Below are positions 1-64,000 of a stretch of DNA of 64,000 nucleotides, in pieces. The notes beneath the pieces were generated by a model. The model did not search any database. It saw only the letters and a list, made by a program, of their open reading frames with translations, and was not told the DNA's origin. The translations under genes and the position numbers were made by a program. Source of the stretch: Amanita rubescens (lineage: Eukaryota; Basidiomycota; Agaricomycetes; Agaricales; Amanitaceae); the NCBI GenBank assembly GCA_015039365.1, contig WION01000084.1, positions 1 to 64,000 of the forward strand, written 5' to 3'. The first letter of the stretch is position 1. Each line of letters starts with the position of its first letter.

Positions 1-3000
1 ACTATTTGTGATCATCAGGGGGTGAGCTGCTTGAGATCATGTTCTATCATGCACTTATATCATACCACATCTGACACTGCATATAGAAAGTGGGTGACCT
101 TGGTGTTTCCATTAATAACTGGCTTGATCCAGCAAGAACAGCAAGTTAGTGGCATTCTTTTTTTCTGGTAGTTTTATCAAATGTTATTCCATGAACAACC
201 TCAGGGGGCAAGTGATATGGATTTTTCTCATCATGCTCAACCAGTCTTACTACACAATAACAGGCAGTAAGTTGGGCATGCAATTTCATTCATTCTTGGG
301 TGTTTAATCAGACCTCATATCACATTAGGATGTTAGTAACACTTCTTCTGCAAGATGCTTCATCATGTCTAATGCTGAAACCAACAGAAAGTCTGTGATG
401 CTGCATTTTTTTTGCCAAATTAATTCATCACAACTTATGCCATGACTAATAGGAAGTAAGTGACTGTGGTTACTCTGCTATTGGGCAAACTCCTCATTCA
501 GTGATGTCAATCAGATAGTCAGTGACACTTGCATTCTTTTCTAAAAGGAAGTGTCATTACTCATCTCAATTCTCAATAGCAAGTGAGTTGCAACTTTTTC
601 TGGATGGAAGCCTTATGGCATTTTTTCTATGACAATAGAGAGTGAGCAAGAACATTTTAAAGGCATTATCATTTCATCATATCCCATGACCAACAGCAAG
701 TGAGTTTATATCAGTTTAAAAGGTATCTTATTACATACTTTACCATGACAGCGAGTGAGTGATGTTGCACATTGTTGGTATGACCATCTCAGCATACTAT
801 AACAAACAGCAAGTGAGTGATATATGTTGCACATCTTTCTGAAAGAAACATACTCACACTTTCTCCTAAAACAGGATGTGAGTAATTAATTTCACATTTT
901 TATGAAAGGTTATCTTAGTCCAACTGTTTACAGGGAGTGGGTGATATTATACATTTTTCTCAATGGCAATCTCATCACATATTTTTGACAACCAACAGAA
1001 AGTAAGTAACCAGCTAGATATACAGCAATCTCATCACATACATATGATGAACAGTCAGTAAGTGACATAGAACATTTTTGAAAGGGGATTTATCATGTCA
1101 TCAATTTCAGGATGTAAGTGACACTACAGATTGATATTACACTCCTTTTCTTATACATAAGGCACAGGGAGTGAGCCTTAACATTGTAGTATTTTGCACA
1201 GTAATCATGGATTCTTTCTGACCAACAGGTTGTGAGTAATATTTCACCTTGTTGTGAAAGACATTCTCATCACATCCATTCCTGTGACCAACAAGTTTGT
1301 GAGCAATATCCACATATTTCTGCAAGGCAGCCTCATCACACCTACTCTCATAACCAACAGCAAGTGAGTGGGATGCATTCTTTCTCTGAAACATCTTTTT
1401 TCCTCATTACCAACAGGCTGTGAGTAATATTGTACATTTTCTGAAATGCAGCCTCATTTTCTATGACTAAAAGTTTGTGCGTATTATTGCACATTTTTCT
1501 GGGAAGGGATCTCATCACATGTTTTTTAATGACCAACAGAAGGTGAGAACCATTGCACACTTTTTAAAAATGCAGTCCCATCCATCATTTCCATGACCAT
1601 AGGAAGTGAGTAATGTTGTGTGTTTTTTCTGGAGGGAAATTTAATCATGTACATATGCTTTTACTATCAACAGGGAGTAAGTGTCATTGCACACTTTTAT
1701 AAGAGGCAATTAATAATCTACTGCATATGGCCAACAGTTTGTGAGTGACACTATCATATTTCTGAAAGGTGTTCTCATTATTATCCCTATTGCCAACAGA
1801 GAGTGAGGAACATTGCATGCTGTCCTGAAGGCAATCTGACCACACCTTTTCCCATGACAAATAGTTTGTAAGTTATACAGCCCATTTTCTGAAATCCACT
1901 CTCAATAAATGGTTTTTTTTTCAATGAACAACAGGGAGTGAGTACACAGGATCTTTTCTGAAAGGCAGTTTCAACTCATCTTCCATGACATCCAGCAAGT
2001 GAGTGGTATTCCAATTCTTTAGAAAAGCAGTTTCATCATATCCTTTCTATGACCATCAGAGAGTGAGTGTCATTAAATACATTCCTGAAATGCAGTCTCT
2101 TCACCTTTTTTATGGCCAACAGAGAGTGAGTAACATCACACCTTTTGTGGAAGAAATTCTTACCTATGACCCACAGGGTGTGAGTGATGCTGCATATTTT
2201 ATAAAACTGATCTCACCACTGCTCTTCCTATGGCTACCAGCAAGTGAGTGACATACTTGAAGCATTTTCTGGAAAGAGAGCTCATCTTTTCCTATGATAA
2301 ACAGCTTGTGAGTGATATAGAATATTTGTTCTGGAAGGCACCATCACATATCCTCATGACTACCAGGGTGTAAGTGACATATTAGATGTGTCTGAGCAGC
2401 AGTCTCACATTATCTACTATTCCTGTGAATAATAGGTGGTGAGTGATACCAACATTCTCAAATGCAATTTTGTACATTTTTATGCCATATAGGGGGTGAG
2501 TAACATTACACATCATTTTGCATGACAAGCCTCATTTCAGTGGTTCTTAACAGTTTGTGAGTGACCAAGCACCCCTTCTGACATGCATTCTTACCACATC
2601 TTTACCTCTCATCAATAGTCAGTGAGTGACAGACATTTTTCTGAAAAGCAGTCTTATTGTATCTTTCTGTGATTAACAGCAAGTTGAGTGACATGATATT
2701 TGAAAGCAAAATTTGGGACATCTCACCTATGGCAAACAGTTTGTGAGCAACATTATACATTCTCCTTACAGGTGATGTGACCTCATTTCTTTCACAACTA
2801 ACAGCAAGTGAGTGACATCACATATTTCTGAAATGCATCTGCATCTAATTTTTCCCTATGAATGTAAGCATGTATGTGAAACAGTGAAATTGACCACTTT
2901 CTAAAAGGCAACTCATTGCACCTTTTTCCTACCACCTACAGTTTGTGAGTTCCATATGGCACAGTGGTTTGAAAAGGCAGTCCTATCATACCTTTTCCTA

Positions 3001-3812
3001 TAACCAATAGGCAGTGAGTGTGAATTCCTCCACAAGGCAATCTCACCATGCCTTGGCCAATCATCAACAGGATGTGAGTAATATTGCACTTTCTTTTTTA
3101 ACATGCCACCCCTTATGACATCTCAATTTGTGAAATTTCTGTTTACAAAACAGCATGTGAGAACATATCCTTATCCTTTCTGTTGCCAGAAGTTACTGTC
3201 ATCCACAGATTGTGAGTCATCATTTCCATCTGCTGACATGATCTGTTTGATACACATACTTTCCTTGCATACAGGTGAGTGACAACAGTACTGGGGTTAT
3301 TAATCCTAATACTAATCCACATATTAGTGTGTAGGTTCAGGGCCACATTGGATTTTGCACTGGCATTCTTATAATTAGCATGAACTTTCCTCAATCCTTG
3401 GAGACCAACCTGTCAAAAAATTTACAGTAACTGTATGTGTTTCCTTTATTCATTTGAAAAGAGACTGAATAGCATTGCACAATAAGCCTATTGCCTGCCG
3501 GATCTTAGTTGGTAAATCATTCCATTTTGTTGCCTCCATTTTGCATGATATCATGTTCCCAGCACTTGTTATCATCTCTAAGCTATCATTTTGGATCCAT
3601 AAGCCATTTTTACACTCAATCCAGGAGGCTTTGGATCAATGCAAGAGAAAAGACATTTTGCAAAAACTGAAGACTGACATTACTCCTGCCTCTATGCCCT
3701 TGGATCATGCAGACTTGGTTGCATTCCTTTATAAGCAGATTAATGATCTTAATGGTATGTACATCATTCAGTATTATACAGTCCATGCTTATGTGTATCT
3801 ATTGCAGGATGA
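1..3812 (+). CDS. G-domain protein paralog 1, C-terminal part, 54 one-codon exons (5' end outside window)
   Basis: This is the plus-strand paralog of the gene at 4753-11586. Its GTPase domain would lie left of the window. What is seen is the post-G-domain region: 53 one-codon exons between 19 and 3330, then a 54-nt exon at 3379-3432 (HELSSILGDQPVKKFTVT), one more one-codon exon TTG at 3509-3511, a 172-nt exon at 3583-3754 (starts LSFWIHKPF, ends INDLN) and a last exon at 3808 with stop TGA 3810-3812. All junctions are GT-AG or GC-AG and the frame stays open. The minus paralog has the same exon lengths (54, 3, 172 nt) at the same places. Family members are P-loop GTPases of unknown cellular role. 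Function of the C-terminal part is not known to me. Confidence 0.85.
19..3330 (+). repeat. Array of 53 one-codon exons separated by mutually similar ~60-nt introns (plus copy)
   Basis: Each unit reads acceptor AG, exactly three bases, then a donor (mostly GTGAGT). First bases of the codons are 19, 87, 142, 205, 264, 329, 388, 453, 515, 580, 639, 697, 752, 810, 875, 934, 999, 1055, 1111, 1168, 1229, 1296, 1361, 1417, 1474, 1540, 1603, 1674, 1738, 1800, 1865, 1935, 1996, 2060, 2123, 2177, 2241, 2305, 2367, 2436, 2493, 2554, 2619, 2680, 2740, 2805, 2869, 2942, 3011, 3071, 3154, 3209 and 3328. None is a stop. Spliced in phase 0 they read GKQGADKEIQRQRQ, then DGKSDGVFQAFKEGFRFG, then QRRGQLGVGFS, then QFQHFADHIC. 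The introns share a loose body: GTGAGTGACATT at the start, TTTTTCTGAAAGGCA in the middle, CCTATGACCAACAG at the end. Confidence 0.9.
3266..3280 (+). other. Zero-length exon / candidate recursive splice site (plus copy)
   Basis: Between the one-codon exon ATT (3209) and TGT (3328) lies CATACAG immediately followed by GTGAGT, an acceptor fused to a donor at 3274/3275 with no exon between. The minus paralog has the same arrangement at the same place (5282/5281). It adds no coding sequence, so it could be a ratchet point of recursive splicing that removes a ~115-nt intron in two steps, or the relic of a lost one-codon exon. Confidence 0.6.
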
Positions 3813-4752
3813 ATAATATGATCATCTCTGGGTGCTCTATTGGCCAGAAATATGCCTAACCATTGAGCCTACATTTATTTTCACAGATACATGTGTCTCC
3901 TTATACACCTTTTTGTACCATCATTTTCTATATTCCCTTTCCCAACAATTCTGTTATGATGTACAATACCAAATACTGATAACTGGCTTGCAATGGCATA
4001 TATGTAGTTTGTGGCCAAGGCATGAGGGATGCAGCTGGATGCTCTACCTGCAATGGATTTTAAGGAATAAGTCAAAGCAGTTAAGAATGGGTTTGAATTT
4101 CCAGGCTTATCAAAACCACACAACCACCCAATGTACTGAGTGTTATGATAATAGAAAACACTACCTACCCAGTTTCAGAATTTTCTATGACCAGGAAAGA
4201 CAATGTTGGTTCAAATACTGTCTAGAGCTTGAATACACTCCAGACAAAAACCTCCAAGAACCTCCAGCAGTAGATATGTAACAGGAAGATCAAAAAATCT
4301 CCCACACACAAGCACTCAACTTGCTCCAAAAGCAGCTGAAACTATCATTCATAAAAGAACTTCCCAAGCACCAGGAAGTGAATTAAAGACTAACTAAATC
4401 TAACTGACAAAGAGCCCAATGAGCAGTTCAAAAAGTTCCATTGACCTCCAAGTTCCAACCTCCAGAAGGAGAATCTGTTGCAGAATTCAGCCCTTTATGT
4501 GGTAGTATTCCTAACCTTGCCTACCTACCCATTGGAGAACCTGTACTCCAAACATCCATGCTACTAGACATGCTACTAGAGACATTGAGGACCATCTAGC
4601 TGTACATTTTTTTTGTAGCAAAAACATTGAAAATTTGTGTATAATGAAAGGAAGGCATAGGAGAGGAGATACATGTATCTTTAAAAATAACTGTAAGTTT
4701 TAATGGTGGTATGGTGTTGCCAGATGGTACCTAAAGGTTATTTATGTATACT
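3813..4752. other. Intergenic region between the two convergent G-domain genes; no supported gene
   Basis: About 940 bp separate the stop codons of the tail-to-tail paralogs. A 149-codon open frame on plus (3832-4281) and an 80-codon frame on minus (3881-4123) show no recognisable domain and no matching copy elsewhere in the window. I take both as chance frames or remnants. The rest, 4282-4752, is AT-rich and holds nothing I can name. Confidence 0.5.
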
Positions 4753-7700
4753 TCATCCCACTATAAATACACATAGGCATTGCTTAATATTATATCAGAT
4801 GGAGTACATACCAGTGATGTCATTAATGTGTTTGTACAGGAATGCAACCAAATTTTCATGACCAGAGGGCATGGAGGCACGAGTAATGCCAGTCTTAATA
4901 TTCTTCAAATAGTCTTTTGTCTTGAATTGATCAAAAGCTTCCACAAGTGATTGTAAAAATGGTTTATGGATCCAAAATGATAGCTTTATAATGATGATAA
5001 TTGCTTTAACAGTGTTAGCATAAGTGTAAAAATGAGATGGATTGATGTACAAACTAAGACCTGGCATGCTATAAGCTTATTGCAGTCATGTCAGTTGCTT
5101 TTTAAAAAGAACAAAGGAGATACATACACTTATTGAATATCTCTTGGATGGTTCAACTCCAAGCAAAGAGAAAAGTTCATGCTAACCATAAGACATGGTG
5201 GGACATCTAGTGTAACATTGAACCTACACACTACCATGTAGAATGTTATCATATTGATACCCCCATAGTGTCACCACTCACCTGTAAAGCATGGAAAGCC
5301 ACACAGGTCAGACACCCAATGTCAAGAGGTGAGCTGAACTAATGGCTCACAATCTATGAATGATACCATCTCTGGGAAATAGAAAGGGTAAGGTATAAGG
5401 TATGTCCTTACATCCTGTCCAGTGTATACAAAGGTAATATTTCAAAGGTGCATAAACTGAAACATGATGAGATGGGATGTGAAAATGTGCTCACCTTCTG
5501 TTGATCACAAGGAAAGATGTGATGAGATTCCCTTTCAGAAACAATGTAGCACATGATCACTCACTGCCTGTCAGTCACAAGAAAGAGCATGATGAGACTG
5601 CCTTTTGTAACTGTTATTTGTTACTCACTTGCTGATGGTCATGGGAAAAGCTTCAATAAGTTTTTCTTCCATATAACTTCACATACTTGCTATTGGCCAT
5701 GAGACAAAATGAGATAAAAATATGTGAATCTGCTCACTTCCTGTTTGTTATGGGAAGCAGTTTTTATTGCTTCCAGGAAAATGTGCAATGCCACTTACAA
5801 ACTGCCATAGGGAAATATGTCATAAAATTGCCTTCCAAAAAATCATGTGATGTCACCCAACTTGCTGTTGATCACAGAAAATATGTTGCCTTTCAAAGAT
5901 TGTATAATGTCACTCACTGTCTGTTTGTCACAGGAAAGAAAAGGTGTGGTGAGACTGTTTCCAAAAATTGTAGAATATTACTCACAGACTGTTGGTCACC
6001 AGAACAGATGAAAAGTGAGACTACCATTCATAATACTTTCTGTCACATCACTCACTTGCTATTGGTCACAGAAAAACATTGGATGATTTCCTTTGAGAAA
6101 TTCAAAGTCACTCACTAGCTATTGGTTACAGGGAAAGATGGGATGAGACTTCTCTTTCAACAATGTGAAGCATTACTCACACCCTGGTGGTCACAAGAAG
6201 AGATGTGTGATGATGCTGCCTTCCAGACAAATGTAGAATGTCACTCACAAGCTGTTGGTTACAGCAAGGATGAAACTGCTTGTCAGAAAACATTTTTATG
6301 GTACTCACCTCCTGGTGGATATGGGAAAAGCTATGGTGAAATCTTTTTTAATAAAATGTGCAGTATCACTCACAACCTGCAGGTCATAGAAAGGATGTCA
6401 CAGTGATATTCCTTTCAGAAAATATGCAACATCACTTACTCGCTGTTGATTGCAGGAAAGTGGTGATGAGATTGTATTTCTAAAAATGGGTAATGCTACA
6501 TACTCGCTGTTTGTCATTAAATTAACAAAATGTAATGAAATCACTTGTTCAAAAAATGTGCCATTTCACCCACTTTCTGTAGGTCATAATTGAGACTGCC
6601 TTGCAGAGAACCTCTACAGTGCACTTACTCCCTGTTAGACATAAAAGAAAAATATTATTTGATAAATCCTTCAGAAAAATGGGTAATGTCCACTCACAAA
6701 CTGTGGAGGTTGGCATAGGATAAGATTTCAGTGCAGCACAGTGTTACTCACTCTCTGTTGATCATAAGAAAAACATAGTCTGAGCATGTTTAGGAAAGTT
6801 AATAATATGACTCACAAACTGTTCATCATGAATAAGGTACAATAAATTTCTCTTCAGAAAATGTGCCATGATACAGTCACTCACCCCCTGTTAGAAAAAC
6901 ATTATAAAATGGCCTTTCAGAAAATATGTGAATTTTTACTCACTTCCTGTTGGTTATGAAGGAAGAAAGAATGCACAGCATTTCAGAAAAATGACCAATG
7001 TCACTCACACCCTGTTGATCATATGGAAGCATGTGATGATACTGTCCTTCATAACACAAAAGTGCATATCACCCACAAACTGTTGGTAATAAGGAGAGAT
7101 CTGATGTGACTTTGAAGGAAATGTTCAGTGCAGTGTGACTTACTGCCTGTTGGTCATGGAAAAAATGATGTGGGCTGTTTCCAGAACAAACTGCAAATAT
7201 TGCATACTCGCTGTTGGTCATAAAAAGTGATGAGACTGCCCTGAAAGAAATTCAAGGTTTCTCACAATCTGTTGAAAAAAGATGTGAAGATGCTTGACAG
7301 AAGATTGTAAAGTGGCACTGACAACCTATGTGGTAATATGAAATAATTCCATAAGATTCATTTTCAGTGCTTGAATGTGGCTCACTCCCTGTAGGTCATA
7401 GGAAATAATGTCATGACATAAATTTGCTGTGCCACTCACATCCTGTTGATCATATGAAAAGATTTAATAACACTGTTTTTTGGGAAAGTGACCTATTTGA
7501 CTCACCGACTATTTATCACAAGAGAAGATGTAATGAGATTGGTTGCCTTTTACTAATCTGCATTGTCACTTACTTTCTGTTGGCATAGGAAAAGATGAGA
7601 TTACATTTTGGAAAAATTGGAAAATTTACTCACTCCCTGATCATCACAGAAAGATTTGATTGAATTGCATTCCAGAATGTAGTGCAATATTGCTCACATC

Positions 7701-10700
7701 CTTTTTACCATTGGGAGAGTTGTGAGATTTCCATCCCAAAAATGTTTAATATTGCTTACTTGCTGTTTGACATGACAAAATATGTGCTAAGTGAACCTTT
7801 CAAAAAAATATGCAAATCACTCACTCTCTGTTGGTAATATGAAAAGAGTCAAAAACATGCTAGCAAAGTCACTCACTTGCTGTTGACCATGGGAATCAAT
7901 GCAATGACATTCCCTTTAACATGTTCTCATGTTCTCACTCACTCGCTGATGGTGGTAGTAAAAAGCTCATGAGCCTTCCTATCAGGAGAGAAAATACTAT
8001 ATTGCTCACTTGCTATTGGGAAAAGATGAGGGGACATTTGTCAGAAAGGAATGAAATGTACTGACTCGCTGATTGTCACCACTGTGTCATGAATTTGCCC
8101 ATGAGAAGGCCAGCCAGAGTCGCTCACTTCCTGCAGATGGCATGAAAATTGTGAGTTGGCTCCTTCACAGAAAATGCAGGTCCCTAACCTTCTGTTGGTC
8201 CCAGCATTGTACATATGTATATGATGAAACCAGGCTTCAGAAACATTACTCACATTCTGTTGATTGTAGCAATGAGATCTGATCAGGCATCCTGCAATTC
8301 CATGCTGTCACTTACTGCCTGTTGTTGTATGGTAAGACTGGTTGAGTAACATCAGAGTCACAGAAAGAAATGTGTTACTGGCCTTCTGTAGTACATGGAA
8401 TGTAATTTGATGAAACTGCCTTCCAGGTAGAAGTAGAATAGCATCTAAGCTTGAATTTGAGCATATACCCATGTCAATTGAGTCAGTAGTCCATGAGATA
8501 TAAAATGTTTTGTGAGGCAATGTCATTGGAACGGTTTTGTGGCCGACATGGTGGGATGACAAAACCGGTATCTAGCAATTATATGACAGTGGTGAAAGTC
8601 ATGCTACAATGTTGAATAACCTTAATATGTCTCAGATAAGTGCTTGGAATGCTTACATTGCATCAATGTACCCTCCCAGGTGACCAACTGCCTCCTCTCA
8701 CACCCCTGGCTATTCTTGCTATGAAGTCTCAACCATGAGTGGCTACAACATCCATATTGTATCCAATCTGCATTTAATTCACTTATTCTTCCTCCCAGTG
8801 ACCACTGGAGGTGGGCCAAAGCAGCTGATGGGCCAAATTGCCCAGTATCCCAGTTACCTCTTTGCCTCAAGGAGGGTGGTGTCAGGTGTAGAAGTGACTA
8901 GGGCACTTCAAACTATCATGAATGGGTACCTCTCCACAGATGCAACAATGTGGAATGTAAGGAGGACAGAGATAAAGGCTGTGGTGGTGTCTAAGAAGCC
9001 ATTACTCACTGCAAAGCATACAGTGGAATGCCTAGCTGTGATTAGCACATAAGGATTGGACAATTGAGGGCTGGAACAGGGTCATTTAGTGATATATGAC
9101 CAAAATCAATTGTCTAGAGTCAACTGAGGGGATATGAGCCTGGATGGGGGGAAGGGAGGAGCTGAGTGACAGGTGGGTATGGGGGATGTCAAAGTTCACA
9201 GGTGAATCAACAATTCTATGAGGACATATGATATAGGAGGGACCCATACTTGCTTACAGGATGGATGGGGGGAGGGATAGGCAACTTTATATCACCATTC
9301 TGAAGGATAGCCTTGAAGCCAGCTTTGATTACTAAGGCAGGAATTTTGAAGTCAGCAGGACAGTGATCAAAAACACACTTGTGAGAGGTCAAGAGCTGGT
9401 CTAGTAAACACAGGAATGCAGAAGGAGTGTTTCTACTAACCTTCTTGTTGGCAGCATTGTACATATGTATATGAAACCAGGCTTCAGAAACATTACTCAC
9501 ATTCTGTTGATTTGTAGCAATGAGATCTGATCAGGATCCTGCAATTCCATGCTGTCACTTACTGCCTGTTGTGTATGGTAAGACTGGTTGAGTAACATCA
9601 GAGTCACAGAAAGAAATGTGTTACTGGCTTCTGTAGTACATGGAATGTAATTTGATGAAACTGCCTTCCAGGTAGAAGTATTATGTCACTAACTCTCTGT
9701 TGTTTGTTGGATCAGGCCTGATATGTGAAGGAAACATCAGTGTCACCCACTTTCTGTAAACAAATCAGGTCAATGTGCTACTTTAGTGCATGACAGAAAA
9801 CTATTGAGCCACTCACTCCCTGGTGATTATAAAATAGTACATGACAAGATTTCTTAAAAGTATAGAATTACTCACTTGCTTTTATCATACACAAGATGCT
9901 ACTTTGGATGGTTTTGCAGAAACTGAGCAATATCACTCACTTCCTGTTGATCATGACAAGACTGTTGAGGACCAAAGTGAAGTATTGCCACTCACAAACT
10001 TTTTGTGATGAGGCAGGGAATCAAAGTCCATGCTGGTTCAATTCTACTTACCCACTATTTTCTATATCATCAGATCCTGCCACAAAGAATTTAACAATAT
10101 GTAACTCACATGTATTTCATCTAATTCTTGAACAGACATCTAAAGCATGACTAATTCAGCTGGAATGCAAAAAAATTAGAGTGTTACTGTTTACTTCCTG
10201 TTGTATATGTTGTGCAAGTATTCACTGTCCTAGGTGGAAGATACCTACATGCCTGTCCACCTTTTCCAATTCACCACTTTGCATACTAAATATTTGACAA
10301 AATGTACTTACCCAGAAATGTGGAAACTTAAGAGATACACAAATAACCACATTGTCCCAGGTATCTTTATTGGCCAAGACATGTCTGAACAATGTCAATG
10401 TTTCAACATGTTATATTTGAAATGCCCTCACCGAAGTGCTGATTTAGCACAGAGATCAAGGTTGTTCATCTGTGTTGTGATGAATAGCTCATGCAGGTTA
10501 ATATCATCAATTGCATCAGCAGTCTGCTGAGTTAGTTCAGGACAATTCTTCTCTGGCAAATCCATGTCTATCAAATCACATAGTTTCCATTTTGAAGAAG
10601 GAGTATTTGTTATACTAACCTCCTAATCTGACATATGCCTTAGGTGGATATTTAACATCCAAGACTTTAGGAAGATAAACTGCTTGAAAAGTGCTCTCAG

Positions 10701-11586
10701 CATTTTCCATGGCCATTTCCCACTTATCTTCATTCTCTACATCTGTCAACTTGACAAATTCATTGATTATTTGACCATCAAACTTGGTGAATATAACCAC
10801 CAAAGGAACTGTAAAGAACCACTTTGTCAATGCATAGTAAATTTGATGATGGGGGAAAAGGATAGAGATGGATTCACTAAAAGTTACCTTTGCTTGTCCC
10901 TTTGTTAAAGAATTCAAGTTCTGTGGGTAGAATGGGACGAGGGCTGTCCATCGGTATACAATACCTTTGAGAACCTTGGTCAGCCACCTAGACAAAGAGC
11001 TGAAACAAGATATGTACCATATCACATGTAGCTGATCTTTTAACTCAGTTTCTCCAGACCTTTTTTCAATGAACTCCCAAGCAACCCTCAATTCTTCAGT
11101 TGCACCAGATTCAAAGCCCTGAGAGTCATGGAAGATAAAGTTACTCCCAGGGTAAGTAAGTTGATGTTCAATATTATGTAGACCTCTCTGTCATTATTGC
11201 ACATGTATGAATGTGAGATCAAACTTAATTATTTGACTTACCTCCATTGATGGCATCAAATGAATTCCAGAAGCCACCAATTCTTTACCTGGAAGGGATT
11301 GTGAATTCAGAAAAGGGCAAGGATCAGTTTGGCTCACCATGTTCATCATATATGATGGGCTTTGCCCCCTTTGTAACACCACAAACCTTCTCCAAAATGG
11401 TTGTCTTTCCTGCATTGGCCCTCCCTATGACAAGGATACGAAAATATGGGCATAGGTATTGATCCCTAAGCATTTTTACATGTGTCTCATCTGCATCTGA
11501 TATATACATACAAGTCAAGCCTTGGTAATGAAAGAAGATGTCAGAGTTAGCCTACCCAAAGGAAGCACAGCAGCAGGATCTGCCAT
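4753..11586 (-). CDS. G-domain (P-loop GTPase) protein, 72 exons, 59 of them a single codon
   Basis: Start ATG 11586 (MADPAAVLPL). GTPase exons: 11586-11556, 11496-11338, 11288-11242, 11187-11018, 10964-10888, 10808-10620, 10567-10432. They carry G1 GRANAGKTT, G3 FHDSQGFESG and G4 FTKFDG, and end near TTQMNNLDLCAKSALR. Small exons follow: 15 nt (10326-10312), 4 nt (10252-10249), GAA 10197, 30 nt (10139-10110), four single codons, then the 53-codon array, a 54-nt exon (5181-5128), TTT 5053, 172 nt (4983-4812) and a last exon with stop 4755-4753. Every phase adds up, giving about 422 residues with no frame break. The 15-nt and 4-nt exons are the least certain. The P-loop and G motifs mark a guanine-nucleotide-binding protein of a family common in Agaricomycetes; its cellular role is unknown to me. 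Confidence 0.85.
5276..5290 (-). other. Zero-length exon / candidate recursive splice site (minus copy)
   Basis: On the minus strand GCTTTACAG is directly followed by GTGAGT (junction 5282/5281), between one-codon exons ATT (5353) and TGT (5230). It sits at the same place as the junction at 3274/3275 of the plus paralog. Confidence 0.6.
8197..8445 (-). repeat. Segment A of a ~240-bp direct duplication inside the minus microexon array
   Basis: This stretch contains one-codon exons AAG 8385, GCA 8318 and AAT 8256 and is nearly identical to 9450-9690, with a few single-base indels. Only one copy is needed to match the plus paralog. Here the AAG codon is intact and precedes a GC donor (GCCAGT), as at the homologous plus position 205-212. 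Confidence 0.8.
8446..9449. other. ~1.0-kb unrelated sequence inserted between the duplicated segments
   Basis: No intron-like 60-bp units occur here, unlike on either side. Short open frames exist on both strands (for example 8735-9052 plus) without recognisable domains. In the gene model it is intronic. No clear terminal repeats were seen. Confidence 0.5.
9450..9690 (-). repeat. Segment A' of the direct duplication, with a damaged exon
   Basis: Near-identical to 8197-8445. It repeats the AAT (9503) and GCA (9565) exons, but the exon matching AAG has only two bases (9629-9630) between acceptor and donor. This copy would break the frame, so it is probably skipped or is an assembly duplicate. 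Confidence 0.75.
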
Positions 11587-12031
11587 CACTAAGGTGCTAG
11601 GATGTTCGGTGATGGAGTGGTCTAGGAGTGATGCTGGGCTCAGAGAAAAGTGACTGTAATCGATAGTGTGACTCTTGTGAGACAGGAGCTTATGATCGAC
11701 GTTATCGTTGGATTCAGGTTTGAGATCAAGAGATTGATCAGTGATCAACGAGGCTGGCACTGGCAGTGATCCAGTAAGTACAACAATGGCTTGAAGCGAG
11801 AGATGATAACAGACAGGGCAAGCTTGATCGGCAGACAAAGAGTCAAGAGCGCGCAAAGTGAGTGAGAGTGAACTGTGAACGAGGTAGATGATCACTCAGT
11901 TGCGTGAGAGTCGGACATTGGCTATGTTTGGAGATGAACCATACCGGCATCTTCCGGCGGCCTTGTGTTCATACCGCCCATCATCACGACCCAACGGCGT
12001 GGACCGGACGCTGGTGCGTCGAGCATCCACG
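11587..12031. promoter_or_regulatory. Divergent intergenic region (shared promoter span)
   Basis: About 445 bp lie between the start of the minus G-domain gene (11586) and the plus gene at 12032. Open frames run into it from both sides, but the conserved protein starts lie inside. Composition changes from AT-rich (left) to balanced (right). No specific elements identified. Confidence 0.4.
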
Positions 12032-14906
12032 ATGGCCGAGTCTCCTCAGCACAATACCCGCGAGCTCACCAGAGAAATGCTCATCGCAGTCCTGGACCAC
12101 TTCTCAACCCTCCTGCCAAACAAATTCAATAACATGCCCGTTCGTCTCGTTGTGCACGGCGGCGCTTGCATGCTCCTGCACCCGGATCTGGACAGACTTG
12201 CCTCGCAGACTCCCCCATTTCTCTTATCGCCGCGCTGGTCTCCGGGCGCACCTCTCCAACCGGACGCTCCGGATGTCAAGCGTACCCAAACGAGGGATGT
12301 CGATATCATCGCTCGTTCTTTGGATCTGGAGTGGCACCACCTTGGCATCTCTGACCCCTTTGACCGTCTCAAGGACTGCATCGCATCCACCGCACGCAGG
12401 TTTGGTCTTGGTCTTGACTGGATGAACGCAGATGCTGACGTGGCCCTGCCCATGGCCGTCGAGTGCGTTTCTTTCCGTCCGTATTGCACCCGCTGACCCT
12501 TCTTCGGTAGCCCCGTTACCGGCATGACCTACGATCCCATCCACGCTGACACCCTCAAGCCCAACAACGTCCACCGTCACACCATATACAGGTCCACTAA
12601 CGGCATGCTACAGCTTATCAGTGTCACCCCTTTTTGGGCAGTCGCCCTCAAGCTCGTTCGGTATACCAGAAATGACCCCGGAGATATTTGCCTGATACTC
12701 AGGTATTCGTTTTCGGTGCAAAAGTTTGTCCAACTACTTACCGCGTTCAGGAACGGAACCAACATTTCTGGCACGCGATGGACAAGGGAACTAGTCGAAA
12801 AGTGGTTGGTAGATAACTGCTGGCCCATGGGCTATGCCTCCTATGACCACCGTCGTTGGGCTCAACTTGAAACTCGTATAGACCACGTCGTCGCCATGGT
12901 GAATGCCTACGATGATGATCAAGAGCTGCAGGAGGAAGAGAACCGGAAAAAACGATCAAAGAAGAAAAAGGTGCCCGTCATGTCCAGCCCGGGCTCTGAA
13001 GCCTCTTTTGTGCCGCCTACACCGGAAACAGCTCTCAAGTCCTCCCCCGCCCGAAGCCCATGCTCCTTCAGTCACCCTGGCAGCAACCACAAGCCACAAC
13101 CACTGCCGCAATTCCCAATACCCATATCCAGCGCAATACGCACCACAATACCCTTACCCACCACCCTACATGTACTTTACTCAACCATACCCTCTAGCAC
13201 CTCCCCTCCCTTCCGAGGCAGCTCCGGAACCCAGCACATCGTACGTTTCTAGATCGTTAGCAGACTGGACCGCATCCCGTCTGCACCCGACTACGCGGAG
13301 AAACACGGATGACGGAATCGATCAACATCGGGTGGCCCTACTGGTAGACGAACACCAACATGCTCGAGATCGGGCTCAGACGTGGCCGTCGCCTGCACGC
13401 GGGGCAGGGATGAACATCTCCGATATGGGTGTTCAACCGAACATTGTGATTGTGCCTGTTGTTGACGAGAAGGAAGAAAAGAGGAAAAGGCGGGTAACGG
13501 AATGGCTTGATGCGAATGCGTACCAAACGCATGGTGGGCCTCCTCACATCGTGACTTCGATGGCTCCACCATCCGTTCTTTCCCCTACGCCAATGATTTC
13601 CGTTCGGTCGCCTACTCCGGAGAGCCAGGTTGTTTCTCCACGGATTTCTTACCAGCAACAACCACCGTTGTCGCCCCACCTAGCACCACCTCCATCTTTT
13701 CAACCTCAAGTCCAATCTCGGCAGCAATCACCTCTGCAGCAGTCATCGGTAGTACCTCATCCGCAGCAGCAGCAGCATTCACCACAACTGCAACCTCAGC
13801 TACAACCACCCCCATCGCCTCAATCTGACACAACCCCAGCCGTCATCCCACCCTCAACTGGGTTTGTCCCACCCCGTTTCTCCGCGGACCAACGCGCGCG
13901 ATACGGGCCTTATGGTCGAGAAGGCCCTCTGGGCGTTCACCGCCGCCAATCATATTACGAATCCGACGAGGACAGAGATGATGACGAAGACGGGCTTACT
14001 ACTCCCAGTCCGAGTACAGGGGATAGAGATGATCGGGAGAGTATTGGAAGTAGTGGATTTGGAAGTCCGCGAGGTGTTGGTGTTGGTGCCGGTGCCAGTG
14101 CGGGCACGGGTACGGGAGGCGTAGAAACGGAGAGCGATGAAGATTGGGAGGAGGCGAGGGTTAGGGTTGTTGGCCCGGCGGGTGGGGAGGAACAGGGTGT
14201 GTTTATACCTCCCCTTCCTTCTCCTGCTCCGGCTCCATCACAATCGCAGTGGATAACGACCGTTCCACTTCTGGGAGCTTGGGTTGGTGTCGCTACGAAT
14301 CCCAACAATCGTACGGCTGGGAACGGCAACGCGCAAGAAAAGTCGAGGAGAGGTGGGATGAGAGAACTTGCGGAGATGGTTAGTGGGATTCGGATTCGTG
14401 GTGATGGGCCATCATCACCACCATCATCCTCGTCCTCGCATCTGCCACCGTCGATGATGGGGGTTGTTCTTCCTCCTTATGGTCCTTCGCATGTTCCACA
14501 ACAACCGCAGCAGCAGCAGCAGCAGAGACACCAACCGTACCTGAATTCGTGGATCTCATCATCCACAGCGACTTTACGCGGACCTACGAGGGCAACGAGG
14601 CCCATAACGCCGCAAGAAGTGTTCATCCCACCTGCATATACTCCCAGTCCCAGGCCGTTTCATAACGCGAATGTCAACAGGGATGACGAAGAAGACGAAG
14701 ACGAGGAGGAAGAGACAGATAGCTACTCGGATGGAAGCATTGATCAGAACACGCTATTGTCCTTCCCTCAACATGAGGAGGAGAGAGCTCAGGCTGGACC
14801 CGCTCATCATCCATACGCACATCCACAATTACCATATCCATATGCATACCCACCACATCCATCATCATATTCATACCCATGGCCAGTACCCGCTAGGACA
14901 AACTAG
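12032..14906 (+). CDS. Nucleotidyltransferase-like N-terminus fused to a long proline/glutamine-rich tail
   Basis: Start ATG 12032 (MAESPQHNTREL); an in-frame codon upstream at 11888 is less likely. Three introns were inferred: 12463-12510, 12703-12750 and 12971-13031. The last (61 nt, GTGCCC...AAACAG) is required to join the N-terminal frame to the tail frame. Residues ~30-100 hold RLVVHGGACMLLHPDL and TRDVDIIARSL, a pattern like DUF6036-type minimal nucleotidyltransferases (GG, then DVD). After a lysine-rich stretch (KKRSKKKK) the protein becomes low-complexity: Pro, Gln, Ser, acidic clusters and a His/Tyr/Pro-rich end near YPYAYPPHPSSYSYPW. The enzyme assignment is by motif only and catalysis is unproven. 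Confidence 0.75.
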
Positions 14907-14962
14907 TGTATTCTTGCAAAACTCTTCATGTATCGTATGTGCTTTACCGTACTGTACTATAA

Positions 14963-16090
14963 TTATTTTGTACCCCATTCTCGACGTAACTGCTCTGCCC
15001 AAGCCATGACGAAATACATGATACCGGCAGGTAAAACACACTTGATGCTGACTTCTTTCCAATCCCACCTCCTCCCTCCCCATTTCCCTCCCCACCTCTT
15101 CCAATACCCCCTCCTCGGTTCATCCCCACCGGACTCTCCCTCCCCGCTATCAGAGCTTCCGTGACCACCACCATCCCACCAAAGATTACTCGTCACCCAA
15201 ATTTGAACGCTCCTACTAGCACACGTCGTCGTCCCAATCAACGCCCAAACCACCACCGGCCTCTTCTCATGCTCAAAAACCGATAAAGTGATTTGCGTAG
15301 CTGGCCAACATATCCCTTGGAGCGCTAGGAGTCGGATGAGAGTTGAGAGCGGGGGGTAGTATAAACGCCAGCGGGTGAGGAGACCGGTTGTTAGAGCGAG
15401 GCATTGATAACCGGTTAGGATGGCCCAGAGGGTTGAAACGAAATAATCTATTCGTTCGGGTGGGTTTCGGGTGGAGTTGGAAGAGGTGGCTTGGTGGTGG
15501 GGTGGGTAGAGGACGTGGTAGAGGTTGTAGATCGTCCCGACAATGGCGGGGACGATGGAGAGTAAACGGGAGAATTCGAATAAGAGTGGGGTGAGTTGTT
15601 GTTGGAGGTTGTTGGGTGGTATTAAAGGGCCGGAGGAACGAACGATTCGAGCGGTGGGTAATCGACCGCGGGGCTTTTTTGTGTGTCAATTATCGTATAA
15701 GCTTAGCAGTTGGGACGTGCATGAACACTGACCGGTTCGTCTGCTTCGGTTTCGGTTTCGCCGAGGCAAAGTTGGCCGGGTGTGGTTGAAATGCTTTTTA
15801 CTTTGGAACGGGGAGTGCTACCTAGAGTTTTCTTGAGGCCGTTGAGGAATCGTGAACGGAGGCCTGAGGTGTTGGTCACGGTGCTTGTGCTGGTGGTGGG
15901 AAAGGTAGTAGCGGCGGGCGGTGGCAGGTTTTCTGTGGTGACCCCATGAAGTGTAAATGGGACGTGAACCATCCTCATCGTCATTTTCACTGCTGTCTAA
16001 GGGTGCAGAAGTGTATGGTGGAGGTGGACCAAAAGGTGTGGGTCTCGGATGAATGAGAGGAGAGGAAGCGGACTTGCGTGGATTTGACAT
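14963..16090 (-). CDS. EOS1: EOS1-like N-glycosylation-associated membrane protein
   Basis: Exons on minus: 16090-15943, 15863-15733, 15673-14963, all in frame, stop at the low end. The N-terminus (MSNPRKSASSPL) is Ser/Pro-rich and cytosolic in character. Four hydrophobic segments follow, around LLSIVPAIVGTIYNLYHVL, YFVSTLWAILTGYQCLAL, LIRLLALQGICWPATQITL and VVVWALIGTTTC. The block TTTCASRSVQIWVTSNLW is what I recognise as the EOS1 (PF12326-type) signature. In yeast EOS1 is an ER membrane protein affecting N-glycosylation and oxidative-stress tolerance. An acidic/glycine-rich insertion separates the core from the C-terminal segment VLPAGIMYFVMAWAEQLR. Codon 1 could instead lie at 16195, in frame. 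The second intron has a GTCAGT donor. Confidence 0.75.
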
Positions 16091-16226
16091 GGATGATGAA
16101 GAATGATAGCAGTGATAATAACGCGTGATATCATCGCCACGTTTTTGTGCCCACCACTCAATCAAAGGAACGATCATGAATGCACAACGGTACACAAATC
16201 AAATGAAAGCTGCCCTATAATACGTT

Positions 16227-17057
16227 TCACCATTCTGGATTGTCATTGAGATAGACCCAACAACTTTTCTCGTCCGACATAGGATGATTTTTCGACTCGA
16301 GCACTGCCAAAAAAGACGGTCCGATCCAAGTCAGTCTCTTAAAGACAACTTGCACCTAGTATGCACTTACAGTGCCTCCCTACTCGATATTCTAGCATCG
16401 ATTGCCACTGTCCGCAGGTAAGGCGCTGGGCCATAGCGCTTCTTCTTCATACCCTCCTCGGTATAAAATACCTTCCTTGCCTCGGTGAAGGTGATGAACA
16501 CCCCGCGACCGTCGGGGAACCGTACCCAATTAAACATTTCACCATGCATTACCTTCCATAACCCTGATCTCTCGAAATACTTGCTCCCAGCGTTCCTGAG
16601 CACCTTCATTATTTGGAATCCTAATGTCTTTTATCACCACACCGATCTTGAACAATTGCCCCAGTTTCGGTGCTGACGTCTTTTCGATATGCTCCCAGGT
16701 CTTTTCCAGCGGCACTACGAACACCTGTGCCTTTTGGTCCCCGACCAAAAGTATTTTATTTGGATCCTTGAGCATCTTTGTCAGGTATTTGAAATCTCCC
16801 TTTTCTTTTGGCAAATCCTTGGGTAGCGCCGGCATATCATGACTATTGGATGCCTGGTTTTGGGAGGAACTTGGCTCGCCTTCCTCCATTCTTTTCTAAA
16901 GACGACAAGGACAATCATTCAATCAGCCTGGCCGGGACGAAATTAGTAGCAAAAAACGCACCGAAATGGCGAGGGCATTTCTGAATCCGGTATACACCGG
17001 CGACGCGAACACGATAGAGATGGTGGTGAACAGAATGGCGAATGTAAAGTAACGCAT
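16227..17057 (-). pseudogene. Small secreted protein family, member 1 (probable frameshift)
   Basis: First of four tandem minus-strand paralogs. Exon 1 (17057-16962) encodes a signal peptide MRYFTFAILFTTISIVFA; exon 2 starts at 16895 (KRMEEGEPSSS). The mature part continues through GAQERWEQVFREI, then the family pattern resumes one base out of frame (GLWKVMHGEMFNW) with no plausible intron. A conserved donor at the end (GCACT|GTAAGT) leads to a last exon that reads EKSCWVYLNDNPEW in one frame, like the NW(V/I) terminus of members 3 and 4. Most divergent member. A sequencing indel is possible. Function unknown. Confidence 0.6.
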
Positions 17058-17362
17058 GATGTGTTCTGAGGACCAGCCTAGCTTGAATCTTCGCTCACCA
17101 TGGTTTTTATCATCTCAGTACACGTGCCTTCAACCACTGTTCGGGTATTGGGGAAATCAAGCTTCGTCACAGGGCAACTTGATCCGGTATCTTTTGGCAT
17201 CATCAACTGAAGGCCATGTTCCATCAACTACTGGTTGATTGACGAAACAGGGAAACGACAAAGTCTTGCTTACATCTAATATCGTTGCGTGTGTACGATT
17301 TAAGTAAAAAGCTATGAAATATCGGGCAATTTTCTTTTTCGTATGAAGCAACGTTATATGTA

Positions 17363-18193
17363 TCAAATATAAAATGCGCCTCTGCCGCGACTCGCGATCG
17401 AATGCACAAGTTTAAAAAGGACCCAATTAGTCGCACCGTAACACCTGCGAATAGAATTACCCAAGTCAGTAACACGTGTAATCACGACAACTTGAATTTA
17501 GTGGCACTTACAAGTCATCATCTTCGAGTCTATGGTCCCTGTATGAACTTCTTCACCTCAGGCAACACCTGAGGCTGCGAAGGGAGTGATACTTTAGGTA
17601 CATCAATTAACCTGTTTCTTCCCACTACGGATGGCGATGTAAACAATGTCGAGGTCTTTTGAGTGTCCCCATTTAACGTATGATTATCATCCCCGTGAAG
17701 CTGTCGGAGAAGTGAAAGTTCTTTCACAATGTCATACCAGCGCATTTTAAATTCTTTGCTGGTCCGAGCCCCCGAAATCTTGATACACTTCATCACGGCA
17801 TTCGGTTTTTTTAACTCTGCATCATCGGTTTCAAATTCCTTCAGGTGCGCTTTACTCAGTATTGAATCGGCGTCCTTGGCTAGTACTGCGTCTTCTCTCC
17901 AATTGCGGTCCAGGTCCTTGAAATTCATTTCATTTGGTAGACCCGAGGGCAGCTCGTATTGTTTTTCAAGGCGAGTCTTGCGACTGTGAGAACAGCCAGA
18001 TGCCGTCGCACGAGTCGTTTCTGAAAATGACAAAAGGCCGTTATTCAATGTACTACAGGTAGTAGCAACGACGTACTGTGATGGCGGGGGCATCTGGCGA
18101 CGCGATATCGCGAAGCTCGACGTGCACCGGCGAAGCATACGCGGTGCTAGTGATGATGATAAAGAGAATAGCGGATAGCATAAAGTATCGCAT
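17363..18193 (-). pseudogene. Small secreted protein family, member 2 (decayed)
   Basis: Signal peptide exon at 18193 (MRYFMLSAILFIIITSTAYA). The second exon holds ELPSGLPNEMNFKDLDRNW and the motif KKPNAVMKCIKISG. Against member 3 there are indels just after the first acceptor, so the two exons do not join in frame, and a pair of compensating shifts around 17640-17690, where KWGHSKDLDIVYIAIRSG is readable in another frame. The terminal exon matches members 3 and 4 (ATNWVLFK ... RGRGAFYI, stop at 17363). Overall it looks like a recently disabled copy. Confidence 0.6.
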
Positions 18194-18229
18194 GTCCGTT
18201 TTCGAGGACCAGCCTCTTAGTCGGAATTT

Positions 18230-19050
18230 TCATCAAACATGAGTTTTAAATACCAGTTTCTTTGGTTCCGAGTCGGGTGTTGGGGATTACGTTGTTAGGC
18301 GCTCCTACGTCAGGCTATAAGCTATACCTTGGTAACCCTCAACATCATGATCTATCACCAAACCACCTCTACCACCCCGCGCCCACGGTCACATCAATTG
18401 TCGCCGGTGGATTCGTTCAGCTCACCTCTCCGGTGACGTGAAATAGCTGTTTGGAGAGGCTTCTGTCACTTCTCATTGGGAAACAATGTCTCTTGGATTC
18501 TGGAAATGCGAGTTCGATTAGTGATACGCTGAGCCAAAAGGTCGTAAGCTCAACAAAGCGCTCCCCCGTTTGGGGTGGGAGAGAGGTAATCTGCTTGCCG
18601 GACTCTTTGTCTTGTGTCAAGACTAGTCTTCCCACGGGTCTCCAGGTTACCAACTTTCAACTTGTTGATGCTGCGGTTGATGCCGAAGAAGCCTGAGCGA
18701 GGTTCCTCCCGTTCGGTTCCTCCTGGTTCCTCGACTGCTAAGCAAGTCATTCAAAGATGCAATTATTTCGTTTCCGGCAAGCCATGGTCCCAACTGTGCT
18801 GCGAACTAGCGCCGTCGTGCTTGCAAATAAGATCTCCTGACGATTGGATTGCATGCTTGCATTTTCAGGACGCTTGTGCTCAGGTACGTTTTTGACATCT
18901 GAAACAAGATGCAGAAGGCGCGCCATGCTTTTGGAACGACGACGTGATGTATGAGACCTTGAGGGACCACATTGATTGATTACGGGCAGTCTCGCTGAGC
19001 GATTCCGGAATCTAGATGAAACATCAGCAATATGGCGCAAGCGAGAAATT
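18230..19050. repeat. Upstream/spacer segment duplicated with the secreted-protein genes
   Basis: Sequence upstream of member 2 (from TGTTGGGGATTACGTTGTTA near 18277) recurs upstream of member 3 near 20130, followed by further matching blocks (for example TAAGATCTCCTGA near 18828 and 20560). Gene plus flank therefore form a tandem duplication unit of about 1.85 kb. No gene is supported inside the spacer. Confidence 0.7.
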
Positions 19051-19216
19051 TAACCGGGGACTCAGGCCATGGCTATCACTTCAAGTTGATAAACCATTGT
19101 TGAATCGAAACGTGTCACTGTTGCCTGATTTTTTTCAAAAATGGCTGATAGAATTTCCTTCTGTACGGTTTGAACATGCGGGGCAATTTTTTTGGTAGGA
19201 ATCAACGCTATGCGTA

Positions 19217-20034
19217 TCAAATATATAAAGCGCCTTCGCCACGCGAATGTGCTCTATGTGTGTAGAGGACCCAGTTAGTCTCACCCTCACAAAATTTTCT
19301 GCGAAGAAAGTGAATAGAATTGCCCAGTCAGTAGTAATATGTGTCATCACGACAACATGTACTTACAAGTCCAAAAATATTTCACGGCGGCTCCGTACGA
19401 ACTCCTGCACCGCAGGTAACGCCATACGCTCCGAAGGGTCTGATACTTTAGGTACGTCGATTTGCTTGTTTTTTCCCGCACGGATGGCAATGTAAACCTT
19501 GTCAAGGCCTTTTGAGTGTCCCCATACAAAATCGCCATCATGATAAAGTCGTCCGAGAAGTCCAAGCTCGTTCACAATTTCATCCCAGCGTGATTTGAAT
19601 TGTTCGCTGGACCGATCCCCTGAAATATGGATATACTTCATTACGGCATTTGGTTTTTTTAACTCTGTAGCGCCAAATTTCGTTAGGTGCGCTTTACTCA
19701 GTTTTGAATCGGCGTCCTTGGCTAGTACTGCGTCTTCTTTCCAACTTTGATGCAGGTCCTTGAAATTCATTTCACTTGGTAGACCCGAGGGCAGCTCGTA
19801 TCGTGTGCTTTTGAGCGAGTCTTGCGACTGTGAGAGCGGCCAGACACGCCGCACGAGTCGTTTCTGAAAATGACAAAGACCGTTATTAAATGTACGACGA
19901 TAATGGTAACAACGTACTGCGATGGCGGGGCCGTCTAGTGACGCGATATCGCGAAGCTCGATATGCACCGGCGAAGCATACACGGTGCTAGTGACGACGA
20001 TAAAGAGAATGGCGGATAGCATAAAGTATCGCAT
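19217..20034 (-). CDS. Small secreted protein family, member 3 (intact)
   Basis: Start 20034. The signal peptide MRYFMLSAILFIVVTSTVYA is followed by SPVHIELRDIASLDG. Intron 1 begins GTACGTTGTTACC and ends TTTTCAG; intron 2 begins at GACTT|GTAAGT and ends TTCGCAG. The last exon reads KFCEGETNWVLYTHRAHSRG, EGALYI, stop at 19217. The intron 2 donor and the terminal motif are shared with members 2 and 4. The mature protein is about 200 residues, charged, without a domain I recognise. Tandem copies with signal peptides are typical of lineage-specific secreted proteins or effector candidates; that role is inference only. Confidence 0.75.
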
Positions 20035-20887
20035 GTCGTTTTTTCGTTTTCGGGGACCAGCCTAGTCAGAATCTTCGTCGAACTTGGCGTTTTAAACACC
20101 AGTAACCAGTTTTTTTGGTTCCGAGCCGGGTGTTGGGGATTACGTTGTTAAGCGCCGCTACGGTCAGGCTATAAGTTCTACCTGGATAACCCTCAACGTC
20201 ATCCATCACCAAACCACCCCGGCCGAGAGGTAATCTGCTATCACATCAATTCTCGTCGGTGGATCCGTTCAACTTACCTCTTCGGTGGCGTGAAGTGAAA
20301 TAGCTGTTTGGAGAAGCTTCTCATTGCGGTACAGACAATGATTGGATTCTGGAAATGGGCCCATGGGGGTACAAACGGTCGTCTTCTCACTGGTCTCCAG
20401 GGTTACCAACTTTCAAGTTGATGCATGCGCTGTTTATGCGGGCGGTGCACGAATCGATTCTCGAAATATGATTAGCTAAACAAGCCATTCGAATTATTTT
20501 GTTTCCGGAAAGCCAACTGTGTTGTGAACTAGCGCCGCCACTGCGCCGCCGGGCTTGCAGATAAGATCTCCTGATGACCGGATCATATGCTTGCAATTTT
20601 AGGACGCTTGTGCTCAGGTAAGTTTTTGCCATCTGAAACAAGATGCAGAAAGGTACGTCAGGCTTAGCGACAGCGTGATATATGAGGGACCGCGACTCTG
20701 GATGAAACGTCAGCAATGGCGAAAGCGAGAGATGCACATCACAGCTTAATTGGCGTGCAATTTCGATGCGGGCCGGTATCGGGCTCATAAAGGACGTATA
20801 TCTGACAGGTGAGGAGGACTTGGTGGAGATGCCCACCACGCACCGGTATCAATACAATACGGAGTACCCGAACTGTAAATACAGGTG
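20035..20887. other. Spacer between secreted-protein members 3 and 4
   Basis: Contains the second copy of the duplicated upstream segment (about 20085-20700). A 150-codon minus frame (20387-20839) has no recognisable features and is taken as chance. Confidence 0.5.
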
Positions 20888-21551
20888 TCAAATATAATAT
20901 ACGCCCGTGCCATGAGTAGAACGGTGATAGATCCAATTGGTGAGACCGTCTTTCCATTCACTGCCGAAGAAGAGGGGAGTCAGTGTCATCATGATAACCT
21001 CAAGCTTCAGCACTTACATCCCTTTATGATCATGTTTCTCTTTGAACTTCGACCGTAGTCCGCTCGTAGTCATCGAATTCGACGATGACTCGGTAAAAAA
21101 ATCCAGACCTGGATCCGTCTTCACCACGATGTAATACGTCCCGCCCTGACATCCCCACCTCAGATGGTTTGGATTATAAAGCTTGGCGAGAGCCAGGACC
21201 TCAGCTCCCGCTGCGCGGTAATCAGCATCCAAGATACGCTTCATCAGGGCATTCGGTAGCTCCTCGTTTCCCACTGGTAGCACTTCTTCCTTCCCAATCT
21301 TGTCTATGAATTTTTTCCCCCCCTTACGCTCCCAGTCATTCCACACTCTATCCAGCTTATTGAAATCCGTTCGTTTTGGTAACTCAGGTTCCGGACCCCT
21401 GGGTGACAAGCCTTGCCCACCGTCAATTTGTTTCTAAAGACAACCATTAATGCTGGAACATACTGCGCGGGGATAGATCTGGGTTGACCGGGAAGGCGCA
21501 CACGGCGCTAAATATGGCGATAAAAAGAGTGGCGATTATAAAATGGCGCAT
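20888..21551 (-). CDS. Small secreted protein family, member 4
   Basis: Start 21551. The signal peptide MRHFIIATLFIAIFSAVCA is followed by FPVNPDLSPRA and an intron (GTATGTTCC...TCTTTAG) to KQIDGGQGLSPRG. The body has ELPKRTDFNKLDRVWNDW and NEELPNALMKRILDADYRA, matching the ELPSGLP...NFKDL...W and KKPNAVMK blocks of members 2 and 3. The last intron starts GGGAT|GTAAGT. The final exon reads EWKDGLTNWIYHRSTHGTG, VYYI, stop at 20888. Frame is intact. The most divergent of the complete copies. Function unknown. Confidence 0.7.
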
Positions 21552-22636
21552 AGCGTGAAGTATTTGTGAGAGGACCAGCCTAACTCGAATCATCGGGAAA
21601 GATGAGCTTTTATGTATTTGCTTCATGGCAACACATCTCGGTCATCTGGGTCATCAGGAAGATTGCATCACAAGCACATTGATGCTCGGAGTAGAGGTCA
21701 AGTTGAAGAGACGTGTTGGCATCATTTTCGGATCACGTCGTGCGCCAAGCCACTTCTGGCCCTTTGCCCTTGTTCTGGTTTCCCGCTTTTCTTCTCTTCT
21801 TCGTGACCGGACGTACGCGCCATTCCTCAAGTCCACCAACGACGGCCCCAAGTTCGTGAAGCGCGATAGCTTTGGATCTAACCTCAGTACCTCGCTTCTC
21901 CCGCGCTCAGGTCATCCGTGTTGACTTGCAGGAATATACATCTGATTTCTCGTTGCCGGCTTGATCATCGTGTTTTCTTTAATATGGGTTTGTAGACATC
22001 ATACACTAGATTCTGACTATGACATTGTTCTCAGTCCTTTTTGTCGCCCAGGCGTGCTTATCTTGCAAGCGTATACTTATGCAGCTTAGCGAAACACGAG
22101 CGGGAAGATGCTGGTGAGGCAGCTGGAGCCATGGTAGGTGCTATGGAGGGCATTGCAGTAGAAGCTTCGGGGGAGTATACCTTTTGAGCCGCTACGCTGA
22201 TATTGGCTGACTCGGGGTTTCGAATTCGGGGCGCGAGCACAGCCCGCGATAACATATATGCACGGTATTTGCGTGGTTTCTTCCTAGAGTCACTATTCTC
22301 ATGTGATACTATTAATAGGGTATATCGATTGCAGGCAACCGGTATTAGGTTTCGTGTTATCAAGGACTTTGAACCAATGGAATGGATTAGCCCCGGGTCT
22401 TAACCATATACGTCTGTTCTTGTCGGCTGCGCAACTATTCTTAGAAACAGCTTGGAATGTTCAGGATGCCATCAGTTCTGCAATTATACAAACCATAACC
22501 CCTAACATTCGGTGAAATGATTTTCCTCCACACACAAAGTGTTCAATACGTTCAATAGTTCATAACTATTGTGACTAACTCGCGAATCCGAGTACAGTTG
22601 AATATAAGATAGAAATCTCGGTATGTCCATACTTGT
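21552..22636. other. No supported gene
   Basis: Open frames here (for example 21625-21924 plus and 22058-22363 minus) are short, overlap each other and show no domain. It separates the secreted-protein cluster from the chitinase. Confidence 0.5.
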
Positions 22637-24210
22637 TCAATGGAAACCGCTTGTTTCACGAATAGCGTCGAGAAGGATGTTATTGTAGTCACCACCAGCT
22701 TCCCACATGGTGAAGCCTCGGAGTCCAGTTGACGTTATGAAACTGCCTTTGTCAGCGAATGCCTGTCGAAAGATCGTTTCAACGAGATATCTGACTACTA
22801 AGTCGGGCAACTTCATACCTGAGCATCATCATACGAAACCATGATTTCGCTGGTCTTGTTGTAAACATATGCCTGCACCACCGTGTTAGTCATTGAGAAT
22901 TTTTCACCGTAGTACTTGGTTAGTTACTTACCGTTTTGCTGCAGTCATCAAAGATATAATCAATTCCGGTTTGCGGTGTTCCATTGGTGTTGAGATACCC
23001 AAGCTCCATCAAACCCCAGAAACGGATTGTGCCACCAGGTCCGTTTGCGTTACCGCAAATGTCAGTACCAGCAACGTCGTCCCATACGTCACCCGCAGGC
23101 TGATCCGCTTTGTCGAAGGCTGGATATAACGCCAAGGAACTACCATTGAAGGCAGCTGTCTTATTGACTGAGAATGAATGGCCATACGCAGCCACGCCGA
23201 GGACTATCTTGTCGAGCGGCATTCCCGCAGCTTGCCATGCCTTCACTTCTGACGAGGCCGATCCCACTTGGTTGGCAGGCGCAGCGCAACTGTCGTAAAG
23301 AGGCGAGTTGGGTCCGACCGTCGCACTCCAGGAACCCCACATGTCATAATTCATGATATTTACCCAGTCAAGGACACTTGCAAAGCCTGAGACGTCCTTG
23401 GATGGGGTACCATCGGAACTAGAGAAGGGTGAGACGACCGCCGCTGTGAGAATCAGATCCTTTCCAATGCAATCCTCCCGTAACTCTTCGAGGAAGGCCA
23501 GGAAGTTGGCGCTATCTTGTGGATTGTTTGTGTTGCATCCGATACCCTGTTGTACCGGATATTCCCAGCTGTGTTTTTTTTTTTGGAGGGGTGGGTTCAC
23601 ATCGTCAGATGTTTGCGTCCCAGAAACACAACTGTGCAAAAACTTACTCAAATTCGAGCCCATCGAGTTGGTATTGTTCTGCAAAGTCAGTCACGGTCTT
23701 GACGAAAAGAGTCCTGTTCTCGGCCGATCCAACGTTGGATGACCACCATCGAGAACCGGTCCATCCTCCGATGGACCCCACCGCTTTGACGCCCTGTACC
23801 CTGGTTGAGTTCCTCACTTTTTTTAAGAAAAGCTACCGTTAACCTACGTTTCGGTGCGCAGCCTCGACAAACTGTGGCAACACGTCTGGACTAGAACCTT
23901 CCAGGGTCACATTCGTTACATCGGGAGTTGTCAGCCTAAAATTAGGGGTTGACTGCGTTCTAGCGTTTGATACGTGTGATGAACGCGAGTACGTACGCGA
24001 AGGCATAGGTTACGTGCGTATACTTGGACCAACTGATATCGGATACAGGGAATGCTGGAGTTGAGGTAGGCGTGCCCACCCGAGAACCATGCAGACTGCG
24101 ACTTTGTCGACATCTTTCTTGCGTCGGTAGACCGGGATGCTTGCGCCATGACCAGCCTGCAAGGTTGAGAACAGAAGAATTGAAGCGGAGAAAAGACAGG
24201 ATGGCTTCAT
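22637..24210 (-). CDS. Secreted GH18 chitinase (two possible frame breaks near the N-terminus)
   Basis: The ATG at 24210 opens a signal peptide (MKPSCLFSASILLFSTLQAG). Downstream exons join in frame: TTPDVTNVTLEGSSPDVL, GVKAVGSIGGWTGSRWW, and DGLEFDWEYP. The last is the GH18 catalytic motif (DxxxDxE), split by the intron starting at GAATTTGA|GTAAGT, with the acid/base Glu present. Further conserved blocks are WVNIMNYDMWGSW (substrate-binding MxYD) and LRGFTMWEAGGDY near the C-terminus. Stop at 22637. Between about 24060 and 24125 the frame expected for AWFSGGHAYLNSS and FPVSDISWSKYTHVTYAFA shifts twice by one base, so this copy is either disabled or carries assembly indels. Role: hydrolysis of chitin in cell-wall remodelling or nutrition. 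Confidence 0.75.
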
Positions 24211-25600
24211 TTTCAAAAAGAGGGATTGTGAAGGAGCGACCGATTCTAGCTAGTATGATGTAGAAGTTAAACGGGTTTTGGTCCTTATATGCGTTCATTC
24301 ATTTCACTGTTCTAAAAATTGATTGACTCTTACCGTTAGTCATCGTCCAGACATGCAGGTTAAGGCAACCGGCGGCGAAGGCTCAATGTGATTCTCGAAA
24401 TAGAGAGGGTTTGACAAAGATGTGGAGTTACTCGAGACTCGTTTTATGGTCAATAGCGACCAGTTCTCAGGGTATCTCCCTCGTTGCTAAAGCAAACTTG
24501 CCTCAGGAACATGGGCTTGATCCTTCACGACGATACATACTTATTTTGCATCAGGGAAAACGTTGAACCACCCAGGCGATCAAGGTATGCACATCCACAA
24601 GGATATCACGGGCCGCCGATAATCTCGTGCCAACTATATCCTGGCCTAAGCAAGGTCAATTTAGCGACGTGGGCGGCACCGAACGTTTTTAAACGTTCCA
24701 CCTTCTGGATCCGGTTCTCGCGCAGCGCTCTCTTCGCTCCTCCGGTCCTTTCTTGGGCTCCTAAAAGCTAACCCTTTCTGGTTTTGTATTATGAGTTTGA
24801 GGTTGTGTCTTTGAGATAATGGCAGCTATATGACAGGTTTCGGGTTTGACATAAATTTAGGGGCGGTTCATGCGTCGCGACTAACCATATTTGGCAATGC
24901 GCATACTGAAGCGAATACAGATATGCGCAGCGACATTAGCAGTCTTACTGCGAACATTCTTTTCGGTATGTCCTCGACATTTTTTCCCCGGATGACTTCA
25001 TGAGGCTGATTCATGCAGACCCTATTCCAACACCGCCACTGGAAGGCTGCGACGTGCGCGGAGATTGATAATAATCCGCAGTTGTTTTCATACACGAGCC
25101 TACAAACACGGGTATCACGAAATGGGATCTTAGGCGTTTTACGTACCGTCGCAATGCGAACGACAATCCCTAGTCGCACTCGTTTCAAGGTCAACATTGT
25201 GAAGTTTGCTCAATTTGCTATTGCACTGACATACTCATACTCAAGGAGCGACCTTGTGCAACGTAACCTGCGAATCTGACGGAGTGTCCCATAATTCTCT
25301 GCACAGCTTGCCCAGCTTTCCGCAGCAGTCCAAGACCATAAAGACTCGGTGGCGGTGCAGCCACTTGCATCAGTAGTTCCTCCGACAGCTTGGCTTCAAC
25401 GAAGTTATACGTCAGAGAAGCTTTTACAAGGCAAAAAAACCTCTGGTGCTGTGGTGAACTTGGCAATCGAATCCCTCCGACTTGGCACCCCTTATGTAAT
25501 ACAGGAGTTTTTAAACCCGAGTCAGAAAGAGTGTTTCGTATACCATCTTACCACTCCCTCCAAGTCAAGCTCAAACGCCAACGCACACGCGGTAAACATA
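24211..25600. other. No supported gene
   Basis: Scattered frames under 110 codons on both strands with no recognised domain. It contains the divergent upstream regions of the chitinase and of the Cys-rich membrane protein. Confidence 0.5.
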
Positions 25601-26337
25601 ATGACTGTCTCGCAACCGCTAGCAATCGATGCACCGCGCATGTGCTGCTCTCGAATCGATGACGAGAAATATACCCAGCATTGTCACCACTACGAACCTG
25701 CATCCCTTGACGATGGCCCTGCACTGTACGATATGCACCACTTTCACGGCAATTGTCATCAATGGAGGTTGCGTCGAGTCTTGATTCCAGTCCTACTCGG
25801 GCTCTTGGCAGCATTTCTGCTGCTTTGCGCGATATCTGCAGTTAGGATCACGTATTTCGCATGGATGGACGGAGGAGAAGAAGGGTGGCTGGGCATGCTC
25901 GATAATGGTTTCAAGATCATGAAACGTGCAGTAGTTGAAACATCCGGGAATAGCGGCAGCTTTGTCCACAACAAACGTGCGTACGCCCCCTGGTCCATCT
26001 TCTATCACTACTGACAACCGCTGCTGTAGTATATCTCATCATTATTTTTGTTGGTATAGCGGTTGTGGTTATTCTCGGAATCAGTCTTACCTTTTGGTGC
26101 TGTCGAGGTGTGTGTCTAGCTCTAAGCGCATCGAATATGGCGTCATAACTTCGTTCATGCTTTCAGGTTCATTCCAGAACCCCTTATGCTGCCCTTGTTA
26201 TCTTTGCGCCTGCTGCGGTGGTCTGGGTGAGTAATGAACGTCCCAGTTCATGACAGATAATTCAACTGATGGATCAATTCTTAGCTTGCCTTGAGTGTAT
26301 TGGTTGCGGGTTATGCGCTGCTGTGGATCCAATATAA
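25601..26337 (+). CDS. Small membrane protein with Cys-rich C-terminus
   Basis: Start ATG 25601 (MTVSQPLAIDAPRM). Hydrophobic segments are VLIPVLLGLLAAFLLLCAIS and, after the first intron, YLIIIFVGIAVVVILGISL. Three introns fit: GTGCGTACG...TGTAG (ends ~26029), GTGTGTGTC...TTTCAG (ends ~26166) and GTGAGTAATG...TTCTTAG (ends ~26283). They give the C-terminal string NPLCCPCYLCACCGG, then LACLECIGCGLCA and stop TAA at 26335-26337. Two membrane segments with a cytosolic or lumenal Cys-rich tail suggest metal binding or lipidation, but I do not recognise the family. Confidence 0.7.
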
Positions 26338-27737
26338 AAAGCGAGAATAGTAGCATTTTGGAGCAAGTTGTAGTAGATACCCATCGACTCCGTAGTCATC
26401 TATCTTATATCATCAAAGGTTAATTTAGCGCCAGTAGGGGGACTAGCCTACGCCGCTTACTTCCCTTCATCATACTTATTTCACTTTCCTTGCTTGCCGT
26501 ATGTCCAGCCTAAATCCAACCCAGTACTCGGACTTTCCGATAAATATACCCGTGAATCACGTTCTCGTTTCTTCAGTGTCCGAGCCTCATATGATCTTCG
26601 CGGCTGAATAGGGCTTGGGCGTAGTTGGCGTTGGCTCCGATACGCAGGAGTCAAATCACTTGCAGCTAAACATTCCTACTAGGGGTGCCATTGTGATACT
26701 TTCAAACGTACTTTTACATAATACAGGATGGAAAAACGAATACTGCCAAATCTGACGATATTTCGTCCACCATTTCGTCCGTGTTGCAGGCCCGGTGCAT
26801 TTTTTGGAAGCCTGGGCAGCATAGTAATAAGTTTCCCGCCCACCACGCGCCGGGCCAATATCGGGGTAAGATAATATAAAAAGTAAAGGTGATTGGTCTG
26901 TGACGCGAGAAGGCGCTAGAGTGGTACGTACCAGTTGCGTTGACGAGGATGCTGTTGGCTTCTGCGGCGTACTTGAGTAGTTGAGTGTACTGGTAAAAAC
27001 TGAAGAGAGTAAACCAAGGATGATAAAGAGGAGTTAGAGAAGTTCCGCGTCGAGGATGCCTCCCCATGGCATGCCAGCGTTGGCGTCTGCTTCAAGGTGC
27101 ACATCGGACTCCGGAGCGAGGGTCGTGCATGAGGTCTCCATCGCCCCGCGGTTCAAGTTGGTCGTGGGCGGGGTCTATCGTACGGCCCGGGTACGAGGCC
27201 ATGAAGGATGCTTTTGGATCCTGTGGCTAACAAGACAGAGACTGGACCTGTCAATCGAGTTTCCCAGTTACGCATTTATAATATCGTTTACTGTCTCGCC
27301 ATGTCGCGCAATCCAAACGGCTCGGCGGCCATCCACTGAGTCCCGTCGAAAGACGTGTCATCCCATGTTTCGCGTGACAGTGATCCTAACTCGTGCGCGC
27401 TCGACACAAATGATAGCTTGTCTGGGTTTCGCAGTCGTTTTACTCTGGGATCATGCTCAGCGTGTTTTGCCGCCGCGATCTACATAGTAGCTCCACATAT
27501 CTTCTATTTGAGAATTAGTCATGCCACCCGGAATTGTCAATCCGAAGCTGCGACGGTCTGATCAATAGAGTGAGCATAGGTCCGTCCCAAAAGACTGCAC
27601 GAAAAAAAAGGGTTGAACGCGACGCGGTCGTGAGTTGAACTCTGAGTGACAGGTGAACCGGTGACTCGACGTGACGCATTCTGATCGTGTTCTTTCAAGT
27701 TGTGAATGCCACTCGTCCTTCTATCGTGCTCGCTGGC
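26338..27737. pseudogene. Probable decayed minus-strand gene, family not recognised
   Basis: Minus-strand blocks look coding but sit in different frames with stops between: FDGTQWMAAEPFGLRDM near 27330, ESDVHLEADANAGMPWGG near 27080, and YTQLLKYAAEANSILVNATG near 26960. No continuous model was found. It may be a gene remnant with indels. The rest of the interval holds nothing else I can support. Confidence 0.35.
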
Positions 27738-29357
27738 ATGTCACATCGTCGCACTGATTCCGCCTCTTCGGCTGCAACTGATGTGTCAATGCAGTCCGAC
27801 GACTGAGGTGGCGGAAATGTTGACCAGGAGTCAATCGACGATCTCTGAAGCCTCTATTCCCGAACCTACTCCAGGTGCTCCTCTAACCGGATCCTCGGCC
27901 GTTCCATCTGTCCCGTGAGGGGTCAATGGATTCCGTTGCGTCTGTTACTGTCTGTTACATCAATTAGCGATATCATTCAGCCGGACCAGGAAACCACTAT
28001 TAAAGAGCTACTCGACAACTTGAACAAGCACCCAACGACTGCTCTTGTTAAACTGGCAACGGAGGACCTAATTGTGCTCTCCAGGATAGAATCCTTCAGA
28101 TCGCTTACTTCCAGCGCCATCGGATACGAAACAAGAAGTACGCATTGATTGTCATCGGTTGTTAGATGCGATGCTTCGATATGCAAGCTCGGAATCTGAA
28201 GACGCTCGTAAGGCAGAGCGCTATGTTGCTGCTGCTATTGTATCCTGTCGAGGTGACTTGGACCGATACCTGCGCCTTGCTAACACATGGTTTGGTCTCT
28301 TTCTTTGGCCGTGTGCGTCAATGTTATTTCGAGGCTTGTATATTTATTGAATTTATGCTAGTTCGACAAAATGAGAAGTACACTGCCCAATACTTCTCCG
28401 AAAATGCAACGCCCACGATCGAAGAGACTGCAAGTCATGCTGAGATTCATGAACGGACTCCTAGGATGAAAGATGCTGTATGCAGGGGCTTTACGATCCA
28501 TTCGCATTTTTTTTATCTCATTTCTTCGCTCAGGTGATAGCTCGCGATGATTATAAATGTGTCGTTTCTGGATTTTTCGATTATGATAAATACAAGGGTA
28601 GGGGACTTAATGTGGCGTTTTTGCAGTGTGCCCACATTCTGAAGAGGGCAGTTGGAGTCCGCGCAGCTCGAGCCGTTAGTTTGATCATTCTTCCACTTCT
28701 TTTTTAAATAATGACTTAATTACAGGATCACGAATCTGTGTCGTTGTTTGACATCCTTATCCATCTTTTCCCGCGCGCTGCCAGCAGATTGCGAGATCTA
28801 GGGGACAAACTCGACGCGCCTGGAAACGGCATAATGCTGAGCAGCGAAATCCATTTGGCCTTTGATCATTTTGTTTTCTGCCTTATGCCTTGGGTGAGTG
28901 ATGATTACAAAACACAGAATACCGGTTGACTTGCTCATAGCCCAAGGAGAACCCCGATCCAGATACGTATAAAATTGTAAGATTGTCCTGGGACAAAATT
29001 CCTGGTCTCGAGGAATCCATTGTCAAATTTGAAGACCACTCGCACAAACATCGAGCGCCTTTGCAACCACATCCAGCACACAATTACCATCTTCGCTCGG
29101 GGCAGCAAGAACCTAGTATCACACCATCAGGCGTGGATTTACCTGATCCTGAGTTTATTGCGATCCATGCCGCCGTCACCAATATAATGCACATGAGTGG
29201 AGCAGCAGGATTTATTGATTATGTACTGCGGAGGTGGAGCGACGAGTTTCCAAAGCTTAAGGTACCCAAGGCGGATGAGCTTGAAGATCTAAACTATCTC
29301 GCGTCCGCATTCGCTGCTGCTGATCTGACGCCTGGGATGGGTAGCATTAGCATCTAA
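27738..29357 (+). pseudogene. HNH_2-type nuclease-domain protein, disrupted copy
   Basis: Paralog of the gene at 30853-32446, aligned over its whole length. Blocks include MLTRSQSTISEASIPEP, IIQPDQETTIKELLDNLN, RYVAAAIVSCRG, the nuclease-like IARDDYKCVVSGFFD and CAHILKRAV, LFDILIHLFPRAASRL and the C-terminus GAAGFIDYVLRRW. The first ~300 bp are shifted by several indels (frame loss before TEVAEMLTRS and around the CCCGTGAGG segment near 27914, where the paralog reads CCCGTGACG), and a short duplication occurs near 27940. So the N-terminal half is not translatable as one protein. Introns correspond to those of the intact copy. Confidence 0.7.
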
Positions 29358-29498
29358 GTTTGGGTTCGCTCAGACTACCTCCACGAATGAGCGAAATCAA
29401 TTGTTGTCTAAACCAATATCTCGATTAGCGCAAGGGCAACCAGAATCGTTTTTCCTGGCTCGACTAAATAAGCCACAATCAGTGCCAGCCTGACCCAT

Positions 29499-29509
29499 GA
29501 TGCATGATG
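29499..29509 (+). repeat. Target-site duplication, left copy
   Basis: GATGCATGATG, identical to the 11 bp at 30753-30763, flanks the LINE-like insertion. Confidence 0.8.
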
Positions 29510-30752
29510 TACATTCTCTTCTTCTCTTCCTACGGTCATGTGCCTGCGGAGTGAAGACACGTTTTTCGTGCCAAGAGGGCCTCTGGCCCAAAGACGAGAC
29601 GAGTAAACACGACGTTAACTGTACGCAAGTCTCTTGCCCGCGTCAGCGAGAGAGCTCGTCGTTGGGGAGAATGCGGGTAAAGGGTTGGCTTTGCTGCGCA
29701 AGTCCTTCGGGAGCCCTTTGCCCTGTCGACGGCGCTTTGCTACACACAGGGTGGCATGAAGCCCATCCTCTCCCAAAGTGGCTTAGACAATCATCAAAAG
29801 TGGTTTCAGACCACTTGCCCGGAAGGGTCCGAAAGGATAGATGGCGGTAAAAGGGGGTAGATTTGGGTAAAAACAAGCCGACTGAAAGGACAGGCCACCC
29901 CCTTCCAAGGTGACTGAATAGACTGAGGTCGCACTTCACTCCCTCTGGACGTTAGTAGGCGTTCACTCCTTTGGATATTCCCCATTGGTTTGCCTAGCGA
30001 GACAAGGACTCTGGACAAATGGGAATCTGTGCCGGTTGGCTTTAACAAACCATTTGCTGGAGTACGGGAAATCGCACCGGAAGTGGTTAGCCGGATCATG
30101 CGACGAACCGTAGCAGGATTGGACAATCTCCTACTACCCCTGGCTCGAGAGGACTAAATCCCTTGTCGGTCTACCACTCGGAATCGGGTGCTATAGGCTT
30201 AAGTTGATTCCCTTCCACGACACTCCTCATGAAACATAAATGCCGGGCTCAGTGAAGAAACGAGGATAGACGGCACCGCTGCGCCGAGTAGTTGGTGACC
30301 TCCCTCATGGGCGTCCCCCAATCTGAGAGTAACTGCGCACCGAAACATGCTGGTCAGTCTGGGCCTCGCAAGAGCGCCCATAAGGTTGGAACAAAACGAA
30401 CCGAATGCAATTATTGCGGGTGTTTCCAATCACTCGGAGAACATATCTTAACTAAATGCAATTACGTATATTCTTTCTCAAACTTAAATTACCTCACAAG
30501 GCACAGAAATGGTAGCATATTACTCAAACGCTTCTTAAAAGAAAACACATACGCTTTTACCTTCGAAGATCTTCCCTTTGACGTTCCTTAATTTCTTTTT
30601 CGGGTCCGATCTAACTCATTACCGAAGCTAGCTTCTTCATCTCTTACGTTTTACCTACCCACTCTTATCTGATCAAACCCTCTGGTTTGCTAGCACAAAT
30701 TTGTATATATACATACGTATTCTCAATACATCTCTTATTAAAATTAAAAAAA
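29510..30752 (+). mobile_element. 5'-truncated LINE-like (non-LTR) retrotransposon insertion
   Basis: A 1.24-kb segment bounded by an exact 11-bp direct repeat ends at its right side in an A-rich tail (ATTAAAATTAAAAAAA), the hallmark of target-primed reverse transcription in plus orientation. The only coherent frame is the 3' one (30292-30591), which contains TECNYCGCFQSLGEHILTKC, resembling the Cys/His knuckle found near the C-terminus of many non-LTR reverse transcriptases, and ends FEDLPFDVP. Most of the expected ORF is missing, consistent with 5' truncation. It lies between two HNH-nuclease paralogs, just upstream of the intact one. Confidence 0.7.
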
Positions 30753-30763
30753 GATGCATGATG
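30753..30763 (+). repeat. Target-site duplication, right copy
   Basis: GATGCATGATG directly after the A-rich tail; identical to 29499-29509. Confidence 0.8.
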
Positions 30764-30852
30764 ACGCGTGACGTCACAGTCCTCCGCCATCGCGTTCAAC
30801 TTTGTTGTGAACGCCACTCGTCGTCCTTCTGCCACTAACTGTCGCGCTCGCT

Positions 30853-32446
30853 ATGTCACATCGTCGCACTGGTTCTGCCTCTTCTGCTGCCACTGATGTG
30901 TCAAAGGTGGAAGAAATGTTAACTAGAAGCCAATCGACGATCTCTGAAGCATCTATTCCCGAACCTGCTCTAGATGCTCCCCTAACCAGTGCCTCAGCGG
31001 CTCCGCTGTCCCGTGACGGCTCAATGGATGCCGTTACGTCTGTTAGGTCAATTAGTGATATCATTCGGCCGGACCAGGAAACCACTATCAAAGAGCTACT
31101 CGACAACTTGAACGAACATCCAACGACTGCTCTTGTTAAACTGGCAACGGGGGACTTATCAGTGCTCTCTAGGATAGACCACACAGAGCGCTTACTTCCA
31201 GCGCCATCTGATGCGAAACGAGAAGTACGCGTTGATTGTTATCGGCTGTTAGATGCAATGCTGCGATATGCAAGCTCTGCAAGCTCAGAATCTGAAGACT
31301 CTCGTAAGGCAGAGCGCTATGTTGCTGCTGCTATTGTATCCTGTCGAGGCGACTTGGATCAATACGTACGCCTCGCTAATACATGGTTCGGCCTCTTCCT
31401 TTGGCCGTGTGCGTCAATTCTCTTGCAGTTCGTATATTTATTCAGTTTATTCTAGTTCGCCACAACGAGAACCATACTGCTCAAGACTTCTCTGAACACG
31501 CAACGCCCACGATCGAAGAAACTGCAAGTCATACTGGTTTAACTGAAATTCAGGCTGTGCGTTAGGTCCTTCCGATTCATCACCGGCAGTATTTATGTAT
31601 ATTTTTCTTGGCTCAGGTAATTGTTCGCGATGATCATAAATGTGTCGTCTCTGGGTATTTGGATATTGATAAAGAGACAGATGAACGTCACGGTCCAAGA
31701 GCAGTCTTGCATTGTGCCCACATTTTGAAAAGAGCAGTTGGAACTCGCGCAGCTAAAACCGTCAGTATCAATGACCATATATTTGATTCCTTTTAACAAC
31801 ATTTGCTACAGGATCGCTGCTCTGTATCATTGTTTGACATTCTTGTCCATCTTTTCCCCCGCGCCGCCCACGAATTGCGGAATCTAGGTGATATACTCGA
31901 CACTCCTGCATATGGCATGATATTAGCTGAACAAATTCATTCTGTATTTGACCGTTTCAAGTTCTGCCTCGTACCTTGGGTGAGTTTCGATTGCGCGGGC
32001 TTCGAATATAACTACATGATTTGCTTCAGCCCAAGGAGAACTCCGAACCAAATATGTATAAAGTTGTCAAATTTACTAATGTTGAAATCCCTGGTCTTCA
32101 GGAATCCGTAATCAAGTTCGAAGATCATTCACACAAGTATCAAGAAACTCTCGAACCACCTCCGGTGCATGGCCATCATCTTCGTTCTGGGCAACAACGG
32201 CCCGCCACATCGTCGGGCGTGGCTTTACCAAATCCTCGACTTATTGCGATCCATGCCGCTGTCACTAATATAATGCACATGAGTGGTGCAGCAGGGTTTA
32301 TTGATTATATACTCAGGAAGTGGGGCGACGAGCTCCCAAAGCTTAAGGTGCCCAAGGCGGACGAGCTTGAAGATCTAAACTATCTCGCGTCCGCATTTGC
32401 TGCTGTTGATCTGACTCCTGGGATGGGTAGCCTTACTATACATTAG
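30853..32446 (+). CDS. HNH_2-type nuclease-domain protein
   Basis: Start ATG 30853 (MSHRRTGSASSAATD). The N-terminal third is Ser/Thr-rich with IIRPDQETTIKELLDNLNEH and RYVAAAIVSCRGDLDQY. After a first intron (boundaries unsure, acceptor near 31455) come HNENHTAQDFSEHATPTIEE, then IVRDDHKCVVSGYLDID, CAHILKRAVG, LFDILVHLFPRAA and MILAEQIHSVFDRFKFCLVP. This is the layout of fungal HNH_2 (PF13391-like) domains: Cys before a loop, then AH, then a downstream His/Phe-rich helix. The C-terminus is GAAGFIDYILRKWGDELPK ... TPGMGSLTIH. Function in these fungi is unknown; DNA cleavage is inferred from the fold. Confidence 0.7.
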
Positions 32447-33079
32447 CCTTCGGTGCCTTTGTTCAGACTGTGAATGAGCGAAAGCAATGCCATAATGTTT
32501 ATATCTTCCCCCATTACCACTTAATGTCACATACGGATAGACCTGGTAAACGTTTTGACTCGGTTACGCGTCATGCATTCATGTATCACAACTTAGGGCT
32601 AGTAATTGAAGCATTATTCAGTGCTTGTTACTTCCTTGCAACCTCTGCTTACGCATGATTCTTACCTTCAAAAAAGAGAAGCGCACCAACCTGAGTCATT
32701 TATTATGTTGACGGGTCAACGGATGGTATTCGCCAACGGGTTATCATGATAGAGGACTGCCAGGTTGATGCAAGTTAGGTTGAATGTTATGTAAAGTGCC
32801 TTGCCTGGTGGTTCAAGGCTATATTGATCCTATCCAATCCCCTCTCTACGACGTCACTACATAGCACACGTGGTACCGTCTCGACTAGCGCAAGTGCCAA
32901 CTTGCGCGTTCCGTGACAAGTCATATTAGAGTGGGGCAACCAGAATGATCCCTCAATTGTTCTGTCTATGTCGTAACATGAAGAACCCTGCAATACAATA
33001 ATAACCCAGCGTCCCCGTCATATGAAAACACTGGGCTCAGCCAAAATGAAAAATAGTAATCTTTTCGACATTTCCCCCT
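32447..33079. other. No supported gene
   Basis: Intergenic stretch with short overlapping frames only, between the HNH gene (plus) and the F-box gene (minus). Confidence 0.5.
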
Positions 33080-34986
33080 TCATTGATCTAACAACCACAA
33101 GTAAGTAAAACGATACAAAACTCGCACACACTGCACGCACCTTTAACCCCAACAACCTCTCTTCTTCCATCAACAACCCATCAAAATCATACAACTCAGG
33201 CGCCGTATAAATCGTACACCCCAACCCCATCTCAATATCCTCCGCAAAAGCATGTCCACGACCTAAATAATCTCCTTTCCTCTCAATCACCATCTCTCCC
33301 GCCAAACCGTCATGATCCACCACGCATGCACGGTGGATATTATAAGGATTAAAATCGATAATCCTAATCCTTGACTTCATCCCGTTGTCCTCCTCAGAGG
33401 GATCGAGCACGGCCCATCGTTGACCGGCTGAGACGGTGATCCACCTCGTTTGAGTTTGGTCGTCGTCGAACCATCTTGAGATGGGGGGGCCCCATTCGGA
33501 CCATGGGATGGAAGTATACGCCGTATGTGCCTCCCAATGAAGACGAGTCCGATGAGGAGGAGGAGGTGGAGAAGAGTTCGTGGGAGTCGGAAGAGAAGAA
33601 GGAGGAGAGGGAGTAGCGCATTTCGGTTTCTGGGGTGGTGATGATTGATCGGTTGAGGTGGTGGAAGTGGTGGTGGTTGGTGTTGAGTGGGAGGGTGAGA
33701 AAGCTGGGGTGGGTGGTAAGGTTTGAGATGGTGGTTAGGAGAGATTGGCGGTGGATGATGAGGGTGTAAGCTGCGCCAAGGAGGCCTGGGAAAGAGGCGA
33801 GGCGGATGATGGTTATGATGATGGAGGCGTCTGGGAGGCGTGGAAGGGTCTAGATGGAGCGTAGGCGAGGGTGTGGAGGTATGGGTTAGGCTCGCCGCGG
33901 CAGACGAGGTTGAGGATGAAGTGCCCTCTGGAGAGGGCCGGGAAGCAGAGGCTTAGGATTTGGTGAGGGACGTCGTCTGTTTCTGTTGGGATTTTCCAAA
34001 CTTCGTAGTGCCCGAGGACGACGTTGGGGACGAGGAGGACTTTGGGTGATATGAATGTGAGACTTGCATAGGCGTTTTCTGTAGCCTCGTGTTGCTATCG
34101 AAAAGAAAGTGAAGGTTAAGGGTATGATGTAGACGAGCGTACTGACCAGTCGTGTATGGCCGGTTTTCCAGTCAAAGATGAACAATCTATCGCGGGACAT
34201 CCCGCGGAGGTTGTTTACTGCCAGAGCGAGGGTGTCGCCGACGACATCCAGCGCGATAGCTGGACGTGGTCCGTAAGAATCTTGTACGTGGATTCGTGGT
34301 CGGCGGGCCAGCGGATGGTATTCGCCAGTGGAGAATTTAATAAGAATCATATCGAGCGTAGTACTCGATGCGACTCGCATGGATATTAATCGGGGATCTA
34401 GTGTTGATAATAATGAGAAGAAGAATTCATAGAATAAGAAATGACGCACGCACGAGACGACGTTGACGATGAGATCATGTTCGTAGACGGCCATGCCCAT
34501 GTCAATGATGTTTCCGCTCCAATCCCTGTTTGGCCCATGAGCGTTGAGGGTATTCCATTGGGGAATATCGTTGGGTGTGGATGGAAGGGTGCAATAGTGG
34601 AGATCACGGTAATTGACGTCGCCTAGAAGAAAAGTGCCTGCGGTCAAGTCGTATATTGAAGAAGGTTCGTTTGTCGCATCAAATGTTGTTGTAAAGACTG
34701 GTTGAAGACTGGACCATGCCTTTTCTCGCTTTAATAAGAGATCATAACGGTCTGCGTATGAGAGATTGCAATGAGGGTTGTCTATGACGCCTGCAACTTG
34801 ACAAGCCAATAGATATTGCAACACAATTGAAGAGCAGATAAAGTCATTGAATTCACTTGAAATTAGCTTGCAATTTCTGATATCTTTTGGGTCTAGTTTC
34901 AAAAGAATTTGTTCGATAAGTTCGTGAGGCAGAGCCTTTGAGCATGGGTTAACCCTAACCTTAACTTGGCGTTTCGTCACGACCAC
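33080..34986 (-). CDS. F-box protein (5' end unresolved, two possible frame breaks)
   Basis: The F-box reads LPHELIEQILLKLDPKDIRN, then CKLISSEFNDFICSSIVLQYL. The body follows the usual Agaricomycete F-box pattern (YADRYDLLLKREKAW, DRLFIFDWKTGHTRL). Introns begin GTGCGTGCG (~34456) and GTCAGTACG (~34148). The first codon at 34986 is GTG, so the true ATG is probably in an upstream exon. Downstream, coding blocks continue as PNPYLHTLAYAPSRPFHAS, then DASIIITIIRLASFPGLLG, then WSEWGPPISRWFDDDQTQ, and end LLGLKDQ at 33080, but two one-base shifts (near 33830 and 33510) separate them. Expected role: substrate-recognition subunit of an SCF ubiquitin ligase. It may be a decaying copy or carry assembly indels. 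Confidence 0.65.
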
Positions 34987-35124
34987 CAGGCGGACTCTAG
35001 ACGTCAGGCCAGAGCCATTTGGCTCGACTAGATGGCACCATGACCGCTACAGGTGCGCTCAGTTCACCTCCTAGTTAATTCAAAACCCTCATCAACGCGT
35101 CGTGCGCGCTATTAGAGAACTGGG

Positions 35125-38100
35125 ATGACGACTTTCGAATTCAATCCAAACTCTCCTCCACGAAAAAACAAAACTTTTACTTTACATTCAACCAATAGTG
35201 ACAATGCACCACTGGCACGCATTTCCACAACAAGTTCGCGTTTCACAGTCGATTGGGATGCAGATGCAGCCGAAGATTCTCCCACAGATTCGTCTCCAAC
35301 CCGTCGAGCAAAGGTGTTTACTGCACCTACGGTCGAGGCTGGCCCTTCGACGCCCGCCAAACACCTCACCTTAACCGAGAATTGGGACGACGATTTTGAG
35401 GACAAGAGCGACACACCCGTACGCAAAACGAGGGGAGAACAATCTTCTCCTACCAAGGAACTCTCCAGAAACCATCGTTCCATGCAGCCCCTCTCGACTA
35501 ACAACGAAAACGTAGATTTCAAGCCATCGGCCCTAGGACGCCATAGAGCAAGTTCAAGCGCCTCTGCGCAATACGCTCGTTTTAGAAACGCATTTTCTGG
35601 ATCGGATTTAGACGAGGAAGACGATGATCTGGGTTTCTTGGATAAAGACGAAGACAGAACCGTCACTGGGCGCTTGCGTCGCCCGGGTCCAGCGCGCTTG
35701 AATTCAGTGACCGACCATCCTTTGGATGGCTCACCTCCCCCGCCAGTCCCTGCTTTACCGGCCCACTTGGCAGGCGGCAATCGCGACCACCCGCAGCCAT
35801 TTCCACGGTCCCCCTCTTCCTCAGTCTTCTCGTTGCCAACAACCATAGCGGGGGATTCCTTGTACTACGGATCCACTGCCCATCTCTACCCCGCATCGCG
35901 TACTTCATCCCATCTACCTCCCAATCCGCCGGCACAAAAGGAGCGAGAACGTCGTCGTTTAAGGAAAAAGAATCGCCCACAGTCACAAGCCGCATTCGAA
36001 ATGTTACCCGTATCATCGAGCTTCTCGTCTGGACTAGCGGCATTACATGAAGTCGAACGTCCCCAAACTCCAGCCCGAGATAGTATCCACAGAGGCAGCC
36101 TTTCACGGCCTCGTACACCACAAACGCCTGTATCAAGCGCCCCGTCTTCACCGGCCCCTTCTCCCATTCCTGGCCTAAACACTACGCCATTAAGTAATCG
36201 TCACGGTTCACCTCCGATTCCTCCCCCATCCACTCCTTCTGGCGCGAAAAACGCGCTTCTGAGCCGTATAGGGAGCGTCAAGAAATGGGGCGTCCGAAAG
36301 AAACGGATCAGCACAACCCAACAAGAAAGGCGGTGTAATCGGTACGTTATTCCTCCTCTCCATTCATCCTCGAAACTAATCACACCTCTACAGGATCACC
36401 AGACGATTCAGGCCGCCCAGCAAGCTCCCTCTCCTCATTACCTCTCTCCACCACATCTTCCCGTCATGACAACACGCCACCATCTCGACCCGTCTCTCCT
36501 CGCCCTCCAAGACAAAACGGAGGTGGTGGATGGTTTTTTCGCGCTTCTGACGCGTTCCATTCTCCCGATTCTGCGCCCTTAGAATTGCCACCTCCACCTC
36601 CACTTCCTCCAACACGGGTAGCAGCAGGCAGTCAACAACAACAGCGCGTCCAACTCCAACCTCCCCTTACGCGGTCAATCTCGCGGTAGAGCTCCACGTG
36701 CGTCGGTAGAACTAGAACGAGAAAAGACTGGAGGTGGAGGCTCGTCCAGTCGGACTGGGAGCAAGACCGGGCATACTAGGACGCCTAGTAGGAGTCGAAC
36801 GCCGTTTAGCGTCGGAGGGGAAGGCGTGAACGTGAATGGGGTCCCGGAAACGCCGTCCAAGTTGATAAAGAGGAGGAGTTTGGGGTTTGTCGTCAGGAAG
36901 ACGTTGACCGGTTTGGGAAATGGCCATGGGGATGGTGGACTTGGTGGGTTGGATGGGTTGAGAGTGGAGGGTGGTGGTGGTCAACCGAGACACGCGTCGT
37001 ATGGGGCGGTATCCGCCACCGCTACCAAGGGGCAGTTCAAGGCGGAAGGAAGTGTTCCAGGACCAGGAAGCCCCGAGCGAGGAAGTACGTGGTCGAAAAA
37101 CGCTCGTCAAGGGAAGAAAGAAGCGGCCGGATTCTGTTGATGCGGACAAGGCACCAACACAATCGCAAGATGCGGGCAAGTCGTTTATTAGGAGCGTTAG
37201 GAGGATAAGCATCGTTGGGCGGCATAAACGTCAGAAGAGCGGGACGACGACGACGACGATCCCTCCGGCGGTTGGAAGACCGAGTTTGGGGTCTCAGCCG
37301 GAATCCATGGCCCTACCTGTGCAAGACGCTGCGGAGGACATTAGCGTGCAGGAGCCTCAGCAACTTTTACCTCCCTGTGGAGATTCAAACTTTCCCGGGG
37401 CCTCTACCAACAGTCGAGCCTCAAAGGTCGTCCTCAGAAGCGGAGGTGATATACCAACCAGAAGACCCCGACTCTCATATCATCAAGCCATCGCTACCTC
37501 AGACCCCTCGCAAAACCGGTGACCCTAGAACGCCACCCATGTCTCCCAAACGTTCTTCACCAACGTCTCCGGGAAAGGGACCGACGTCGCCGCAATCGGC
37601 GTCTTTGGGTCGTTCGGCGTATTCGCCTACGAGGAAGGATGGTAGTCCCGAAGAGAAGTCGGTCCTACGGAGGAATTCATTGGGGGATCTCAAGATACCG
37701 GCTAGGATTACTCAAGCGCAGGTTGGATTACGAAGGGATTTAGGGATGGTTAGGGATTTTGCGCAAAATGTCGAGCGTACGTTTTCCTCTTTTCTCGTTA
37801 TCGCGATGCTTACGTTCGTATACATATAGAGCTCAAGGGACTTCAAGGTATCTACCACGGAATGGTTGTGGAGATTCAAGCATTATTGGATAGACACGCG
37901 CAGATGCATTCGCAATACCAACAACAGTTGCAATTACAACAACTACAAGCTGCTCGAAGCATTTCTCCAACTTTCTTTTCGCGACCTGTGAGCAGGAGAA
38001 GGTCAAATACCAATCCAGGGCCGACTCCTCAACACGTTGCCTACAAACAACTCGCGTCGGAATTCTATACCATCAACTCCAAATATCGTATTACGTGGGA

Positions 38101-39670
38101 GTGCGCTGAGTTGTTGATCGAACTCGGTGGAGGGTCCTCGACAGGCGCGTCTTATGGGCCCAAAACGAGCGTGTCGGCTCCGATAGTGCAAGGAGGAAGT
38201 GACTCATTGACTCGAAGGTTGGGGAGGGAACGAGCTATCACGCTCGCCGGGGACGAGTCGAGACCGCCTTCTCCTTTACCGGGCCAAACCGGAACCATCT
38301 CATCGTCAACTCCTTCCTGGCGCGCGTCTTCACGTCAAGAATTAACTCAACGACAGATGGTCCTGTTGAAAGAACTCTTGAACAGTGCAGATCCTTCATT
38401 TATCGGAGATGGGGAAGATCGTCAACCTACCCTTGCGATTCCAGAGGAACATCCTTCAACGAGCGTGAATAAGGACTGGAAGTGGGGAGATCCATCAAAC
38501 AGTACGGTTACGCTACCGCCTTCCGAAAGTTGCAACGGCCCGGCGGTGTCTAGACCGCCTTCTTCAGCAGCGGGAAACAAGAAGCGAAGAGCGAGCCGGT
38601 TGGGGATGGCGGGTCTCAGAGATCTGCTCAAGATGCTTAAACGACATCATACGGCCCATCCTGCGCACCCAATGCCGTCGTTTGGGTCTATTCAAGCCTC
38701 GACGTCGTCCCTTACGAGTGCAACCAACTCATCGTCTGAGATGTACTTGGGTTATTCACCTTCGGCTAGTGATATTAACCATGCCGTCGAAGGTCAGCCA
38801 AGGAGAAGAAGGGCCGAAACGAGCGTAGGCCCTGAATCGTCGAGCAGGGATCTTCCTTCGCTGGGGATCCCTTCGTCGTTGTTCGATTCAAACCCTTTGC
38901 CCATCCGCCAATCGAGGGGTCGACCTTCGCTTGCTGCCATCTTCCGTATTCCCAACTCGTTCAAGTCCAACAGTAGAGTTCCAGCTGGGTCAAGTTCTGC
39001 AGTACAACCAGACGACAAGAAGGGGAAGGGCGTTGCGGAGGTTGTTGAAGGGTCTAACAGTAATTCCGAAGAGGACTGGGATCGGATTGAAAAACCAGGA
39101 GATTTAGATACCATTGGAATCGCGTTGGGAGACGGTTCGGCAACGGTACGCGGGAGAGGTCGGTCACCGTACCTACAACAACCACCTCCTTCATCGTTCG
39201 GTGGCACCGGTCGAACCTCGCCCAGGCCAAGAGCGACGGCAAACAGTTCTCAGACATCTTTATACGAAGACTCGCCAAGTAGCAGTTCGCCCAACGTTAA
39301 CATGAGGGTCGCCCGTCTATCAAACGTAGACGAGGACGCACCTTCAATTACACGTTCAACATCAAGACCGCCGCCACCTTCGCCTTCCGGTCATTTAAAC
39401 ATCCTACCACTGAGTCCGCCACCTCGTATGTCTTCTGGCTATTTCAACGCGACCAGGAAGCCTTCCAATAGGCATGCCAGTGGGTCTGTGCGGTCCATGC
39501 CTCCGCAGCCGAATCCTGATCTCAAACTTGCGATGGCGCCGGAGAATATCAAACCTCTTCTCGAGAACGCAAAGGAGGTACATGCGAGATTAGTTGAGTG
39601 TATAGCGGAAATACGGGCATTATTGGAGAACTACAAGTCTTTGTTGGTGCCTCCACTTGAATCTGCATAG
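35125..39670 (+). CDS. Large Byr4/Bfa1-like septation/mitotic-exit scaffold (tentative; several frame shifts)
   Basis: Start ATG 35125 (MTTFEFNPNSPPRKNK). The protein is Ser/Pro-rich and mostly disordered, with islands LTENWDDDFEDKSDTPVRK, SRIGSVKKWGVRKKR, GGGGWFFRASD, RRISIVGRHKRQKSG and ARITQAQVGLRRDLGMVRDF. After an intron at ~37774-37830 come GLQGIYHGMVVEIQALLDR, SEFYTINSKYRITWECAELL and a C-terminal helix ENAKEVHARLVECIAEIRAL. The WDDDF and KKWG islands resemble the Byr4/Bfa1 GAP component that regulates the Spg1/Tem1 GTPase. That name is a tentative reading. Coding islands switch frame without introns near 36310, 36690, 37040-37130 and 37390, which suggests single-base errors. Total about 1,400 residues, larger than yeast homologs. 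Confidence 0.55.
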
Positions 39671-40828
39671 TTTACGGACTTCTTTTTTCTTTTCTTCTTT
39701 TATGTTCTCGCATCTCATTTGTTCTCTGTTGATTAGCTGCTGTCGTCGCTAGGTGTTTCTGTAGTAGTGTCGGTGCTGTCACTGTTGTGGTACATATCGA
39801 GTTGTGTTGCTGTCATTACAATTTACAGTAAAATCTCTTCGCGTCAACTTGAACTTGAACTTCACCATTCTCATCGTCACCACCTTTCGACGTTCCCATC
39901 ACGGCGCAACCTGGGGACGGCGGCATTGGAACGCCGCTTTCCAAGTTCTGCGCGCTTCCTGATGTCGACTCTAGCACGTAATTTCCTTCGTCCACTTCGC
40001 ATGCATTCATCTCAATTCCCTCGTCAACGTCTAGTACGTCAACCTCTGCGTCTCAATCTCCCCTTTAACATCGTAACCTCATACAACTGTCCATCCTGGA
40101 GTCATCTTACTTTCCGCCCTCCTCCGGCTCCTACGCAAGCGGCGCTGCTCTCAAAACCGGAACTGAGACCCGTATTCTTACTGCTACACATCAGAGGGTC
40201 AAGGATGGCAAGTTGTTCAAGCAGAGAAGTGGGGAAGGTTGAGTGAATGAAGATTAGAGACGGCGCGCGAGTCCCGATACCTGAATCAAGGTCCGTCCTG
40301 TCCTCCCCTACCCTAACAACAAAATTAAGTGTTGTTTTCCCCCTTGTTCAGATGTTTGAGGGACTCAATAGATAGGACATTGCATTCCGCACTTCGATGC
40401 AGGTGCTGAGCAGCCTAGCAAGGGGGCGAAAAACGATTGCCCGAGGTGATCTGATAATCCGCGCCGCAATATATTGTCCGTACCCAGACAGTCAAGTCAA
40501 CCGTCAACTTAGAGAGGAGACCTTGGGGAGGCGATAGACGGTAACTTGGAATGATTGACGGGCACCTTCTCTGGCACGCTTTGCGGATGTCTTTTGTGTC
40601 ATGATCACACAAGGTCTACGGTCAATAGATTTAGTTTTATTTTACTCGAGTGGGATTCGACTAATACAGCACTTCGATTTGAGACGGTGGCGGTGATCGA
40701 CTTTTTATTTTAGTTTTATTTTTAAGAAAAAGGGGGTGATTGTCGGGCAGAACTCGGACACGAGTGCGTGGGAAGATTCGATGGGTTCCAGAAGTTAGGG
40801 GAATTCGGAATTCCAGTGCACCACGACG
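39671..40828. other. Intergenic; no well-supported gene
   Basis: Pyrimidine-rich stretches follow the stop at 39670. Frames at 39767-40246 (plus) and 39816-40010 (minus) look possible for a small protein but no consistent splice model was found. Confidence 0.4.
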
Positions 40829-41349
40829 ATGGCATCCGTACCCCCACCTAATACCGCAGGAGTCGTAGCTGCACCACCTCAGTGGCTTGCGCATATCATT
40901 GGAGACATTAATCAGATGCAAGAAGAGATGCAGACACGCTTTGCACTCATTGAGGCACGGCAAGTGAATGCAAGAATCTCGAGATTAAACAAATTGGACA
41001 TGAACAGTAATCCCGGTCAAATTGCTTTTCGAGCGAAACAAAAAGAGGTGAGTAAGCATTTTTCCAATACTAGATCACGCAACTCATCCTCAGCCAGGTT
41101 GCTGGAGATGGTACGGCACTTGCAAACAACCTCCTAGTTGCAGGTGAAGTTGGCCCTTTTGAGGCCTTACAACCAGTTCCTGCTGTTGGGACTACGGTTG
41201 GGGACACAATAAATCTTATTGATCTGACGCATCATGGCATTCTCCGACTCGTTCAATATTACAACACCGATTTCGGAATCCAGCCGGGCGAGTTGGCAGT
41301 TGCTGTTAGACAGCAAAGGATTTTATATTGGCTCACCAATGATGTTTGA
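40829..41349 (+). CDS. Small orphan protein, two exons
   Basis: Exon 1 40829-41047 (MASVPPPNTAGVVAAPPQW, then LAHIIGDINQMQEEMQTRF). A 50-nt intron starts GTGAGTAAGC and ends CAGCCAG. Exon 2 41098-41349 reads VAGDGTALANNLLVAGEVGP and ends RQQRILYWLTNDV. Length about 156 residues with an N-terminal coiled-coil-like helix. I do not recognise it beyond resemblance to short Agaricomycete proteins of this layout. Confidence 0.7.
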
Positions 41350-41496
41350 ATTCTGTATAATTATTATTTCTTTATGCCCCTGATTGATCCCGAAGCAATA
41401 GAACTACGATTAATGACAGTATGTATGAAACATAAAGTACCCTGGTCAGACCAGCTGACCTTAATCCGATGCTAAACGAGTGGTATATAATGCAGG

Positions 41497-42300
41497 TTAA
41501 GGGGAGACAAAATGGGCGACGGGTGCAAGCAAAGGGGACGACTTGGGTGTAGCTACGACGGAACATGTTTGGGACCTCTTTCGTCCATGCGTTGGCGAGA
41601 AAACTGATGAACGAAATATGGATGTGATGACGCCGGCGTCCGTCCGCTGACTTGGATGTGAACCAGGCGACATCTGATCTCTGCCCGGTCTGATCGTCGT
41701 CTGATCGTCGTTCAACGTTGAGGTCGTCCGCATAGAAGGTGCGTCGGTGTCGGAGACGGAGAATAGGCCCTTGACCGGCGAACGAGTACGACTTCCATCT
41801 CTCTTTCCGTATCTCAATCCCGGGGTCAGATTGATGCTAATGCGCTGCGGAGAGCCGCTCTCTTGCTGCGCAGCGCGCGCGCGTCTAACAGCGGACGGAC
41901 GTATGGTGTCTTCCGGTGCAAACGACGCAAGATCCGCCTTCGTAAGGACTACAAAAGTCGGCTTCTTCATAGTAGCGCGAGCATCCTGGAGGGTGAGGAG
42001 GGGCGTCAATACCTTACCAGCACCGGTAAAGATGTCTGCCACTGACCTTGCGCAACAGCCTCTGCTTTATAGAATCAGTCCACGAGAGACCGTCTAAATC
42101 ATAAAACTCGAATTTAACAGAGCGGAATGACCGCAACAGCGTTTCGCGCTGTTCCTGTTAACGGGACGGTCAACAGCCATGGAGGGGCACACGACTAGGT
42201 TACGTACCTCGGTCATTTTGAGGGCTTCATCGTCCTCCAAACGCTGTTCTTTCTCAATTTCGAGTTGTCTCTGTCTGCGCTGTTCTGCACGCGTCAACAT
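41497..42300 (-). CDS. Unknown protein with N-terminal coiled coil (one possible frame break)
   Basis: Start ATG 42300: MLTRAEQRRQRQLEIEKEQR, a charged helix. An intron begins GTACGTAACC (~42206) and ends TTAACAG. The next exon reads EQRETLLRSFRSVKFEFYDL, then DGLSWTDSIKQRLLRKV. The frame then shifts by one base near 42050 into ADIFTGAGKVLTPLLTLQDA, then RATMKKPTFVVLTKADLASF. The C-terminus is basic, Ser/Thr-rich and disordered. Not recognised. Divergent from PCNA at 42471, with a 170-bp shared upstream region. Confidence 0.6.
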
Positions 42301-42470
42301 AGTGAAAGTTTAAGAATAAGAAAGGCTAGGAGACCCCAGCCGACATATAGACGCGGGTGGCTGGCACTTCTGCTGTGACAATGTGTGACTTTACGTGGAA
42401 CTATTCAAAACTCCGCTCGAATTCGTTGACGCGTTCAGACGCGTGCGGCTTCTCCTTCATACTCCTCACA

Positions 42471-43747
42471 ATGCTCGAAGCCAAGCTGGGTGAAGCTGGT
42501 CTCTTGAAAAAGCTCCTAGATGGTAAGTTCGCAGAACATACCTCGTCAAAAGTCTAATCGTTGTCCTACACAGCCGTGAAGGAATTGGTGACAGACGCGA
42601 ACTTTGAATGCAACGAAGAAGGCGTCAATTTGCAAGCCATGGACAACTCTCACGTCGCCCTCGTGTCTGTTCTTCTATCTGCCACCGGCTTTGTGAACTA
42701 TAGATGTGACCGCCCGTTGCCACTCGGCGTGAACCTCGGGAGCCTTTCCAAGGTCCTCAAGTGCGCAAAGGATGACGATATCTGCACCCTCAAAGCTCTA
42801 GATGACGCAGATACTCTCAATTTGATCTACGAGGCCAAGCGTGAGTTTCACAACGCGTTGGAGTCGCGTATCGTCTCTAATCTTACGCCTTTTCTAGACT
42901 CTGACCGCGTTGCCGAATACGATATGAAATTGATGGATATCGATACCGACGCTCTCGGAATCCCAGATACAGAGTACGAGGCTCGGATAACCATGCCTTC
43001 GTCGGAATTCGCGAGGCTCGTCCGTGACTTGTCCTCGTTAGGCGAGAGCGTGCGCATCGACGTGAGCAAGGAAGGCGTTCGTTTCACCTGTGACGGTGAA
43101 GCAGCCAATGCGAACGTCTTGTTGCGTCAGAGTGATGGTCCCATTGGCAAGGTCAAAAAGACCAAGCCAAAGGAAGAGGACGAGGACGAGCCTAGCTCCT
43201 CGAAAAAGGTGAAGAAGGAAGACGCTGATGTAGAGATGGATGAGGATCAGGAAGAAAAACCGGTCATCGTCGACTCTGAAGGCGAGGAAGAGCAAGCGTC
43301 TGAGAATGAAGATGAGGACGAAGATGAAGAGGAAACCGGTCGTAAGAGAAAGAAGAAGGTATGTCTACTCTGACTGACGAAGGACAAATTCTGACGAGAT
43401 ACCATCAGGCGAATGGGAAAAAACCAACAAAGAAAGCCAAGACTTCGAAATCGAAGAAAAAAAAGGATGACGAGGATTCAGACGAAGATTCAAGACCATC
43501 TGGAGTTGTCATTGAGCTCAATTCTCACGTTTCCCTCACATTCTCACTCAAGTACCTCGTCAACTTTGCCAAAAGCACAAGTGTTGCAAATAAAGTTCAG
43601 CTGATGATGAGCAACGACGTTCCACTACTGGTAATGTGCTCTGTATGTTTGATCTTGGTTTAGCGTTCATAAGCATGGCAGGTCTCGTATGATTTCAAGC
43701 AAGGGCACATTCGGTATTATTTGGCACCCAAGATTGGGGATGAGTAG
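42471..43747 (+). CDS. PCNA: PCNA sliding clamp with ~100-residue acidic/basic insertion
   Basis: Five exons: 42471-42522, 42574-42840, 42898-43358, 43409-43630 and 43682-43747, in frame, giving 355 residues. Clamp signatures are [20 protein letters not shown] at the start, [49 protein letters not shown] and the C-terminus [18 protein letters not shown] is normally about 260 residues. Here, after [15 protein letters not shown] (about residue 190), a stretch to about residue 290 alternates Lys-rich and Asp/Glu-rich blocks ([53 protein letters not shown]) before the clamp resumes with [23 protein letters not shown] intron (43359-43408) interrupts the insertion, so it is not a retained intron. 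Role: replication and repair processivity clamp in the nucleus. Confidence 0.92.
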
Positions 43748-44118
43748 AAGAAAATATGCGTTACCCTGTACATATAATATATATCTAACCTTGTTTTCTT
43801 TTCATGCATGCACTCGAAAATGTTACGACAGATTGAAAACACCCTCTACCCTTCTGGGTACGGGAGCGGGATGACGGCAGCAGAACAGATCATACGATCT
43901 TGCGGTAGTTCATACCTGCAAGCGCGAGCGTTGACAGCAATTGCTCAATGGACCACGTCGTCGATCCCACCACCGTCACGATGTCATAGACGGGTTTTCC
44001 TAATCTGTTTGATAACTATGGTCGTTATGCTTCTAGCTATCAGGACAAGACGACGTCGTAGTTTCTTATACCGCTCTTGTAAAACTCATCCATTGTGGAC
44101 TTCACGAGCATACTACTT

Positions 44119-45158
44119 CTACATTTCACCGCACTCTGTTCAACGACGATCAGCATACAATACGCAGCAATCCGACCGTGATAAACATACCAACTATCTT
44201 AACTGTCAACTTGGGTCTATTGTTCGGCCCAGTAGACACGTGCTCAATCTTGCGCAACGTGAGCATACCATCGATCACCCGTCCGAAAACGACATGTTTG
44301 CCGTCGAGGAAATCACATTTTGCGGTTGTGATGAAGAACTATCACGTAAATGTGTTGGGAATACGTATGTGTGGTGTTCGAACGTATGCGACTTACTTGG
44401 CTTCCGTTCGTGTTTGGGCCAGAGTTGGCCTGGATGGAAAAGAAAAAAAGGCCGAGTTAGCAGGCGTGACGAAGGTTGAAAGAAGGACGGGGTGCTACCA
44501 TGGAGAGTAAGCCGGGGCCTGCGTGTTTTTCGGTAAAAATTTTCATCCTATATTGGAAACAGGTCGGTATATTATGCCTAGGTTGAAAAGAGCGTATACG
44601 CACTGGAAATTTGTCTCCGTAGATTGAAAATGACCCCGTTCCGTCGCCTTTGATGAAGTCTCCTCCTAGCGTTGATAGTCAGAGAGAAGCGCGCGCGGAC
44701 TAGTGAATGGGCAAAAAGAACCTTGACACATAAAGTTGGGTACACTGAAACGCATGAGCGATCAACGTCATTTCCGAGAGCGAGACAATGTATCTTACAC
44801 TCTGAGCTTGTTTAGAATCTATTCTCGCGCGAGAAACGAAACCCTCTCACCTGTGGAACGTCGCACCCTTATACCCCATCGGTCTCGCATTCACTCTAAC
44901 CAAAAGGAAAATCATTACATCACCGATGGTGACCCAAATTTCGAAGTAAAGCACATGTATTCCCCCGTGCATAGCTGTCTGAAATTTTCAGCGGTCCTGT
45001 ATAACCCAACAACTTTGATGATCAGTGGATAAGATGCGGAGAACACACTTGGGCACGATTTCACTGAACAGCTCCATTTTGAGTCTTCCTGCTGGAGTTT
45101 CTCCGATTTGGATGTCCATGAAGACGATGGGACGTGTTACGGTAGGCGTTGCGGACAT
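44119..45158 (-). CDS. Cyclophilin-H-like peptidyl-prolyl isomerase, copy A
   Basis: Start ATG 45158: [37 protein letters not shown]. Exons then read [125 protein letters not shown], stop TAG at 44121-44119. The order and the terminal CGEM match the cyclophilin H (U4/U6-20K) type, a spliceosome-associated PPIase. Oddity: by my splice reading the catalytic FHR becomes FHS (donor after CACAG, next exon starts T), and the segment before FM is one residue short. The other active-site residues F, M, Q, H seem present. The only one of three copies that is open end to end. Confidence 0.75.
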
Positions 45159-45718
45159 GATGACGGTATAAATCCAAGAGTCGTGGATTACTATGTCAGC
45201 TGCGATATTGTTCCTTTGCTCAAGAGAAGGAACCCGGCGAACGGCTGAGTTTAACGTGAGGAGGCAGTGCGGAGTGTCCGAGTAGTGGCATCTTGTGCAT
45301 ATCTTTCTCTGGCGACTTGGAACTTTGCGAGTGATGGCAGAACATGTGGGCCTGTGACGATGGTCAACTTTCGATTTGGGAGTATGGAAGCGGGCTAGAG
45401 GATAAAGAGATAGCCTAGAGTGGGTCCTATACGGCGTGGCCTAAGGAGAGGTCCAAAATTTTGAACTGAGTTGCAGAAGCACCTAGACGAGCTTTAGAAC
45501 TGTTTCTATGACGGACGGTGTATAGCGGAAGCGATACGACCACACGAGGTGCGGTACCGCGGTTGTGCACGACAGCTTCAAAACGTTATTATTTGTGTTG
45601 AAAAGATTCTATCGGAGATAGATTGAGGATGAATAGAAAGTTGAGGCACGCAATGATTAGATGAGATGTCTTAGATAAGTATGCTAGTTATAGTAGTAAG
45701 ATTCTGTTACTTAACAAC
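45159..45718. repeat. Upstream segment shared by cyclophilin copies A and C
   Basis: About 45180-45635 is nearly identical to 58025-58430 upstream of copy C (for example AGAGAAGGAACCCGGCGAAC, ACATGTGGGCCTGTGACG), with a few short deletions in C. Copy B diverges from both at about 47875. No gene inside. Confidence 0.75.
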
Positions 45719-46216
45719 ATGTTCGCCCCACTCATCATGAATCTTATGGAGCGCTATACGGAGAACCCCCAGGAAGCCATTGGAGATGGATGGTTTGGGC
45801 CGTGGAATGCAATCCTCACAACCCTCTTTCCCCCTGCCCAACGCTACTTTGTCACTCCGCACCGTCGCCCTCTTGATCCTGACAGTCATCTCATCATCGA
45901 GGTCGTGAAGCTGACTACTACAGCTCCAATCACATTACGCTCTGTCCTCATCATTGCAATCGGAAATGCCCAGCATTTGAAGCCTGGAATCCCAGTTCCT
46001 GAACGCGAGCTCAATCAACAAATAGACACTGCGTTCGCCGCCACCGCGCGTTCGAAGGTCTACTGGATTGAATCCATTGGACCACATTGGAGGTATGGTG
46101 TAAAGGAGGACGACGGACAAGATGTGCAGCCACTCATTGCGTGGCATGACACCACTCATGACCATGCCTCTTTTGACGACTTCCAAACTCTAACGGGTCT
46201 TGTCGCTGCTCTTTAG
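45719..46216 (+). CDS. Single-exon orphan protein
   Basis: ATG 45719 opens 165 codons: MFAPLIMNLMERYTENPQEA, WFGPWNAILTTLFPPAQRYF, IIEVVKLTTTAPITLRSVLI, KVYWIESIGPHWRYGVKEDD. The IxVVK...VLIIxIG...W pattern hints at a restriction-nuclease-like or ligand-binding alpha/beta fold but no catalytic motif is certain. No signal peptide. It sits between cyclophilin copies A and B. Confidence 0.6.
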   Translation: MFAPLIMNLMERYTENPQEAIGDGWFGPWNAILTTLFPPAQRYFVTPHRRPLDPDSHLIIEVVKLTTTAPITLRSVLIIAIGNAQHLKPGIPVPERELNQQIDTAFAATARSKVYWIESIGPHWRYGVKEDDGQDVQPLIAWHDTTHDHASFDDFQTLTGLVAAL

Positions 46217-46781
46217 TAAGTTATTTACAACCCACGGTCAACTTCCAACGCTCACCCGTGCCATGTGGTACAGGAGATTGACGTTGGTCGTGAGTGAGGG
46301 AATTATATGAGAATTTGTTGTTGCACCGTGAAGACGAGGCAAACCGATAATGCTTTTTATGGTTTACTGGGCTTGATGCATACTCATTGTGGCCCTACCC
46401 CGTTTTTCTTTTTTTTTCGTGCATGCACGCGAAAATGTTACGATAGATTGAAAACACGCTCTACCCTTCTGGGTCATTCATCACATTTGGTACGGGAGCG
46501 AGACGACGGCAGCAGAAGAGATCATACAATCTTGCGGTAGTTCAGAGTACCTTCAAGGGCTGACAGCAATTGTTCAATGGACCACCGTATGGAAGGCTTA
46601 GCGTGGTGATGTCTTATCGCCGTCGATCCCACCACCGTCACGATGCCATAGACAGGTTTTCCTAATCCGTTTGATAACTATGGTCGTTATGCTTCTAGCT
46701 ATCAGGACAAGACGACGTCGTAGTTTCCTATACTGCTCTTGTAAAACCCATCCATTGTGAACTTCACGAGCATACTGCCTT
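46217..46781. repeat. 3' flank of cyclophilin copy B, duplicated from copy A
   Basis: From about 46418 (GTGCATGCACGCGAAAATGT) the sequence matches 43805-44118 downstream of copy A. The duplication unit therefore includes about 310 bp of 3' flank. No gene. Confidence 0.7.
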
Positions 46782-47835
46782 CTACATTTCACCGCACTCT
46801 GTTCAACGACGATCAGCATACAACACGCAGCAATCCGACAGTGATAAACATACCAACTATCTTAACTGTCAACTTGGGTCTATTGTTCGGCCCAGTAGAC
46901 ACGTGCTCAATCTTGCGCAACGTGAGCATACCATCGATCACCCGTCCGAAAACGACATGTTTGCCGTCGAGGAAATCACATTTTGCGGTTGTGATGAAGA
47001 ACTATCACGTAAATGTATTGGGAATACGTATGTGTGGTGCTCGGACGTATGCGACTTACTTGGCTTCCGTTCGTGTTTGGGCCAGAGTTGGCCTGGATGG
47101 AAAAGAAAAAAAGGCCGAGTTAGCAGGCGTGACGACGGTTGAAAGAAGGACGGGGTGCTACCATGGAGAGTAAGCCGGGGCCTGCGTGTTTTTCAGTAAA
47201 ATTTTCATCCTATATTGGAAACAGGTCGGTATATTATGCCTAGGTTGAAAAGAGTCTATACGCACTGGAAATTTGTCTCCGTAGATTGAAAATGACCCCG
47301 TTCCATCGCCTTTGATGAAGTCTCCTCCTAGCGTTGATAGTCAGAGAGAAGCGGGCGCGGACTAGTGAATGGGCAGCAAGAACCTTGACACATAAAGTTG
47401 GGTACACTGAAACGCATGAGCGATCAACGTCATTTCCGAGAGCGAGACAATGTATCTTACACTCTGAGCTTGTTTAGAATCTATTCTCGCGCGAGAAACG
47501 AAACCCTCTCACCTGTGGAACGTCGCACCCTTATACCCCATCGGTCTCGCATTCACTCTAACCAAAAGGAAAATCATTACATCACCGATGTAATCCAAAT
47601 TTCGAAGTAAAGCACCTGTATTCTCCCGTGCATAGCTGTCTGAAATTTTCAGCGGTCCTGTATAACCCAACAACTTTGATGATCAGTCACTTCGACCGGT
47701 TTGAATGAGATGCGGAGAACACACTTGGGCACGATTTCACTGAACAGCTCCATCTTGAGTCTCCCTGCTGGAGTTTCTCCGATTTGGATGTCCATGAAGA
47801 CGATGGGACGTGTTACGGTAGGGCGTTGCGGACAT
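46782..47835 (-). pseudogene. Cyclophilin-H-like gene, copy B (early frameshift)
   Basis: More than 95% alike to copy A by eye, including introns. One extra base after the start (ATGTCCGCAACGCCC then TACC instead of ACGCC TACC) throws the first exon out of frame. Translation would have to begin at a downstream ATG ([12 protein letters not shown]). The C-terminal intron and CGEM stop exon are intact (stop 46784-46782). Confidence 0.65.
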
Positions 47836-49102
47836 GATGATGGTATAAATCCAAGAGTCGTGGATTACGTCAGCTGCGATATTGCTCGAGAACCAGCTAC
47901 ACACTCGCAACTCGGGGACGTGAAAACCCCTACCCTCCAAGTCCATCCCGAGACGTTCATTGAACTCGTCGAGACTACGGTTACAAGAGGTTTCATCTTG
48001 GACTCCGGTCTATACGATAGCTCGGAGAGATTCTGCGAGTTGCTCAGGGAAAACCGGAATGGACTACCTCCACGTAAGTATTTACAAGACATCTTGTTGT
48101 TTTAATGTTTATAACTTAAATAGTGCATCTATGTACCCGCTCGGCAGCGTCGACCTTTGATACCACTAGCCACGACCGCCTCTGGCTCGCACAGTGCCTC
48201 TGCCAACGCCATACGACGGCGAGACGCGGGCATAGGACACCTGCCAGGTAGCTGTAAAGTTCACCAGTCCCATCATCTAGTTCAAGGCACGTTTTCGTTG
48301 TTTCGTTGTTCCTGGTTAACCAACATTACTGATTCTATGGTATTAGATCTTGCAAATTATGATTAAAAAGTGTTATAAAACCATTTTTCCCAAAGTTTCA
48401 ACTATGGCCCCTTACTGATTACATATCCCCTCCTCCCCGTCCTCTATGTAACATTTGCGGACTTACCAGTTCATTACTGGGTACTAAGGTGGAGTTTCAG
48501 AGGGACGGTGAATGGTTTGCGCATACACGATGGAACCGCCTGGTGGTACAATAGCCACGAGTCGGTCAAAGGCGCTCCAACTCTTAGTATACATGTCGCG
48601 GACGAGGGCACGAGGAACGTTGGCATTTCTATCAGAAGAAATTAAGCGGTGCATACATGGAAACCGACCCGCTAGAAATGGCCGAAATGTACCCCCGCTT
48701 TTCGCCGGACTCTTGAACGGGATGAGGATATAGTAGTTTATACAAACGTGTAGGAATATATTGATGGGATAGGATCATTAGGATATTCATGGGTCCGAAA
48801 GATAAACATCGTTTGGCGATGGACATAGCGAGAGATATGTAGTAGCCGACCTTTTACTATTAGTGCAAGTACGAAGTTCGAACGTCCTGTCCTGCCTCGG
48901 GCCCTCTCAAATGATCTATCCCATGAGGCTTGATCTCGGTCGCGCTAGTGTCTTCTCGATGCGTAGTAGATATTGGACACGGCCACGGTCGCCTGCTTGC
49001 CCTCTTCAGAACTGTATAGATTATATACTGGATTAAAATTTTACTGACAACACATTCTGAACGTAACTACGGCGTCTGGCAGGGTACATTTAGCGTGAAG
49101 AG
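47836..49102. other. Region with gene fragments, no complete gene
   Basis: Plus-strand frame 47880-48074 reads TPTLQVHPETFIELVETTVT and GFILDSGLYDSSERFCELLR, followed by a GTAAGT donor. It looks like a real exon of an unidentified gene truncated by the duplication edge. A minus block near 48640-48480 (PRALVRDMYTKSWSAFDRL, VAIVPPGGSIVYAQTIH) may be another fragment. Nothing else recognised. Confidence 0.4.
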
Positions 49103-51531
49103 TTAATTCCGTGCCCATGCACCAAATTTGATGAATGAAAAGGGCAGTCGCCGCTTGCGTACGGTGGCAGTAGGCGAGTTGCGAATATCGTTTCTGTGCG
49201 GCGGGTTGTCAGGGCCTTATTGAATAAGCAGTTGCGCAAACATACCTAGACTCAAACTGCACCATAATGTCCAATACTTCCACCAGGTGGGCATAGTTGA
49301 CCGTTTGGTTTCGACCCTTCGCCAGTGCTGATGCAGTCTTGACGATATTCTTGATCTGTCTTCCATTGATATCTCTTTCAGCAAGGTCCCGTATCTGTTC
49401 AGGAGTCAGTGAATCAGATTCGTCTTGCTTGACCTTCCTGAGGAATCCCATCCAGATCTCCTTCCTTGCGTCCGAAGTGAGATCAGGATAATGTATGGAT
49501 ACGTGGATACGCGACTGGAAGGCCTCGTCGAATACGCTCACACGATTGGTTGTGAGAAAGAGAATACCATGGAAGTACCTGCATTCCCATGAATTTATTG
49601 TTGAAATTAAATGAACTAAGGGGACTTGACGTACTCTAGGTGACGAAGAAATACGGCGACCATCGCGTTTCGTTCCAGATCACGCAACGAACGTTCCTCC
49701 AAAAAGACATCGGCTTCGTCTATGACAACCACGGCATTCCAAATTGCCGTAATCTTGAAAACCCTTCTCAGTTCTTTATCGATTGAGCTAGCTGTGGCTC
49801 CTAGGTCACCGGCGCTAATAACATACAAAGGACGGTGTAGGCCTGTCGATAAAGACAAAGTTCTGTGAAATCTTCCTATACATCCGAGTAAAGCGGAAAC
49901 ATACATTCGCTGATTGCCTCCACAGTCAACGACTTCCCAACACCAGGCTTTCCGAAAAGGTCAACGACCAGCCCACGACCCTTCCCTTGTATGAAATCAT
50001 CGAAACGTGATTCGTTATGATCCTTCACAAGAGCCTTGATGAGTTCCTTCTGGTTCGGAGGTAAGACGAGGTTGGTAAATAAATTGTCGTTCCACTCGAT
50101 TTCTTGCACCAAACGAACGCAAAATGCCACTGGAGGATGGTTGTAAGTGATGAATCCCTCCAAAATGTCGCATTGAACTTACACCACAGATTGTTCGAAA
50201 GGCTGAAGCCATATACCATGGCCGGAGTAAGAAGAAGGGCGTAGTTGTCAAGACCTAAGGTCACTTAAGTACGAATTCAGATAGTTATGAGTCGTGGCAT
50301 ATAATCACTCTTGAGAGAACCGTGTGCTTTGGGGATGTCATGATTGTACTCGAAGGCGGAAAAAGTTTCTGCCAACGTAATCAATTCGAATACGAACCCT
50401 GTGTAGGACTGAAACATACGGCGATCAACGATGATACGGCCAGTGATCTAAAATGGCAAACTTGTTAATAATCAACAGTGAGAGTCAGGAGAGTGGTTTA
50501 CGGACCAGGCATCTCTCAGGTGGGGTTGGTTTACCGAACAGGAATCTCGGATATTTTTCTTCGACGAAGTGGAAGGCGATCCCATCGTAGCGCCGATGGT
50601 TAATCGCAGTCAAGTTGGACCATGTCTTGCCTCGCTTCATTAGGTCTTCCATCAGTGTTTTCGTCGAAGGGTACCACTCAATCGGATAGGTGGGCAGAGA
50701 AGTGATCGGCACAGAACCATCGAAAATGTTTAGCTCAAAACACGCGTGTGCAAATCCGAATAATGAATTATTGGTCTCAGCCACATCTACATATTCGCAG
50801 TGAAGTTTCCAGTGCGCTGGTTTCCCATGGTTTTCAGTTTCTTTGGATGCTCTGATGAGGCGAACTGCGCGGGGTTCGGATGTTACCGTACAACTGGTGT
50901 ACAAAATGACCCCTGGCGTAAGGATCGACCAGAGCAGATCAAAAGTAATTCTCCCCTGTTCGTTGAGAGACTGGAGATTCTGGAGGACCCGAGCGTGGCT
51001 GGTCTTCAGGTATCCTAGAAGGTGCGTGAGGTGTGAAATCGTAGTACTCTCGTCCTCGGATTTCTGGATCTTCTTGTCCAGAGAGGAAAGGTGACGGTCG
51101 AGAACGGGGATAAATGGGATAAGACTTTCCGGCTCGATAGCCAAAGGTTGCGCCGTCCAAGAGATCGCCCGGTTGTCGCCAATGACCTCTCTCCCTACAT
51201 CCCTGAGCCACGAACTTTGAATTTGGTATACTGTTGTGATGGTTGGCACGTCCGAGTCGCCGGTCGAGGAAAATCTGCGATTTACTAAGAATACATATGA
51301 TGCGAACGCGTCCTCGTCCTTCTGCGACGTTTGAACCTTCTCTGCCCAGGACCGTGTGCTGGGGTCGTACACCGTATCAACGATTTTCACCTCACACACA
51401 GTGCCAGGCGCTATTGAACGGTCGGACTCCTGCATAGTACTCGATGCTGGTTGGATGTTGTCGTGGGCTTCTGGTTCCCGTATACCGTTGGCTTGAGTAG
51501 GAGAGAAACCTTGGGGTGAAGTTCGTGCCAT
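49103..51531 (-). CDS. AAA+ ATPase with DUF7025-type N-terminal region
   Basis: ATG 51531 (MARTSPQGFSPTQANG); the longer frame to 51561 begins with GTG. The N-terminal ~340 residues (SLIPFIPVLDRHLSSLDKKI, RHYDG-like NHRRYDGIAFHFVEEKYPRF) match the region usually preceding the ATPase in this fungal family. Walker A is LFGKPGVGKSLTVEAISE and Walker B VVVIDEADVFLEER, followed by FLTTNRVSVFDEAFQSRIHV (sensor 1 and arginine finger) and LAERDINGRQIKNIVKTA (sensor 2). Several introns lie between 50510 and 49570. The last exon probably ends RRLPFSFIKFGAWARN at 49103. Role: ATP-driven remodelling of unknown substrates. The Walker motifs are complete, so activity is likely. Confidence 0.75.
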
Positions 51532-51932
51532 CTGATTGGATGTGTGGTCGCCCTGCCGCACTCCTTATGAGCAAAGGAGACAGAACTGAACAGTGTTTCA
51601 TATCACACTAGGCGCTTGATGGTGTGTATATAATATATTGAATGTGGCAGTGGCACCACTGGCACGCACAGCATGGACAGGATAATTTAGGCAGGTGGAA
51701 GTGACTAGTGAATAATCAGGAGGGTACGTAATCCAATCGACATGGGCACAGAAATCCGGCGGCCAATTGTCAAATTGCTGTAATACAGCCTGTGCTGGCA
51801 CAGCCTGTTGTGCCACCATGTGCTCCGTTTACAATTGAGTATGTCCCTCGTCTGAAAGCACCGCTTAGGATGACACCCCCTATTTAACGTTACTCAGTCT
51901 TACGAGTCCGGAAATCCACTATTTTGCCAAGG
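51532..51932. promoter_or_regulatory. Divergent intergenic region between AAA ATPase and NACHT-TPR genes
   Basis: About 400 bp with no gene. It serves as upstream region for both neighbours. No specific elements identified. Confidence 0.4.
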
Positions 51933-54900
51933 ATGTTCCGTTGGCTATTCGGACGGAAATCAGCGACTAGTACGTCTCCAGTAAGGGTTCCGGGAACATT
52001 GACAAACGACGCTGTTGACCTAGGATCCACGACCGAATCATTTTTTCTACGAATGAGGAGAATGTTAGGCAGACTCTTCAGAGCGTCCACCTCTCCAGCA
52101 GCAGCACCCGGTAAGCATTGGTCCGCGACCAACGCGCCTTTATCCGCAACTAACGGATCCATTGTCAACGAATCTCGCCCCAGAGGGCACCGTACCGAGC
52201 AAGCCTGCCGTTGCGTTTGGATGGGATGTTATTGATTGCGTCGTGCCAATTCTGACCATCGCGAAGGATGCTCTGTCAGGCAACCCATTCCAGGGCGTCG
52301 TTGCTGGACCTTTACAAGTTCTGAAGACCTTGCAGGCGAGAGAGAGATCATTTTGCTGGGGATAACAGCTGACGAACTTTATTGAAGACCAACCATTCCA
52401 ATAACGATCGACTGAACCAACTTGTGGACCGGCTGGAAGAGATTCGGGCGATCATTGACTACACAACTCCGGACAAGAGACAATCCTTTCCGACAAGGCT
52501 CAAAGCAAATTGCGAAATATTTTCCAAGTGCGTTGATCCTTGCTGTTACAGGCTTCGTATTTATCCTATCCCCAGCGCGCTAGAAGAGATCGCGCGGAAC
52601 TTGAACGATTTGAAAGCTCGAAATTTGGGCCACAAGTACTTCGCCCATGAGGTCATCGCTGGAGCCCTGGAAAGTGCCACAGCTAGAATCAATGCCGCTC
52701 TGCAGCAGTTCAATGTACGTGGTCCTCACACCTGTTTATCTGTGCGAACATAATTCCTTGTAAAGGCTGCCGGGTCTATCCAAACGCAAATTGAGCTGGG
52801 AAAGCAAGGTCAGCTCTGTTCAGTATATGTCACCTACAACTGATTGTTACTTACTGGGCTCTTCAGCACGTATGAACCTCTTGACGACGTGCCTGTCGCA
52901 TGAGCCCGACAGTAACTACAACTCAAAAACGGAAAATGGTGAACCTCATGTGTGTTTCGAAAACACCCGGACTGAGATCCTCAAAATGATCTACGAGTGG
53001 TTCGAAGCCCCGGATAGCAAACCCTTCTTCTGGCTCTCCGGTATGGCCGGGACTGGCAAGTCCACAATAGCCAGAACCGTCGCAAAGCACTTGGAGGACA
53101 AAAACATGCTAGGTGGTAGTTTTTTCTTTTCCAAATGGGAGTTCCATATAACAGATCCTTTCGCCGTTTTCCCAAATCTTGCATATCAGCTCTGTCTCCG
53201 CGATGACTCGTTCTTTGAACATATTAACCAATCGCCTGCAACGATCCGTTACGTCGTCACGTCAAGATCTCTGGAAAAGCAATTCAACGAGCTAATACTC
53301 GAACCTTTGAAGAAAAACCAGTCTCGCTATAAGTCTCTTATGATCATCATAGATGCACTCGATGAGGGCGACGAAGACGCGACATGTATCATCTCCCACC
53401 TCGCGCGTGGAATATCTCACCTCCCTTTCCGTCTCAAAGTCTTGGTCACCAGTCGACGACAGTCAGATGATTCCTCCCTGTCCGTACCCACCGCATCCTC
53501 TGCTTTTCAAGATTTCCAACTGCACAATATCGAAGCGTCAATCGTTCAAAACGATATCAGGCACTACCTCTCCTCGAAACTAGGAGCTCTAGGGATCGCC
53601 CCTCCATGGCCCACCCCAGAAGACATGGCGGCCCTCGTTTCCAAGGCAAAAAATCTGTTCATCTTTGCTACCACTGCCGTGAATTTTATAGGCGATCGTC
53701 GCTGGTCCAACCCACAAAAACAACTCGAACGCTTACTTTTGACCACAGCCGACGAACATACTCACTGGCATGAGTTGGATGCCATGTACCGCCGGGTGCT
53801 CGAAGATGCACTCCCTCGGCCCGACAAGGCGCTCGTGGAACGTTTCCAGAAGGTTGTGGGTGCGATCATCCTCCTCCGGAGTCCATTGTCCGTAGCGTCA
53901 TTAGAGGCTCTGCTCGACATACAAGATCCCATAGCCATCGAGACTGTGGCGTTGCTGCATTCGGTTTTCATTGTACCGGATGAGCATGCAGACCCAAAAG
54001 GCATACGCTCTTTTCATCCGTCCTTCCCCGAGTTTCTCGTGAAGCGATGCTCGACTCAGGATCCTTTCTACATCAACGAAAAGGAACATCATACAAGGCT
54101 TGCTATGCTTTGTCTCCGATACCTCAACGAGATCGAAGAACATCCCATGGACCGCTTGGACGGCTATCCCATCCCTCTCCATGTGAAGTACGCTTGCTTG
54201 CATTGGAGTGACCATGTATCCAATGCGTTGGCTAATGACGATCTCCTGGGAGCGCTGGATATTTTCAGTCGCCAGTATTTATTGCGCTGGGTAGAACTGC
54301 TGCACTATATTAAGCATGGTTGGCAGCATGTATACTTAGATCTAATTCAATTCCGCGAATGGGCTGTAAGTCTTCCTTTAAAAATGGCACTAAATGGTAA
54401 TCTTATATGTTACCTCTCGTTCAGAAGACATTAGACGGTCGCGATGATCTTGTCATGTTACTCAATGATGCCATATGGTTCGTTCCCGCATACCTGGACA
54501 GCGCCGGATTGCGCTTGCGACAATGCGGACGGGACGAAGAGGGCAGGATGCTATGGTCATCAGCCGAAGCGATCTATCAAACAAATTGCATGAGTTTTGA
54601 AAATGTCAAAAGACATGCGGTCTTTCATCCTCGTGAAGGTGGAGGCCTCTACTTTCTCTTCAAGGTTCCGCCGAACGGCCGAAGGCAAGTTGAAGAGGCA
54701 TTAGAGGTATTCCGGGAAGCTGCAAATATGCGCGCATCCTGGGTTGCGAACGGACCAGACACACTCCGATTCGAAGTGTGCTATTTTTTTTATCGGCTTA
54801 GTTCATTGCTATATGAGATGAAGCATCTCAAAGTGGCTTTAGATGTTACCGAAAAGGCGATTTTTATTTACAGAGCCTTGATTGACAACCACCCTGACGT

Positions 54901-56227
54901 TCCAGAAGTGGATCCCGACGACACCGATGGTTGGGTTCGTCGTTTTGCTGGTATCCAAAAATTCGATCTATTCCCCAATAGGGCCGAGGTGTCTTTCCAA
55001 ACTCATAAAGTACCCGCAGCTTATCCTTCCAAGCACCCGGGCTGGTTTTTAGAAAAATGGCTTGCCTTCAACTGGAGAGTTTGTGCATGCGCCGAGTCGC
55101 AAAGCCTGGAGAGAGGGTTAGAGGAGAGTGAGAAGACCGTCGTGCTTTGTCGCAGTTTGGCCGCTGACCGGCCACGCGTCTTCCGAAAGGCGCTAGCTCT
55201 CTCGCTGAATAACCTTGGTTTTTCTCACTATAAGACGGGCGACTTGGAGAAGGGTCTACCAGTTATGGAGGAGGCTGTATCGGTTTATCGCGATTTGGCC
55301 ACTATCCACCGAGACAAATTCCGAGAGGAGTTGGCCACCTTGCTGAATAACGTTGGCATTTTCTGCCGTAAGGCGGAAAACTTTGAGAAGGGTCTAATAG
55401 CCGCAGAGGAGGCATCATCTTTCCATCGCGATTTGGCTGCAATCAAACCAGACATATTCCGACAGAAGCTGGTCACGTCGCTAGGTAACCTTGGTTATTT
55501 TCACTTTAAGATGGGGAACTTTGAGAAGGGTCTACTAGTCGCGGAGGAGGCTGTATCGATTTGTCGTGATTCGGCCGCTACCCAACCGTTCCGAGCGCTG
55601 CTGGTCCCCTCACTGAATAATCTCAGTTGTTTATACTCTAAGAGGGGCAACTTTGAGAAGGGTCTACTAGTCGCGGAGGAGGCTGTATTGATTTGTCGTG
55701 AATCGGCCGCTGACGTAGTATCCCGAGACTGGCTCGAGCTGCTGGCCCTCTTGTTGAACAACCTTAGTTGGAGGTTGCAAGCACTCGGTCGATGTAGCGA
55801 AGCATTGGAATTCGCACAGGAGTCTCTCGAGTTAACTCGTGCTCTCGCTGCCGGAGAATTCGCACCTTCATCTTTTCAAGCCCACCTTCCTGATATGTTA
55901 GACACGGCTGTGGTGTCTCTACAGAAACTTGATCAACATGACGAAGCGCAGCAAGTTGGGCACAAGACGGTAGTCATCGGGTGGCCAATTTTGGAGACCG
56001 GCCCCGGAGATGTAGAAATGCGGGAATCTCCTTTGGAATCTCTCAAGCGGATGGAGGAGGTATATGAGTTGAGGAAGGAGATTGCATCAATCAAGCAGGG
56101 CCCTCAGGCTTGTGACTTTGATATACATAATGGCACTGCCCAGTCTCCACTGCTGGGCAGTTACTGGAGGTGCGCGCTTTGCCTGAGGTATATGGTCGGT
56201 TTTCTCTCTCTCGAATTATCAGTATGA
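51933..56227 (+). CDS. NLR-like protein: helical N-domain, NACHT NTPase, TPR repeats
   Basis: ATG 51933 (MFRWLFGRKSATST). Introns inferred: 52111-52183, 52336-52387 (GC donor), 52715-52765, 52809-52866 and 54366-54424. The N-terminal helical region (GWDVIDCVVPILTIAKDALS, RLNQLVDRLEEIRAIIDYTT) resembles effector or adaptor domains of fungal NLRs but I cannot name it. NACHT: Walker A LSGMAGTGKSTIARTVAKHL, Walker B LMIIIDALDEGDED, then VTSRRQSDD. C-terminal half: about six ~42-residue TPR/kinesin-light-chain-like repeats (for example LNNLGFSHYKTGDLEKGLPV, LGNLGYFHFKMGNFEKGLLV). The N-domain/NACHT/TPR layout is that of fungal nonself-recognition and programmed-cell-death receptors. That role is inferred from family. 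Confidence 0.8.
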
Positions 56228-56597
56228 ATCATCTCGCGAGGAAGGGTGCACGTACACATCCCAAATGCAGTATTTACATGCAAATTTCCATACGTTCTTA
56301 ATAAGATTGAGTCGGGGAGGTTCTTCCCAGTGCAAAATCCGTTGTTGAGATTCACTCATACCAGGTATAGTGCGGAGGTGGCACCTGAAGGGACTGAAAT
56401 TAAGACTGCTCTTGAAGATGTAGAGAGCGTGCGGATTCGGCCGGTTTAACCAGTGCCGGTGAACCGGTGACCGTGAGTACGACAGTGTCGCATTTGGGGG
56501 ATCCCGAACTCGTCACAGCAACTCCAACTCTAACAATTAGTTTCTTATACTGCTCTTGCAAAACTCATCCATTGTGAACTTCACGACCATACTACTT

Positions 56598-58010
56598 CTA
56601 CATTTCACCGCACTCTGTTCAACGACGATCAGCATACAACACGCAGAAATCCGACGCGATAAACATGTCAACTTGGGTCTATTGTTCGGCCCAGTAGACA
56701 CGTGCTCAATCTTGCGCAACGTGAGCATACCATCGATCACCCGTCCGAAAACGACATGTTTGCCGTCGAGGAAATCACATTTTGCGGTTGTGATGAAGAA
56801 CTATCATGTAAATGTGTTGGGAATACGTATGTGTGGTGCTCGAACGTATGCGACTTACTTGGCTTCCGTTCGTGTTTGGGCCAGAGTTGGCCTGGATGGA
56901 AAAGAAAAAAAAGCCGAGTTAGCAGGCGTGACGATAGTTGAAAGAAGGACGGGGTGCTACCATGGAGAGTAAGCCGGGGACTGCGTGTTTTTCGGTAAAG
57001 TTTTCATCCTATATTGGAAACAGGTCGGTAGCCTCCGCGCTACGGACAAGCCGGCGGTCCCACCTCCGACGACGATCTTTCATATTAGATGAACATTGGC
57101 CAACATACGGTGCGAGAGATAGAACCTACATAACTGTAAAAAGTCAATGACTTTGCCGAACGGAATACGTTCAACGCTTACTCGAACACGGAGTTGGCCA
57201 GGATTTGCTCCCCAAGAGAGGTAGATTCATTGAGAAAAACCAGCGTAGCATTCGCGATGCCTATTGCAGCAAGCAGCGCTGCGACAAGTCCCCGTACCAT
57301 GAGAGGAAACGAGAGTCGTTCAAAGGAAGGACGGACGAGAAATATATTTTGCATCAAATCTTCGCCCACACGGTCGCACATGCGCAATTGCTGGCGTGTG
57401 ATGCGCATATTATGCCTAGGTTGAAAAGAGTGTATACGCACTGGAAATTTATCTCCGTAGATTGAAAATGACCCCGTCCCATCGCCTTTGATGAAGTCTC
57501 CTCCTAGCGTTGATAGTCAGACAGAAGCGCGCGCGGACTAGTGAATGGGCAAAAAGAACCTTGACACATAAAGTTGGGTACACTGAAACGCGTGAGCGAT
57601 CAACGTCATTTCCGAGAGCGAGACAATGTATCTTACACTCTGAGCTTGTTTAGAATCTATTCTCGCGCGAGAAACGAAACCCTCTCACCTGTGGAACGTC
57701 GCACCCTTATACCCCATCGGTCTCGCATTCACTCTAACCAGAAGGAAAATCATTACATCACCGATGGTGACCCAAATTTCGAAGTAAAGCACCTGCATTC
57801 TCCCGTGCATAGCTGTCTGAAATTTTCAGCGGTCCTGTATAACCCAACAACTTTGATGATCAGTCATTCGACCGGTTTGGATAAGATGCGGAGAACACAC
57901 TTGGGCACGATTTCACTGAACAGCTCCATTTTGAGTCTTCCTGCTGGAGTCTCTCCGATTTGGATGTCCATGAAGACGATGGGACGTGTTACGGTGGGCG
58001 TTGCGGACAT
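56598..58010 (-). pseudogene. Cyclophilin-H-like gene, copy C (C-terminus altered, intron insertion)
   Basis: Start 58010 ([13 protein letters not shown]) and exons as in copy A. Two differences. First, the end of the penultimate exon with its donor is deleted (KLTVKIV lost; reads [11 protein letters not shown]), so the CGEM exon can no longer be joined. Second, about 385 bp of foreign sequence (57028-57412) sits in the intron after IYGDKFP. Probably non-functional or encoding a protein with a changed C-terminus. Confidence 0.65.
57028..57412. other. 385-bp insertion in an intron of cyclophilin copy C
   Basis: Copies A and B read GGTCGGTA then TATTATGCC without interruption; copy C has 385 bp between. 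No target-site duplication is evident beyond the TATA context. A minus frame contains LMVRGLVAALLAAIGIANAT, a membrane-like helix, so the insert may be an exon fragment of another gene. Confidence 0.6.
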
Positions 58011-58828
58011 GATGACGGTATAAATTCAAGAGTGTCAGCTGCGATATTGCTCCTTTGCTCAAGAGAAGGAACCCGGCGAACGGCTGAGTTTAACGTGAGG
58101 AGGCAGTGCGGAGTGTCCGAGTAGTGGCATCTTGTGCATATCTTTCTCTGGCGACTTGGAACTTTGCGAGTGATGGCAGAACATGTGGGCCTGTGACGAT
58201 GGTCAACTTTCGATTTGAAGCGGGCTAGAGGATAAAGAGATAGCCTAGAGTGGGTCCTAAGGTCCAAAATTTTGAACTGAAGACGAGCTTTAGAACTGTT
58301 TCTATGACGGACGGTGTATAGCGGAAGCGATACGTCCACACGAGGTGCGGTACCGCGGTTGTGCACGACAGCTTCAAAAAGTTATTATTTGTGTTGAAAA
58401 GATTCTATCGGAGATAGATTGAGGATGAATTAGTCTCCCGTAGTCAGACCAATAAATTCGGTCTTTTTTGACGACACTCATACATAGTGATGCAGATTTA
58501 AGGCCCGACAGTGGGCGGCCAACTGCCAGATTTAAGCACAAGCGCGTGACCCGTGTGACAGCGACAGGTCGTTGGCGACGTGTGGGGCTCGCACATGTCG
58601 CTCGCAAGCTGCCCAGCCGCGGCAGCTTGCTGCATCATGCATCATGTTTAATGTCTACCACATGTCGCGCTCCACCGCATTCAATCCTTATGTGTTAAAG
58701 TTTGTTTGTTCTTCATCACTGGTAGACAACATAAGCAATTGGATCATCTGATCAATTGTCGTGCAACTGCCGCTTCCCATCTATTGCATTGCTAATTGTG
58801 TCTTCCCTACACATCAGCCTGTGGAAAC
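58011..58828. other. Upstream of copy C and of the next gene; no supported gene
   Basis: 58025-58430 is the segment shared with 45180-45635. After 58435 the sequence is unrelated and leads into the gene starting at 58829. Confidence 0.5.
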
Positions 58829-61564
58829 ATGCCACCTAAACCTCTTTATAACCCTATCCCTCTCTCGCAGCTCACTCCTGAGAATGTCGCTGAACACCTC
58901 AATGGTGCTACTCGGTTCCTCGCCAAATACAAAAGGACTGCCAAGGATAAGCGAGGTGTCTTGGGTGGTGAAAGTGAGTGTATTCCAAAATGACAGCTAG
59001 CTGTCATCTATTTTTGGGGCACTGATCTATAATCGCTTGTCCAGCCCACCAGAGGCTAGTTGCTAATGCCCTTCAAGCCTACACTGCATATCTCGATCAA
59101 AGTAAGATCTGAAACTCTACAAGCTTGATTGATCTCATGCTTGCACCCCCACAGTTGCGACAATGATGGCTCATCAAGATGATCAGGACATGGAAGAGCC
59201 AGACCCTGCAGACAACAGCGAAAACCGAGGTGAGAACAGCCTGAGTCACTGGTACATTTCTGGAAGTGTGGGAAGTGTTTGTTTTGCACACCTCATGTGG
59301 GAAGGTGTCATCTTTGCACATATTGTGTACCGAAGTGTCACATTTACACACATTAACATTTAACAAGTGGCATGTCCGATCTGGACACTTCCCAACCTCA
59401 CATGTTGACCTTGCACACTTCATGTGGGAAGTCCGAAGGTGTTACTTTTGCACACATTGTGTACTGAGGCATCCCATTTATACACATTAACAAGTGTCAT
59501 GTCTGATTTGAACACTCCAAATATTTGTGCTGAAATGCTGTTACATTTATACAACCTAGCTAGTAATATGGTCATGCTGACTGACACATCACCCAGATCC
59601 AGAACAACAAGACCCACCTGAGGGGAATGGAGGGGGAGGGACAGGAAATAGCCATGATGGCAATGAAGGTGAGATACACTTCTGAATGCAAGGGGAAGTG
59701 TTTGTTTTGCACACCTCATGTGGGAAAGTGTCACTTGTGCACACATCCATTGTTGGGGTGTTTGACTTGCACATATCATGCACTGAAGTGCCACATTCAT
59801 ACACATTGACAAATGTCATGTTTGTTTTGGACACTTCCTTGAACTTTGCACACATTTGTGCGAAGTGCTATTACTGTGCTACTACATTTATACAATCTAT
59901 TATCTGGCTAGTAGTATGGTCATGCTGATTGGTACACTGCCACCCAGATCCAGAACGAAGGAACCCACAGGGGAATGAAGGGACAGCTGAGGATGAACAC
60001 AATGGCAGCCATGACCAAGGTGAGAACCAGCCTTCAAGTCCTAGTTCCGATGGAAGTGTTCAGTTTGCACACACCCACAATCAAAGTGTTGGACCTGCAC
60101 ATGTTGTGCAGTGAGGTGTTTCATTTATACACCAGTGGCATGTGCCGATGCCATGTCTTATCTGAACACTTCGTCTGACATGTTGGACTTGCACATGTTG
60201 TGCGAGGAAGTGTTCACTCTGCACACATGTGCTTAAACATGTTCTATTGCAACACCTTGTGGCAGTGACAGTATATTTAGTACACATCCAGGAACTTGTG
60301 CAACTTGTACATTTGATTCTGGACATGGGCAATTTCAGCAATTGCTCCCATGAAGTGTGCTAGTGCAACACTTCAGATGCGACTGTCCAACTTGATCACA
60401 TCCTTGATCTTGTCTTCTTGCTCACACTCGCTCTTCAACTCCAGATGACCCCATGGATGAAGAACCTCCCTCACCTGATCAAGACCCGAAGCGAGCCTGT
60501 GAGTCATTAGTAGGTCTCTTAGTTACCTTCCATAATAACATCCTTCCAGTGCAAGCAGTCATTGGCAAGATTTCCTTCCTTACCATCAGAGATTGGGGAA
60601 AAACCTGGGCAGAGAAGCGACATGAATTCACCAGCCACACCTATACTTCTCCTCCTGCAACCTTCCAGCCTTTATTCAATGCCTGCAGCAACCTCCAGAG
60701 GGCAATTTTGGAGGCTTGCAAAGGTTTGAACTTGAATGCAGCGATCATCGGGTGGCCAACCATGGCCAATGAGCGACCTGATGGTATGGATGAGATTCGG
60801 AGGATCCACGAGTGGCTAGTTGTGCATGACTTGATTGATGAACCTGTTGAGATTGAAGTTACTACTGGGAAGAGCTCAGGTGTGATATTCGACTGTCCTT
60901 GCTGTTTAATCGGCTCATTCTTTCAATTTCAGGCCCTAAGATTAAAATATGGGACTATGAGAAGGGAAAGAAAGTCAAAATGACTCCAAGGATGATCAAG
61001 GAAGCGAGGGATGAGCCAGATAAGTGGCCAGGATGTGTCGAAGCAGGGATTGGAATCATCAAACCTCTCTTTAACAACCATGTAAGTGGGACTAAAGCCT
61101 GAGCTTGCCTGGTTTGTGCAGTAACTGATTTACACTTGCAGATTGGATCAGAGAAGTGCCTCTCCTGCAAGGATGGTGCTCGTGGCAAGGGCAAGATCGA
61201 CAAGGGTGGCGACTACCTCAGTGGGTGCGAATGCCCAGTTGAGACTGCAGCCCTTGAGCTTTGGCTTACGAAGATCAATGCAAAGAACCCCGATACCCCT
61301 CTGCGACAAGCTGGAGATGGAAAAATAAAGAGAGAGAATGCATTCAACCCGACCACCCTTAGGTTCATCGAAGGTGGTATCGCAGCAGTCTCAGGGCACA
61401 CAGTCAGGTCACTTCTTCAAACTGAGAAGGCTCGCCTTGAACATACTGCAATATGGGCATTGAGTCGCTTGTCGGACATGATGATCATGGAAAATCCTGC
61501 ACACCAGGAGGAGATGGAAAAGGTGCTTGCTGCATTCAAGACTTATGTTAAAGGACAAGTATGA
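58829..61564 (+). CDS. Unknown protein with duplicated acidic exons and satellite-filled introns
   Basis: Start ATG 58829 (MPPKPLYNPIPLSQLTPENV). Exon 1 ends 58973; next THQRLVANALQAYTAYLDQ, then VATMMAHQDDQDMEEPDPAD. Two exons are tandem duplicates of each other (DPEQQDPPEGNGGGG ... SHDGNE and DPERRNPQGNEGTAED ... SHDQG), each followed by GTGAG and a ~280-360-nt intron made of satellite-like sequence. The main exon (from ~60445) reads DDPMDEEPPSPDQDPKRACE, IRDWGKTWAEKRHEF, IIGWPTMANERPDG. Then PKIKIWDYEKGKKVKMTP and a Cys cluster CLSCKDGARGKGKID, DYLSGCECPVETA. The frame is continuous through all exons to 61564. The Cys pattern could bind zinc. Function unknown; resembles repeat-associated genes of Agaricomycetes. 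Confidence 0.65.
59240..60440 (+). repeat. Satellite-like sequence inside three consecutive introns
   Basis: Motifs such as GTGTTTGTTTTGCACACCTC, GCACACATTGTGTACTGA and ACATTTATACACATTAACA recur with variations in the introns at about 59230-59595, 59668-59946 and 60020-60443. They resemble the array at 61640-62700 (GCACATGTTGTG, GTTGCATTTATACACAT). Confidence 0.7.
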
Positions 61565-61639
61565 TTTTCCTGCCTTGTTAAGTTGTATAATTTTGAATAA
61601 GATTTGCTTTGCTCGTGCAATGTCTTTTTGGCACACTTC

Positions 61640-62700
61640 TGTATATGGCATGTTGGACTTGAACATGTTGTGCCAGGAAGTGTTGCATTTATACACATAT
61701 ACCCATGAAATGTCACATCTGAACATTTCCATAATTGGCATGTTAGACTTGCACATGTTGTGCCAAGAAGTGTTGCATTTATACACATATACTTATGAAA
61801 TGTCACATCTGAACATTTCCATAATTGGGATGTTAGGCTTGCACATGTTGTGGAAGGAAGTGTTGCATTTATACACATATACTTATGAAATGTCAAATCT
61901 GAACATTTCCATAACTGGCATGTTAGGCTTGCACATGTTGTGCCAAGAAGTGTTGCATTTATACACATATACTTATGAAATGTCAAATCTGAACATTTCC
62001 ATAACTGGCATGTTAGACTTGCACATGTTGTGGAAGGGAGTGTTGCATTTACACATATGGACTTGTATCATGTCTCATCTAGGCACTTCCACAACTGGTA
62101 TGTTAGGCTTGCACATGTTATGTATTAAAGTGTTTTATTTATACACATGTAACATCGCATAGTGGAAGATGGCCTACCCACTTGCTACCCTAGTTGTTCT
62201 GGTTAGACTTGCACATGTTGTGCCAAGAAGTGTTGCATTATACATAAGTAGTGTTGCATTATACACATATACTTATGAAATGTCACATCTGAACATTTCC
62301 ATAATTGGCATGTTAGGCTTGCACATGTTGTGGAAGGAAGTGTTGCATTTATACACATACACTTATGAAATGTCAAATCTGAACATTTCCATAACTGGCA
62401 TGTTAGACTTGCACATGTTGTGGAAGGAAGTGTTGCATTTATACACATATACTTATGAAATGTCAAATCCGAACATTTCCATAACTGGCATGTTAGGCTT
62501 GCACATGTTGTAGAAGGAAGTGTTGCATTTATACACATATACTTATGAAATGTCAAATCTGAACATTTCCATAACTGGCATGTTAGGCTTGCACATGTTG
62601 TGGAAGGAAGTGTTGCATTTACACATATGGACTTGTAACATGTCTCATACAGGCACTTCCGCGACTGGTATGTTAGGCTTGCACATGTTATGCATTAAAA
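61640..62700 (+). repeat. Satellite array, about 12 units of ~85-92 bp
   Basis: The unit core reads GTTGCATTTATACACATATA, CTTATGAAATGTCAAATCTG, AACATTTCCATAACTGGCAT, GTTAGGCTTGCACATGTTGT. Copies between about 61790-62060 and 62280-62620 are nearly identical; edges are diverged. Open frames on both strands through it are translations of the repeat, not genes. It begins right after the stop of the gene at 61564. Confidence 0.85.
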
Positions 62701-63228
62701 ATGAAGATGCGACTGCAGAAACAAGAAAAATCCACTCGCTTTGGCTTTGGAGCACTGGCTTTGCTACCCTAGTCGCTCGGCAACCAGAACGAGGTAGTAG
62801 CGAAGCTCTGGCATCCTTTACCGAAGGAGGGATGTGGTGGGCTGGCAAGTAGGGAGAAAAGGAAAAGAAATACAAAAAGGAGCATCACTGCAGGTAAATG
62901 CGGGAAAAGGGTAGCGACAGTGGGCAATGGATTGTGGGAGATGAAATAACAAGGCCTAAGCAACAGGAATCTCCCCAGTGTTAGCAGCCTTCACACGAAG
63001 GTCATTACTCGCTAAACACTCTAGATTGGCGAAGTGACACTGCGATGGGGAGATGAAATAACAAGGCCTAAGCAACAGGACTCTCCTCAGTGTTATCAGC
63101 CTTCTCGCGAGGGTCGTTACTCGCTAAGCACAGTTAGATCGACAAAACACTACTGAAAATGTCGCAACGAGTGCAAGGGTGTGTCATTAGTTGGGAAAAC
63201 AAGGGAAAACAAGGTATGGGCGGCATAC
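62701..63228. repeat. Diverged tandem repeats, no supported gene
   Basis: A ~115-bp unit is present twice (GAAATAACAAGGCCTAAGCA at about 62944 and 63056, GTTACTCGCTAA near 63006 and 63118). It forms the 3' side of the minus-strand intron-repeat gene to the right. Confidence 0.6.
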
Positions 63229-63963
63229 CCTTCGATATTGAGGTGGTGGGAGTTGCTGCGCAGGCGCGGGATTAGTTGGGAAACAAACAGCCGCACCATG
63301 GGTGCGACATTGCAGTAGCAGAGAGGCATGGGAGCCACACACCAGATGTAGCGGTAGGGTCATCGTTAGTTAAACCAAAAGGAGCAACAAAGGGACAGGC
63401 GACGTACCTTGCCGTGCCTGACGATGGTTGCTGTGCAGGTGTGGGAGCCGCATAGTGGCTCAGCGAATGCAGGGGCAGGCAAAGAGAAAAAACAAAAGGA
63501 TGGGCAATAGTGCCCATCATTGAGGTGCGGAGGTTGCTGCGCGGGTGCAGGAGTCGCATGGCGACGCAGCGAATGCAAGGCAGGGTCGCGGGGCAGGGTC
63601 ATTAGTTGAAGGGAAAAACAAAGGGCGAGCGACATACCTTTTAATGCCAAAATTGTTGTGGATGTTGTCTTGCAGGCCTGGGAATCACAAAGTGTGCAGC
63701 AAATGTGGGGGCAGGGCCATTAGTTAAAGGAAAAGAAAAGAAAGTTCGGGCAACATACCAACTGACAAGTGACGAGAGCCGTCGCTGCATGCGATTGAAA
63801 GAGCAGAGGTGATGGTGGGGGTTGATGTGCAGATGCGAGAGTCGCAGAGGCATAGCGAATGCAGGAGCTGGGTTGAGGGTTGTTAGTTAGAAAGAAAGAA
63901 AAGAAAGCGAAGGTATGGGCATCATACCTTCGGTGCCGATGCGACCGCGGGGACAGTTGACAT
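63229..63963 (-). CDS. Unknown gene fragment with short exons and mutually similar introns
   Basis: Minus-strand exons in one frame: 63963-63928 (MSTVPAVASAPK), 63867-63759, 63677-63638 (LQDNIHNNFGIK), 63536-63514 (NLRTSMM), 63430-63408 (ATIVRHGK), 63255-63229 (QLPPPQYRR). Introns begin GTATGATGCCC, GTATGTTGCCC, GTATGTCGC, GCACTATTGCCC, GTACGTCGCC and GTATGCCGCCC; most contain AACTAA and several end GCGCAG or GCACAG. Introns and neighbouring exons are homologous to each other, with a period of ~115-150 bp. The gene may start outside the window and its 3' end is unclear. The alternative is a transcribed or silent minisatellite with splice-like motifs. Confidence 0.4.
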
Positions 63964-64000
63964 GGCATTGGCACGTGGAAGAAGTCGTGCAGGGGAGTAA

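Follow-up and report, generated by a model that had tools for sequence, protein, structure and literature searches.

Runs of putative single-codon exons in the C-terminal tails of GTPase-like genes from Amanita rubescens

The MEGs of Schistosoma mansoni are described as containing 10 to 20 exons of 6-81 bp (3-81 bp in the abstract), most of them 15 bp long, which are separated by introns of 0.1-5 kb (PMC10526429). The ultra-short microexons described in plants include the 1-nt exons of APC11 and VPS55 (PMC4674806, PMC8831610), and for the single-nucleotide exon of APC11 it has been proposed that splicing occurs by intron definition with successive removal of the introns (PMC4674806). In fungi, a single regulated microexon has been reported for Xlr2 of Trichoderma, in a paper whose abstract states that functional microexons were previously undescribed in filamentous fungi (PMC11121469). 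Introners, as presented in the consulted parts of two papers, are near-identical introns that occur in many copies and have been inserted in many genes throughout a genome (PMC9860276, PMC4457414). In the open-licence literature, exons as small as those reported here appeared only as scattered single cases, and we found there no description of such one-codon arrays or of introns spreading every three nucleotides.

Here we analysed a stretch of 64,000 nucleotides of the A. rubescens genome (the window). An initial annotation had proposed that 53 consecutive exons of exactly one codon each, none of them a stop codon, start at position 19. The run of AG-NNN-GT/GC units is indeed unbroken, and none of its triplets is a stop (0/52), but according to the chain caller that we applied to the window it consists of 52 units, not 53. 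The downstream exon that had been placed at 3379-3432 was not retained, the predicted terminal exon of this gene (gene A) being instead the one given in Table 1. Beyond what that annotation contained, we found a second array in the window, a genome-wide family of similar genes, and an intron that they have in common. Array A is therefore confirmed, and it is part of a larger, genome-wide phenomenon. Judging from sequence, we estimate at about 0.87 the probability that the window contains the 3' end of one member, and the whole of a second member, of a G-domain (GTPase-like) family whose tails are spliced as one-codon exons.

Table 1. Arrays and predicted exons of genes A and B in the window
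Feature	Position	Strand	Remarks
Array A	19..3211	+	52 three-nucleotide units, the first GGG at 19 and the last ATT at 3209-3211, with intron-like stretches between them
Gene A, predicted terminal exon	3275..3334	+	VSDNSTGVINPNTNPHISV + stop; similar terminal exons in gene B and L042
Gene B, predicted first exon	11556..11586	-	ATG at 11586 (MADPAAVLPL)
Gene B, G-domain exon with P-loop	11338..11496	-	P-loop ILVIGRANAGKTT
Gene B, G-domain exon	11242..11288	-	
Gene B, G-domain exon	11018..11187	-	
Gene B, G-domain exon	10888..10964	-	
Gene B, G-domain exon	10620..10808	-	
Gene B, exon	10432..10567	-	
Gene B, exon	10312..10384	-	ends in ..KFPHFW; introns in phase 0 from here on
Gene B, 12-nt exon	10249..10260	-	VDRH; aligned in 5 paralogs
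Gene B, single-codon unit	10195..10197	-	GAA (E)
Gene B, 30-nt exon	10110..10139	-	MSVQELDEIH
Array B	5351..10054	-	TGG (W, 10054) to ATT (I, 5353-5351); 58 chain units including those doubled by the insertion
Extra DNA within array B	8436..9435	-	~1 kb, flanked by a ~250 bp duplication of neighbouring units
Gene B, predicted terminal exon	5249..5281	-	VSGDTMGVSI + stop

The junctions of array A are spaced with great regularity. Within positions 1-3420 of the window, the pattern YAG-Nk-GTRNG occurs 45 times with k=3 and five times with all other values of k from 0 to 15 taken together; up to position 3334 there are 44 such k=3 junctions, compared to a mean of 0.6 and a maximum of 4 in 1,000 first-order Markov simulations. 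One unit, the GGG at 205, is followed by a GC donor, several donors are weak, and an alternative reading three nucleotides later, as TCA, exists for the unit at 515. The 5' part of gene A is missing because the window starts at the end of a contig (contig 770 of a 75.7-Mb assembly). Contig 168 was considered as a source of this 5' half and rejected: the copy of array A present there comprises the last four units only, and the next 10 kb contain no match. Upstream of the four remaining units (L060; contig 168, 140000-149999) there is a chromodomain-like stretch, which we take to resemble those of gypsy-type retroelements. As for the wider composition of the window, its G+C content is 37-38% across the arrays (1-8000) versus 45-56% from 12 kb onwards, and it contains a ~90 bp tandem repeat of ~11 copies (61646-62694) as well as a 138 bp tandem repeat, a multiple of three, within a 606-aa ORF (55201-55551).

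In gene B, the last exon of the G-domain set ends in phase 0, so that each unit of the array that follows is a whole codon. The ~1 kb insertion in array B is not present in L039, a near copy of gene B on contig 168. At least one donor is altered in a duplicated unit.

Similar arrays are found throughout the genome. When up to two mismatches were tolerated, a 20-base junction pattern (CAACAGNNNGTGAGTGACAT) gave 4,303 hits in the A. rubescens genome, compared to six for the reversed control; elsewhere the pattern was found in six stretches from the entire bacterial and archaeal collection and in four from the viral collection. When no mismatch was permitted and the gap was allowed to vary from 0 to 12, there were 1,465 places (control 0), with a gap of 3 in 94 of the 100 matches listed. 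Relatives of the G domain account for at least 347 exon matches in the genome, and many genes of the GTPase-like family of A. rubescens contain runs of single-codon units, the longest of ~120. We studied 12 loci (A, B and L040-L049), leaving out L039 as a near copy of B. In these loci, the pattern YAG-Nk-GTRAGT (k=0-15) has k=3 in 554 of 594 junctions, and no k=3 junction was found on the opposite strand. Wherever upstream sequence was aligned (B, L040, L042, L043 and L044), the array is preceded by G-domain exons that share its strand and lead into it in phase. In an alignment of five paralogs around the units W, F, E, Q/K, G and K, the codons occupy identical AG/GT sites, and a 17-unit run common to paralogs reads WFEQGKKETDREIKYDG, or a variant of it, in nine listed loci. 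For L042 we built by hand a model of 88 exons, 78 of which are of 3 nt, that has a single open frame from the G domain to KIVSNTGS and a stop; it starts within the G domain, its 5' end lying outside the stretch, and it treats one broken unit as part of a longer intron.

Several lines of evidence support the view that the triplets behave as codons. Firstly, stop codons are nearly absent from them. Using a strict pattern in which the triplet may be any three bases, we found one stop (TGA) among 578 units of the 12 loci, versus 36.5 expected from column composition, and one among 694, versus 50.1 expected, when L065 and L066 were included. With the scored caller there was one stop in 723 units of the 12 loci, versus 46.9 expected and a minimum of 30 in 2,000 column shuffles, and the depletion was similar once duplicate units had been removed; it should be noted that the matrix of this caller was built from arrays A and B, which fixes the AG and GT ends by construction. 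All 768 chain units together contain three stops, including two 2-nt units of L040 that were read as three. A genome-wide pattern for TRR units (CAACAGTRRGTGAGTGACAT) matched nine places, corresponding to eight TGG, one TGA and no TAA or TAG. The sole TGA unit matched by this exact pattern is located in the short array of L045 (contig 537). Secondly, when array A was aligned with that of L039 on the introns only, all 52 units paired in register. The same residue is present in 32 of the 52 units (mean of 5 and maximum of 15 upon shuffled pairing) and the same codon in 25, the aligned intron interior being 70% identical; tested against reshuffled observed substitutions, the residue identity gives p=0.0003. 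The dN/dS ratio is 0.56 in the unit frame, versus 0.68 and 1.16 in the other two frames; in a post hoc split it is 0.35 for the first 40 units and 2.2 for the last 12, which give 0.42 in the +1 frame. Thirdly, retention of the intron would break the frame or lead to a stop in 674 of 734 units.

The third base of the units deserves separate mention. It is A or T in 531 of the 578 strict units of the 12 loci and C in 10, and the C-ending units that could be placed are located in L045, L046 and L047. Loss of CpG at the NNC/GT junction is a possible reason for the scarcity of C, which the scored caller also penalises at this position. In 12 units shared by eight close paralogs the third base is invariant, a feature that purifying selection on codons does not predict. 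G is rare at the third base in the 12 arrays. A G next to the donor would pair best with U1.

We also considered another reading frame for the tails. When the units are joined, their +1 frame is also nearly open (four stops versus 10.6 expected from unit order), and for the joined units of L042 and L066 the resulting tail looked plausible. We decided against it in view of the near-absence of stop triplets from the unit frame, and because both the substitutions in the 52 units aligned between A and L039 and a segment conserved in two proteins, P0001 and P0003, favour the unit frame. It is possible that the +1 frame applies to young arrays that carry a 4-nt unit. Units of such deviating size are AATT with CA, CATT, CA and CA in L040, CAAT in L046 and CTTC in L047. 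These 2-nt and 4-nt units break the frame in the three loci, and the one in L047 is uncompensated and leaves the unit frame; they may be sequencing or assembly errors, recent damage, or a genuine other frame.

The two proteins were identified in a search with the L042 protein, which gave 1,253 matches; 42 of the best 120 were inspected by eye. P0001 (386 aa, on a JGI contig of 1,446 nt) and P0003 (311 aa, on a JGI contig of 1,903 nt) lead from the G domain via VDRA or VGRD to the 10-residue exon, and then carry WFEKGKKESDREIEYDG and WFEHGKKDTDKQIVYDG, which are the counterpart of 17 successive single-codon units, joined. Both are predicted proteins of a relative, their best exon match listed in the A. 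rubescens genome being 89% identical, and they could represent either spliced messages or an intronless relative. Their tails beyond these 17 residues matched no array. A related WF segment is present in the more distant JGI proteins P0013, P0044, P0045 and P0049, which brings its carriers to six among the 42 inspected of the best 120. P0006, the public model assigned to the L042 region by its close sequence match and by the length of its contig (that of contig 1), ends before the tail, and P0053 reaches the W and then diverges. Protein searches with the tail regions alone returned P0003 itself or nothing. Protein and DNA searches of the A. rubescens genome, run without a positive control, revealed no intronless copy of the tail (a retrocopy or an uninvaded source), and a candidate on contig 557 was discarded as a low-complexity match only. 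With the PF01926 (MMR_HSR1) profile, the L042 protein scored 20.8 bits, below the Pfam cut-off of 21.9, and P0044 scored 19.3; P0001 and P0003 gave no match. Despite the score below the cut-off, the P-loop and the PF01926 labels on several relatives suggest that the family probably consists of GTPases. The proposal of the initial annotation that the triplets are translated as single-codon exons thus finds support in the depletion of stops, in the in-register conservation of residues, in the frame that other family members keep open from their G-domain exons up to a terminal stop, and in the two JGI-derived proteins with a matching uninterrupted run of residues. Taken together, this strong sequence evidence makes splicing to single-codon exons the best explanation, and a likely one.

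If the tails are spliced in this way, the introns, of ~61 nt and with strong GTGAGT donors, would be recognised by intron definition and excised in succession, so that the upstream exon gains one codon at each step. All units are one codon in phase 0, so that skipping any of them keeps the frame, and the tail would therefore tolerate errors or vary in length. This symmetry raises the question of whether the units are included stochastically, so that every mRNA would contain its own selection of codons and the tail would be a mixture by design. Junction scores are uneven along array A and P0001 is one residue short near the single-codon E unit, which would agree with this idea; however, a lost unit or an alternative boundary fits P0001 equally well, and the conservation of residues between A and L039 indicates that most units are used. 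We consider a mixture by design possible but doubtful.

The introns themselves bear on how the arrays arose. Their median length in the 12 loci is 61 nt (5-95%: 51-68), and each unit has GT/GC-AG ends, which the caller requires, together with the donor and acceptor context of U2-type introns. A 62-nt consensus is identical in eight of the 12 arrays, is matched at 98% in L044 and at 90-92% in A and B, and is shorter in L043 (81%). The genome contains 352 exact copies of it; those among the matches listed are on contigs 12, 13, 79 and 82, and the arrays that were read with their upstream sequence belong to the G-domain family. Between A and L039, donor position +5 is identical in 50 of 51 cases and +4 in 46 of 51, versus 0.70 in the interior, these being bases that the caller matrix favours. 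The level of intron similarity within arrays ranges from 0.59 to 0.88. Among the near-consensus introns, 41 of 47 in L040, 11 of 12 in L046 and 26 of 34 in L047 are exact copies, and the units between them differ. Furthermore, L047 and L065 have gene bodies that are 98.9% identical over 1,519 nt, and their 3' flanks are similar too, but their tails are largely different: the longest run shared by their 35 and 32 variable units is four, which is reached in 9.6% of unit shuffles. The near-identical introns of young arrays, the differing codons between them and the tails of L047 and L065 suggest that an introner-like element is at work and that the tail is hypervariable. Under this scenario, one 62-nt introner-like intron would have invaded the tails of many members of the family, in bursts that occurred at different times, and the tail codons would be replaced rapidly. 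No inverted ends were noticed by eye in the 62-nt consensus, and no consistent target duplication in three young arrays.

Instead of bursts of an introner, the arrays could reflect tandem duplication, or an exchange between arrays that may extend to whole tails. In the first case, they could have grown solely through tandem copying of an intron together with its codon, which then mutated in the ordinary way, with no introner involved. L066 and L068, whose gene bodies are identical over 873 nt, differ precisely by one CGA unit that lies beside another CGA, and L046 has an excess of identical codons in neighbouring units (p=0.017), which is not clear in L040 (p=0.12) and L047 (p=0.13). Growth by duplication alone is nevertheless unlikely: the introns of L040, L046 and L047 are mostly exact copies while their codons differ, intron similarity is flat with distance in eight of the 12 arrays (it drops by 0.04 to 0.11 in L044, L045, L046 and L047), and the longest repeated runs of units never exceed the shuffle maximum in any of 14 arrays. 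Block exchange between arrays was also considered and set aside, because shared runs are not clearly above chance: in three of 91 array pairs they are longer than in any of 30 shuffles, each time by a single unit.

Removal of the whole array as one long intron, or skipping of most of it, would leave the tail untranslated. The absence of the WF segment from 26 of 26 further inspected relatives, nearly all of which are public gene models, would agree with this; however, unused triplets would not avoid stops or keep their residues over 52 aligned units, and two JGI proteins hold the joined counterpart of 17 units, all of which makes this very improbable. Although repeats of ~65 bp with a single consensus look satellite-like, a DNA repeat that merely resembles introns would hardly continue the phase and the strand of the preceding G-domain exons in five loci, keep a spacing of almost always three with nearly no stops, or show near-identity of the 62-nt part and not of the 3-nt part in young arrays, and this explanation is highly improbable.

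If splicing to single-codon exons is correct, the spliceosome handles 50 to 120 consecutive three-nucleotide exons, an exon needs to be only one codon long, intron definition is tested at its limit, and gene finders miss large coding tails. The spreading of an intron every three nucleotides in one gene family would represent a route to new introns as well as to protein variation. We tentatively speculate that the arrays act as a codon-by-codon generator of diversity, in which a mobile 62-nt intron splits the tails of the GTPase-like genes into single codons, and tails whose codons lie between identical introns can be rewritten while the gene bodies change by 1%, yielding gene-specific and, through skipping, perhaps mRNA-specific C-termini; in a mycorrhizal fungus, this could possibly serve recognition.

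How, then, do the Amanita arrays compare with the systems described above? Like the MEGs of Schistosoma, they would consist of mostly very short coding exons, which in MEGs are nearly all multiples of three, and they are hard to annotate automatically; MEGs vary by splicing (PMC10526429). Unlike the symmetric micro-exons of MEGs, mostly of 15 bp and with introns of 0.1-5 kb, the Amanita units comprise a single codon and form runs that reach ~120, with introns of a median of 61 nt that are mostly of one consensus. MEGs feature an N-terminal secretion signal and a secreted product; gene B starts with MADPAAVLPL followed by the G domain. Like the plant microexons, the Amanita units are too small for exon definition, and sequential intron definition would fit the arrays; in the consulted parts of the plant studies, however, microexons are isolated or two adjacent ones, with no long runs and no shared intron family (PMC4674806, PMC8831610). 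Xlr2 likewise is a fungal case, but it has a single microexon, as far as the consulted sections describe it, whereas Amanita has long runs. Finally, the presence of 352 exact intron copies and of one identical consensus in eight of 12 arrays is what characterises introners, and the Amanita introns have exact splice-like boundaries and form arrays of different age; introners insert in many genes, and those Amanita copies that were read are stacked at intervals of three nucleotides within tails of a single gene family.
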